Positions 1 to 64,000 of a DNA stretch of 64,000 nt are shown one piece after another. The stretch spans positions 28,231,037 through 28,295,036 of the forward strand of contig CM026426.1 in assembly GCA_014871385.1 (NCBI GenBank), given 5' to 3'. Under the pieces are notes generated by a model. It ran no database searches. It saw only the letters and a list, made by a program, of their open reading frames with translations, and was not told the origin of the DNA. The stretch is from Ceratodon purpureus. Its lineage: Eukaryota; Streptophyta; Bryopsida; Pseudoditrichales; Ditrichaceae. Every line of letters starts with the position of its first letter. Within the stretch, counting starts at the first letter, position 1. The position numbers and the translations under genes were made by a program.

Positions 1-1
1 T

Positions 2-1620
2 AGGTTATTGAACCAGGCTGAACAAAATTATTCCACTACTGAACGAGAGGCCTTGGCCATGATCTATGCTGTGAAAAAATTCCGCCATTATCTCTTGGGC
101 AACAAATTTCGGTTTATGGTAGATCACCATAGCCTCTCATACCTAGTAAATCAACCTCTCATCACAGGCAGGGTAGCGAGGTGGATCATCATCTTGCTGG
201 AGTACGACTTTGAAGTCGTATACGTTTCTGGCAAGGGCCACATCATCGCTGACTACTTGTCCAGGTACTCCAAGGTCACCGAGGAGGGCATAGATGATTT
301 TTTTAACGAACCTTATATCCAAGTTGCAAGGTTGGCGGTCATGGACACCAAGGATTGGCGAGAACCCATCATGGCATACCTCACCCACCGCAAAATCCCG
401 GAGCTACTCACTAAAACTAAAAAAATCAGCTTTGTACGTGCTACACTACCCTATACTGTTGCCCACGGACAACTGTATTGTCGAGGTCTCGACTTGGAAA
501 TACGTCTCTGCGTCCCTGCCAGCCAACAGCACGACCTCATATCTCAACTTCACGACAGTCCAGCCGGCGGGCACCAAAGCCCAGACACCACGGTTAAAAA
601 GATTCTCTCAACCAAATATTGGTGGCCATCGTTAAACAAGGATGTATATAACTACATCAAAAACTGCCACGAATGTCAGGTTTCCACAACCAACTTTTAA
701 CACCAAGGGCGGGTTCCACTAAAATCCATACCCCCTTTAGGTCCGTTCCAGCGTTGGGGCTTAGACTTTGTAGGGCCAATTTGCCCAGCTACCAATAAAA
801 CGTATAAGTATATATTTGTGGCAACGGATTATACTACAAAATGGGCTGAGGCTAGACCCTTGAGAACCAATACCGCTGTCGTGACTGCCACATTCATCTA
901 CAAAAATATCATCACCCGATTTGGATGTCCCTTGGAGATAGTGTTGGATCAAGGATCGCACTTTGTGAACTCAGGAATCGAAGACCTCCTTGATAACCAT
1001 ATCATTAAACACAAGACAAGCACGGTCTATTACCCGCAAGGAAACGGGCAGGCGGAATCAACAAATAAAATCTTGATCAACATGTTGAGGCGATTCATCC
1101 ATGCTAACCAAGGCGACTGGGATGACTGTCTACCTGCAGCCCTTTGGGCATACCGCGTGGCAACCAAGACCGCTACACAACACAGTCCCTTTGTCATGGT
1201 ATATGGCACCCAGCCCTTGTTGCCCACGGAGTACGTGGCACCTATGTACCAGTCCCTCCAGCCTAGGGATTATGCGCCTCAAAGAAATCCTCGCTTTCCG
1301 GCTGGAGGACATACATCATTTGGAGGAGCTCCGTACTTTAGCCATCCAAAATATTGAGAACAAACAGGAGCTTACCGCCAGATATTTCCAAGCCTCTAAA
1401 CCTCCCCTTTTGTTCTAGAAAGGAGATCAAGTCCTCTGGTGCCCAAGAGATCCCAAAATTTGCAAAACCATATTTGAGTCGATCTGGCACGGCCCCTACC
1501 GCGTATAGCTAGTCCTCCCTAACAACACAGTTCTCTTGGTTAACAATGAAAACTACGACAAACACGCTACCATAATCAACACAACCAAGCTCAAACAGTA
1601 CCATGCAGGTCTTTCCAATA
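2..1620 (+). pseudogene. Ty3/gypsy pol: RNase H and integrase, 3' part
   Basis: This is the 3' half of a Ty3/gypsy polyprotein; reverse transcriptase lies before the window. It opens in the RNase H domain (TEREALAMIYAVKKFRHYL, then the conserved DHHSLSYL and ADYLSR blocks, to about base 290). An integrase H2C2 zinc region follows (HDSPAGGH near 550, YWWP and CHECQ at 617-680). The integrase core is at about 740-1240, with candidate catalytic residues in WGLDFVGP, LDQGSHF and GQAEST. A post-integrase segment (KGDQVLW) ends near 1.6 kb. The copy is dead: TAA at 698, a frameshift near 1.27 kb, and TAG at 1416 and 1506. Each stop is one C-to-T step from a Gln codon. The product would have integrated the element's cDNA into host chromatin. 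The family call is firm from the domain order. Confidence 0.93.
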
Positions 1621-2347
1621 CTCCACCCCCACTAAGCCTGGGAGTAATTTATAGAAACTTGGAAGCCGAGCGGCAGAAGATGCCCATGCAGGAGAACCCA
1701 AGGCGTAGTCAAACAGTACCATGGAAGCCCAAGACATTCCTGAAGTCACTATGGAAGCCAAGGACATCCCTCAAGTTACTATTAGTCACATACAAGTCAT
1801 ACCAATCCCCGACACCCACTCCTTGGACAATCATAAGGATTGGACAGTCAACTCTCCCTACCACATCCGCTGTCCTAGGCCTCAGCGGCCATATTCCTCG
1901 CTAGACTCTACTCAAGTATCCGCCCCCCTCGGCCGTCCCATTCTACTCTTTTCAGTCCCATCTCAGGCTCTCAAATCCCACCTGAGCCGCCAAGGTCATC
2001 ATCTACTCTCTCCTTCCTCCAGCATCCCAGCAGTCCCCACAGCAATACAATGCCGTGGGACGCTCACATCAGACTCCTCTACAGCGCGCTTCTCTCCCTC
2101 TCTCCCACAGCCTCCATGGCCTCTCCCACCATCTCCGCGACCTCGCGCGCCTTCAGCTTCCTGTAGTTCATATAGAAGTCCGCCAACTCCCCACGATTTT
2201 TGCCCATCAGTCCAATCTCCGCCTCTGCAAACACATGCAATTCCCACAGCCTTTTCCCTTAATGTCTCCGCACTTTCTCCTCTAGCGCGTTGGCTGCTGT
2301 GTCTGCACACAGCCCATCCACAGTATAGCATTAGCACCGTAGAAAGC

Positions 2348-3835
2348 ATGGCCGGGAAGAAGCCCTTACCTCCGTTCTACGTACCTCGTATGGTGATGGA
2401 GTGGAAGCGCCGGCCCGACCTTATTTGGACTACTCACACTAGCCTCGGCAAGTACTGGCAACTCTTGAAGGGTGAGGTCGACATTGGGCGCTGCAACGCC
2501 TTCATCGCATCCATGCGCACCCGCAGTGAGGACAATCCGTATCCAGCAGGAGAAGTCAACGGCGTCCTTGTCCACTACTCGAGCCGCTATCTCCATCGGT
2601 TTTTCGACTAGGATGGCACGGGAGTCACTGAATGGAGCGAGACAGCGTGCGCTCACCCTCGGCTTGACATCACAGCGAAGGTGCAGCATCTCGAGCCCAA
2701 CCAAGACGGGAGGTATGATGTCTTTGCACTTGGCAAAATTCTGCCTGAGCCATGGTTTTCAAGGATGAGAGGGGTGTTAAGCCAAGTTTATTTTTAAAAT
2801 GACTGCAATGGCATCACGTCGGAGCAGTTGACCATCCTCCTCATGGCCAATCAAGGCAACCATATCAACTGGGGCTTAATGGTGGATGAGAATTTTTGGG
2901 TGCAGCTCCGAGGGTACCGCCGAAATCCAGCGTATCACAGCCCCATCGGTCCTTTTTTAACAGCCTACATTGTGCACTTCCTGGCGTTTCACCAACGATA
3001 TGGTCGTGCGCCACTCATGGGGACGTTCCTGTATGTGCAGTGGGAGAATTCAAAGGCCATGGCGCGGGATCCTGCCCTTCCCAGCACAAGCAAGCGTCCT
3101 CGCATCCAGGAAGCAGCAGCAGCGGACGATACAGCGCTCATCATCCACCACGGCAGCAGTGTGGCTCAATTCCTCCAACAGCGCGAGGCAATCACCACCA
3201 CCCTGGCCAACCTGGTGAAATGGATTCAGTCTACCGAGCAGGACCACGCCACGATCAAGCAGGGACAGCGAGATATCGAAGAGCGCATCAAACGTAAAGC
3301 AGCAGCAGCATCTGTCCAAGCACCTCAGGATCAGGCCAAGAAAACCGCGGAGGCGGCACCTGCCGAATTTCAAGCCCAGGTAGAGGAATCGCAACAGACG
3401 TTAACCAACATGAGGAACAGAGTTGCCAGTTTGGAACTGGAGCTGTCTGCGACTTAGGAGTATGTGGACGCGCTCAACTGGGAGAAGACATGGGCACAAG
3501 AGCGAATGACAAAATTTGAGCAGCAGAACAAGGAGTACCTAGCTCACATCAAGGCATTATCGGAGAACATTGAGGCAGTTTGACAGGCTCAGGGGACAAC
3601 AATAGACATCACCCGGCTGCAGCAGGAGCGATTGGCAATGGAGCAGGCCAAAGAAAATTTTGAGGCTAACAAGCTCGGATGGGTGCATATGGCAGCTAAG
3701 GCCATTGCCGCGCATGCATACCAGCTCCTGTCCATCAACCCCCCAACTAACACAGAGCCGCCTCAAGAATTCTTCGACGCCTGCATTGACAACGCACTAG
3801 CAGTCTTGGAGTTGGAGCACTCCGATTATGAATGA
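2348..3835 (+). pseudogene. Extra sense ORF downstream of gypsy pol, coiled-coil protein
   Basis: One reading frame of 496 codons follows integrase on the same strand. It is interrupted only by in-frame stops (TAG 2609, TAA 2795, TAG 3455, TGA 3581) and has no frameshift that I can see. The start is taken at ATG 2348 (MAGKKPLPPF); the same frame is open back to ATG 1721 through a Ser/Pro-rich stretch. The N-terminal third is Trp-rich and globular-looking (WKRRPDLIWTTH, MANQGNHINWGL). From about 3150 to 3720 it becomes Ala/Gln/Glu-rich with heptad-like spacing, suggesting a long coiled coil. Its place between integrase and the 3' LTR is where env-like or accessory ORFs sit in some plant Ty3/gypsy lineages. 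I see no signal peptide or membrane segment, so I do not call it an envelope protein. Function unknown. Confidence 0.7.
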
Positions 3836-3981
3836 GAAAGCATGGACGCCAAATTGATGTCCCCGCTGCACGACGTACCTCCGAGCCAGCAGCACCTTGA
3901 CATGCCACCAACCCCGCTCCACCACTTAACCACATACCTCCAACAGTCAGTCTTGCTGCCCCAGAGCATTCGGCCGAGCAC

Positions 3982-4464
3982 GTGGATATACGAGACCATC
4001 TCACCGATCAGGAGGCAACACCACTCGCTTCACCCCGACCTCCAAGCAACACGCCCACGGCTCCTAGTCAGCCCGCACCCCTGGTACAGTTCAGAATAAA
4101 ACCTTTTAGGGTCCATAAAGAGTCCCTAAAAAGAATTGAAGAAGAGAGTAACCTAGAGGTTCAAGCCAGCAATGAGCGCAAAGCTGAAGAGAAGTTAGAA
4201 ACAGCCATAGATGTCGTCAAAAATCATTTTACAGAAAATCCAGATCTTAGCGCTCTCTACAGCGACCCTAAAGCAGATCAAGTCCAATGCCCTGCCTGTA
4301 ACCGCATCCTAGGAAAAACCGTTTATGAAGTTTATCAACATTCAGTAACTTCTAGGTCTAAACATAATCCGATCCACCAAGGTGTTGCTGCAGCCATAGC
4401 CAGCATCTACGGCAACCAAGCACCTCGACGCCGCCACGCACAGGTACCCCGCGAGGCCACATGA
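3982..4464 (+). CDS. Small zinc-finger-like ORF at the 3' end of the gypsy element
   Basis: An open frame of about 160 codons overlaps the end of the coiled-coil frame in a different phase. It lacks an ATG at its start, so it may be reached by splicing or frameshifting, or may be the displaced C-terminus of the upstream ORF. A Pro/Ser-rich lead is followed by a charged helix (EEESNLEVQASNERKAEEK) and a Cys-x2-Cys module with spaced His (CPACNRILG, YQHSVTSRSKHNPIH), consistent with one zinc-binding finger. It ends 72 bases before the polypurine tract, so it is the last coding piece of the element. Codon phase and the Cys/His spacing support coding; the exact family is not recognised. Confidence 0.5.
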   Translation: MDIRDHLTDQEATPLASPRPPSNTPTAPSQPAPLVQFRIKPFRVHKESLKRIEEESNLEVQASNERKAEEKLETAIDVVKNHFTENPDLSALYSDPKADQVQCPACNRILGKTVYEVYQHSVTSRSKHNPIHQGVAAAIASIYGNQAPRRRHAQVPREAT

Positions 4465-4536
4465 CACGATCGCCGACCAGCACACCCTCGCTCCCTTGGC
4501 TGAAGTAGACACTTCGGGGACCAATTGCACTCTCAC

Positions 4537-4549
4537 AGGGAGGGCAAAA
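4537..4549 (+). promoter_or_regulatory. Polypurine tract of the gypsy element
   Basis: A near-continuous purine run (AGGGAGGGCAAAA) lies directly before a TG dinucleotide. This is the expected layout for the plus-strand primer at the edge of a 3' LTR. Confidence 0.6.
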
Positions 4550-5221
4550 TGTTGCCTAGCTTCGCGGCAACCATGGACAGCTCAGCATGAGCAACTTCAC
4601 CTCGGCAGTCAAGGAACTAGGAGATTGACTGAAGACTAGGACGGCAACACTAAGAGTGATTAGCAGGAAAATAGGGAGATTAAGCAGTATAGAAAGAGTA
4701 GTCAGACTAGAGATGTCACTCTCTCATTTTTGGGTTGAGTCCCCGCCTTAGGGATTCCATGTACTTTCTGAATCGCACCGTATGTGCCCCCTCCGAACTT
4801 GGACTCCATGACCGTCCTTCTTTTTGATAAACAGTCTATCAGTTCTTTGCTTACCACTATCTCTTATCTCCTTGTCTATTTGATGGTAATGTTTGCCTTT
4901 CTAAGTTCCGCATACATTCTCTTAGCTCTGTGATTTCTAGGAAACCAAGGTCGTATCAACAGCTCCACAGCCGGCTTTAAACCCTGCCTTGATGCTGACC
5001 TCCTTCTGATAAAACTCGCATGCTCCCTTCTCCTACCGAGGCTGTCTTAGACGACCATTAGTCCCTGCCAAGGCACGACAGCTCACTAACTTAGACGTAG
5101 TCTCACTTGTTCATCCCTTGACCCTCGTTGTAGTCCCGGTCATCAATAGTTCTTACCGTCTCCTTGCTACCCTTGGTCTCTCCGTTCTCAGATATCTCCA
5201 TAGTTAGAATCTAGCGTAATA
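4550..5221 (+). repeat. 3' LTR of the gypsy element, divergent
   Basis: The LTR is inferred to begin with TGTTGCC just after the polypurine tract and to end near TTAGAATCTAGCGTAATA. The end is placed by resemblance to the last bases of the second gypsy LTR (TTTAGAATCGCGGCTAACA at 56258-56276). The body is C/T-rich like that LTR but diverged, and the terminal CA reads TA. The 5' LTR is outside the window, so the boundaries are approximate. Confidence 0.45.
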
Positions 5222-5273
5222 GTCTTGTTTTGTGACTTGTCAATCACTTAGTAGTGATCTGAAGAGAAAAGAA

Positions 5274-6572
5274 TCATGCATCATGTATCGGCAATTGCCC
5301 CTACGGAAATCAAACTCTTCTTGAGGCTTGGCACATAGAGAACGTTGGTTAAATTTATTTCACTGGAGTCAGTTCTTACAGAAGCATTGCCAATGCCTTG
5401 AACGGCATGATTCCCCCCCCCCCCCCCCCCCCCCCCCCTGCGGCCCTCATACCCCTTCGTGAACTAGATTCTGTGATCTGCGTTAAGTTGGCCTTGGAGC
5501 CCGTGACATGGGTGGATGCTCCAATGTCCATATACCATGGACTGTTATGGTTCATCTCCTGAAGCTATGCTAGCGCTACTTCGAGATTTTCTACAGCATT
5601 AGCGTAGGCATTTCTGCCTGATGATCCTCTAAGAACTTGATTCTGAGAATAGCAATCTCTTGCAATATGACCAAGTTTTCCACAATTGTAAGAGGTGATT
5701 GGTAGGCGAGTAAAACCTTGCCCTCTTACTGGCCTAGGTGATGAACCTCTACAGGGGAAGCCTCGGAATCGGTGATGGCTGAACTAACCTTGTGATGTAT
5801 CATGAGTATTGGGGGAAATACGATTTCCCTGGAAATAAGCAGCGAAAGCCTCTTCATCTCCTGATTGAGATGTCCGTTGTTGCTGCCGTGCTGCTTTTGT
5901 GAGAAGCCGTGTGCTCAACTGATCAAATGTCAAGATGACATCAAGGTTGCTCAGAGTTTGCACAATTCCCTCGTAAATCTTTGGCAATTCATTAAGCAAC
6001 AGTTGGCATATGGTCTGGTCACTCGTATTGTCTCTGATAGCTAACAATTTGTTCTTGATATCTATGACCTTGTTGACATAAACTTCCATAGGACCTCCCT
6101 CTGGCATTTTCAAGGAATGAAGCTTGTTGGAAAGCATCAATTTCTGCGATTGGTTACCTGAGTTTTACTTGACGCGGAGCGCTTCCCGGGCGAGTGCTGG
6201 ATCGTTGAAGTTGGCCATGAATCCGAGGAGGTAGTCAGCAACAGACAGTTGAATTCCCGACAAAGCCAGGTTCTTAGCTTTCTTCATGGATTTCTTTGTG
6301 TAGTGAGTTCTAAGTACTACTGCGAGGAAGATTGCAGGAGTTACGTGATGCTCAATAAACTCCCATACATTCTCCCTTCGTAGAATAGCTCTCCACTTCA
6401 ACTGCCAAGTGTAGTAATTGTTGATGCCAACTAACTTCCTGCTCTCGCCAACTGACATGCTGCCGTGACTTTCTCCTATAGTGTCAGGGTTGTCATAACG
6501 AACGGACATGGGCCAAATCTGGCGGACCAGACGGCACTTTGAACGAACGGAAAGACGGACTGGTCTGTCCAT
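5274..6572 (-). pseudogene. Ty1/copia gag and protease relic
   Basis: Read on the minus strand, the 5' end holds a gag start (MSVGESRKLVGINNYYTWQ, about 6465-6410) with the copia-type NNY-TW block and a frameshift near 6.15 kb. The gag body follows (LPKIYEGIVQTLSNLD, about 5990-5940). A CCHC-type knuckle lies at about 5690-5650 (YNCGKLGHIARDC, the first Cys replaced by Ser). Then come the protease active-site region (WYMDIGASTHVTG, about 5535-5495, with Ile where Ser is usual) and the block NVLYVPSLKKSLISVGAIAD near 5300. A run of 26 C at 5413-5438 breaks the frame inside protease, and TGA follows the last block. Integrase and reverse transcriptase are missing, so this is a truncated dead copy. 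Confidence 0.88.
5413..5438. repeat. Poly-C homopolymer, 26 bases
   Basis: An uninterrupted C run lies inside the copia protease relic. Its length is prone to sequencing and assembly error. Confidence 0.95.
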
Positions 6573-7045
6573 TTATCGAACATAGCGGTCCCCTAGAAAA
6601 AAATTAATAGGTACACATCTTCAATATGTGCAAGATAATCTTCAATATATGCAAGATTGGGACGGTCAACCCTAAGTCTTGGTCAAACGGACCTCCCCGG
6701 ACCCCTAACGGACGGACGAGCGGACCGGACAGTCTTTCAAACGGGGAGGTCCTATGAACAACCATGCATAGTACTAACTCTCTTTTACTCTGAAATTCTA
6801 CTTGTGCAGATATGAGGAGCAGAGCTCACTCTGGACGGGACTTTCACTCTTCTACTAGAGCTCACTTTGGACGGGACTTTCACACTTCTACTGCAGCGCT
6901 GTGGACTGTAAACTTTACACAGAGATTAAAAAAACTTATGTAGACTCAGGAGCATCGCTCACTGCTACTTAGTCTGGACACTACTGAACTGTTAGGAGCA
7001 TAGCTCACTAAGAAGATAGAAAAAATGCTAGACTAGAAAGTAACC
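6573..7045 (-). other. Copia leader region with short tandem duplications
   Basis: This non-coding stretch lies between the primer site and gag of the reversed copia element. It contains a roughly 37-base tandem duplication near 6830-6905 (AGCTCACTTTGGACGGGAC-type unit, twice) and a shorter duplicate at 6617-6657 (TCTTCAATATGTGCAAGAT-type). The segment 6490-6760 is rich in GGACGGAC-like words and may be an unrelated insertion. No gene seen. Confidence 0.45.
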
Positions 7046-7057
7046 GGTCTGATACCA
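7046..7057 (-). promoter_or_regulatory. Primer binding site, initiator tRNA-Met type
   Basis: The minus strand reads TGGTATCAGACC immediately after an LTR-like end (TTTAGCA). TGGTATCAGA is the usual plant copia primer site, complementary to the 3' end of initiator tRNA-Met. Confidence 0.8.
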
Positions 7058-7210
7058 TGCTAAACATGTATCACCATAATGTATAGTAAATCATTGTCAA
7101 TTAAGATGATTGAGCACTCAGAGAGTACTGCTTATATACAGACGTGATCCAATGAATGAATGCAATGTGTCCTATTCTGGTTGGTACTTGGAACGTGAAT
7201 GTCCAGTCCA
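7058..7210 (-). repeat. 5' LTR of the reversed copia element, partial
   Basis: On the minus strand this ends in CATGTTTAGCA next to the primer site, as a 5' LTR should. A TATA box (TATATAAG) lies about 75 bases before its end. The outer TG border could not be fixed because no second LTR is present for comparison; the upper limit is a guess. Confidence 0.5.
7130..7138 (-). promoter_or_regulatory. TATA box in the copia LTR
   Basis: The minus strand reads GTATATAAG within the LTR, upstream of the primer site and in the correct orientation for element transcription. Confidence 0.5.
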
Positions 7211-10123
7211 CTATGATGAATGAAAGTGAGCAGATTTCATCTAGAGGATGAGACGGTAGAGAGTATTCTAAGAAGGAGCTTCTTCTTTTTTGAGTTCCGA
7301 TTGTAGATAAGAAGCGATCTTCATAAGATATGACATAGAAAGAATCATGTCAAATCCGAAGTAGATGACGTTGCTCAACCAAGAAATATGTACCGTCTCT
7401 TCTTTGAACAAGATAAAAAGAGAAATATTAATTATGATAGAAAATGTCACATAAAAGTAAAGATGGTAGGGATGGAGCTTACTTGTTGTCATAAACTAGA
7501 GTGCCTTATTCATTGATGATCGCTCATCGACGGTCCATCATCAGTCAATGGGAGGTTGCAATCCTGTTTGGCAACGAATAGGGTCTGAATGCTGAGCTCG
7601 TACAAAATCGTCTCGGCGAGTGTGAGACCTAAGGCGGTCTCAGTTGATTGTTGGGTAGTTGTATGAATCTTAATTGAATGAGGTAACCAAAGCCAATGAT
7701 GGAGCTGTGTGGCGGGGTGAGGAGTGATGCATTAGATATTCTTATTCTTGCGTGATCACGGGGTCGATAGATGGTGCGTCGGCGGTGATGAATATCAATA
7801 AACAGCAGCACTCATGTGGGTCCATTTGCAAAGAGTCTGATTGAGTGGGACATAGCTCTTGTGTCTGCAGCTCCGGGCTCTGGACAGTCATTCTTACATT
7901 TATTCTTCTAGCACGTAATCTTCGGAAAAGTTTCGCGGCAAGCGGGCTTCGTTCGAGTTTTGAGCGCCACTGCTGAGAGTAACTAGCTCTAGTCAGCCCA
8001 TCTCAGGTTGAGATTTGAGCACATTGGTGTTGATGATGATCTCTATAATTCTGGTTTCTATAGTAGTGGTAATGGTTGAGGAGTGATCAAGCTGAGACTA
8101 GGATTTAGAAGGGTAAGGATTGCTGCACTTTGCGCCTTCGATGTAGACCTTGCCGTTGAATGCTATATGTGCGGTGTTAGTTTCGCTTAGTTTGAATTCA
8201 CTATTTCAAGGAATCCTTCTTTCAATGCTAGCTTTGATTATTCTTACTTCTAAATCCTCCATTTCGAGAATTGCATTAAGCGCGCTCTTAGTAGTGTCAC
8301 TGTTCGCATTGGATCACATAGTTGTGAAATGCTCAACTGTGAACTTATAATGGTTGTATGTGACAACTTACAGACATGTTCGGCAACGAAGTAGTGTTGG
8401 ACATTCATTAAGTGAATCTACTTGACTCTCAAATTTGTAATACTATAATGTCGTGGAATCCAAGTGATGCCGAATTTGAGTTATTTGGAAGACTCTTTGA
8501 CCTGCTGCTCAAGATACATTATTGGTGTTTTAATTTGTGGTTGTCTAATGATTGAATTTAATAATGCTATTTCGGAGGTAGCAAAGTATTGATTGAGCAA
8601 CTTAAATCCAAAATTGACGACTAAAAAACTCCAGTATCTGGCGTCTTTGTCTATTCCACCGGAAGAAAAGGAGAAGCTTCTGAAGATATGGAACTCTTCG
8701 ATTCCAAACAAGAAGTTGAAAAGGTTTCTTCTTTTCCCTTTCAACAATTTGGTATTCAATACCTTCCTTCACAAGTACGTGTTCTGGTATTTCTTGAAGC
8801 AATAATCCTTGGAGTTCTATGATGCTTTGACTTCTGACTACTCACTAAGTGAGAAAGCTCAATCAATAAATCGGGCGCCTACATCGATGACCATCGGATT
8901 TGTCAGTGGAACTGGGCATTTAACCTTTCTATCCTGAACAAAGAGATATCAAAATCCGCCAAATGGGACAACTATGAACCAATTGATATACATGTAACTA
9001 TCGTTTGAATCTCTTGCTTATTTTTTGTGATGCCAATATCTTCTAGTCCCTTCATTTTCCCTTTCCAATGGATGTCGAATCATGTATTGGACACATGTCT
9101 TGCAGAAAGAGCAAGTTGTGCCTTAGGCGCACCCAAGTTTTGCATCTTGGCTGGATTATGATAATCAAGACACCATGTTTTCAGGTGACCACATCAATAC
9201 TTAGTCCAAGGAGCACTTATTCAATTGCAACTGGTACATCGAGATGGACCCGGCCGGCACTCCTCCACACATGGTAGAATTGAGGCGTGAAATTGAACCT
9301 TTGTTCCAGCGCCCAACAAGTGGTGTTCGGTCCGGACAAGTCGCTAATGCACCTACTGGCCGTGACCCCAGAGGAAATAACAGGCCTGGTAATGCTATGG
9401 CCTTTAAGGCGCCTGCCTGCATTTCAAACGCAATAGCACCCAAAGGGTGCAAGCGCGGACCCACTTCTCAATCTAGAGAAGAAGATTCAGTACTAGAAAA
9501 TCATGGTGTTAATCAACTAGTGGGGAAGAGAATTCTGTTGATGTGGGGTCTTGAATCGGACAAGTTGATTCACACACAGGGAAGAGGTTTTACTTGATTT
9601 AGAGCTTGGAAATCTAAGTCCTCCACATGTGCGTCCAATGTGGACTTGCTGATGACTTGATGATGAGTCAGGATATGACTACGCAATCCGATGTGGCATT
9701 CTCTCAAGACATAGATTTCAATTTAAACTTAGAACGTGGATTTCAGTATATACTCGGGATGTAGATTTCAAAATAAACCTCAAAACATAGATTTCAATGT
9801 AAATTGATATATGTGCAAATTTTTTATTTATTTTCATTTTAGGCCAAATGTCGCACTGTAATAGATATAAGGTTTAGACGAAATGTCCCAATGGAATACC
9901 AATATGAACTAAAAGTGTCATTCGTATTTACATTTCATAATATGTGTCCAATGAACATTCTGGCATCATGTCATTAAATCTATATTCTAGCAAACGTCTA
10001 ATCTACAACGTATCTAGATTCACTTGCCTTTTCTACCAAAACAGAAATGGCTGCTGCAGATAGAACAATATGCACAATCAGACGCTATACAACTGTGGCA
10101 CCGGTGATCAGCCTTTCAACAAC
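7211..10123. other. Unassigned region with short ORFs only
   Basis: About 2.9 kb without a recognised gene. Short open frames exist (minus 7268-7492, hydrophobic; both strands near 8481-8805; plus 9244-9597, basic with Pro/Arg/Asn). None shows a motif, splice context or repeated support that I can defend. The 9244 ORF begins with ATG and has a mixed composition, so it could be a degraded element fragment. Confidence 0.4.
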
Positions 10124-11052
10124 TTCCCAACTTCCCTCCTATGGCTCCGAAATCAGAGGCAGTAATAGTGCCCCCAGTGATGTCGTCAGTGCTCAATGAG
10201 TTTGTGTTTGCAAGCTGGATCAGACGAGATAACTTCGTCGCAATCTGTAGCATCCGCACAAGAGTTAGTCAATGTTCAAAACTGATCAAGTGCAGAAATC
10301 GTTCAAAAATTGGCCTTAGATTGAGGTAACCAACCTAAAGGACTGAGAGGCGTTGGACGTTCTTGATGTTGGGCACCACAAGGCCATAGCCATGGCAATA
10401 CCGATATTGTGTGAAGCTGCAACAACATCATGAGAGAAAAAGTACTGAGAATTCAAGACAGAATGGCAAGGGGTTTGAAAACCTTGTATCCAATATTGCA
10501 GGAGAGAGAAAATCATCTGATGTGCAGTATACCTCGGGCTTGGATCTCGGTAACGGCTTCGTCCATAGTACTATTCATAACAGGGTACTTCTTGAGTGCC
10601 ATGGACAAAGCTTTGATAACAAAAGGCAGGTGGGTGAGCTTGACGCCAGGCTCCAGCGGCACTCCCTCTCCGAGCACACGCTTCAACTTCGTCAAATTGT
10701 CCACCCCTATCTCCTCCACGTAGTAGAAATGCAGCACTGCTGCAGCTGCTGTCATGGCCTTCGCCATGGCTCGTCGATAACCCCTAGAATCAAGAAAAAC
10801 AACCGATGAACTCCACGACCAAAAAGATGTCTAACACAATGATAAATCCCAAGCCCCGCTAAACCCTAAACCATTTCATGAAACAAACTACATGCAGGAA
10901 TCTAAATCTAAAACACACCTGATAGGAATGGAAGTATCTCCTCCATCGAAAACACCATAATTGGGCCCTGCCGGCACAGGAGTGTACTCTTTCGTCACGC
11001 TTGACTCCAAACTTGGCGTTCCCTCAACATAAACTGGAGCTTCGTTCATAGG
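10124..11052 (-). pseudogene. Branched-chain 2-oxoacid dehydrogenase E2 (acyltransferase) pseudogene
   Basis: Four exon pieces on the minus strand join in phase across GT-AG introns: 11052-10919 (linker ending TSIPIR), 10783-10533, 10416-10335 and 10244-about 10124. Together they match the catalytic domain of the mitochondrial lipoamide acyltransferase that makes branched-chain acyl-CoA: GYRRAMAKAMTAAAAV, HFYYVEEIGVDNLTKLK, LPFVIKALSMALKKYP, SHNIGIAMA, GLVVPNIKNVQRLSVL, DDITGGTITASDFGAIGG. The copy is dead. About 7 bases are missing after AMA in the third exon, the expected Glu codon after SVL is TAG, the usual VPHFH reads VLHFY, and homology stops after GGKLGS, before the conserved His-x3-Asp active site. 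The lipoyl and E1/E3-binding exons are absent. Retained introns mean a DNA-level duplication, not a retrocopy. Confidence 0.85.
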
Positions 11053-11273
11053 CTACACCATAGGCCGTGAAACACAACAATCATCACAATCCCTCTCGTT
11101 GCCTCGACGTCCGGCATTCGCATCTCGCTCGAACTGAAGCTCCGTGCCCTTGCCTTCTGAATCTAAACCACAAAACACCATCATAAACAACATAATCAAG
11201 GAACCTCAAAAGAAAAGAAAATCCAAAGCTAGAAAAAAAGATGGCCAACAATTGGGTGGGACAAAGAGAGTAC

Positions 11274-11621
11274 CAAAGGCAAGGCCAGAGTGGTGAAGAC
11301 GGCATTGCTCTGTCCCACCATAGCCAGAGATCGCGGTGTAGAACTCGTAGAAGCATGATGATCATACAAGTGCTGGAGCTTCGTAGAACGCTGCAATTGC
11401 GAGGCAACATAAGGCTGCGGCCTGCATGGCTCTGCAGCATGATCTAAACTGCTCGCACTAACCCCATAAGTCCCACTCCCTCCAGCTGCTCGGGACGCTC
11501 TGTGATAATCCTCTGCGTAAGTGCTCGCGTTGTCGACGTCCTCATTTCTCAACGGCGAGGGTGGAGTTGCGGAGAAGAGTAGACGGAGTACGTACCATGT
11601 GCGGGAGAGCTCTGCTACCAT
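11274..11621 (-). pseudogene. Possible first exon (transit peptide) of the E2 gene copy
   Basis: A minus-strand frame starts at ATG 11621 (MVAELSRTWYVLRLLFSATP) and stays open until a plausible donor (TTTG then GTACTC) at 11273. The first 25 residues are Arg-rich, hydrophobic and free of Asp after residue 5, as in a mitochondrial presequence. It sits just upstream of the E2 catalytic exons in the same orientation. Exons for the lipoyl domain, which would be expected in between, were not found in the 220-base gap. The link to E2 is inference from position and presequence character. Confidence 0.4.
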
Positions 11622-12080
11622 CTTGCTTGAAACGATTTAGATTTTCTTTTGTTGCAACTTAGGGTTTGATTCCAGGGTACGATGAGAACAGAGCAGAGGA
11701 AGAGGAAGGACATAAGGCTACGCGACTAGGGTGCTCTCTACTTACCGTGCATCTTGGAATAACTTAGGTCAATCTGGGCTGTTGAGTCGGTTGATATGGT
11801 CTGTTTGTATCCACACTAATTGCAAAAAAATGTTTATTCAAAAAAATTACTTTCTAGAAGATGTAAGCCTGTGAAATGGATATTCCAGCGTGTCTCTTAA
11901 GCTATGCCACGTAATCATTGCTCTTGGCTCTGTTGATTGTAGTTAGCACATTTCACTTGATCATGCGCAGGCCGATGCTCATCAGTTGATCATCAGTTGT
12001 CTCAGAAAAATAACCAAGTGGTATACCCTACTCGTGTTGGGTCTAAGAGACTGTATTTGATTTTTACTTGATTTTTACAG
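11622..12080. other. No gene seen
   Basis: An AT-leaning intergenic stretch between the E2 relic and the next exon candidate. It may include the promoter of the original E2 copy. Confidence 0.4.
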
Positions 12081-12644
12081 CGTTTTCTAGTAGTGATTTG
12101 GATAAGCATGGAAGGCGCAAGGACGTTGACGAACATAGGACCGAACAATCAGAGGTGGTAGAATCACACAATTCTCACTCTCAGTCGACAAGGAGTTTTA
12201 TTGGAGGTCAGATGCCAATGAGAACAAAATTGGTACAGCGTGCACCACCTGGAGCCAGGTATTTGGAATTGGTCATGAACAAAAGTCTTGAAGAAGTATT
12301 AACGAGCAAACTCACCAAATTTGAAGAGTTCACCCACAAGGTATTGTTCGCTGACCTCATTGTTGTCCTCTTTGGTATCTAAAATATGAATTACAATTAT
12401 CTCTTTATGTAAACCTATGTTTATTTATCTTGAGACGTGTAGGACTCAGGTACACGACAAAACAGAGTCCTATCTACGCAGCATAAATGGATCCTTCCCT
12501 TTGGCGGATTTGATCATCTTGGATCAGCTATACAATTTCCCAGTTCAAGGCTGTGGTGACGACATTCCTGAGTGGAGTTGCATGGATGTCGAAGAAGATA
12601 GGAAATTGTGGTATGAACCATGGTTTGAATTTATCACCAAATAA
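12081..12644 (+). CDS. Candidate two-exon gene fragment, unknown function
   Basis: An exon follows an acceptor (TTTTTACAG) at 12080 and runs to a donor at 12340 (CACAAG then GTATTG). A second exon after CAG at 12449 runs from 12450 to the TAA ending at 12644. Both join in phase 0. The joined product has a charged Ser/His-rich start, a helix (EEVLTSKLTKFEEFTHK), and an acidic, Trp-rich C-terminus (DDIPEWSCMDVEE, LWYEPWFEF). An upstream exon would be needed for a start codon. I do not recognise the family; the phase match and splice signals are the only support, and it could be a broken gene piece. Confidence 0.4.
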
Positions 12645-12780
12645 CTCAGTGACGTTGGTGGCATTCTGATACTCATGCCCTCTGGACTCAACTACGAACT
12701 TATGCCTTGGGTGAATGCCAATTTCCTAAAATTAAAGTGCGAGTAGTAGTGCCATTAGCAAAAACCACTTCATCATCCTA

Positions 12781-14600
<1,820 letters not shown>

Positions 14601-16319
14601 ATATTAAACCTTTAATTTCATGATTAACTAAATTGACGTCAAAGCATGTGCAATGCAAGTACTGCGTTTAACTTTTGTTCCAAATATGAGTCTAATAATA
14701 GTCTTGTAGGTCTCACCGATAATACCTTTTGTGCAAGAACAGTGCATTTATATTGGTCTGTTAATTGGAATACTCTGTCGAGTACATTGGTGCCAACCTA
14801 GTGTAATGGCAGGCGTTATTTCTTTATTCTGTACAAAACGACGACATGGTCTTGCTTGATTATATTTTGGAAGAGAGAGTTAAGAGAGTCCGAACTGTTA
14901 AATTTCATTCCTAGAATCAAATCTAAAGAAGTATCACGTTTGACACAGAACTGGCTTGCTTCTCGCTTCCCACTTGGACTCTTCTTGCAATCCCCTTAGA
15001 CTCCACTTTTCATTTCTATACAATCCGGCACAGATCACAAGTAATTAGTTTTTGAAATTTTCCTTGGTTTTCATCATGTCCATCGTACTGTCCATCATGG
15101 TCATGGATACATGTCCATCATGTTGATGGGTACATGTCAATCATGGTCATGATCTAAAAATCATCTCCATTATCGTATGGAATACATAATATGTAATAGC
15201 TACTTAGTACGGTATATCTCTCTAAATCTACAAATAGGACTTTTGTTACCTAGCAGCTCATTAGATTTACAGCAAACTAATCGTATTTACTCAAAGTTCA
15301 ATAATGGAGCCCACTTTGTAATACTTTGGAGAATTTTAGTAGTTAATGTGTCTTCAAAATTTGACGTTGTATTTACACTTCTGTGCCGAATTGGCAGTTA
15401 GTCATTTATAGATGCACAAGTGAATCATGTCGATTGACTAGTATCAATCTTCTCAATCCTATAAAAGACCTAAACCAGCTTGAATAAAAACAATGACTCT
15501 CTTGTATTGGAAGAAGAGAGTTCAATCAAAACTTATCAAAAGAGCCATTGGAACAAGAGTGTCCAATCAAAACTTATCAAAAGAGCCAGTTGAAGCATAG
15601 TCAACATTCGCCACAAACGTCACACTGATGAACTGTAAAACATTAAACATAATTGGCCAGTCACTTCTCCAAGAAATACAAGGTTGACATTTCACACTTT
15701 AAAAGCTACTGATTGAATATTGAGATAGCCTAAAATGGAATCTCCTTTACTTGAAATCAAAAAAACCTTTTGAAAGAATTCTCATGACTTATGAATCCAA
15801 TCCGAGGAAATCAATACAAGAACATGTGCCTTATACTTTTCCTATGACCAGAAACTTGAGAAACGAGACCTCAAGAACTTCGATTAAACACTATAGGAGC
15901 AATTTTGTTCAAGAGTGGTACTTATATTTACAGGATGAAAAATTCATACATCTTGGTTGTCGACTGTCATGTATTCTCAGGGTCTTTTATTCTTTCTGGA
16001 TCTTTGAGCAACTTGTTGTAGTTGATCTGCGATGGAAATTGGTGCCGCCGATGTCTGAATTAAGGTGCTTCTTTTTCTTTGCTCGATCTCCTCCATCCAT
16101 AGAAATCATTGTGTTGTAAGGATCTTCGAGTTTAGTAAGATCATTTATAACATAATTGCTTAGGTGACCCATGTTATGCTAGAACTACTTTATGTTATCC
16201 TACAGATCATTCATAGGCACATTTGTAATTCTTATTGGCTTTTCTTTATCATTTACATCCTGTTCTACTTGTTCAATTTTACGGTACAATACAGATGGTA
16301 ATCTGGTTTGAAATCACCT
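14601..16319. other. No gene seen; small direct repeats
   Basis: Contains a local CATGTCCATCATG-type repeat at 15074-15150 and a 26-base direct repeat (CAATCAAAACTTATCAAAAG core) at about 15520-15545 and 15562-15588. Short ORFs such as plus 15751-16119 lack recognisable motifs. Confidence 0.4.
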
Positions 16320-17404
16320 TCAATGCTGCTATAGCCAAAGCTTATCTTCCATACTTTTGTGAACTTCTTTGCGCATCCCTGATTTGCACACATTCCTTCA
16401 AGTCCGTTTTACGATGCCACGCACCATGGATGGTAGGCGCATTTACAAGGAGCTATTACAACATCCAAAAGCAGAAAAGTGGATTTACACATTGCATAGT
16501 TCTTGATAAGAATATGGTCACTTTCAATACCAGTTCCGATGTCTTCAATGTATGGGCTCGGATGTAAGGTGACTAGGAATTTCAATATCTCCTTCATCTT
16601 CTCAAGTGTAGCTTTCAATCTGTCAACATTAGCAATGACTTCTCCGCCTTTGAACTCCAAGCCATTTTGCTCCTTCACATTTATAACCTTGGCTATCTTC
16701 ATACCTTCTTCCTTGCTCTTAATTTGTTCCTCCAGTTTACTGATTTCGAGCTTCAGCTCTGCCATTTCTTTGATGTTCTCCTTTACTAGCTCATCGTTCT
16801 CGCACTTTTCAAGTAGTGCCCCTTTTGCCTCTTGACTAGCCAAAAGACCCTGTGAGTGATTCAATATCTTCCTTAACATGGCTATTGCTTTAGCTCAACA
16901 TTTCTCCTGAGCTTCGTTGGTTGAATACCGTGGAAGATTTGTAGGGGCACCAACTTTTGTGTTTTCACTCTGATGTGTCGCTTGTAGCATTGAAGCTTCA
17001 CCCTCACCACAATGTATCTCACTCTCTATTCTCTTTTGCGCTAAAGCATAATACATCTTCTCTGAATTTATTCCCTCATTTTTGTACTTTTGCTGGACTT
17101 CCTCTTGAGTATCATTTTTCTTTCCTCTCCAACGCTTTGCTGCATACAGAGCCTAATTTATACAATAACCGTGACAAACCTCCAATACAAGTGCTCTTGC
17201 AAAGCTCTCTGGAATATAGCCAGACTTTCGAACTTTGGCAGCTTGCCAAATCACTGGGTACAGCTCTTCCGCCCTTGCCCTCAAGTTGTGAGATTTAGCA
17301 CCGCGATAGAAATAACCCTGCTTCTTCTGTCTCTCTCCAAACATGTTCATCAACTGCAGATCGTTTACGTGGTTGCAATCATGACTAGGATCGAGTCCCA
17401 CCAT
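16320..17404 (-). pseudogene. Decayed coiled-coil / Cys-His element protein, copy 1
   Basis: A single minus-strand frame runs from ATG 17404 to about 16320, broken by TAG near 17153, TGA near 16882 and TAA near 16409. Each stop is one C-to-T step from Gln or Arg. In order: a basic segment (ARAEELYPVIWQAAKVRKSG), a long Lys/Glu coiled coil (LKLEISKLEEQIKSKEEG, about 16760-16690), then a Cys/His cluster (APCKCAYHPWC, C-x4-C, KKFTKVWKISFGY). A second copy of this cluster lies at 60.7 kb. The cluster looks like a zinc-binding module. The domain mix and multi-copy state suggest a transposable-element protein rather than a host gene; I do not recognise the family. Confidence 0.6.
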
Positions 17405-18949
17405 TTGGCAATTCTATCTCATATGCAAACCATGGTTCGAGTCCTCTCTCAAGCTTCTCCCTTGCCATTGCTCACAGTGGTCTACTTTTGTGTTGCTTTG
17501 TTCTTTTTTCTAACTGCATTCCAATTCTATGATTAAACCCTCAAACTCCTACACTAGCTCGATGCACTTCTTCAACTGAATTGAGCCCTTCATACACACT
17601 TTCACTTGGCCATGGCTAAGTAGTAAGAATTAATAACCATTTCAGCAATATCATAAACGTCACCTCATTTTATAGCCGTTATTGATTTTACAATAATACC
17701 ATCATTTTAAAGTTATGTCACATTACAACTGCTCTTAATGTTTGTATTCACGCTTGTGTATACCCTTTTTTTTGTGAATACTATGGATCATATTCATGTA
17801 ATGATCGTGGACATTGCCAAAATCTAAGGAATTGGAAAGAAATTCATCAATTTTATGGATGTTTCATCGAACTATCTCTATGAATTATGTTTACTTAATA
17901 TAGTAATTCATCCGCTCATCGCTCATGGAATCATGCTCATGGCCCACCGCACAATGCTCGCCGCTCATGTTCTAGCATTCCCCAAAAAACTAGAAGCCTG
18001 GAGTCTGGGACTCATTCAGCAAGGGTGAGCAGACCCCATGTGCCAGCAAGGCGGGGTACACCCCAAATTTTTAATTCAGCAAATGTAGACCTGACTCATG
18101 TCTGCAGGCTGTTGGGACTGCGTCAGGGTGTGCTCTCAGCCACATGTGCCAGTATCATGGCCATATCTGGACGGGAGGTGTTCACCAGCCACCGCCTGAT
18201 ATGGGTTGAACTTGCTCAAGTCACCGATCCGATAGCACAAAATAGGACATGCAAAAGACAGTTCCCTGCTTCTGGGGTGCGGTCGGACCAAGTACATCCC
18301 GCTGCAATACTTCCGTATACGACGCCATGGCTCAGAGCTTAACTTAAGATAATCACGACATTAGAGATACCTAAACTAGTTCTGAACCGAGTCTGCGCCT
18401 CTACCAAATCTATGCTTATTTAGCGTCGGATTCCACAATCACAAATTACACATACTTTGCAAAGGAATTGGAGCGTAGCTTCATCAAAGCATACTTTGCC
18501 CCCTTTACACTTGGTGGTGCATAAAAAGGGGTACCTTCACGTTAACACACTTGTGTCAAAAAAACCCCGTTTGCGTTCACATTATAAACTTCTGCTTCAA
18601 GTTTTCTTGGCATGGGGGTCCACACAAGTGGGAGTCACAGTAGACAAATCTTAGGGAATGTCCATTCTCCCGGAATGTTACTTCATCCAAGTAGAAGTTA
18701 CCTTGAGTTACCATTCTCCCACTTCATGGAAGTATGATGAGGTGTCACTCTCTCCTCCAACCTCAATGTCCATTTTCCCGGAAGTGCTTCCGTGCTCTTG
18801 GGAAGGTGAAAACATGTTATAAACCCAAAGAGGATGAAGAATATTCGACAAAGGAGTCATCAATCCTAAGACGCCGTTCCGGCGTAGGGAACTATTGCGG
18901 CTACGCCGCAGGGACAGGATGATACAATTGAATTCAGTTTATTTTTTTA
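17405..18949. other. No gene seen
   Basis: About 1.5 kb of mixed sequence flanking the left end of the large transposon. Short ORFs (for example plus 18025-18342) have no motif support. A T-rich run at 18938-18956 marks the approximate edge of the GC-rich element. Confidence 0.4.
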
Positions 18950-19117
18950 TTTTTTTAGGTGCTTAGGAACGTGGGGAACCGTCGGGAACGGAGAGGGTGA
19001 ACAAAGGGGGACGGGGTGAGTTGAGCTGCCGCCCGAGCCTAGCTGCGGAGACCGAGGCGATGACGGGGAGCGGGACGGGGGAGGAGCGCGTGGCGGGTCA
19101 GGCAACGGCGAGGGAGC

Positions 19118-19374
19118 CGGGTCTCTCTATTTTGCCCCATCGAGCGTTGCAGCCGCCCCTCACGCGGGCAGGGGCAGCGCAACGCCCCCCGACCCTCCCC
19201 CTCCCCTAACCAGGCTGTCCCCGACCCTGGGCGAAGCCCCGCGCGCACGTGGTGAGCCCCCGCGCGCGGGCTCCCGCTCCCCGCCCTGTCTTTCCGTCAG
19301 CCATTCTTCATCCCCGTCCCGTCACCCTCGTTGAGCCTCCACCCCCGCGCCCCGCGACGTCTCCCCCGTTGTGC
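19118..19374 (+). repeat. Left inverted repeat of the MULE-like element
   Basis: The core matches the reverse complement of 31397-31653 over 257 bases with no gaps and about 7 substitutions. It is about 70% GC, begins CGGGTCTCTCTATTTTGCCC and ends CGACGTCTCCCCCGTTGTGC. Confidence 0.92.
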
Positions 19375-20395
19375 ATTCAGCATGATTCGACGTTTTGCCC
19401 CTGAGTTTAGGACAGGCAGGTTTTGAATTCTAAGGTAGGGTTTACTCACAATGGCTATGGCATTTAGGGTGTGCATTAGCGGAGGTTAGGGGTTTAGGAT
19501 GTTTGTGCATTCTGTGATCTCGTGGTCAGGGTTAGGTCAGGTGGCCATGAGCATTCCTTCTCCGGGATAGAGGGGCAGGCTGTCTTCGAGCGTCCAGGGT
19601 TGGTCAAGTGCGAGTTTGAGGCTGCGATTGAAGACTCGTAAACCCCTCGGAGGCTGTCGACCGACTGGAGTTCTGGAGGCCAGGTGGGCGATCCCGGGGC
19701 CCATGTTTCCTCCTAGGTTTTAGACTTCGGGAGGGTGCTGGCTAGGAGGCGGGGACGCGTTCTGTGTCCTTGGACAGCGGTGCCATTGTGACGGTGAGGA
19801 AGGCGATTGCATCTCGGACTGCAGGTGGGCACCAAGCTTCGGCAGTGGAGGGCGTCTTCGTGCGTGTGGACACGCGACGTCGGCAGGAGGTGTCGGAAGC
19901 GTGAAATCAAGTGAGGCTACTGCCATGGGACCTCTACAGGCGCTGGTCAGTACTGAGCATCGTACCTCTCTTCCCGTTTGAGCTTTGCCCTTTGTTTTGA
20001 AGTTTTATGTTGTGTTGTAGTCACCTAGTTTTGCTGTCCTAATGTCTTCGTGTCTTCATGTTCTTCTCGATTTCCTGTCCTCGTCTCGGTCTGTCCTACC
20101 ACTGTATTAGGGTTTAGGGTCGTATTCAAGGTTGGTCTCCTCTTCTTTCCATCTTCCGGGGACCTTGTGTTCGGGATCCGTCGCAGCTTCGAGGATCCAA
20201 TTGGGCATGGTAAACCTCCGACAGTAGCTCCTCTTCAGTCCCATCGCGTCTCGGCTCCGCCTCTTCCCTTATGCTGTCCATGTTCTTCTTTGTCGAGTTC
20301 CTGTTCACCTTGGCTTCGTATCCCCACCTAGGTTCACCTTGGCTCTTCTCTCCGCACCTTTCCCCTCTGCCGTTGAATTTCTATTCGCCCTCGCG

Positions 20396-23300
20396 ATGTC
20401 GTTGCTCCGGGCCCTGACGATGGTGCCCTTCGCTGCCCAGATCCATGATCCCAGCACTCCAGACCTGTCTCGACTCTCCCGGCAGGACGCCTGCGATGTG
20501 CTGAGGCTGAGGGCGACAGAGCTGGACGTGAAGACGTTGTCGAAGGAATGGCAGTCCAAGATCGCGAAGTTGGATCCAGGAGTTGTCCCGGGGGTAAGCG
20601 ACTACAACTTCTCCCCTCATATCTGCATGTTGTCCTAAACATGATTTCCAAATTTTATTGTCATTCTCTTTGAATACCTTCTTCTATTCTACTTGGAGTT
20701 CTCAAGAATCGGGGCTCTGGTTTTGCAGCTCCAGGTGGAAGGAAAATTCGGCCCGGAGCGGGTCATAGTGTGCTGCAGCACATGGGTGGGATACGCTCCG
20801 AATAGGGACGCCTTCACCATGTCAGAATATGACTGGCTGATGGTGGAGGTTAACCTGTTGTGGCGAAGGACAAAGCCGGCACCGGAGGCAGTCGGGAAGG
20901 CCAGGACCAAGATCCCATTCTACTGCAAGTACTGCGACCTAGACATGGTGGACAAAGCAAACCTGGGATGGCATCGGCAAATGGAAATGTGCGAGGGTTA
21001 CGAGTACAATGTCTGGGGCCCTCTCAAGATTTATCCGGCGATGGGGGTGAATGGAAATAAGGAGTCCCGGGCGGTGTTTCGGAAGTATAACATCAAGCTA
21101 CCGTGGCAGATGCTCGGAAAAAAAACCAAGCCACCAGACACGGACGGAGACGAGTTGGAGACACATGGGGAAAGCACCGATTCAGGGGAAGATGGTACGA
21201 GCTCGGAGGAGGGGCAGGGTGGTTGCGCAGGTGTGGAGGTGGTCGAGATCTCCAGTCCAGAGAGGGAGACGGGGGGAGATACGAGGGGGGGGACCCAGCA
21301 AACGCCGACGCAAGGGAAGCGGGCAAGGGAGGAAGAGCCGCCATCTGTCGCGGACATGCTGCGTGAGAAGCGCAACGACTGGATGAAAGCGGGGTCGCCC
21401 AAGAGGCAGCGGCCCAGTCGAGCGCAAGGGAGTAAGGAGGGAGGGGGCCGCCGTGCTGACTGCAGTGGGCCGAAGGGCGGAGCAGGGCCATCCACTGCGG
21501 CCGGGAAGAGAGGGAGTAAGGGTGACCGCGGAGGAAGCACGGGGGTCGGGGGGAGAAGCCCTGCAGGGACCCCGAAGAATCAAGGGCAGAACGTTCCGGG
21601 GGTCGGGGGAAGGACACGGGCCGCGACACAGCAGGCGGGAACGACTCCAACAAAGGTAACCGAGAGGCGGCCGCGTGTCGGTTCCCCAAGTTCGGAGTAG
21701 AAGACCACCTCGGAGGAGTGGGTCCCGTCGGTGAAGGGAGGTAGGCGGAATGTGGGAAATGCAGGTCGAGCAGCGGAGCGCGAGCCGGCATCGGGGTCGA
21801 AGGGGGATGGGAAGCCAGGAGGGAGTGAGGGAGCGCAGGCGTAGGGGAAAAACACAGAACATTTGGAGGGGAAGGACCACGATGGTGCGAAGGGGAAGGG
21901 GGCAGAGGCTTCGAAGGGGAAGGAGGCAGGGCAGCCGAAGGGGAAGGAGCAGGTGCAAGCCAAGGGGGGACGACAGAGTCGGCGACTGCAGATACAAGAG
22001 GAAGCAAGGGAGAGGGTGCGAACGCTCTACCCGGATAATCAGGTGAAGCTAGCCCCCAGGAAGCCCGGGCATCCGCCGGGCTTGTACTGCTTGCAGAAGC
22101 AAGTAGGGACAATTCTCGCGGCGGACTGCATGAAGGATCTTCACGGCCCGGTGGAGATGCTGCGGAAGCTGCAGGAGGTAAGCCAACTGCCTGGGATGGT
22201 AGCCCATGCATGGGGGGCGCTGCAATTCAATCCAGACCTCACAGTAAGTTTCCGTCGCCATTGCTGAATTCCTATGAGTGCTTTCCATGCATTCTCCGAG
22301 CAGCCCTTGTGTATTGGCAAGGATTAATCGTGGCTGCCCCCCGGTTTATGACTGCAGGATGCGCTGCCGATCCAGTCCCTGAAGCTCCTGGACAGGTGCA
22401 AAGAGGCGTTTACGTCCAAATGCGAGGCAGCCATCGAGAGGGAAATCCAAGACTTCTACTTGTATCACGACGACGTACTGAGCTACGCAACGCGGGTGAA
22501 GGAGCACGAGGAGTCCATGGAGGCGAGGAAACAGTTGGTGAAGAACCGGGCTGCGTTTGTGGCTGAGGAGATGGCCAGATTTGACCGGGAGCTGAGTATT
22601 GCGGCGGAGGCTCGGGAATGGGGGTGGTCGCCTCTGTTCAGTCATATGATCCTCTTGCCTTTGCCACCCTGCCTCTGCAGGCCCTGTGAGCACTCCGAGG
22701 ACGAGTTCCAGGGTCTCATCAAATGGATGGAGCGGGAGAACCGCCAGGCCGGGGAGAAGAACGAGCCGCCCCATTTTGCGAGGGCATTGAAACTCTTCAG
22801 TCGGAGCGAGACAGGGGCTCGCGTGCCCATGCTGTGTCCGGTGCTCGGGCTGACGGAGGACACTCTCATGAAGAGATCGAGGCAGGTCATGCTCGCTATG
22901 GAGGAACTCATACGAGTGGGTAAAATTTATTTCCCCACGATGGATATTCATGGAGAAAGTTGGGAAGTCTTCCGAGAGGTGCTGGATGTCGGGGACGACA
23001 AGGGTGGGCAGGTGGAGAGCTACCAGCAGTGGAGGCGCGCCACCTTCATTCGTGCATGCATGGACGTGATGGATCAGGGGAAGGAGGATATATTGCGGGA
23101 CATGTGGGTAACCAAGGCAGGAGTGGATCAAGAGAAGGTCGCGGGGGCTTTTAGGACAGTCTTGCTCCTTCGCGAGAACATCGACCTCGAGTACGGGTGG
23201 GGGTCTCTGGAGGCTACGGGGCAATGGCCGGCTGCGGGGGAGTCACTGTTTGATGCAGCGAAGGAGATGCTCTCAAACAGCCAGTACCACATGCATGCGA

Positions 23301-23641
23301 AGTTGGCCGACTGGAACATCTCAGTGGACTTGGATGACTTGGATTACTTACCGTTGCCCTCGCAGGTGATGTGTACGTTCGACATGCCGCTGGTCTCGCC
23401 GTGTCTGGAGGGCGACAGCGCTTTCAGCCGGATGGAGAGAAGTAACTCGGGCGAGCGCAATGCAGGGGGGGAGTGGCACCTCGCACCGGATGCTGGGCAA
23501 GTGGAAGGCAAGCACCCTGAAAACCCTTCGTGCGAGGCTTCGGGAGGCGTGGAGCCAGAGGTCCCTTCATGCGAGCAGGTGGAAGATGTGGAGCCCGTTG
23601 TACCGTCATGCGAATCAGTTGTTTCCTTGGCTGCCCCTTAG
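20396..23641 (+). CDS. Partner gene of the MULE-like element (mudrB position), unknown function
   Basis: Three exons join in phase: 20396-20593, 20729-22243 and 22358-23641, all with GT-AG introns, for 998 codons. ATG 20396 is the first in-frame ATG. Exon 1 encodes a leader (MSLLRALTMV, RLSRQDACDVLRLRATELD). Exon 2 starts with a Trp-containing region and a possible zinc-binding site (FYCKYCDLDM, then WHRQMEMC) near 20918-20995, followed by a long low-complexity Gly/Lys/Ser/Pro-rich disordered tract and a helical region (EEARERVRTLYPDNQ). Exon 3 is acidic and helical (EAAIEREIQDFYLY, DMWVTKAGVDQEK) and ends in short PSCE-type repeats. Two in-frame TAG codons (21698 and 21842) interrupt exon 2, so this copy is probably non-functional unless they are spliced out or read through. 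It converges with the transposase gene. Confidence 0.65.
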
Positions 23642-26600
23642 TTCTTCTAGGCAGAATTCGCAGGGTGCTACTTCTGTATTAGTCAGTCCAGGACAGTTTT
23701 TGCTTGCTCTTACTTGGTTCAGTTTAGGACGGGCGGTTTGTAGGGGGGACGCTGGGCAGCTGCCGAGGACGGGGTTGGGAGTACGTTAGGCCAGAGACCA
23801 TTCGTATGTGACCACTGAAATTTAAATACACTTTCAAAATTCGTATGTTGCCTCCTCATGTGAATGTATTAACATTTAGTACAGAGTTTGATACTTAACT
23901 GGAAGCACGAAGAAGACTGATTAAAAGTGCAGAAACTCCGTAGGAAAAAAATCAGGCAACTACATCTCAGCATTGCGCCATTAGGACAGAGCCGGAGGTC
24001 GGCAGCCCTGGAGATCAAGGTTTTACCATGCTAAGTCCTCTTCATTCCTGTGTCCTAAGCGCGGGACTGGCAGGGCTTTACGGGCGAGTTCATTTAAATT
24101 AAATGAACAGGTAGAGAGGAGGAAATTTAGGACAGGGGACATTTAGGACAGAAAGCATGGAAGGGCAAAAACAAAGAGGGACGACCACAGATGTCTGTCC
24201 TAAATACAATTCTGGTGAGGATTTCCTCGAAACTCGGCAAGAAGCGACTCCAAAATAAAGGTGTTTCAAAATTTAACGTGGAGACTTCTTGTACATGAAA
24301 CTGGGGAATGGGGAAGAAGGGAAGACTGAAATTAGAAAGAATGGGGATGAAAATGAAAATGGGGAAGAATGGAAAACTGAAATTAAAGTAAATGGGGACG
24401 AAAATGAAAATGGGGAAGAATGGAAAACCAGAAAAAAAAAATAAAAAAATTGATGAAAATGAAACTGAGGATGCTAATGAAAAGGAATGGCAAATGGGGA
24501 GGAATTCAAACGCCCAAAATGGAAAAAAAAGGAAGAAAATGAAAATGACGAGAACGATGGAAATCAATATGAATCAGAAAAAACATTAAAAAAAAAAAAC
24601 CAAGAGTAAGGGCAGGGAAAATTTAGGAAATAAGTGAAGTCCACAGAATATATGCAAAGAATTCAGAAATAAAATATATATATTTAGAAAAAATCCAGAA
24701 GAACTGAACAATGGAAAAAAAATAAGAGTAATCAACAAAGAAAAGAAAAAATAAAAAACATGTGCGGTCCGTGCGGACCAGGGGATAGAAAGGGGTGATC
24801 AAAAGGGGTCACGAGGTACTATTTTTGGTAAAATTTAGAATGCTGAGGAACTAAATGTTCTAAACTTTCAAGAAGTAAATGCTATGAATTTAATACAGTG
24901 AGGTGAAAGGACAGGAGGCTGTAGGCAATGCATGTGAGGACGAAGGTACTAAACTTGTGAAAAAAAATTAAAAATTTGTAATCCTCGAATAAAATAAAAT
25001 AAAAGAAGACTCCGGAAAAAAAAACATAGAACTTAAAGGCGCTTTCATAGAAGGTTGTAGGGTTTAGGGTTATGTGACCTTTGGATGAAAAAGTTGGAGA
25101 AAAAAATCAGTACTTAGCGTTATGTTGGATCCATTTCACTGAGCAATAAGTTTTTAAATGCGGTGAGGATTTCCTCGAAAATACAAGGAGGCAGCGTCGT
25201 CCTAGAATTCCATCATTCCCCATGGCCAGGCTGACAAAAAAAAAAAGATCGAGAAGACGGCGAGGGCGATGGGAAGGAGCGAGGGCGAAGAGTGGAGCGA
25301 GTAGAGCTAAGGAGGAGGAATGGGGAGGCGGCGTCGTACGCAAAGATGCTGGCTACGACAGTCCCTCGTTTCAGTAAGCGGTGAGGACGTTTATGACAAG
25401 AAACATGTTCACGCAACCGAACATTAAAAGTATGAATCGAGAGCTGTAAACTTTGTCAAGTTCATAAACACATAAATAAGATCTACAAGGCAGGGAAAGC
25501 AAAATATTTAACTTCAATTCAAAACCTGGTGCAAAATTCTGAAGAACGAAGTGCTTATATCAAGTTTATGAATGCACCAAAGTAGGAATCTACAAGAAGG
25601 TGATAGCCTTCATGTTCGGAACTGGAAAAACCCCAACGTTTACTAGGGCGGCTCCCTCTCTGAATACAAAGACATCTTCAATTGTGAGTCCAGAAAGATT
25701 TGGATAAGTTGTGGAGCTTCTCTACAGAGAAGAACTCCTACACATTTGAGGAGCGTCGATGCGTCAAATTAGGGAATCACTAGTGCGTAGTTCAACTTAT
25801 CAATCCACATCTAATTGCCAAAAAAAGAGGTGTGAAGGTCAAAATTAACAGAATACTAAGTTCGGGTGTTCTTCAGATTCTTAACTGCCTCTTCATGTAC
25901 TTCCCGATGAAGCTATTGTAAAGAAGTTGCAGGAAAAAATCAGGCTTCACTTTGTTTAGTGCCCCTTCACGACACTTCATGATGAAGGTCTTCTGAAGAA
26001 GTTGCAGGAAAAAATCGGGCTTCACTTTGTTTAGTGCCCCTTCACGGCACTTTATGATGAATGTCTTCTGAAGAAGTTGCAGGAAAAAATGAGGCTTCAT
26101 TTTGTTTAATGCCCCTTCACGGCACTTCATGATGGAGGTCTTCTGAAGAAGTTGCAAAAAAAAATTAGGCTTCACTTTGTTTAGTGCCCTTCACGGCAGT
26201 TCATGATGAAGGTCTTCTGAAGAAGTTGTAGGAAATAAGCAGGCCCCACTTTGTTGAATTATTCGATGCCTTTCCCGCCCTTGTAGCCGTATGCGTTAAT
26301 TAAAATTAGCATCCTAAACTTGCAGAACCCTTTGAATTTTTATGGGACTCCTGAGAGAACTTGAATTTTCTGAATTTGCATGTAAAAAGCCTTTACATAT
26401 GAAAACTTGATTTCGCAAACTCCAGCTATCGATCAGGCGTTGATTACAACTTTGGAGTTAACGCTGCAATTTTCCTGCACGCTAAAGACACCAGTGTAGT
26501 ACTCCATCACGTTGTTGACTACATGAACCGGAGAGGCAATCTATTATTCTTGTAAGCCATGAGAAACGGAAGGGTGCTTGATTCATCAGTTTCATGATTC

Positions 26601-27485
26601 GCAGACCCTGAACAATTTTTTTATTGAAAACCGGGAAGTGAAATGTGTTCCTAAAGAAGAGAAGGTCTTTTAAATGACCCCTTCAAGAGCATGAGGTCTT
26701 CGTATGAGTTTATCTCACGCAGTATAACCATGATTTTATTTTTATTTCCTAAATCTCCTCCTCTTCTTAGCATACCACTCGAGAACTTGCAATACTACAT
26801 AAATATAACATGACCAAAGCCGGAGAACTGCAAAGTAAAAAGATTGAAAATCAAATATTCATTGAGTACCCTAGGTTGCTACGTTTGCAAATGGAGAAGG
26901 GTTACCAAGTGGCAATTAAATTAATGAAGCATGGATTATACAGTAATTTAGGACAGGTAACCAACTGCTGTGAACCACAGTGTGTAGGATTATTTAGGAC
27001 AGGTAACCAATTCTAGTTAACCTGTGTGTAGGATTATTTAGGACAGGCAACCATGGCTGAACCTTCTAGAGTGAAATTTGGTGGAGTGAAGGTTTTCTGA
27101 ACTCCAGGTCTGCAATGTTGAATTCGGTGACCGCGGGACTGAGAACAGAATCTGAACTATAGTAATACGAAGTACTGCAACCGTGTCTCTTGTGCACAGT
27201 GATTCCGGAATTTTAAGGGTGGCCTAAAATTCCACACCCACTACAATTTCGAAGACGACCATAGATGACAGAAGGACTAGAGTGGGAGCCGAAGCCTCCT
27301 TGGGCAGGGAAAAGAGAAGCTGGGCATATGCCATAGCCTTCTTGTACTCAGAAAACTGAGGTAACAATACTCGTTTAAGTACACATACATACAGTACCTG
27401 CATACCCTGTCTATCCTGTACAGAGTACTCTTCCCCCCTAATAAACTCCTGTCCTCGTACTCCTCTGTCATATTACTCCCCTGTC
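23642..27485. other. Central spacer of the MULE-like element
   Basis: Gene-free spacer between the two convergent 3' ends. It becomes A-rich (24300-25060, with GAAAATGGGGAAGAATGG-type imperfect repeats at 24300-24430), contains nine of the 16 TTAGGACA copies (23.98-27.78 kb including the edge of the transposase gene) and the 75-bp array. ORFs here are composition effects. Transcription terminators of both genes must lie at its edges. Confidence 0.6.
25885..26262. repeat. 75-bp tandem repeat, about 4.5 units
   Basis: Units begin AAGAAGTTGCAGGAAAAAAT at 25921, 25996, 26071 and 26146, with a partial unit at 26220 and a degenerate half unit before 25921. Because 75 is a multiple of three, the minus strand stays open as a 25-residue repeat (KPDFFLQLLQKTFIMKCREG). 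I see no start context or splice link, so I treat it as a minisatellite. Confidence 0.9.
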
Positions 27486-30400
27486 CTACTCCCATTTCCT
27501 ACTTCGCCCGGCAGCCCTTTTCTTAGTCCCAGTCTCGAAGCATGCTTTGAAGCGCCGCAGATTCTTGGGCCCTGCATTCACTTTGAAGGACGGCTGTGAG
27601 AGAGGGTGCAGCAAGCCTGCCTCGGATTTGGCTTTCAGTGCAGCCATCTTTCCTGTGGCCTCAGCCTGGATAGCTAGGAAATGCTCCCGGAGACCCACAT
27701 TCTCAAGCGCTAGAGTATCCGCTTCCCCCAGGAACCCCCTCATCTGGATGTACGTCTTCTCAGGATCGTCTGACTTTAGGACAGCCCCTCTGATGTCCTG
27801 GATTGCTGCTTCGCCTGTCCCGTCTCCCATGTCCAGGCCAGCAGTACTGCAGCCACTTTGAATCGTCCCCCTCAAGGTCCCAACATACCGTATGATGTCT
27901 CCAAGGTGAACCTCCGTGTTTATCATCCTAAACACCTTCACCACATGCTTGCAGATGTTACCTCGCATGCCCAATGGGCAGTTGCAGTGAGCCCAGTCTG
28001 AATTTGGGCTGGTCACCACCCAGATCGCTGGAAAGTTAGTTTGAGACGCAACATAGGCCACGTCCTGGTCCTGGCAGATAGACACATGCTCGTCGGGGAT
28101 CTCTGCAGCCCTTATGACTGCACTGGCCACAATCCCCTCTGCCTTCCCGTTCTTGATAAACCCGTACAGCTTACACTGGACAGCATACCAGTAGTGAATT
28201 AGTACATCCCTGACCAGATGGTAGATTAACCAGTCCACACGGCGGCCGTCGAACTTCTGCCTGAAAAACCTGAGAATGGCCTTGAGGTTGGCGTGGTAAC
28301 TCTCAACTGCTGCGTTGGTGTCCTGGTTGCAGTGGGGGATGTTGCGGAAACCCTTGACCCACATTTCCAGCTTGGGAATCCATGTTTCTTCAAAATACTG
28401 GAAGAATGCCTTTGCTTGTGGATACTTAGCCTTCAGGAAGTTGAAACGCTCCTGCGCAGCCTTCACAGCAAGATCTCCCTGGAGGATACCGTTTCCATAC
28501 ATTAGGTCAGCACAGGCAGACAGAATCTCTGCCCTAAGATAGTTTGCCTTGATCTTCTGAGTCGCATTCTCCAGCCACGCCTTGCGTGTATGCCACAGAC
28601 ACAGCAAAATCTTCACGTCGTCCTTCGTTCCTCCTTCAACAGCATCGGCCTCAGGCCAGACCTTCCTGCAAAGTGACATGAAAGCGGGCTGTTTCAGGGA
28701 CGTGATGAACCCTAAACTGCTACATGTCCTAATCATATTTAAGACACTCCCCCGGAGATATAGTAGTCAGTGTCCTCACCTAATTGCATTCAGTTCAGCC
28801 TGGTCGTTGTCAACCAAGAAGGAGCTTGGTCTCCAATCAGGCTTCACAGCTATGCAACGATCCCGCAGCTTCGTAAGCCACAGTGTGATGTCCTGTTCCC
28901 GTGACCTACCCTGGATTGTGAAGGCTACTAGTATCCCTTGCTCCCATTCGTCGAACACCATCACCGTATATAGTGGATACTGCACCCGAGGACAGGGAGA
29001 ACAATATCAGAGATGGCTCGGACAGGAGGACAGGCAATTAAACTCGTATACAGCAAACAGGGCTTCATGTGTACAGAAGATTTGGAGGGTGACCGGCGTG
29101 CTAACCTTGGGGGCGTTGGTGGAGAAAGTCGCATCTATAGAGAGAGCCCTCCTGTGGCCATGTCTGACCATCATCTCTAGTTGCCAGTCTGTTTGGATGG
29201 CCAGGCAGAATGGGTCGTCCTCAGGAGGTGGCGGCTCATTGAGCTGTACAGTCCCATACTCACGATAGTGATAGTGACAGTCTGCATTCTCGTCTGTCCA
29301 CATACGGACACTCATGGCATCGGAGGGATGCTTTTCCCACAATTCTTTGGCAAGCTTGTTAGCGATGTTATATACGTCGGACGGCATAATGAATGTGTCC
29401 CTCGTGGCTGGCAGGTTATTCTGCGCACATCGCATTACTTCCGCCTTGTGCTCGGCCATGACCTGGGCAAGCGACTTGCCTGACCTCAAGGTGTCTGCTA
29501 TCCACTTCTTCGTGGCTGCTGACAAATGACCTGATAGGCCAGCTCTGTGGCCTCCAAACTGTGCTCCATGACACTCCTTCCCTTCCCGGTTAGTATGGGT
29601 CATGCAGTGAAATTGAATAGTACAGAGTTTTTCATCGCACTGTAGCTGTTTTGCAACGAAATTGCATTGGCAGCCGCGCTTGATTGACATCCCGGCCTGG
29701 ACCTTGCTCACCCGGGTCTTTCTCTTTGGCTTTGAGGCTGCTTCGATCAAGGCCTGCGCCTGCAGCAGCTTCTCCTGTGCTTCCTGTAGGCGAGCAAGCT
29801 CTTTTGCGTCCTCATCCACAGCCTCAACATTAAGGTCAGGGACAGGGATAGTCTCTGTCTTACCTTTCTTTTTAGGCCGCCCCTTCTTCCCAGCCTCTTT
29901 TGCGGCCTTCTTCTCAGCATCTTTTGCAGCCTTTTCAGCATCTTTTGCAGCCTCCTCTACAAGCTTCTGAGCCTTCTTCACGGCCTTCCTCTGATTAGTG
30001 GAGTTCTTTCTCTGGGTGAGGCAGTGAGAGAAGACCTTTTGCACTTCGGCTTTGTATTGGCGACTGTAGTCCACCGGCCCATATTGACACCAATAGCTGC
30101 ACAGGACACAGAGAGGGGCATGTAAAGTGAGCTGAACCTGTCCTACTGTTCGAGGTTGCACAGCAGCAGCGAGGGACTCAGAAAATCGCAACAGACAGAA
30201 ATTGCAAACGAAAGGAGCTGTCCTAAGCAGGGAAGCACTTCAGGCCAGGCATTACCTTATCTCCTGGACAGCCGAGTCAGCCCTGATCTGTTTCCTAGCA
30301 TCCCTCTTCATGCATCGGCGGGACTCCTCCACAAAGGTACAGGGATGTTGACGGGCAGACATCTCACCCTCGAGGAAGTCCTCCAACCTATCCCATGGGA

Positions 30401-30710
30401 TAGTGACCTTCTGCGTCTCCCTTCGCTTCCCATTCCCCTGGTTCCACTTGGACTCCCACCGCAGATCTGTCCTACAGAATGGCCCGGGGGGTGGGTTCTG
30501 GACAGACCTTCTAACCCTGTCTGCCACCCTCCGCCAGGAGGGCCTCTTGATCTTCTCGTCCAGAACAGCACTCTGGACGCCCAAGTCCTCGACTTCAGGT
30601 TCATCACCACTTGGTTCCTGGACGGGCTGTGTCCTAAAACTGAGAGAGTCTTCACCTTCGCTGAGTTCTCGCTCTTCTTCCGGAATGACCCTGTCCTCCC
30701 CATCCTCCAT
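27486..30710 (-). CDS. MULE-like SWIM-domain transposase, four exons, apparently intact
   Basis: Four minus-strand exons with GT-AG borders (30710-30256, 30096-29106, 28979-28780, 28665-27486) join in phase into 941 codons with no stop. ATG 30710 begins MEDGEDRVIPEEERELSEGE, an acidic N-terminus. Exon 2 has a Lys/Ala/Glu coiled coil, a nuclear-localisation-like GRPKKKGK, a Cys/His module (GCQCNFVAKQLQC, CMTH, KECHG) and the first catalytic Asp in SIDATFSTNAPK. Exon 3 continues with YPLYTVMVFDEWEQG and the second Asp in SSFLVDNDQAEL. Exon 4 holds LCLWHTRKAW, helical domains and a SWIM zinc finger (CNCPLGMRGNICKH) near 27.95-27.99 kb, ending in a basic tail (KKRAAGRSRKW). DATF, WH-KAW and SWIM are hallmarks of Mutator-like transposases, which cut DNA at the inverted repeats. 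The third acidic residue was not pinned down. Confidence 0.9.
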
Positions 30711-31132
30711 CTCCTCGTCGCACTACTCATCCATTCCGTAGCCTGCTGATCCGACTGGCTGCTGAAGCCGCTCGGAAACAGGCCGTGGTGCATCGGAGTG
30801 GACTGCCCATCTGCCTTGTCGACAGCCGACATTGATGTCGGGAGTCTCCTCCCTTCGGGCTCGCCCTCCTTCATCTTCTGCTGCATCGCCCCCGGCCTCC
30901 TAGAAGCCCCAAGTGCTGTCCTCACCGACCGCGCCCAAGTCCACCGCATAAGCGTCCGCCCCGAACTGGACATCATGCATCTGTACAGTGTTTGCGAGGT
31001 CCGGATCGTGCTCCCGATCCGATGAGTATGCATGACAGGGGTAGAATGGAGTCACACCGATCCGAAGTGATTCACTCAGCAACCGTCATCTCATGCTGAA
31101 TGAAGCTCGCGCTACAAGTACCGCTCACCCTT

Positions 31133-31202
31133 CCCCATGCATCGCATAATCCCAGCAACTACAACCTCCCCCATGCATCGCATAATCCCAGCAACTACAA
31201 CA
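31133..31202. repeat. 36-bp tandem duplication near the right end of the element
   Basis: CCCCATGCATCGCATAATCC plus about 15 further bases occurs twice in direct tandem with a period of 36, upstream of the transposase gene. It could be a duplicated regulatory site. Confidence 0.85.
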
Positions 31203-31396
31203 CAGCAGGTTCATGAAAACTTTCCGCACAAATGACACAAGCTCGACAATCCTCAACCCCGCCCAACCTTCCCATGCCATGTCCGATCCAAATTCCCTAC
31301 AAACTCATGAATTCGCCCCTGGCTCTGCTTCACAGCGTCGCCCCGACGTTCAAAACTGCGCAGCCGCCGTCAGGAGAGACGCCGAGAATAATGATG

Positions 31397-31653
31397 GCAC
31401 AACGGGGGAGACGTCGCGGGGCGCGGGGGTGGAGGCTCGACGAGGGTGACGGGATGGGGATGAAGAATGGCTGACGGACAGACAGGGCGGGGAGCGGGAG
31501 CCCGGGCGCCGGGGCTCACCACGGGCGCGCGGGGCTTCGCCCAGGGTCGGGGACAGCCTGGTTCGGGGAGGGGGAGGGTCGGGGGGCGTTGCGCTGCCCC
31601 TGCCCGCGTGAGGGGCGGCTGCAACGCTCGATGGGGCAAAATAGAGAGACCCG
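31397..31653 (-). repeat. Right inverted repeat of the MULE-like element
   Basis: Reverse-complement partner of the left repeat at about 97% identity. It lies upstream of the transposase gene, so its inner edge probably holds the transposase promoter. GC-rich sequence continues outward to about 31.83 kb. Confidence 0.92.
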
Positions 31654-31850
31654 AGGGAGCCCGATCGGGGAGCTGCCTGGGCCGGGGTGGAACGGGGGAG
31701 GCTGCGGGCAGGGCGAGGGCGGGGCAGCCTCCGCGCTCCCCCATTTCTGCCCCGCCCTTAGTGACGAGGGGTGCCCGGGTGGTGGTTTGGGGCAGAGAGA
31801 GCACCCTGCCCGATTCCCCGGGCTGAAGAAATAAAAAAAACCTGTTCCTG

Positions 31851-32526
31851 TCTCTCTCCTCTCTCTCTCCCCCCCATCGTCACCTTCATTCGCAACATAT
31901 GCTTGCTTGTGTATGCCGATGTAACAGATTTTCTGATCCGCATGTTGACGTCACTCTCTCGGTTTCGTTACCCTTGTTTGTCCATTCCCCCGTGTGTTCA
32001 ATAAAGCTGTTGTTGTGCGATTTTGTCACCTTTGCGTGAAGGAATCCCTATTCCGCTGGAGCTGGTCGCTAGCAGAGTTGGCTGATCGCGCTGCGGTTGC
32101 GATTGAGGTCAATTGCGACCGCAAAGGTACGTGGACGCAGCGCGGTAAATGCTTCCATACTCTCGAAAGTTCGCAGCATTGTTGCTTGCGTAGATTTCTC
32201 TCGCAACAGTTTAAGTTTTCTATTTTAGCTGATTTGTTTCTACTAGTAATTTCGGTGGGCTTGTGTGTTCAGCTTGGAAGCTGCTATTTCCATCAGGGAA
32301 GGATTAACCAAGAGGCGGCGCCCGCGGTGTTTCGGTAAGCCCTTGGCCGCTACCTTCTCCAGCAGCCAAGTGAGTTCACTTATCACTGTCGCATTTTTTG
32401 CACTGGGACATTGGTGATTGGAGACATTCCGAGGGCGTTCTGTGTTTTGTTTCTCTTCGTTTACAAAGTGGTCATGGTCTGCTAGGATTTTAAGGTTTCC
32501 GTTATTAGTTTCTCCCACCTGCCAAG
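31851..32526. other. Boundary zone between MULE-like and Harbinger elements
   Basis: A CT-rich run (31848-31875) is followed by mixed sequence containing a short inverted GGTTGCGATTGAGGTCAATTG-like segment near 32095-32120. No gene is seen; it probably includes the leader of the Harbinger transposase, whose left inverted repeat was not identified. Confidence 0.4.
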
Positions 32527-33607
32527 ATGGATCGTCGTCTCAACCCGGACAATGTCGCGTTCTTCCTGCCTTCACTCGTTCTGCTCCTACAGATGGTTAG
32601 AGAATTTAGAATGACCAAGACAGCCGTGTTTTGTCTAACCGACATCCTCAGGCCTCATATTGAGCGCCAAAATACCCACTACAAGCTTGCAATTCCTTCC
32701 ATCGTGAGAGTCGCATGCACTCTATTCAAGTTGTGCGAAGGGGCGTCTTTGCTTTTGTGCTCAGAGTTTTTTACTATTGGGACTAGCACAGCGTCCGGTA
32801 TAATCCGTGACGTCGTGAAAGCAATTAATGATGAGCTCCGCAGTGAAATTTGTGGCCAGATGGTAACGGGCTCTTGCTCAATATGGCTCAGTTAGTGGTC
32901 TGCCAAGGGTTGTAGAGGCGACAGATGGGACTCATTTCCACATTAGAAAACCAAATATCAGCTGAGAAGATTATTTCTACTTCAAAAGTGGAGGTTTCAC
33001 TATGGCTTGTCAAGTTGTTGTCAGGGATAGGAAGTTCATCGACATATCAGTTGGTATGCCTGGATCAACAAATGATGCTAGGTAGTTACGAAAGTCCATG
33101 TTATATCAAAAAGCCACTACTACTCCACTGTTTGATCCAGCCAATTCGGTTGACGGTTTTGTTCCTTACTTGATTGGGGATAAACGTTACCCCATTTTCC
33201 CCTAGCTCATAACTCCCTACCGGGACATTCCTGGGGGCCGCAGAAGTGTGCAAGAATTACTTTTTAATCGCAGACTATCCTGAGCAAGAAGTGTTGTTAA
33301 GGATGCATTCTGCATTCTCAAGCAGACATTTCGTGAATTGCACAGTGCCTCGGATCTCCACGTAACTCTGTTACCGGATGTGGTAGTATGTTGTTGCATT
33401 CTCCACAACATGCTTCTGGATCAGACACCAGAAGAGGTGGATCGGCTACTAGCCATGTTACAAAGGAAGGGTATGGCATCGGTCTCGATGAAGACCCTCT
33501 CCAAGAGCGCCCTGCCGAGGACGGAGCTCTTCCTAACAAAGTCGAGAGTGCAAGGAAGCGGACACGCTTGGCTGCTTTCCTTGCACAGGACCGAGTGCAT
33601 ATGTGAT
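32527..33607 (+). pseudogene. PIF/Harbinger transposase, decayed copy 1
   Basis: ATG 32527 opens MDRRLNPDN and leads into the typical N-terminal helical region (VREFRMTKTAVFCLTDILRP, YKLAIPSIVRVACTLFKL). After a frameshift near 32.88 kb comes the first catalytic block (EATDGTHFHI), then FKSGGFTMACQVVV, the second (GMPGSTNDAR) and GDKRYPIFP. A TAG at about 33204 follows, where Trp is usual. The third block reads VVKDAF, so the catalytic Glu is replaced by Lys. The order matches DDE_Tnp_4-type PIF/Harbinger nucleases. Frameshifts, stops and the lost Glu show it is inactive. It is related to the better copy at 63.2 kb. Confidence 0.85.
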
Positions 33608-34357
33608 CCGAGGTCACAGGGGGCTTGGGGTGGTTGGGGGGATGGGGTGGGTGGTGGGCTCGAGTTCATGGCGAGGGGGATATGAGCTTCAACGGGAATT
33701 GGTCGTAACGGCTGGAGGAGGGGGAGGTTGGCGGGTGATACAACAAGGTCAGATTCGGCATAACAGGTGAGACAGTGTAAAATTGCTGCAGTTTCTTCAT
33801 AACTTGTGCGTAGTAGCTATCCTTTTTATTACATAGATTTGCTCCTCTCCACAATGGAGAGTTGAGCCTTACAGGACATTTTTTTAGACGTCTAGAAGAC
33901 GTCTTGTAAAACGGTTACTCTGCCTACACGCTAACATGAAGACTCGATGTGCAGGGGACATCTGGAGGAGTGCATATGGCGACTGAAGCAGATAGAGAAT
34001 AACAAAAGGACATTGAGGACTACATTAGCGGGAGTGATGCCAGCGAAATGGAAGACATCGTTAGGACATAGGAAAGTGAAAGACGTACAGCCGGGTTGAA
34101 GGTAAGTCCCCTGAATCCCGACTGTCAATGAAAGCTAACTGCCTGACACATGAATTATTGGAACTAAAAACTTACGTAGTGAAACTGATTGTTATCCTGG
34201 TCTACTCTTGTGCAGGGCAGTCGTAGTCTTCGTCACATGTACCTCCATCCGGTGCAGGAGTTGTTGTAATATCAGGAACAGCGGCCGGTGGTTTTGTGGG
34301 TGCCACGGTGCAACTGATTGCGTTTGCCAAGCTGGCAATAGCCTCTACCACCATTCC
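33608..34357. other. Spacer within Harbinger element 1
   Basis: Non-coding sequence between the convergent transposase and accessory frames. A short palindrome (AGACGTCTAGAAGACGTCT) is at 33886-33904. Nothing else was recognised. Confidence 0.4.
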
Positions 34358-35134
34358 TTAGTTCAACAAGCTCAATCGAGTGTGCTCCTGCGAAATTCGA
34401 AAATTTTCAAAAATAACTTTGTCCCTCTCCCTCTTGTACTGCAATTGATGTTCGAAGTGTCGGGTCTGAACTTCGAGCTTCTTCTTCTCCGTGCTTTTCT
34501 GTGTTAGGTTGATCTCGCTTAGGACTTGCACCATCTTCTCTGTACTCTTTGGAACCCCCTCAGCTAAAGCATTTCCCTGCATACTCTTCCATTTTCTGTG
34601 TCCTGTGCTACCTATAGTTATCTTCAATTCGGCCGCAGTTGACGTTGCTGTGCTTGAGAGAATGTGTATCTCCTCAGGTCTGCGACCCTGCCTAGAGATT
34701 GGGGGGACTGATCCCGGCGGAGGTGAATTGACTGCGGGCTAGTACCTCCGAGGTGCCCACCTATAGCCCCTTGGGTAGTAGCAGCTTGGGCGGGATCCGC
34801 TTCCACCTGGAGGTGCATTTAGATTAAAATCCTCCACTCGGGGGGGGGGGGGGGGGGGGGGGTGGTGGTTGGTGTTCACCCTCCTCAAATCAGCAAAGGA
34901 TGTTGTGTGCAGAGGAGGTGTCGGATGCCCTCCATGCACTCCCGCCGGTGCTGCTCCCCGCATGCTCTTGGCCGATGAGACTGCCGGAGAATCCCCTAAA
35001 TTCAGGTAGATGGGAGAGGACATTTCAACTCCTCCACTGGGCCAACTATCCATCCCCATTATGTCATGCTCATGCACACCCTCGGCAGATTCTCCCGGGA
35101 TGGCATGGTAATAATTTGAATCATTCGGATCCAT
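34358..35134 (-). pseudogene. PIF/Harbinger accessory (Myb-like) protein, broken
   Basis: On the minus strand, ATG 35134 starts MDPNDSNYYHAIPGE and runs through a Pro/Gly-rich region (poly-Pro encoded by the C strand of the 23-G run) to a stop at 34739. A second frame (34627-34358) encodes a Lys/Glu coiled-coil tail (KMVQVLSEINLTQKSTEKKK, FEHQLQYKRERDKVIF). PIF/Harbinger elements usually carry a Myb/SANT-domain partner convergent with the transposase. The position, orientation and coiled-coil tail fit, but the tryptophan-rich Myb core is missing, probably deleted near 34.7 kb. Confidence 0.5.
34840..34862. repeat. Poly-G homopolymer, 23 bases
   Basis: An uninterrupted G run inside the accessory-protein frame. 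Its exact length is uncertain in any assembly. Confidence 0.95.
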
Positions 35135-36509
35135 AGTGTCACGTGCATGGAGGGGATTTAACGTGGCTTTATTCTTAAGCCACTCTTAAGCGCCGCATGT
35201 GCAGCACAGGCTATGCTCGTTGGAGCGCAACATCAAATGCAAGGTAATATAAACATATTCAAGTCGACTTTTAATGCATGTCTACGTGGTTCAAAATTAA
35301 CGCAAAGTCTAGCATGACACAGGTCGAGAGTGCACTGTATACTGAGTAATAAGCATTTCATTCCTGCTTTGCAGCTTGAACGAAAACATTGTCACTCTAC
35401 ATAATTGAGAGATTAAAAAAAAAATTACTCACGGGTTGGCATAGTTGGTGCAGGGACTGCAGGAGATGGGTCGGCCATTCTATTCACCTCCACCCTACAG
35501 GAGTAAACGAAGCCCTCCAGCTGCAAAGTAGGAGTAGAAATCAAGTAAATCAAGTAGAAATAGAATGCATTCGAGTAGGAAAAATTCTCACACGTGCTCC
35601 AGTGGAGTAGAAAAGACCTGTACTGTACTCTCGGGCACTGTTCGGGAAGGTTTCTCAGCCAACCAGCCTATGTCCTCTATTTTTGAAAATCAGCCGGTTT
35701 TTTCTAGATTATACCCAGTATATCATGTCTATGGATACTAAATATAATTGTTTTTCTATCATTTCATCCGATGATTTGCCTCTATCCTTGAAAATCTACC
35801 AGCTATTTTCAAAATCCATCTGGTAGCTTTGTAACTAACCGCCGGCTCTTCCTGGACAGTGCTCTCGGGACTCCTTATGAAGCCCACAATGTTCACACAA
35901 TTGGGCAGCAGGAACAGGCAGACCTCGTGGGCACCGTAATAAAATCCGATTTCCCTTCTTTCCATGCATGAGAAACTGATTGTCAACCTCCAAGTTAATG
36001 GCTACACTGCAAGCACTCTCCCTAGCACTGCAGGGAACTCATTTCTTTTACTATTTTAAGCAAACACTCATCTTCCACGTGCCACCGTTTTGCCAGCCTC
36101 CTAGCACCTCAGGTAAGCGGTAGTTAACAGTTGCTCTGGACCTTTGCCAACTAGGTTTAGGCTAGACTCTGGGACATAGCCTAAGATAGACTGTAGTTCC
36201 TTTTGGGAACGAACTCATATATAAAGGCTCGGGGGTAAGATGGTGAGACACTTCTCTGGTGATCACTTCTCTATGGCTGGGTGGTGAGCCTTCAGTCAAT
36301 GTATTTTGATCTTTGTAGTTCTGTTGTAGTTTATTGAGTTTTTATCTTTCCCTTGTCTTATTTGTCTTTTTGTTTGAGAGTTGGTGGCAAACCTGTTGGG
36401 AGGTTTGTTACAGTGATAGGATCATATGATCCACCGTCACATTGTAGAAATCTACGATCATCATGAGGAAAGTAGGATCCTACAATCTACAAAGAGTTCA
36501 TAGAATAAA
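35135..36509. other. No gene seen
   Basis: Mixed intergenic sequence; the right end of Harbinger element 1 should lie here but no matching inverted repeat was found. Around 36150-36400 the sequence reads like a plant retrotransposon LTR or a transcript leader (TATATAAAGGCTCGGGG at 36218), without further proof. Confidence 0.35.
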
Positions 36510-36566
36510 TTGTATATTCTATGCACTCCTCCAGATGTCTACAATCTACAAAGAGTTCATAGAATA
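36481..36566. repeat. 27-bp direct repeat, two copies
   Basis: TACAATCTACAAAGAGTTCA plus 7 bases is found at 36481-36507 and 36540-36566, 59 bases apart, at the start of a decayed ORF. Confidence 0.9.
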
Positions 36567-37914
36567 TTACCTGAGGTGTCTCAATTAGCTGTAAATATAT
36601 TTAAAAGTGAACACTTTAACAATGTTGCGGTCAAATTCATTGAGAGCTCATTTGCAAAGGACACCCTCTGCAACGCTCTTTTGCAGTACATTAACAAATT
36701 GATCAAGGATTTGGCAAAATATATTTTATTTGTTGAACTTTAAGCTTTCCAGGCGTGTGCACCATACCATGAAGGAAGAGTGTGAGAGGAAAATGGGCAA
36801 AATAATATGTATTATCAACAATAAAAAAGATATCATAGAGACTGCAATCCATTGTATGCAAGTTTATACCAAACACACTTCACCTTTGGATCAGTTTCTA
36901 ATTAATGTCACTTATGTGGTCACGCACGGGCATAATGGTGGTGCTTATGCTCACTACTCCACTGACTTATGCCCAAGAGATTCTAACTACACTATGTTCT
37001 CTTTTGCAAGATTGTTACGTCATCTCAAAAAACAACCTATTTGTGAGTCAAACAAACTTTTTCTTCACAAATTGGCTAATTCTTTGTTTCAGGCTATGTT
37101 TAAAGGAAACTTTAGATGTTATCCTTATAACGGTGCAGTGACACTCATTGGCTTAGGAGACATGCACTTCTTCAAAGTCTACTTAAATGAAGAAGGGTGG
37201 TTCATCATGCAATAACAAGGAACCTACAATTCACTCTCTTGAGTGCCCAGAGACAAGCTTGCTATCAATCAATGGAAGGAGAATAGTGACAAAAATCTAA
37301 GGATACCTTCTGTCATTCCAAAACCAGTATTTTCTAAACATTTGTGGAGCAATCACACTCTTGTATTTACCGGCAATTAAGACATGGTAAGAGAGCAAGT
37401 TTCCAAAGCTCTTGTTTTATTGTCGTCTTTGAAGGGGAATTCAAAGCTACATAGAATTTTGAGAATTTGGGATGCTTGAACTTTTGGGGTTTCGAAAGGA
37501 TATTCCTTTGTATATTGAAATCCGGTACAAAAACTTTTGTGAAGAAATCTCTTCTCCCATAGAAAAAACCACTTTCTCCTATTCTTGCAACCTTGATAGA
37601 AGGCTTCTAGCAAATATATGATTGATGAGTCATAGATCTAGCACCATATTCCTTCATTATCAAAGGGGATGTTACACCTAAAGGAACGCTTGAATCCATG
37701 GGAAGATGTCCAAGTATGATCATCTTGCGTCTTGTTGACCCAGATGTTTCTTTTGTTTGGTTGGGGAGAGCATATTAAGCAGTCAATTGTGAAGCAAGAC
37801 ATGCTAATTGTAGGCAATTCATTATCAAATTGTGAAAGCCAAGTAATAAAGACAAAGATCTCAAGAAAAAGTATGAAGATTGTATGGCAACAAATATGGG
37901 ATCATGGGGATTAA
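36510..37914 (+). pseudogene. Heavily decayed ORF of unknown identity
   Basis: A frame at 36510-36743 (VSQLAVNIFKSEHFNNVAVK) overlaps a second at 36730-37215 (MHFFKVYLNEEGWFIMQ at its end). The second frame continues past stops to 37914 (MLTQMFLLFGWGEHIKQSI). About a dozen in-frame stops are present after 37213, and all the ones I checked (TAA, TGA, TAG) are one C-to-T step from CAA, CGA or CAG. Between stops the composition remains protein-like. There is no recognised domain and no ATG at the second frame's start. Best read as an old coding sequence, perhaps from an element, that has lost most of its cytosines. Confidence 0.45.
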
Positions 37915-38356
37915 CGTCTAAAACAAACTCATGTTAATGTTGTGCTATATGCTTCTATGACTAAATATACAAATCCTTTATATTCAAATGTTCATATAGA
38001 AATCTTGACTTGCAGCATAGGCTAGCCTTAAAGTTGCAAACCTAACAGATCTACAACCATCATAGCATCAGGAATTTGGGACCCTACTGATTCTACACGA
38101 TTTTAGTCGGATTTCCCATATTTCAATGGTGCGTGTATTTTCGCACTTATTCCGCATTGTTGCGTCATGCATCGCAATTGCACAGATAGGACATCATGAT
38201 CGTACAAACAGATATAGCACTGATTCTACACGATTGATACATCTATTGAAAACGTGTGAAATCTTCACTGTAAACCATTGTCAAATGTTGTATTTTAATT
38301 GTCTGTATAAATACACAGATTCAGTGCGTTTACCGTGCGACATCATCTTTTCTATA

Positions 38357-38573
38357 AGGTAGGATGCTGCAAAACGGATCACAACTAAAAACGGTTAACA
38401 TCCATAACTTATGTTCATTTCAGGTTGATAATGTAGCTCCCTAGTACATGGCTTATTTTTTAGGTCACGGAAAATAAGACATGTAATGTAGGACTACATT
38501 TTTACCTTAGAATGAACAAACGTGCTACATCTTAACCGTTTTTGGTCGTGATCCGTTTTGCAGCATCCTACCT
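38357..38573. mobile_element. 217-bp MITE with TA target duplication (Stowaway/Tc1-mariner-like)
   Basis: Ends AGGTAGGATGCTGCAAAACG and its reverse complement are flanked by TA on both sides. The pairing extends imperfectly through most of the element (for example TGGCTTATTTTTTAGGTCAC against its partner near 38461-38500), so the whole unit can fold into one hairpin. TA flanks and short length fit Tc1/mariner-derived MITEs. Confidence 0.82.
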
Positions 38574-38734
38574 TATCTAATTTTTTTTTCTATCAATAAA
38601 ATCAAAATAAAATTACTTTAAAAAAATTAAAAAAATTTATCTCTTTTTTAAATATTGATTTTTTTTTTTTAAATATGGCTATCGTTTACCCTACAGCCGC
38701 TCCATCTACTAAAGCTATCCAGCCAGCAAGAGGG

Positions 38735-38830
38735 CTAGAATTTTTGACCTTTGTGCCGGTATGAATCCAAACTCCTCATCCCTTGATCCGCAAGCCAATC
38801 TCCTAACCACCGCTCTACCTCAAGCACCAC
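38735..38830 (-). repeat. tRNA-like (SINE-head-like) segment
   Basis: The minus strand reads GGTAGAGCGGTGGTTAG, like the A box and D arm of a tRNA, and 38 bases later GTTTGGATTCATACCGGCAC, like a degenerate B box and T arm. The folding is imperfect and no poly-A tail was seen. This is either a tRNA-derived SINE head or a decayed tRNA copy; weak call. Confidence 0.3.
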
Positions 38831-39632
38831 CTCAAATACTTAATGCAAACTTTATAATTCTTTTGCTGATTATACAAAGAAGAGTCCATTAGCAATTTTT
38901 GGCCATGTCTTTGTAAATTAAAATTAAATTTTTTTTTGCACTACAATATGTAGGCTTTTTTCTACATCTACAAAAAAATTTAGAATTTTTTGAAATATTT
39001 TTTTTTGGCCAAAATTATCATGGCTGTGAGCTGTTTTTTTTTCTCCTAGCGGACTTTGAATGTTTTTAACTATGTGAAAAAAACTTTTTATCCAAAAAAC
39101 TTTTTTGCAGTAGATTATGTAGGACTTTATCTAAATCTACGATTTTTATCAGAATATATGTATATAAATATCTATATATAAAATTTGTAGATTCAAAACA
39201 TATTTTTGCATTAGATTCCAAAAGATATCAAATTATTCCAAAAATAATATTAAAATATTTTATACGGATGTCGTACAAAAATAATTTGCATTCTGATAGA
39301 TGCTGAAACTGTACAAATATAATAAAAGGCATTGATATGACACGTATACAATACTAAATCCGCATTCAAAGCAATTGCATATTATCTATGTCTTAATAGT
39401 CTTATAATGTAGATACACAATTAACGCACGAATTCCGTCATGCACGACTTCCGTGTAGAAACAACGTTTCTTTCAATAACTATTGAAAATACACTACATT
39501 AACATCCTAGTAATGCATGTCACTTCCGTACCATAACGACACTTCTAAATACACGTATGACGTGCGGAATCAATGTTTAACGACAAACGCACTGAAATCG
39601 TGCAGAATCAGTGGGGTCCCAAATTCCTGATG

Positions 39633-42600
39633 AGTGTTCTAGGTTACATTGTAGCATCTCGCGACCTCGCCCGCCTTGTTGCCCAACGGACTTATACAAC
39701 GCAAAACATGATGTTGATACAAATATTTTAACAAGATAGTACAATATTTGTTACTTCATTTTCTTAGAATTCTTCCAACAAGATTGTAGGATCCTGCGAT
39801 CTTGCTATTGCACAGTACCCATCATAAATTTTGACATTTGTTGTAATTACAATGCATACAATTCAAATGGTATTTTCATCACTTATTAAAAATATATGAG
39901 TACTCTTTGGATGCTTCTAATCCTACCTTTGACTAATTGTAAGATACGTTAAAATTGTCTAACTTAATAAGAATCAAGACAATACTCTTATCTAATATTT
40001 TCTTATAACTCTAATTACGTTGATAGAAAGATCATACAATCCTGCTTCTTGATAACTTTCATATCTAAATCCACAAAATTTTATAATCTCTTTGAATGTC
40101 AAACTTAAGTGGTTCTTGATGCACCATGTACATTAGTCTATTTCAACCATTACAAGTAATTGAGGATGGTAGGATCCCCAATGATGTAATGTAATGTCAC
40201 TTTTCACTTCTACTATATTTAAAAGGTATCTCTACAAGATCACTTGCTGCACTGCACATTTCTACAATTAATTGTTTGTCTCATTTTCAAAGATTATTCG
40301 CCATTATTACTAGATCAGAGGATCTCACAAAGCACCTATATATCATATTTAATTGCTAGAATGAATACATATTAGGGTTGGTTGTACCATGCCTATCACT
40401 AACTAGCTGCAATTTTGAAAATTCCTTGGGAAGGGCAAATAGGTTTAGCTAACCTTACTTTTTAAATAGATTGCTAATGCCTAACACAAAATTGTGACTA
40501 ATTGATTCTTGGAATTAACAACTAGTATTTTGGCTAATTTTTTAGTACTTCTACTAACCAACTCCTTTGACCTTTAAGTTTTTATAGTTTCCTGAATGTT
40601 TTTTAACTAAGTAATTACCGTAGCTTAGTAGCAGGTTAGGCAAAAAAACTAATTACAAGTCTGCCTAATGTTTTTGGAAATTCTTGACTTTGTTTACCCA
40701 AAAAGCATAAAATTGAATTATGGTGTTGGTAGTGAAATGTGATGGTGTTTAAAAGTACACTGCAAAGTGTAAGTTAAGAATGCCCAATTTTGAGATATCA
40801 TTTTTTAAACTGTCTAACCATTTTTTGCACTTTAATAAATTTTTAGGCAAAATTCTACTCAAACTACAAATGACTTGTAGAAACAAACCAACTAATTGGA
40901 AGAAGTCCAAATAAACTAGTAGATGAATCAGATAATTTTAGGATCTTTTTTTTTTTTTTTAATTTTGAACATCTTAAAACATCTTTTAATTTCTCATATA
41001 AATTTTTTAGGCCTCTAACTCATCAAATTTCTACAACATTTTTGGAATTAAGCCTCGATTTTATACTTGTCCAAATACTTGCTCATTTTCACTGCTACTT
41101 TAAACTTCTAATTTTCAAAGAAGGGAGTTAGCAAATTCTAATACTTTGGTATTAAAGTTGATCCTCTAAATTAGAAGTTGGGTCTTAATTACTTGTATTT
41201 TGAGCAATTCTACCCTACTTAAGTTAATTTTCAACCATTGATATAAAACAAGATTATCTTTACTTTAATTTAATATAAGGCAAGATTTTAAAAGCATGTA
41301 CCATCAAGCAAGAATAATGCAAAATCAAATTGTAGAATTTGCTGAACTCAATATTGGGAATAATAGCATTAATCAAAATTAGAATAATAGCAAAATGCTG
41401 TTCTGTGTATAGCCTGTATCTAAATTTAAACCATTGGATAACTAATTTGGAATGATAGCATTAATCAATACTACATACATAATCCTCAATCATACTCAGA
41501 CCATTTTTCACCAAAATTACTTTTACTTATTATTTTTTCAAGCAAAGAGTAAAAACCAAAAAAAATAAAAAAATTTGCAGCTTCAATTATAAGCTCTTGC
41601 TAAGAATTACTCAAAGATCAAGCAAAAAAACTTCCAGTAAAATCTAATTGCATGGATAAGAAAAATAATGAGTTTACAATTAAAAAAAATAATCGTCTCC
41701 TTCTATACTAATCAAATAGGATTAATAGACTTTGACTTCTTTTTATGCCAAATTTTTGCACTAAAGAATTTGGAGGTCTTGTAGTAACATAGTTTACATG
41801 TCCGTACAATTCAAACAAACTCTTATGTTTATTCATAAAGTAGAAAAATGTATTGAAAAAAAAAATCTTTATCCTTTATGAAATAAAGAAAAAGTGTTTT
41901 TACATCTTCTTTGAAAAGAATAAGAAAACTTTGAGTCCTTCCAAAATGAATTTTTTTGACTAATCAAAATATCATTTTCTAACAACCTCAAAGGAAACCA
42001 TGATAGTTACTTGTATAAAAATATCTTGAAGTTAGTTGAAGGTTGTGGCAAAAATTTTGTACCTACCTAAGAAGTAAAAAATTCCACTTCAAGCATCATA
42101 GATATTTTTTCCAATGTTTAATGCATAGAAAAAATATATTTCCATGTAGCTCTTGGGATTTTCTATGTCTAAAACAAATATCTGAAATTCACAATAAAAA
42201 TTGACATTACAGAAATCTGTATGAGGTCTCAATAATCTCATTCTAGGACAATTGTCCTCTAAGGGTTAAACAAAATGTATTCATTCACCAAATTATCCTT
42301 CTTGTATCTTGCAAATCTAACCATACATTTGTATTTTCTTTGTGTTTATTAAAACCAACTAGAACAGAATGCTTCAGTGATCCCTCTAAAAATGAAGACC
42401 TTTATTCATTCTTTAGTACCCAATTATATATATGAGTGTGTGTAGTGGGTATAGATGTGAAATTTGTAATTTTTACAATAATTTCTAGTATAAATCATAA
42501 ACTTTGTAATGCAATAAATTTTAGACTTATCATTGCTAAAGTCTTGAATATGTTAAAAAAATATTGTTAAAAGTATCTTAGAATATTAGTCATCTTGACA

Positions 42601-44380
42601 ACTTTGACATTTTTTCAATAGTGCTTAGAAATATTACTTTAAATTAAAAGAATTGTGTATTTTTGGAGATTAAAAATAAACTAACAATCTAAAAGGATAT
42701 TCTTTTGTTGAATCTTTCACTTTATGAAATATGAATATATACTGATACGTAAAAGGTAAGACACAACAATTAGATGAAAATTATTCTTTGTTCACCAAAA
42801 ATTGATTATATATTTATATAGAGATGTTTCTAATATAAGAATGTATACATATGGTTTATTATCAACCATTAAGTGCATTTAGTCCTAGGTTGAAGCTTTT
42901 TCATAACAAATTTGAATGCAAGGTTATGTTCAAATTGATTCATTCTTCATCATATAATAACGATTTCTCTAGAATAAAATAATAGATGACTGGTTTTTAT
43001 GAACTTAATTGAAGTGTTGAATGGAAGTTGATGTTATGTCATTTCGATTATTTTAAAAGTCTTTATGAATTTTTGAAAAACACCATAATTCTATATTTAC
43101 TTTATCATTTATTTGTACTTTAAGTAAATGAGTGACATGAAAGAACTTGTTGGTCTTGTCATATTGAATGTCTAAGAACTCAATACTTTCCAAATTTTAG
43201 AATGATGGCGTAACTAATTTTCCATAACTTGAAAGAGCATCAAATTCTTACATACCAAATATGAAGAGACCATCAAAGCTTGTCTATGTTTATTCATAAT
43301 TTAGGGTCAACTAACAAGATCATGTATTATCAATACTTACAGCATCTGAGTCAAAAAATAGATGTATTTACAAACAATTGTATAAAATGACACTTTTGCA
43401 TACAATTCAATTACAACCTTTGTTTAGAGATATTACCATTGTATAAGAAGTAAATATAAAAATCAATCATATGTTTTACTTAAGGAAATTCTTCTTTGCC
43501 AGAACAATATTTATACAACTCATCTGGTTAAACAAAATTTTAGATCACTTATTACCGTAGACTACAAGAGGAATCAAGATCCATGTTTTGAGGGTATTTT
43601 TTAAATTCATTTTTTTTAAAATAAAAATGAAAAAATCCATACTTATCTATCCATGAAATTGGGAAATCAATTTGGAAGTTTCTTGTAACATTATAAACAC
43701 AGGATGAAAACTTATATTGACATTCTTTTAACTTAAAAAATCCAAAACGCTGTATACCGTAATATCAGAAACTGGACTTGCAATCTTAAAATTGAGAAAC
43801 TCACTTCTAGAATATATTAAAGTATCTCTCAATGTAATAATAAATACACAATTTATTTAAAACTAGTTTACCAGCCTAGGCTTTAAAGCTAGCAAGACTG
43901 TCAACACATTTCACAGCCCTAGTCCACATGTGCAGCACACTGGATCCTACAAAATACATTCGAGTTCCTCCATCCTCCAAACAGACTCGTCCACATCATA
44001 GTGCACCATTACTGCATTTAGTCCTTTGCATGAGAACCCCTTACATCATAGTCATGTTAAAAAATCCAATGTAGAAATTTGAGATAAAAACTTTATTATT
44101 TGCTTATGAATGCTTGAGGATTTTAATGTATGGTGTTGAAAAAGGGTTATTGTGCTTGAGGAAATTTTGTGGCTGAAGCAAACCCTTGTGTTGCAATAAC
44201 ATGTATGACTATGAGTGTGTTCATGCGATACATCCAATCGTGAAAACACTTAACATTGTAAATACAAACAATGTAAATACAATAAATATATATTATTAAA
44301 GACACTATCCACTGAAACCTATCCACTGAAACCTGCCTGCCACAGGGCATTAATTCATTAATGAGGTGAAGGGTTCAGGG
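39633..44380. other. AT-rich gene-free stretch
   Basis: About 4.7 kb of AT-rich DNA with no ORF over 60 codons except a minus-strand one at its right end (44052-44249, no motif). No repeat units, TIRs or RNA genes were recognised. Confidence 0.55.
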
Positions 44381-44382
44381 GT

Positions 44383-44620
44383 ATGGTATGGTGATGTCAT
44401 GGTATGGCATAGTGATGGTATGGCATGGCATGACATGACATGGCATGGTATGGCATGGTATGGCATGGTATGGCATGGTATGGCATGGTATGGCATGGTA
44501 TGGCATGGTATGGCATGGTATGGCATGGTATGGCATGGTATGACATGGTATGGCATGGTACGGCATGGTACGGCATGGTATGGCATATTATGGTATGGTA
44601 TGGCATGGTGATGGTGTGGT
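44383..44620. repeat. 10-bp tandem repeat (TGGCATGGTA)n
   Basis: About 24 units of a 10-base repeat made of CATGG/TATGG pentamers. It is degenerate at both edges and near-perfect at 44440-44580. Both strands stay open in several frames because the unit contains no stop in those phases; the ORFs are artefacts. Confidence 0.95.
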
Positions 44621-45180
44621 ATGTATGGTGTGGAATTGGTGATTTGTCCCATGTTGTTTGGGAATGCAACGGAGGTGAGGAACTACATAGAGTGGGAGTT
44701 TTGGGCAGAATCTGAAAGGGTTATGGATTAACATGCTAATTCAAAAACCCATACTAATTCACCAACTTACTCTAATTCACTAGCTCACTAAGGGCGTCCA
44801 GGTGGCAACTTTGTAGGTCATTAATTAATTAATGCTTAATGTGTATAATGACACTACTATACACCTTAAGTGCTCAGTACTATTACCTACAACATTAATT
44901 ATGTATTATTAAGGACACATTACTTTCCTAAACCTAATTTTGTAATAAATTTTAGAAATATGTTTACATTAGAATGAATGATGTCAAAGTATGCAGTGAT
45001 TGATAACCCATTGTATAATAAAATATTTTTTAAACGATTATTAATAATAATTTTTTTTAATATCAATAAGAATAATAAATATTAATTTTGGTTGTCCATA
45101 TACTAAAATAATATGTCCTACATGTTTTATTTGCAATATTGAATCTTGTAATGTGAAGAGATGGTATTTTGAAGTAGTCC
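44621..45180. other. 3' flank of the minus-strand gene
   Basis: AT-rich sequence downstream of the stop at 45181. It should include the 3' UTR and polyadenylation region; no specific signal was assigned. Confidence 0.35.
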
Positions 45181-47107
45181 TTAATTGTGATGGCAGGTTA
45201 AATGTTTGTGGTGATGATACTGACATTGATGTTGACATGGTTGTCGCTGAATTTGCTTTGATTTAGAATGCTTCGCATCGAATGGATGTTTGATTCCATG
45301 AAATTCATGAAGAATTGAGAACCTACTACCAGAATGGTAGCTATGTGAAATATTTAAACATTGATGTGGAGAATGTTGTGGAGTTTTCTTATGTTGATGA
45401 GGACATCTTAAATTAATAGAATGATGCTTGCTTACAATCTTATTATTTGAGATAGAACATGTTGGATTCCCATTCCTTAGATTTGACCATGATAAGTAGT
45501 GCATGATAGATTGAGGTCCAGATTCTGGTATAATTCGAGTCCACAAATGTCGAGGTGGAGATTGTAAAGTAGAATTACTATGTTGGTGACCATTTCTAAA
45601 CTTGGCTTGTATAGTATTAAATTTACTTTGAAGAAGCTGAGATGGGCTATCATCTCTTTTAGATTTCAAAACTTTTGTTCTTGGTGGAGTTGGAAGATGA
45701 TCAGTGTGAGGTGGACTTGATTCTTTTATACTTGAAAATAGTTTAGTTGATGGTAGAGCATGCCTATTTCGAGGTGAAATGATAATGTCTTTTGCACTTA
45801 ATTGTGAAGGCTGGAAGAGGGTCTGTAATTTTGATGGAAAATTTGTTTGAATGTATCCATTGATTTTTGATTCAACAGGATTAGGACTTTGTTTTTCATG
45901 TAATGAATGTGTACCAAATTTGAGTTTATCAATTATTAAAGATCTATTGATATTTGGTCTAGTAAAGCTATCTTCTTTCCTTTTTTGATGAATATTGCTT
46001 TTTAATGCAATAGAAGAAACTTTCTCACTTATTATTGGAAGATTGTCAGTACTTGATAGTTTAAAAGGTCGTTTCTCTTCCTGTGATTCATTAGCTTTCA
46101 ATGATTTGATTATAGATCTGTTTTTTCTTGATTGCATTTCTAGCATGTTGTGCAAGTTGAATTTTGAACTTGAACAAAGTGAGTCATACGTGTGAATAGA
46201 TGCAGGTCCAGTTTCATTAAACGTCTGAGGGTTCAATTGCATCCATTGAGGTCTTGTCAAAATCTCATATTGATTTGATGGTAAAATACTTTGGCATGGT
46301 GCAACTAAATTAGAAGATTTTACAACTGGATGGCTTGTAGATGTTGTTATGTATGGCTTAGAATCCTTTCCGTGAGGACTTTGAGGAATCAGTTGAAAAC
46401 TTGGTTGAGCTTCAATAGAGTTCATGTTTGAAAATCTGCTTTGGATGATTGGTGTAAAATCTGAAGATTTTTTCGTAATGACAGTCTCCTCTTTGATAGG
46501 ACCTTGTAATATTTGATCATTTAGAAAGGATGGAAATGTTAGATAGTCTTTTGTAGTACTCAACCAATCTGGGATTATTTCATTTGAAATTTTTTTTGCA
46601 GATTTAGAATTACTTGCTTCTCTTTCTTTAGCAATTTTTGACTCATCCTCAATTTTGTGATTTGTTTTATTTTCTTGAAGATCTACAACATCTTTCAGAT
46701 TTACCACACTTATATCAAATCCATCCTGGATATCTGGGACTAAACTCTTGTTGTTTGAGTCAAGTATGACACCCATATTTGAGACTTGAGGCATACTCTT
46801 GAATCTTGAGGTTTCATTGAAATTCTTCTCCGTATTCTCCTTACACTGTTTTTCTAACTCAGTGCAGTTTTTCAGCAATTCTAAAGACAATTTTTTCTTT
46901 TTATGTCTTCCTAAACTATCTTTCACAAACATGTTTTGAGGATGTGAAACCCTAGCAATTGGGTCATTGTAAACATCAGGCGAGAGTGCAGGATGGACAG
47001 GCATTGTATAGCGAGGCCCTTTAATCCTTACCTAATCTATGATAAATTGTTTTTATTATTAACAATATATATCTATATATGTATATGTATATATATATAT
47101 GTATATA

Positions 47108-47141
<34 letters not shown>

Positions 47142-48700
47142 CCTCCACCTCCACCTCCACCTCCACCTCCACCTCCACCTCCACCTCCACCTCCACCTCC
47201 ACCTCCACCTCCACCTCCACCTCCACCTCCACCTCCACCTCCACCTCCACCTCCACCTCCACCTCCACCTCCACCTGGACCTCCACCTGGACCTCCACCT
47301 CCACCTCCACCTCCACCTCCACCTCCACCTCCACCTCCACCTCCACCTCCACCTCCACCTCCACCTCCACCTCCACCTCCACCTCCACCTCCACCTCCAC
47401 CTCCACCTCCACCTCCACCTCCACCTCCACCTCCACCTCCACCTCCACCTCCACCTCCACCTCCACCTCCACCTCCACCTCCACCTCCACCTCCACCTCC
47501 ACCTCCACCTCCACCTCCACCTCCACCTCCACCTCCACCTCCACCTCCACCTCCACCTCCACCTCCACCTCCACCTCCACCTCCACCTCCACCTCCACCT
47601 CCACCTCCACCTCCACCTCCACCTCCACCTCCACCTCCACCTCCACCTCCACCTCCACCTCCACCTCCACCTCCACCTCCACCTCCACCTCCACCTCCAC
47701 CTCCACCTCCAAATAGCACTTTTTACACTTGTAAATAGTAGTATGACGTCTTAGAAAGAAGAAACAATATGATTATCTGAATTTTATACTTATTAAACAC
47801 TTGTTAGTCATTGCACGATGAATCAACAAAATTGTGTATTACGTAAAAAATGAGTATGTAAATCAATATTTGATCCAATTTTCAATAAATTCCACTTTAT
47901 TTGAGATATAATATATTAAACCCTCTATTTTTATTATCTACATATAATATATACACTCATATGTCTACAAACCTGAAATTGTTGTTCCATAATATTTTGT
48001 AGTGATTTTCTATATATAGCATCCAAACTGTTAATGGCTTCAACATTTAACTACATGCCAAGAATTTATTTGAAACTAGTAGTAGTCAATAAAAATAACA
48101 TCTATCAATCACGTAGAAGTATATAAGCATAATATCGTTATTCCATATCTAGGTTGAACATTAAGTTGTAAATAATTAGAATTGTAATACTAAAATTATT
48201 GTCATGGCATTTTTCAATTATTTATCTTATTTCCAAATTGCAAGATCCTTATGTTATTGATTTAGATTGAATAAATTAGTGGCTTTAGCTTACAGTTTGA
48301 ATGCCTTCTCCATCTATTAAGCATCGTTTCAAAGTCAACAATATGTGTAACTTATTGGTTACCAGGGCTTCACCATTTAGCCTATGGATAGTGTAACAAC
48401 TACTTTCGTGATTCTTTCCTGTTGAAAAACCACCTCTTTTTCATTTTGGATGTTCAAGGAGCCATCTTTATATAATGTTAATGGAACATTTCAAAGATAT
48501 ATATAACTTTAGACTAAATGTAAAATTAACAGATATCAAAAGTTCAGATAAGAACTCAAACCTATTATATAATCTCTATACAGTTCCCAAGTAGCAAGAG
48601 CTTGTAGAGCCTCATTGTTTACTTTGTCAGCCTCTACACAAGTCTCCATAGTCTCTGCATTGAGCTTCTTGTATGCCTCAATAACTCTATATATTTCTTT
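45181..48700 (-). CDS. Multi-exon host-like gene, disordered protein, unknown function
   Basis: Four minus-strand exons join in perfect phase with GT-AG borders: 48700-48562, 48418-48294, 48050-47973 and 47031-45181 (TAA), giving at least 730 codons without a stop. The 5' end is incomplete, because the first exon starts at an acceptor (TTTTACAG). The small exons encode helical segments (VIEAYKKLNAETMETCVEAD, LHILLTLKRCLIDGEG, INSLDAIYRKSLQNIMEQQ). The last exon opens IKGPRYTMPVHPALSPDVYN and becomes a long Ser/Lys/Asn-rich, probably disordered tail ending His/Gln-rich. The intact frame, clean splice phases and lack of C-to-T stops contrast with the elements around it and suggest a selected host gene. 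I do not recognise the family. Further upstream exons may lie at 48.9-49.5 kb. Confidence 0.7.
47062..47140. repeat. TATATG/TA microsatellite
   Basis: Alternating TATATG and TATA units abut the CCACCT array, between it and the last exon of the minus-strand gene. Confidence 0.9.
47141..47710. repeat. CCACCT hexanucleotide array, about 95 units
   Basis: 570 bases of near-perfect (ACCTCC)n with only two variant units (CTGGAC at about 47275-47288). On the minus, gene-sense strand it reads (GGAGGT)n. It lies in the 941-bp last intron of the minus-strand gene. The poly-Pro, poly-Gly, His-Leu and Glu-Val frames it creates are repeat artefacts. Confidence 0.97.
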
Positions 48701-50551
48701 CTGTAAAATTGTGTATTTATAGTTAGAGTCCCTTTCCTCCCCCCTCCTTCTCTAGTACTATTGAAGGTTAAATGTTTCAAATTTAAAATTTAAAATATTG
48801 TATAGTCAATATTAAATATTTCATATTGCGTATATGTATTAGTTTATAATATATTTCCTTTATTTTGTATATCTTATAAATATTTCACAAGTTGATAAAT
48901 GGTTTGGGGTGTAGCTTGTACTCAGCTAATCCACATGGGCACATGTGAGGTTTGCTCTCTCAATATTAGAGCATAATTCTACTACAGCAACACTCCATGC
49001 TCCCTGAACCTTTCCTATCCCAATTTATTTGTTTCTTGCCATATCACATGTTGATGGTTGTGCAAGTAGCAATACTATTAGGTACTGCTCTGTCTACATG
49101 TAGGTTGTGACTGGCTTCTTGGTGATCGTTTTGAATTACTTGTCTGTGTAAATCTTCGAGATATTGTATGGACACTGGTCGTAGGCTAGTGTACAGCAGC
49201 CTTCCTTCCTCACCAGGACTAGATCTCAGAGGCTCGACACTGTTGAGCGATTGTTCATGCATACACATACTTAACTACATACAAATTGTGATGAGTTATG
49301 TTCTTAACCACCTGTGGAATATATAGGGAATCATTCTTTCTTGATAGCTTGGCTTCAACATGTAGGAAGCAATGACATGCATTTTTCCAAACATGTATGA
49401 TTCAGATCTTGACATATTAAAAAACGCCTTGTATTGGGGTGTAAAGTATATGTCTTCTCTCTCCGCTATAAAGTGTGGCACAGATATTTATTACAATATG
49501 ATATTTATTACAGTATGATATCCTCTACCATTCCTGATCTTGTACTTAACCCCTAAATTTCCTTGTGTTTTTGAGAGCTTGAATCCTCAAAACTGCGATT
49601 TTTTACCACTATGCCCTCCCAAGGATATGAATCAAATTTTTAAACTGTTTTTGGAATCTCAACCGTAAGATCTTATACCTAACCCTACTTGGAAGAACTG
49701 ATCAAAATTTCAACCGTTGGATGTTTTTCATTAGTGAGATCGTAGTGTTCAAAGCTTCAGCAGATTTTTTTTTGGGCCTTGGCCGAGAGGCATGGTGCAA
49801 ATGGGCCAAAGGGAGACTTGATGATTATTACTTCAAACATTTTGGTTACATTTTTTTCCATGTAGCTAACTAGATTAGGTATGCTCATGCAAAATTTTAG
49901 GCAAAAAAAACGCTTTTTAGACCTTCATAAAAATTATTTTCTATAAGTAGGTATAAAATTGACATAATAGTAAAACATGCATTACCAAAAACATTTGTGA
50001 GCTTAAGAAAAAGTGAATGGTGAGTAGGTACCTTTATAAATTTGTGATTTTTTGTGAAAAAAAAAATTCAAAATTCAAAATCCTCGAATTTTGACAAATT
50101 ATGAAAGGAAAAATTTAGAAATTACAAAAAACTGTTAAGCTTGTCTTTGTAAGTTTTGGAGTCTGCCCTTTTAAAATTAGTAAACTTTTTGACTTGGGTC
50201 ACTACGGAATTTGAGTAGTGGTTTGGTTATGAACATATTTCAATTTTTGTTTTTTTAAAAAGACCTAATTTTAGACTGCCCGTTTTGGACTTGAAACCTA
50301 AAATTTCTAGATGAAGGTTCTAAAAGCAGAATTTGGCTTCAAAACTTTTAATACATAGACCTTACCATAAAGGAAGCATCTAGTAAAAATATTAAAAAAA
50401 AATATTACTTTTAACCTCCCCATCTAGGCTGCCCGAATTTGCAAAAACCCATTTTGGATTTTAAGGATAGTTAGGGGTTAATATTATTAAATATTATTTG
50501 ATAATTTTGGTATTATCAAAAAATTCCTTCAAGATTATTTGGAAAAATATA
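48701..50551. other. Upstream region of the minus-strand gene, possible extra exons
   Basis: Two minus-strand open stretches (49481-49296 containing FTPQYKAFFNMSRSESYMFG; 49268-49044 containing LLYTSLRPVSIQYLEDLHRQ then a possible donor) may be exons of the same gene, but I could not phase them. The remainder (49.55-50.55 kb) is AT-rich with no gene seen. Confidence 0.35.
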
Positions 50552-50720
50552 CTCCCTCCATCCTACTAAAAGACCGTAGTTTCATTAAAATCTTGGCAAC
50601 ATATAAATTTTTGGTAAATTTTGGCCAAAATCTTACTTCAGTTTGAATGTGGCTACTTGTACACTAGAGAAAATGAACAAAAAAGTAGATGAAATCGCCA
50701 AAATCTTCTCAAAAAAATAA
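50552..50720 (+). mobile_element. Stowaway-like MITE end, fragment
   Basis: TA followed by CTCCCTCCATCCTACTAAAA matches the conserved terminal CTCCCTCC of plant Stowaway elements. The matching right end (GGAGGGAG-TA) was not found within the next 600 bases, so the copy is truncated; the right limit is arbitrary. Confidence 0.5.
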
Positions 50721-50956
50721 TACAATTGCCACTATTTGAATAAAATTGTCTTATAATAATTAAATTTATGGACGAACATATCAATATGGATGGTTCTATC
50801 CATGTTTTCCTTATGTGGTTACATACCAAGATGCATGTCTACATACCAACATAAGTACAAAAAATACAAAAAAAAAAAAATTAAAAAAATAAAAAATAAA
50901 AAAATGCTTAATGAAAGGAAATTATATTTTTGATGTTCCAGGACTATAATACATTG

Positions 50957-51104
<148 letters not shown>

Positions 51105-51324
51105 TTATTTCAAGATATACCTCCATGTAGTGTCCAGAGGACAATTGCCTTCAAGGAATAGCCTGTGGTGGCAAAAATGAGTAACCATACACCAGGGTTG
51201 TCTACATAGACAGACCGTCCGTTAGTCTTTCTATCCATCATGTTCGTCTAGTAGGCCCTTATGTTTCTCTAATAAGAGACATTGACCAATTGACTATTTG
51301 TAATTGTAAAATGAGTTTACCAAG

Positions 51325-52180
51325 TGCTGCGGAGGACGCGAGCGCTTGGGCGTGCGCAAGTCTAGAAAACAAATGTAAGCAGCGATGGCCGTAGGTAAGA
51401 AAAACTTAGAAGAGAAAACAACCACCATCGGCGCGCGCATGGGTGCGAGCATTGCGATGGGCCCGAGCGCTACGATGGACGCGCACGCGTAGGTGCGACT
51501 GCTGCGATGGGCGCGAGCACTGCGATGGGCGTGCGTACTTGAATGGGCCCGAGAGGGTGGATGCGAGCGGTGCGGTAGGCGCGAGAGTAACTATAGATGC
51601 GTGTGCGTGGGCGCGAGCGCGGCAATGGTCGCGCGCGCATTGGCATGTGCAAGTCATGAAAACAAGTGGAAGGAACGATGGGCCTAGGCAAAAACTACCC
51701 TGAAGAGAACACAACCATTGCAGGCGGGAGCGTTGTGATAGGCGCGTGTGTAGGCGCGAGCGTTGCGATTTGCGATGCGCGTGGGCTCGCGGAATTCATA
51801 AAAACAAGTAGAAGAGGTGATGAAGTAGGAAAAACAACCACGAAGAGAACACAACCACCGCGGGCGCGAGCGCTGCGATAAGGGTTTGCAATGAGCACGT
51901 GCGCACGCGTAGGCGCAAGTAAGTCTAGAAAAAAAGTGCAAGGGTTGTAGGTGTAGGCAAAATTAACTCAAAGGAAACACAACCACTACGGGCGCGAGCG
52001 CTAAGATGAGCGCGCACGGGTAGGCGGAAGGAGGTGGGCGCGCGCATGCCCATGCGAGGAGTTCAAAAACTAAGTGTAAGGGGCGGCGGGCGTGAGGAAA
52101 ATAAAACTCAAAAGACAATACAGACACTCCAGGCACGAGAAGGTAGGCGCAAGGAGGTGGGGGCAAAGATGTAGGCACGA
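51325..52180 (+). repeat. GC-rich minisatellite cluster, forward orientation
   Basis: Degenerate units mix a conserved core (AGAGAACACAACCACCGCGG, then GCGCGAGCGCTGCGATGGGC) with variable GCGCG-rich stretches. Cores lie near 51419, 51706, 51852 and 51975, giving an irregular spacing of about 125-290 bases. The block is strikingly GC-rich against AT-rich flanks. Open frames in it (for example 51443-51703) follow from the composition. Confidence 0.8.
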
Positions 52181-55289
<3,109 letters not shown>

Positions 55290-55610
55290 GTAGTTCCTAC
55301 CGCAACGAGGAGTGCCCCTCCCCAGTAATTACAGTGCTCACGCCCGTGGTGGTTGTGTTCTCTTCTGGATTGATTTTGCCTACGCCCATCGCCTTTTGCA
55401 CAGGTTTTCGAAACTTGCGCGGGCCCACCCGCGCGCGCCTTTTGCAGCGCTCGCGTCCGCTTGCGTGCACCCATCGCAGCGCTTGCGCCCGCGGTGGTTA
55501 TGTTCACTTCTCGGTTATTTTTGCCCACGCCCAATGACATTTGCACTAGTTATCAGGACTTGCGTGCGCTCACCCACCTGTGCCCAAGCGCTCGCGCCCA
55601 TCGCATACTA
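55290..55610 (-). repeat. GC-rich minisatellite cluster, reverse orientation
   Basis: The reverse complement carries the same core as the 51.3-52.2 kb cluster (AGAGAACACAACCACCACGG near 55365-55346 and a second copy about 143 bases on), with GCGAGCGCTGCGATGGG-like stretches. At least two units. Confidence 0.8.
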
Positions 55611-55675
55611 TGGTGAACTAGTTAGAAATGTAATAAGTAATTTTACAGCATAATGTTTTAAGAAATTGTAGCTCG

Positions 55676-56276
55676 TGTTACGCCCTGAAGGCACTCGGAG
55701 TGAAGACGGCAAAGAAGTAAACAGCGGTGCAAACTAGGAGTTCGAAGAGAGAATTCAGGACAGTTAGGCTATAAGAACGTAGGCAGCGAGAGCAAGGACA
55801 GTCGAGATCTTTTGGTTAGGTTTTACTCGCACTGTAGCAACTAGACGATGGCACCGTGACCTTCTTGTACTCATCCAGGACTTAAGCTGGAAACTAACTA
55901 TTTCTCTCGCTCTTTGCTGCATGACTTCTGCTTGTGTTGTCTCTTTTCCTTTCTTGGCCCGATGATTGCTTGCACTTAAACTCCCTTTGGAATCTCAGAC
56001 GTCCATGACTGCTCCTAGCTAACCTGTCCCAGCTTTACTGCCTTCTACAACTCCCGCCTAAGTCAGTCAGGTCTCGTCGTGGTCTTGGTCGTAACGTCCG
56101 GACACTGGGATACCATGGACTCCACGGTACTACCTATACCCAAGTACAGCACTCACCTGTAACCGAGACCCCCTCCTTTCCCCTTTGCACTACTCCTAGC
56201 CTTTGACTCCCTGACGACTGAGACGACCTCGGATTACGTAACCTTTCACTAACTCCATTTAGAATCGCGGCTAACA
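55676..56276 (+). repeat. 5' LTR of gypsy element 2, 601 bp
   Basis: Begins TGTTACGCCCTGAAGG and ends GGCTAACA, with TG...CA borders, directly followed by a primer site. The 3' half is C/T-rich, like the LTR at 4.55-5.22 kb. No 3' LTR was found in the rest of the window, so the element is truncated or interrupted. Confidence 0.75.
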
Positions 56277-56279
56277 TTT

Positions 56280-56297
56280 TGGCGACCATGCTGGGGA
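56280..56297 (+). promoter_or_regulatory. Primer binding site of gypsy element 2
   Basis: TGGCGACCATGCTGGGGA starts three bases after the LTR end. It resembles the TGGCGCCGTTGCCGGGGA primer site known from plant Tat/Athila-type gypsy elements (tRNA-Asp type), with several differences. Confidence 0.6.
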
Positions 56298-56345
56298 TGG
56301 ATTGGTGAAAGGAAACGTGTGTCGCTTGTTTTCCCCTAAGACACC

Positions 56346-57407
56346 ATGCCTCCACAAAAAATCGCTGCAGAAACAGCTCGAAACAATGAGGCCGAGGACG
56401 CCATAATTGTCCAAGACGATCCTGATACTACGAAAGAGTTTCTCCAATGGATGAAACAACAAATGGCGGATCTTGCTGCCCGGGCCGAAGCTACCAATGC
56501 CAAACTGGAATTTCTGAGTGAACAATACCAACACATGCAAAACAGCCGAAACCAGGACCCCATGGACGGCACACAACCAGACCTTGCTGGCCAAGCTTCA
56601 CAAATAGCCGCCGAAGCAATAAGGTCAGCCACAATCCCACGACAGAATCCCACAGCTGGGATATCACACAGCTCAGGTAGCCACAAGAGTCACGCAAAGC
56701 TACCTAAAATCCCTTACCCCGTTTTCGATGAGAAAGGCGACCCTGACTGGCATCTACGGAGATTTAAAGTAATAGCCAGAACCAATGGTGTTAACAATCC
56801 CGCTGACTTACAGAACATTTTTTGCACCACATTACAAGGCCATCACATCAACTGGTTTATTGATTTCAAAACCGATCATCCCTTGGCAACCTGGGAGGCC
56901 ATGGAGACCAGTTTCTTACACAAATTCCGTAAACTAAAAACAAGTTCGGAAATTTTAAGAGCTCTAGGCACCATTGTCCAAGAACGAGACGAATCGGTGG
57001 ATAGATTTTACGACAGGTTCAGACAGCTCGCTGACAAACTAAATCAAAAACCAAAAGAGGAATACCTCTGCGAATGGTTCAAAAAGGGGTTACTACCCTG
57101 GATTCAGCAAGGCATAGTCATCAGGGGAGTAAAAACTTTACAGGACATCCTAGACGCCGCAAATGACATTGGTCGAGAACTAGGAGCCCTTCAAAAAACC
57201 CAGACCCCGCTGTTACCCCTCCCAACCTATCGTGCAGAGGTCCGGGGACAACTGACACCATGTACCAACTGTGGAAAACTGCATGGGGGGCGTTGTTGGT
57301 TCGCCAATACTGTGTCACGTCCCGAAGAGCCACGCCGACCTCGCCCAGCCGCGGCCGCCGTCCAAACAGAGGAAATTGGAGTTGATCCCTTTCGAGGACA
57401 GCATTAA
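56346..57407 (+). CDS. Gag protein of gypsy element 2
   Basis: An uninterrupted 353-codon ORF from ATG 56346, 70 bases after the LTR. The N-terminus is acidic and helical (EFLQWMKQQMADLAARAEAT). Residues about 120-270 form the plant retrotransposon gag core (DPDWHLRRFKVIARTNGV, WEAMETSFLHKFRKL, DRFYDRFRQLADKL). A zinc-knuckle-like motif CTNCGKLHGGRC is near residue 309, followed by a Pro/Arg-rich tail. Gag packages the element RNA into virus-like particles. The frame is intact, unlike the other retroelements here, but no protease, reverse transcriptase or integrase follows, so the copy cannot move by itself. Confidence 0.9.
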   Translation: MPPQKIAAETARNNEAEDAIIVQDDPDTTKEFLQWMKQQMADLAARAEATNAKLEFLSEQYQHMQNSRNQDPMDGTQPDLAGQASQIAAEAIRSATIPRQNPTAGISHSSGSHKSHAKLPKIPYPVFDEKGDPDWHLRRFKVIARTNGVNNPADLQNIFCTTLQGHHINWFIDFKTDHPLATWEAMETSFLHKFRKLKTSSEILRALGTIVQERDESVDRFYDRFRQLADKLNQKPKEEYLCEWFKKGLLPWIQQGIVIRGVKTLQDILDAANDIGRELGALQKTQTPLLPLPTYRAEVRGQLTPCTNCGKLHGGRCWFANTVSRPEEPRRPRPAAAAVQTEEIGVDPFRGQH

Positions 57408-57568
57408 CTACAGCGAACTGACACTAACTCAATGACGAAAAGCAGGAAAATCAAGAAAAGCGTGATCACCCCGGATGAGAGGACCACGATAATGGCGGGA
57501 GAGACAGGGCAAGTGAGACAGGGTAAGTTCGCGCCAAGCCTCTCACGCTACGTTGCCACCTCGGATGT
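57408..57568. other. Breakpoint behind gag
   Basis: Gypsy coding similarity ends at or soon after the gag stop; the next recognisable frame is on the other strand. The deletion or insertion joint should lie here. Confidence 0.4.
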
Positions 57569-58201
57569 TCAAATATGGCGCCATCTGATATGTTCAAATA
57601 TGGAGTCCGGTGCAGGACAAGATGTGATGTGGCTGTCTTCGAGTTTGGTACAATCTGTGCGAATGGTATCCGTTTCCGGGGGTATCCGTGTCCGTTGGGG
57701 GATACCCCAAGCGGACCACCACCCCAAGACCTCATTTCCATTGGCCCATAGCAATGTCCTCAACTGATCTAACTCAACGCAACTAAGCTCTCCAAGGGAC
57801 GCAGACTCTAACCTCCCGTTGTAAATTGGATTTGCAAGACTCCAGTTAATGTTGAACCGATTAACTTCGTATTCGTCCTTTGGACTCCAATGGCGACCCT
57901 GGTACGAAAAGTAATCCCACCTCGCTAGCCAAAGGCATGCGTATTCAGGACTGTTGTCAATCTCAAGCTTCCACCTCTTCGACACAGCACGAGCGTTTTC
58001 GACGTCTTCAAACGTGATTACCGTCGGAGGAGTCCAACCCTGCGTTGCACTACTACCTATATGATCCTAGGGGTTAGGCCCATCCGCCATCCGCTTAAGC
58101 AAATCCTGTAAAATCGTTTCACAAGCAACGACCTCAATTGACTCGCCCATACCTTCAAATAACTGCCCTTCAAGTACAAGGTTCAGCTCTACAGAAATCA
58201 T
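57569..58201 (-). pseudogene. Unknown ORF with one in-frame TAG
   Basis: From ATG 58201 (MISVELNLVLEGQLFEGMGE) one minus-strand frame runs 210 codons to 57569, broken only by a TAG at 58069-58067 (one C-to-T step from CAG). The middle is rich in aromatic residues (CLWLARWDYFSYQG, YEVNRFNINWSLANPIYNG). It sits right behind a truncated gypsy gag but in opposite orientation, so it probably belongs to another inserted element. No family was recognised. Confidence 0.45.
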
Positions 58202-58867
58202 TCAGCTAATACAACATCAAGGACGTCTGCTAAGGTTTATATAGATCGTTCGTTGACTCTAAAGGTAGCTATAGACTTATTGAAAGACCGAGACATCTTC
58301 GACGAAGACAAGCACCCTGACATGGTATACATCTTCGTTTCAGCAGCTCCATTATTGTACACAAACTTTGAAATATTCCATGAAGTTTTCAGACCATTAA
58401 CTTTAGCTTCTGTGTAATTTGTTTTTCCTACAATTATCCATATAATCCTTTGCAATACTTAGTGTTGTGATCTAAAAACATGATGCAGGAATACTCATAT
58501 TTAGATCCAAGAAGGGATCAAATCTAAAGGATTGTAAGCATGACGTCATCATGAAATCAGCCCTAATTTGTACCTCAATAAACAAACATAAAAAAAATTT
58601 ACCAGTGATAACTCTAAATTCCACGGAATTATACTCCTTTACTAAAAAAAGTAAAAAAATCAAGCCTTTTTTTAGTTTTTTTCCACGGTTATAGGGTTTA
58701 CTTTGCTTTTGAAAATTTGGCTAAATGTCAAATCTCTGCTCTCCATTCTCTGCTCTCTGCTCTCTGCTCTCCGCTCTCCGATCACATGCTAACTTTCCTC
58801 CCTGCGTTCATAGCCTCAGCTGAGGAGCAAGCACAAGTGTGTGCTGCTTCCACAACTCCTGCTTTTC
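58202..58867. other. No gene seen; CTCTGCT repeat
   Basis: Contains a short CTCTGCTCTC tandem run at 58734-58782. There is no supported ORF. Confidence 0.5.
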
Positions 58868-60006
58868 CTACGTGCTGAGGAACAATTCTTCACCATGCTC
58901 ACTTTTTTGTTTTTCATCTTCAAATGCCCATCCTCCATGCCCTTCAAAGAGCCTTCGCATGTGCTCAATTACCTCAGCCTCCGAAACCACTCTAACCTTC
59001 CCATCTCGAACCATCTCAACTGCGGCTGCAATGTCACCTTCACTTTGGGGTTCTTGTGCTTTTACTTGAAGCCATTTCGCCTCCACAGCGGAATACTTGG
59101 CCTGAAAAATCTTCTGCCTCATCTCAACCGCAACGACAAGCGACCTCCCGCACTTAACCTTCGTTGAAATCTTCAAGAACTCCATCTTTGCAACTCCCAT
59201 TGCTTTGCTGCTGCGCTTCACCAAAGTATCCAAGGTCGGCAAGTCTCTATCTAAAAGAGATAGGTACTCTTGCCATTCTCCAATGGCCATAGAATGTTGA
59301 TTTGAGGTGGTTGATGGCAACCCACCTCAACTCTCGGTCCATTGTGCACAATCTGTCAGCGTTCTCTCTTCTTCTTCTACCTCGACACCGGTTGCGCCAC
59401 CGACAACACGCCCCTTCTTTAATCTCCCCCCCTTGCTTGTCTCCCTGCAGATCCTATAAGGTTTGCCTTCTCTTGCTCCATGTTCACCCTACGCAACACC
59501 TCACGGCACGTTCATTCTCCATGCAGACACCAATTTGTTTCCTTCTTCTTCACAAGTTCATACGCAAAACCCTTTGCCATCGCCAAGTTGATCTGCCTTG
59601 TGTTCAGTACACTCGTGCGTTGATCAGTTATCATCCACATCTCCTCAACCTTCTCGACAAAATCCGTATCCTCCTTGTCAGTGTAGCGATATCCATTGGA
59701 GTTCATCTTTGGCCCAAATAGCGACTTGATATTAGCCTTTGAAACATGGAGACCAATCTTCGAGCACTTTGGAGCCAAACCCTTGTTGCACAATCCGTAG
59801 TTCTCTACAAAATACTCCCGCTCTAGTGCTCAAACCCTATCACAAGTAATCTCCGGTTGCGCAACATACATGGGATCCATCCACGCAGCAGACTTGACCT
59901 TGCCTTTCTTCCTTGCTGACCCACTCTTTCCAACCCTGCCCTCTATCTGTTCCAGCTCTTCTTCAAACTCTTCATCAAACTCCTCATCGAACTCAAAGTC
60001 ACTCAT
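58868..60006 (-). pseudogene. Decayed acidic/coiled-coil element protein
   Basis: The minus-strand frame from ATG 60006 (MSDFEFDEEFDEEFEEELEQ) runs to 59512 with one TGA near 59830 (one C-to-T step from CGA). It passes through NYGLCNKGLAPKCSKIGLH, FGPKMNSNGYRYTDKEDTDF and NLAMAKGFAYELVKKKETNW. After a shift in phase, a second frame (59320-58868) adds a coiled-coil-like region (AVEAKWLQVKAQEPQSEGD, EVIEHMRRLFEGHGGW). The acidic start and modular decay suggest a transposable-element protein. It may belong to the same family as the ORFs at 16.3-17.4 kb and 60.7 kb, but orientation differs and I cannot prove it. Confidence 0.45.
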
Positions 60007-60429
60007 CTTTTGAGGCGTATAAGACAAAACCTCTTTACAATACTATCCTCTCGACAAGCTAAACGACACAGTATTCTCCTGATCTCACACATGCCACCAT
60101 CAGACACTCCATAAATTCCTCTGTGCTCTTGCACGATGCACACAATGTCACAGACACAGGACTTTCACAAACAGCCGCAACCAAGTGAGAGACAAAGGGC
60201 AGCTAGACAACCCTCCACTGCAGATCTCAAACCCTTGGGATATTTACGGCTACTATCGCTCCCTAAAACCCTACATGCCATGAACTAAGCCCGAATCATA
60301 ATGCACTTGTGGCTGAATCCTAGCTGTGCAGCTAAATTTGTCTAGTAATCTACGGCTAAGATTAGCTCAAGATTAGGAGCGTACAACGCATTCAAGGCCA
60401 GAATCTGCTACTAAATTCATCTGCCATTG
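60007..60429. other. No gene seen
   Basis: A short spacer between divergent decayed frames. No motif recognised. Confidence 0.4.
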
Positions 60430-60840
60430 CATGCCTTCATAGCCAGCCTGCCATCCAATCCGGTCCTCACATTATTCAGACCACCTCTAATCGACGGCCA
60501 TGTAGGAAGCCCGCCAAACCAAGTCCGTTCCAAGACTTTGAATTGCCCCCCTCTCGTCAGCCAATCAAGGAGTTTTGTACTGCCAGTGCATACGGATTTG
60601 CCAACGTATATGGAGTTCCATGGATGGGGCAATTGCCGCCTTTGGTCCACTCAACCATGCACATACCCTGCAATACAAGATTTCCCCAATAAGGACGTCA
60701 TTTTAGCACCCTGCCTTTGTGTCTATCACCCTTGGTGCACTGCCATGCAGGCCTAGATTGATGGCAGCTGTGCAAGAGCTACCTGCCAGCACAAATTTCT
60801 AGAGTTGTGGCTCAAAAGCTTTGGATTTTACATGATTGAA
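60430..60840 (+). pseudogene. Decayed Cys-His element protein fragment, copy 2
   Basis: A plus-strand frame ends with NKDVILAPCLCVYHPWC at about 60690-60740, then TAG at 60756 (one C-to-T step from CAG). It continues in the same frame with C-x4-C, HKFLELWLKSFGFY to about 60830. This matches, residue spacing included, the Cys/His cluster at 16.32-16.44 kb (minus strand). Only the C-terminal module is recognisable; the upstream sequence is not similar by eye. Confidence 0.55.
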
Positions 60841-62440
60841 GGTTTTTTGAGGTTTTAGTAGCTTTGGATCCTCGATGATGACTTGGCTGTATGGATATTT
60901 TTTGTTTCAATAATCTAATATGGATTTCTTAGTGTTTCTGATTATGTTTTCTTGGCGTTTCTGATTCTGTTCAATAGGTTTCGATCTAACCCACGACTAA
61001 GTGATCCTCGGATATGCTTGTTTTAAACAGATCTAATCAAGACACCAGCCGCCGAGGTTAGTTTGGAGAATGAGAAGAAACGCAGACACTTGAATACTAA
61101 TATTCGCGGTTTGAACTATGTAAAGAAGGAAAAGGCATCTCCATCGGGTTGTAGGAAAAATAAGAGTTGATATTTGGTGTGGATACGTCATCAACAGATA
61201 CTCTTCGACAAAACACTTTAAGTAAGTAAACCTAAAATTGTTACTCTGATTTGCTTTTCCTTGATCTTCGTTCAGGCACTAGTTTTCCTAATCCTTGGTG
61301 ATGTTGTCAATTGATACTCCTTGAATATCAGATGATCTCCGAACTATCATACACGGATTTTATTCAGTGCCGTAAATCAGTTTTTGTGAAGGCCGTCGGA
61401 CTTGGGCCTTATAAATATATTTAGGATTATATACTATACAATATTGCTGATGGTTGTTTCATGTTCCTAAGCAAGATACAAACTTGTAATGCCCAAGTCT
61501 TTTGTTTATTGTATACTCGGATTTTATGGGACTGATGTTTGATGTTGGTGCTTTAGGTATAAATTATCTAAAGGATTTACTTAACTGGCATGGAGTTTTT
61601 AGGTCCTTCCTTGCTTAGTTTTTATGGATCGGAAGACTTTGCGGGATATGGCCTATCGATTCTGTTTGCTTCTCTTTAATTGTATTCAGATACTCTTGCT
61701 TGCGCAAACTTTTGATACTATCTAGGTTCACGAAGTCTGGTTTTAGCCTTCAACTATGTGACTTCATTAAATTTGTTACTTGAGGAGCTAGTGAGCAGAA
61801 CGTTAGTTTGCGCCTGTCTAAGAAGCTTCTATGAATATCAAAATTCTATGCGTCCAGATATTGGATGACATGTTCTTTTATTTTATTTTTAAAAGTGGCG
61901 TTGAGGACCTTCCAAGTCCACCTGTTGGCGTTGGCGCCAAATCACCGGCTCTAGCACTTCGATAGCTTTGATCCTAATTTCTCTCGTCTTGTATTCTACC
62001 TAGGGTGTCTCTACGAACATTGTATATAAACTAATCCATATTTATATATATGTATAAATGCGATTGTAGGGTCCTCGGCTTTAGGTCCGTCTACTCGTGT
62101 ATGTATCAATACAACGACACCGTAATTGTGTATAATACATTTTATATATTCATCGACGCGGATGAAAAGGTTATTTATACGATTGATGTTTCTTTTCTTC
62201 GACACTTGCCAAATGCGAGAGTCTTCAGTATACGTATTGATTTTGGATGCACATAGGTATCTGCTAGTTTTATTTCATCAATGACGAGATTTTCGTGTCT
62301 GACATTCTCAAGGTTCAGGTGTACCTGAAGGTCTATTTTCCGACCTGTTCTGCCTATATACATACTTTAGCACCTTACAGCGCGCATTGCAAAAAGCCGT
62401 CCTCCACTATCGTCATTGCCATTGCACCCCCGACCCTTAA
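60841..62440. other. No gene seen
   Basis: About 1.6 kb of AT-leaning intergenic DNA up to the edge of the second Harbinger element. Short ORFs near 62.0-62.36 kb overlap on both strands and have no motif. The last bases before the element are TAA, the expected target duplication. Confidence 0.5.
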
Positions 62441-64000
62441 GGCTGGTTCGCACCTGGCCTTATGAAATGGAATAACGAAAGGGATAAGACCTAGTTATTA
62501 AGCAAAAGGTGGTTCTGTTCACACGGAGGCCTTTTCCTGTAGTGGTTCTCGTATATATTTGGTGGTCGTACGTATTTGGTGTTCAGTGTTTGTCGACGTT
62601 ATGTAATGATGACTGCCACGTTGGCTAGTGGAGGTGAGTTTTTAGATGAGGGGTCACACCTGGTTGGCGATGATACGTAGTGCTCAGGTTGTCTTCTCCG
62701 TGTTCTGCCTGTCAATCCACACAGGTCGTCTTCTTCTCTCACAGTTTAATTTTCCCCCTCGAACATCTTGCATACCAGAACGTCCTCTGCATTTGTCTTT
62801 GTCTCTCGGTGTTTTTGCTGTGGTTGGGAGCGTGGAATTTCGAGGTTAAGAGTACAGTTTTTTGAGGGCGTTTATACTTGAGCATAATCGATTCAGATGA
62901 CTTTGTAGTGGGAGATTTTTGTGGGTGTCTGTGTTCTCGCCGAAGAATGACCGGCGACTCCGGCGACAGCCCACACATTTTCATCTGCTCAAAGGTTTGC
63001 CACTCCATATAATTCTGCGTCAACCACCGGGGATTGTGCCGAGGTGTGTCTTCCAACCCCTCTCTTCTATTTGCGTGCGGTGTGATTTATTGGTGCTTTA
63101 CAAAGGTGTTCTGGTTGAGGAATTGAGTGTGGAGTTGACGGTTAACCTAATCGCAGTTACAGCTTCCATGTTATTAAAGAATTCTGACTGTGTGTCGCGT
63201 TATTTTCCTTCAGAAACAGACCTTGATTTGCAATGGATCCCAACACGCAACCCGAGTCCCTGTATGCTTTCACGGCCTAGTTATTGCTACAGCTGCTACA
63301 AGATCCCCATTACAATTACGTGCACCCCAGAGGAGAGGATATCGAGAATGGATTGAACGACCCAATGGCGGATGTTTTGAGCAATTTCAGCAGTCCAATA
63401 GACGATCCAAATGCATTGTTGAGTACGAGTCTGCGTACTTACAGGTTCTGTACCTCCTTCACAATGTTTGATGACGATGTAGGGTTCTGGGTTAGGCCAC
63501 GCTCAACGACGTGGTGCAGTAGGTTTTTGTTAGATCAATATGACGACCAGCGCTGGGTCCAAATGTTTCGGATGTCCAAGAGATCTGTAATCGCCTTGTC
63601 TGAGTTGTTGACGCCTGCAATCCAACGTCAAGACACGAAATACCGATTAGCTATTCCTGTGTTGATACGCGTAGCATGCACATTGTTCAAGCTGACACAC
63701 GGTGCCAGTATGTTAATCTGTAGCGAAATGTTCGCAGTAGGGAAGAGTACGGTTTCTATAATAGTTCGTGATGCGGTCCACGCTATCAACGATTGCCTGC
63801 GGCATGGAATAAGTTGGCCCACGGGCAATCGGTTGCGAGATAATCAGACTGATTTCAAGCGCTTCTGCGGTCCACTTGCTGTAGTGGGTGCCATAGACGG
63901 TACACATATTGCTATCTCCAAACCGCAATATGTACCAGCAGATTATTACTACTTTAAATCAGGTGGATACTCATTGAATTGTCAGGCAGTGGTAGATAGT
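62441..64000 (+). mobile_element. PIF/Harbinger element 2, left part
   Basis: The likely left end GGCTGGTTCGCACCTGGCC follows TAA at 62438-62440. PIF/Harbinger elements duplicate a 3-bp TTA/TAA target and often start GG. About 790 bases of leader precede a transposase frame that runs off the window. The right end and accessory gene are outside. Confidence 0.65.
63233..64000 (+). pseudogene. PIF/Harbinger transposase, copy 2, 3' end beyond window
   Basis: ATG 63233 (MDPNTQPESLYAF) follows an acceptor-like TTCCTTCAG. One TAG at 63278 (one C-to-T step from CAG) interrupts; otherwise the frame is open to the window end (about 256 codons). It carries the family's N-terminal helical region (FRMSKRSVIALSELLTP, YRLAIPVLIRVACTLFKL, GKSTVSIIVRDAVHAIND), the first catalytic Asp in VVGAIDGTHIAISKP, and YYFKSGGYSLNCQAVVD. 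The later catalytic residues lie outside. It is clearly homologous to the dead copy at 32.5-33.6 kb but much better kept. If the TAG is the only defect, it is a recent inactivation. Confidence 0.88.

Follow-up and report, generated by a model that had tools for sequence, protein, structure and literature searches.

At this locus of the moss Ceratodon purpureus, two long inverted repeats enclose a pair of genes that face each other, which raises the question of whether the whole is a single transposon and, if so, what the second gene does for it. Within the window, the 64,000 nucleotides of DNA that were analysed, inverted repeat arms at 19118-19379 and 31392-31653 were found to be 97% complementary. 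Ten mismatches fell over these 262 bp, seven of them within the first 256 bp, which sets the TIR at about 256 bp with 97% identity; the preliminary description, which had reported 257-bp repeats of about 97% identity, was right on this point. The outer ends could be fixed exactly at 19119, where the element starts with GGGTCTCTCTATTTTG, and at 31652, because a perfect 9-bp duplication, GAGGGAGCC, abuts both. The alignment of the arms and the target duplication that had been proposed as a check thus gave a clear result:

19110-19118, unstranded: left target site duplication GAGGGAGCC, same letters as 31653-31661
19119-19374, plus strand: left TIR, accessory side, about 256 bp (arm alignment)
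31397-31652, minus strand: right TIR, transposase side (arm alignment)
31653-31661, unstranded: right target site duplication GAGGGAGCC, same letters as 19110-19118

These ends delimit a complete copy of a MULE at 19119-31652. The earlier span of 18950-31850 did hold a single MULE but overshot its two ends by about 370 bp taken together, and the element, first described as nearly complete and 12.9 kb long, is complete and measures 12,534 bp by its TIR and duplication ends. MULEs were recognised by a MULE transposase domain, a DDE set of residues with CxxH, a target duplication of 8-11 bp and TIRs that are mostly long, a SWIM finger being common. With its transposase domain, long TIRs and 9-bp duplication, the element is near certain to be a MULE. 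The transposase gene lies on the minus strand, where the gene model gives four exons and an open frame of 941 aa:

30256-30710, minus strand: transposase exon 1 (gene model)
29106-30096, minus strand: transposase exon 2, with the putative N-terminal zinc-binding pattern and the first catalytic D (gene model, alignment)
28780-28979, minus strand: transposase exon 3 (gene model)
27486-28665, minus strand: transposase exon 4, with the catalytic E and a putative SWIM finger (gene model, Pfam, alignment)

The Pfam MULE model PF10551 matched this protein at 7.3e-11 (42.8 bits; cut-off 27.6), and the SWIM model scored 15.7 bits, under its 19.6-bit cut-off. Alignment with homologues showed the D, D, E and CxxH residues, to which we assign the catalytic roles, as well as a conserved putative zinc-binding pattern in the N-terminal half. 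Homologue P0008 seems to run into an intron at the site matching the exon 2 boundary.

The accessory gene faces the transposase gene from the plus strand and comprises three exons and 998 codons:

20396-20593, plus strand: accessory exon 1, 66 codons (gene model; intron 1 position as in homologue P0009)
20729-22243, plus strand: accessory exon 2, with two in-frame TAG in the window copy (gene model)
20924-20992, plus strand: C2H2-like finger pattern C-x2-C-x12-H-x5-C (alignment)
21698-21700, plus strand: first in-frame TAG nonsense codon of the accessory gene (window copy)
21842-21844, plus strand: second in-frame TAG nonsense codon of the accessory gene (window copy)
22358-23641, plus strand: accessory exon 3, 427 codons, coding for the conserved C-terminal part (gene model)

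The exon limits were backed by other copies and by a separate database homologue, P0009, with the same intron 1, so that the two convergent spliced genes of the preliminary description are both real, although the accessory gene is not intact in the window copy. Exon 2 is open over 506-512 codons in five copies (E02-E05 and E09), and we therefore read both TAGs as nonsense codons. A single 189-nt intron spanning the two was in phase but showed no pyrimidine-rich end by eye and was rejected; a 57-nt intron near 22626 was likewise ruled out, the stretch being conserved protein in the subfamilies. Copies E11 and E12 have an early stop at the aligned start of exon 2, which may be intron sequence. 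In five comparisons of diverged copies, covering the N-domain (exon 1 with roughly the first 136 codons of exon 2) and the exon-3 part, dN/dS was 0.05-0.20: the accessory is kept by purifying selection.

The finger pattern was kept in 10 of 11 aligned accessory sequences, S15 being without the first Cys. When an accessory profile was compared with the PDB, 14 of the 15 matches up to E 1 were zinc-finger proteins aligned at the finger stretch. Single-finger matches were weak (E 0.17 and above), and the lowest values, 1.5e-9 and 9.1e-9, came from many-finger chains in which no individual stretch passes. Weak finger models, zf-C2H2 among them, were the sole Pfam matches. From its spacing and this weak similarity, C-x2-C-x12-H-x5-C is probably a working zinc finger. 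Pfam searches found neither DUF1985 nor DUF287, whether in 11 sequences of the N-domain and 5 of the C-part (to E 0.1) or in the accessory exons of the window (to E 1), and by this test the accessory is not a VANC. A protein search with residues 495-900 returned nothing at E 0.01 among 7473 candidates, prokaryote genome contigs gave no match, and viral contigs gave a lone 11-residue match that we took as chance, further viral searches being empty. Rfam reported nothing at gathering scores. Single-sequence structure prediction for two pieces of the accessory gave mean pLDDT values of 34.8 and 42.1, from which we draw no fold.

Does this gene pair move as a unit? We compared 18 elements, the window copy and 17 fetched ones; 11 of the 18 are same-family copies and 7 are subfamily representatives, the latter out of 20 planned. 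All 18 are bounded by target duplications, which measure 9 bp except for a single one of 10 bp. The 11 same-family copies measure 12.1-13.0 kb and have 9-bp duplications in ten cases and a 10-bp one in E02 (from printed flanks). All seven subfamily representatives, at 8.1-10.6 kb, have TIRs, 9-bp duplications (from printed flanks) and both genes in convergent orientation. Across the genome, 115 of the 143 transposase places scored had the accessory N-terminal domain convergent within 15 kb (63/67 off contigs C6, C126 and C136), and 28/143 transposase places and 36/150 accessory places were without a convergent partner inside that distance. We also scored 40 TIR matches out of 173 candidates, pairing each to the nearest facing match within 100 kb. 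Thirty-two formed 16 facing pairs and eight stayed unpaired; 12 pairs spanned 11.8-12.7 kb between match starts, every one with an accessory match inside, and the remaining four were spaced 16-91 kb. The preliminary description had allowed that the repeat might turn up scattered without the genes, and no short pair without genes occurred among the 40 matches scored of the 173 candidates. That repeats merely happened to flank host genes is refuted by 18 complete elements with duplications at different sites and by the recurrence of the gene pair at 115 of 143 places, and practically nothing speaks for it. The suggestion of a MULE lineage equipped with an accessory protein of its own was well founded: the window holds, with near certainty, one copy of a large MULE lineage that typically carries a transposase and the element's own accessory. 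Listings of open-licence PMC papers showed no description of this moss lineage, and the main text of PMC6446971 does not mention moss, Bryophyta or Physcomitrella.

We next considered short words dispersed through the element. A de novo search ranked TTAGGACAG first among the dispersed 9-mers of the window element; it occurs 12 times inside the element and nowhere else in the window, against a mean of 0.56 when the whole window was shuffled. In 60 Markov simulations, 9-mers free of long single-base runs peaked at 6 occurrences. A form of the word shortened by one base, TAGGACAG, occurs in the element too. Words are distributed as follows:

19407-19415, plus strand: TTAGGACAG directly inside the left TIR (word search)
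20034-20098, minus strand: two TAGGACAG upstream of the accessory gene (word search)
23151-23159, plus strand: TTAGGACAG in accessory coding sequence (word search)
23981-24203, unstranded: four clustered TTAGGACAG, intergenic, two in a 16-bp tandem unit (word and tandem search)
26946-27053, plus strand: tandem array of about 44 bp, 2.4 units, with three TTAGGACAG (word and tandem search)
27481-27488, minus strand: TAGGACAG over the transposase stop codon (word search)
27776-27784, plus strand: TTAGGACAG in transposase coding sequence (word search)
30138-30226, minus strand: two TAGGACAG in transposase intron 1 (word search)
30467-30474, minus strand: TAGGACAG in transposase exon 1 (word search)

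Some tandem arrays of the window element are without the word. By the exon model, 13 of 16 word sites in the window element are non-coding (P 0.02), or 11 of 16 when the entire accessory span is taken as coding (P 0.11). A non-coding bias at P < 0.05 was seen in 4 of the 18 elements (S2, S3, E11 and E12); the bias is modest. The preliminary description does not mention the TTAGGACAG words, which are the best clue to function. A search of papers with a 10-base word gave 42, and of the ten titles listed not one dealt with transposons.

In each of the 11 same-family copies TTAGGACAG ranked first among 9-mers (9-18 occurrences per copy), and in 82,185 bases outside elements it was absent and TAGGACAG occurred twice. 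The preferred word seems to differ by subfamily, being TAAGACAG in S7 and S9 and CCAGGACG in S12, S14 and S15, and in distant subfamilies a changed finger helix in the accessory accompanies the changed word. The separation is not clean: S15 has four TAAGACAG, and TAGGACAG occurs four times in S7 and three times in S9, all above simulated maxima, as are eight CCAGGAC in S9. In de novo scoring, S14 fell within its null and S7 and S15 passed just the 95% level; the S7-S9 alignment spans the whole of S9, so that these two are not independent. A change of word between subfamilies is thus suggestive, with words that partly overlap, and the agreement of helix and word may reflect common descent because both follow the family tree.

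We propose that the accessory, or less probably the transposase, would bind the dispersed word, TTAGGACAG in the family of the window, and that such binding would mark the accessory's own element and not other DNA. We lean slightly towards the accessory as the binder. By analogy with Arabidopsis VANC, the most likely use would be to prevent or lift the silencing of its own family, although an anti-silencing effect is tentative and somewhat short of an even prospect. The favoured reading as a whole, in which the accessory is a VANC-like but non-homologous, element-specific predicted DNA-binding protein, possibly anti-silencing, stands at even chances. That mosses evolved sequence-specific anti-silencing independently, with a MULE zinc-finger protein unrelated to VANC that reads a word of its own element and has changed along with that word across more than 100 copies, we consider doubtful, given that subfamilies share some of their words and that the evidence for the finger is weak.

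The word might instead be a transposase binding site, with the accessory a helper of transposition or integration, as proposed for MURB, and without an epigenetic role. Internal transposase sites are common in DNA transposons, the putative zinc-binding pattern in the N-terminal half of the transposase could make it the binder, and 11 of 11 same-family copies have a word immediately internal to the left TIR, at element position 289-311. However, the words are spread between genes and through introns and exons with no clustering at both ends, the TIR of the window copy contains none, and between the same copies the accessory is less well conserved than the transposase, yet the word seems to vary with the subfamily. 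We regard this explanation as unlikely. Slightly less probable still is an ordinary two-gene MULE, whose accessory serves a different conserved function, in nuclear import, as a dimer partner or in repair recruitment, and whose word is a by-product of local duplication, as the location of some sites in short tandem arrays would suggest. With the arrays masked, however, the word was still the top 8-mer in E01, E07, E09, E11 and E12, with scores of 8.9-20.2 against a largest score of 5.5 in 50 simulations of the same-family copy E03. It also persists in DNA no longer alignable to the window copy (7 of 8 TAGGACAG sites in S2 and 10 of 11 in S3), and its absence outside elements likewise speaks against a by-product.

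How does an element whose accessory may read its own word compare with known systems? MuDR of maize has convergent genes and a 9-bp target duplication, and the moss element, with its 998-codon accessory and finger pattern, is about 2.5 times longer. The parts of PMC6446971 on MuDR describe two genes, mudrA and mudrB, between long TIRs. The likeness to MuDR drawn in the preliminary description holds for the layout, and Pfam searches, in which weak finger models were all that matched the accessory, revealed no relation to MURB. Invertebrate Spectre and Ghost MULEs have, beside the transposase, another ORF that encodes a zinc finger (C2H2 in Spectre, RING in Ghost); compared by description, they differ in their hosts, and the passages on them in PMC6446971 do not mention a dispersed word. 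The closest parallel in words is Arabidopsis VANDAL (VANDAL21/Hiun and VANDAL6), for which sections of PMC5735166 and PMC10398659 describe a MULE transposase with a faster-evolving accessory and repeated 8-9 bp words, partly tandem, in introns and differing by family. According to PMC5735166, the 9-bp word bound by VANC21 lies in non-coding regions that are in part tandem-repeated, and the targets of VANC6 carry other words. In contrast to VANDAL, the moss element has long TIRs and a C2H2-like finger pattern, DUF1985/DUF287 were not found, and anti-silencing would apply by analogy only; the ORF list of the window gave no sign of a third gene. Self-recognition of a transposon through its own accessory and a short repeated word is thus described, in parts of PMC5735166 and PMC10398659, for VANDAL. 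If our reading is true, a second, non-homologous case in moss would point to element-specific self-marking as a recurrent answer to silencing, and would offer a simple and testable protein-DNA pair, one short conserved domain and a 9-bp word, with natural variants of both.

Lastly, the transposase resembles conserved SWIM proteins of plants, some 700 aa in length (Pyrus LOC103965988, Typha, Dendrobium and Gb_34654, presumably a Ginkgo prefix), at 29-33% identity over 96-97% of the searched region. These are shorter than the element's transposase and possibly of the AT1G60560/AT4G13970 type, and the lineage may be a mobile relative of this family. In five of seven full-length plant SWIM matches R replaces the H of CxxH, which the element's transposase retains, a change that could reflect domestication.

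The window carries an inverted repeat of 262 bp whose arms (19118-19379 and 31392-31653) are 97% complementary. Perfect GAGGGAGCC copies bound the element proper at 19119-31652 (12,534 bp), which has terminal inverted repeats (TIRs) of ~256 bp with seven mismatches. The preliminary description, a Mutator-like element (MULE) with inverted repeats and two convergent genes, was right, but its coordinates were ~370 bp too wide. The TIR search it proposed bore it out in the source genome (362.5 Mb, 151 contigs; window at 28231037-28295036 of the 110.5-Mb contig C6): we scored 40 of 173 candidate matches, and 32 of these formed 16 facing pairs, 12 of them spaced 11.8-12.7 kb between hit starts. Ten further copies were taken from these 12 pairs (E02-E07 and E09-E12; loci L010-L029 in pairs). 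Including the window copy (E01), the 11 same-family copies measure 12.1-13.0 kb and all have a target duplication, which is 9 bp long except in one copy, where it is 10 bp. On this sequence evidence we regard the element and its lineage as established. The GC-rich look is also seen outside the insertion (18960-19118 and 31653-31840); with such DNA on both flanks, the element may lie in a short GC-rich patch that predates it.

Genes of the window copy:
30710-30256, 30096-29106, 28979-28780, 28665-27486, minus strand: transposase gene, four exons, 941-aa product
20396-20593, 20729-22243, 22358-23641, plus strand: accessory gene, three exons, 998 codons

The transposase matches the Pfam MULE domain (7.3e-11) and a ZSWIM1-3 RNaseH-like model (3.5e-8), and its SWIM match falls under that model's cut-off. 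Of the eight relatives found, seven, among them named proteins of Pyrus, Typha and Dendrobium, span 96-99% of the searched region at 29-33% identity. The window protein keeps D, D, E and CxxH, and in five of the seven full-length relatives R replaces the H of CxxH. The spliced transposase frame is free of stops in 7/11 same-family copies (E01, E03-E06, E09, E10). Two TAG codons break the accessory frame of the window copy, and exon 2 is open for 506-512 codons, up to the next intron, in E02-E05 and E09, so the window accessory is probably dead beside an open transposase. Accessory exon 2 has other breaks in E06, E07 and E10 and, as aligned, an early stop in E11 and E12. Both genes are open in at least three copies (E03, E04, E05), exon 1 having been checked for indels only.

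The two genes also occur together across the genome. We scored 150 places (of 311 candidates) for the accessory N-domain, at 43-100% identity, and 143 (of 764) for the transposase core, at 56-100%; these counts include fragments and cover scored candidates only. A convergent accessory lies within 15 kb at 115/143 transposase places, and at 63/67 outside contigs C6, C126 and C136; from the accessory side, a convergent transposase was found at 114/150. Seven subfamily representatives (S2, S7, S12, loci L030-L035; S3, S14, S9, S15, loci L036-L043), picked non-randomly from a list of 20 to span identity classes, are complete elements of 8.1-10.6 kb, each bounded by TIRs and 9-bp duplications and carrying both genes.

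In diverged pairs (E03-E07, E03-E09, E03-E11, E09-E11), dN/dS was 0.05-0.13 for the accessory N-domain, 0.13-0.20 for its exon-3 part and 0.07-0.09 for the transposase; the corresponding values for E03-E04 were 0.11, 0.15 and 0.02. For the linker that joins these accessory parts the ratio was 0.27 (E03-E11) and 0.38 (E03-E04), and close pairs gave noisy accessory values (0.06-0.58). These ratios argue that the accessory is under purifying selection. It also diverges faster than the transposase: E11 and the window copy are 72-74% identical in DNA over the main accessory exons (83% over accessory exon 1), vs 81-92% over the transposase exons. Likewise, passages of PMC5735166 report that VANC, the accessory of Arabidopsis VANDAL elements, diverges faster than the transposase VANA. 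Accessory dS was ~1.5 to 4x transposase dS in five diverged pairs (copies E03, E04, E07, E09, E11; loci L012-L015, L020-L023, L026-L027), for example 1.43 in the exon-3 part vs 0.44 for E03-E11, but not in close pairs, which suggests that gene modules were exchanged between subfamilies.

In an unbiased k-mer scan, the 9-bp TTAGGACAG came out as the strongest word dispersed over the element. All 12 occurrences in the window lie within the element; in 60 order-3 Markov simulations, no 9-mer without a long single-base run exceeded six. With most of the TIRs removed, TTAGGACAG was the top 9-mer in 11/11 copies; each full copy holds it 9-18 times. After masking of tandem arrays the word still yielded the top 8-mer in 5/5 copies tested, and the top 9-mer of E12 was the neighbour CCTGTCCTA. 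Outside elements we checked 82,185 bases, made up of the window beyond the element plus the flanking DNA of all seven representatives, and counted TTAGGACAG 0, TAGGACAG (the word one base shorter) 2, TAAGACAG 1, CCAGGACG 0 and CCAGGAC 4 times. The word lies partly in tandem units (24121-24151, 26946-27053) and also in introns. Its non-coding bias is modest: 13/16 sites are non-coding under the exon model (P 0.02), and 11/16 if the entire accessory span is treated as coding (P 0.11), a count under which 4/18 elements (S2, S3, E11, E12) reach P <0.05.

In S2 and S3 the strongest word is still TTAGGACAG or a near neighbour, and TAGGACAG sites lie in DNA no longer alignable to the window copy (S2 7/8, S3 10/11); between S2 and S3, 10/11 sites fall outside mutually aligned DNA. 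This points to a word kept up or gained repeatedly rather than inherited as fixed sequence. More distant subfamilies probably favour other words. TAAGACAG occurs six times each in S7 and S9 (maximum 3 in 200 simulations), with TTAGGACAG at 2 and 0; S7 aligns along all of S9, so the two were counted once. CCAGGACG occurs 10, 7 and 8 times in S12, S14 and S15 (largest simulated 7, 4 and 4), where TTAGGACAG is absent, and 3/7 sites of S14 and 5/8 of S15 lie outside S12-aligned DNA. The words overlap between subfamilies, since S7 and S9 also carry 4 and 3 TAGGACAG (simulated maximum 2), S15 carries 4 TAAGACAG (maximum 3) and S9 carries 8 CCAGGAC (maximum 6). With arrays masked, the best de novo 8-mer exceeded all 50 simulations each in S2, S3, S9 and S12; in S7 and S15 it passed just the 95% level, and in S14 neither.

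The accessory N-domain (136 aa) is kept across subfamilies and in the database homologue P0009, which has intron 1 at the same position. Its C-x2-C-x12-H-x5-C pattern, complete in 10/11 aligned sequences (S15 has no first Cys), is a probable C2H2-like finger. When a profile of 11 N-domains was compared with solved structures, 14 of the 15 matches at E 1 or below were zinc-finger proteins whose alignment falls on this stretch. The two lowest E-values (1.5e-9, 9.1e-9) belong to chains with many fingers, none of whose individual stretches passes; where one stretch does pass alone, E is 0.17 or worse. Pfam finger models match weakly. The C-terminal part is conserved, and searches with it gave no convincing match. 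Within the finger, the helix sequence is ANLGW for the window copy and for S2 and S3, ANLEW for E09, ANLSW for E11, AHLGF for S7, AHVGF for S9 and SELAW for S12, S14 and S15. Because these are three groups on one tree, the agreement of helix and word is no more than suggestive of change in step.

The nearest working model is VANC. Passages of PMC5735166 and PMC10398659 report that the YAGTATTAY sites bound by VANC21 lie in non-coding parts of VANDAL21, that VANC6 targets bear other words, that the words are amplified in the form of tandem units, and that VANC causes methylation loss over the entire element. At the sequence level, the moss element resembles this system in its short element-wide word, partly in tandem units and in introns, in its faster-evolving accessory, here under purifying selection, and probably in different words in related families, here the distant subfamilies. 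Unlike VANC, the moss accessory has the finger pattern, and DUF1985 and DUF287 were not matched in it. We therefore file the element as a MULE that perhaps works like the VANDAL/VANC system and is not a member of it. Under this hypothesis, the accessory protein would bind the dispersed word, and binding would serve an anti-silencing role. The boldest reading, an independently evolved moss system in which a MULE zinc-finger protein unrelated to VANC reads its own element's word for anti-silencing, protein and word having changed together, we consider rather unlikely; the overlap of words and the weakness of the finger evidence lower its odds somewhat.

Contig C6 (30% of the assembly) holds 73/150 accessory places (P 2e-6) and 74/143 transposase places, with only the best candidates scored. 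By hand count, ~31/40 accessory hits with internal stops lie on C6, a pattern that a non-recombining, putative sex chromosome would be expected to show. For the moss Ceratodon purpureus, passages of PMC8000587 give U and V chromosomes of >100 Mb each in a genome of 360 Mb. Elsewhere in the window, PIF/Harbinger-type nuclease pieces lie just right of the element (32509-33685; DDE_Tnp_4 1.4e-5 at 33284-33685, HTH_Tnp_4 weak), a retrotransposon gag ORF at 56340-57407 (PF03732, 1.2e-11), and a nearly pure ACCTCC array at 47141-47711 (95 copies, 98% match), open in several frames as simple repeats.
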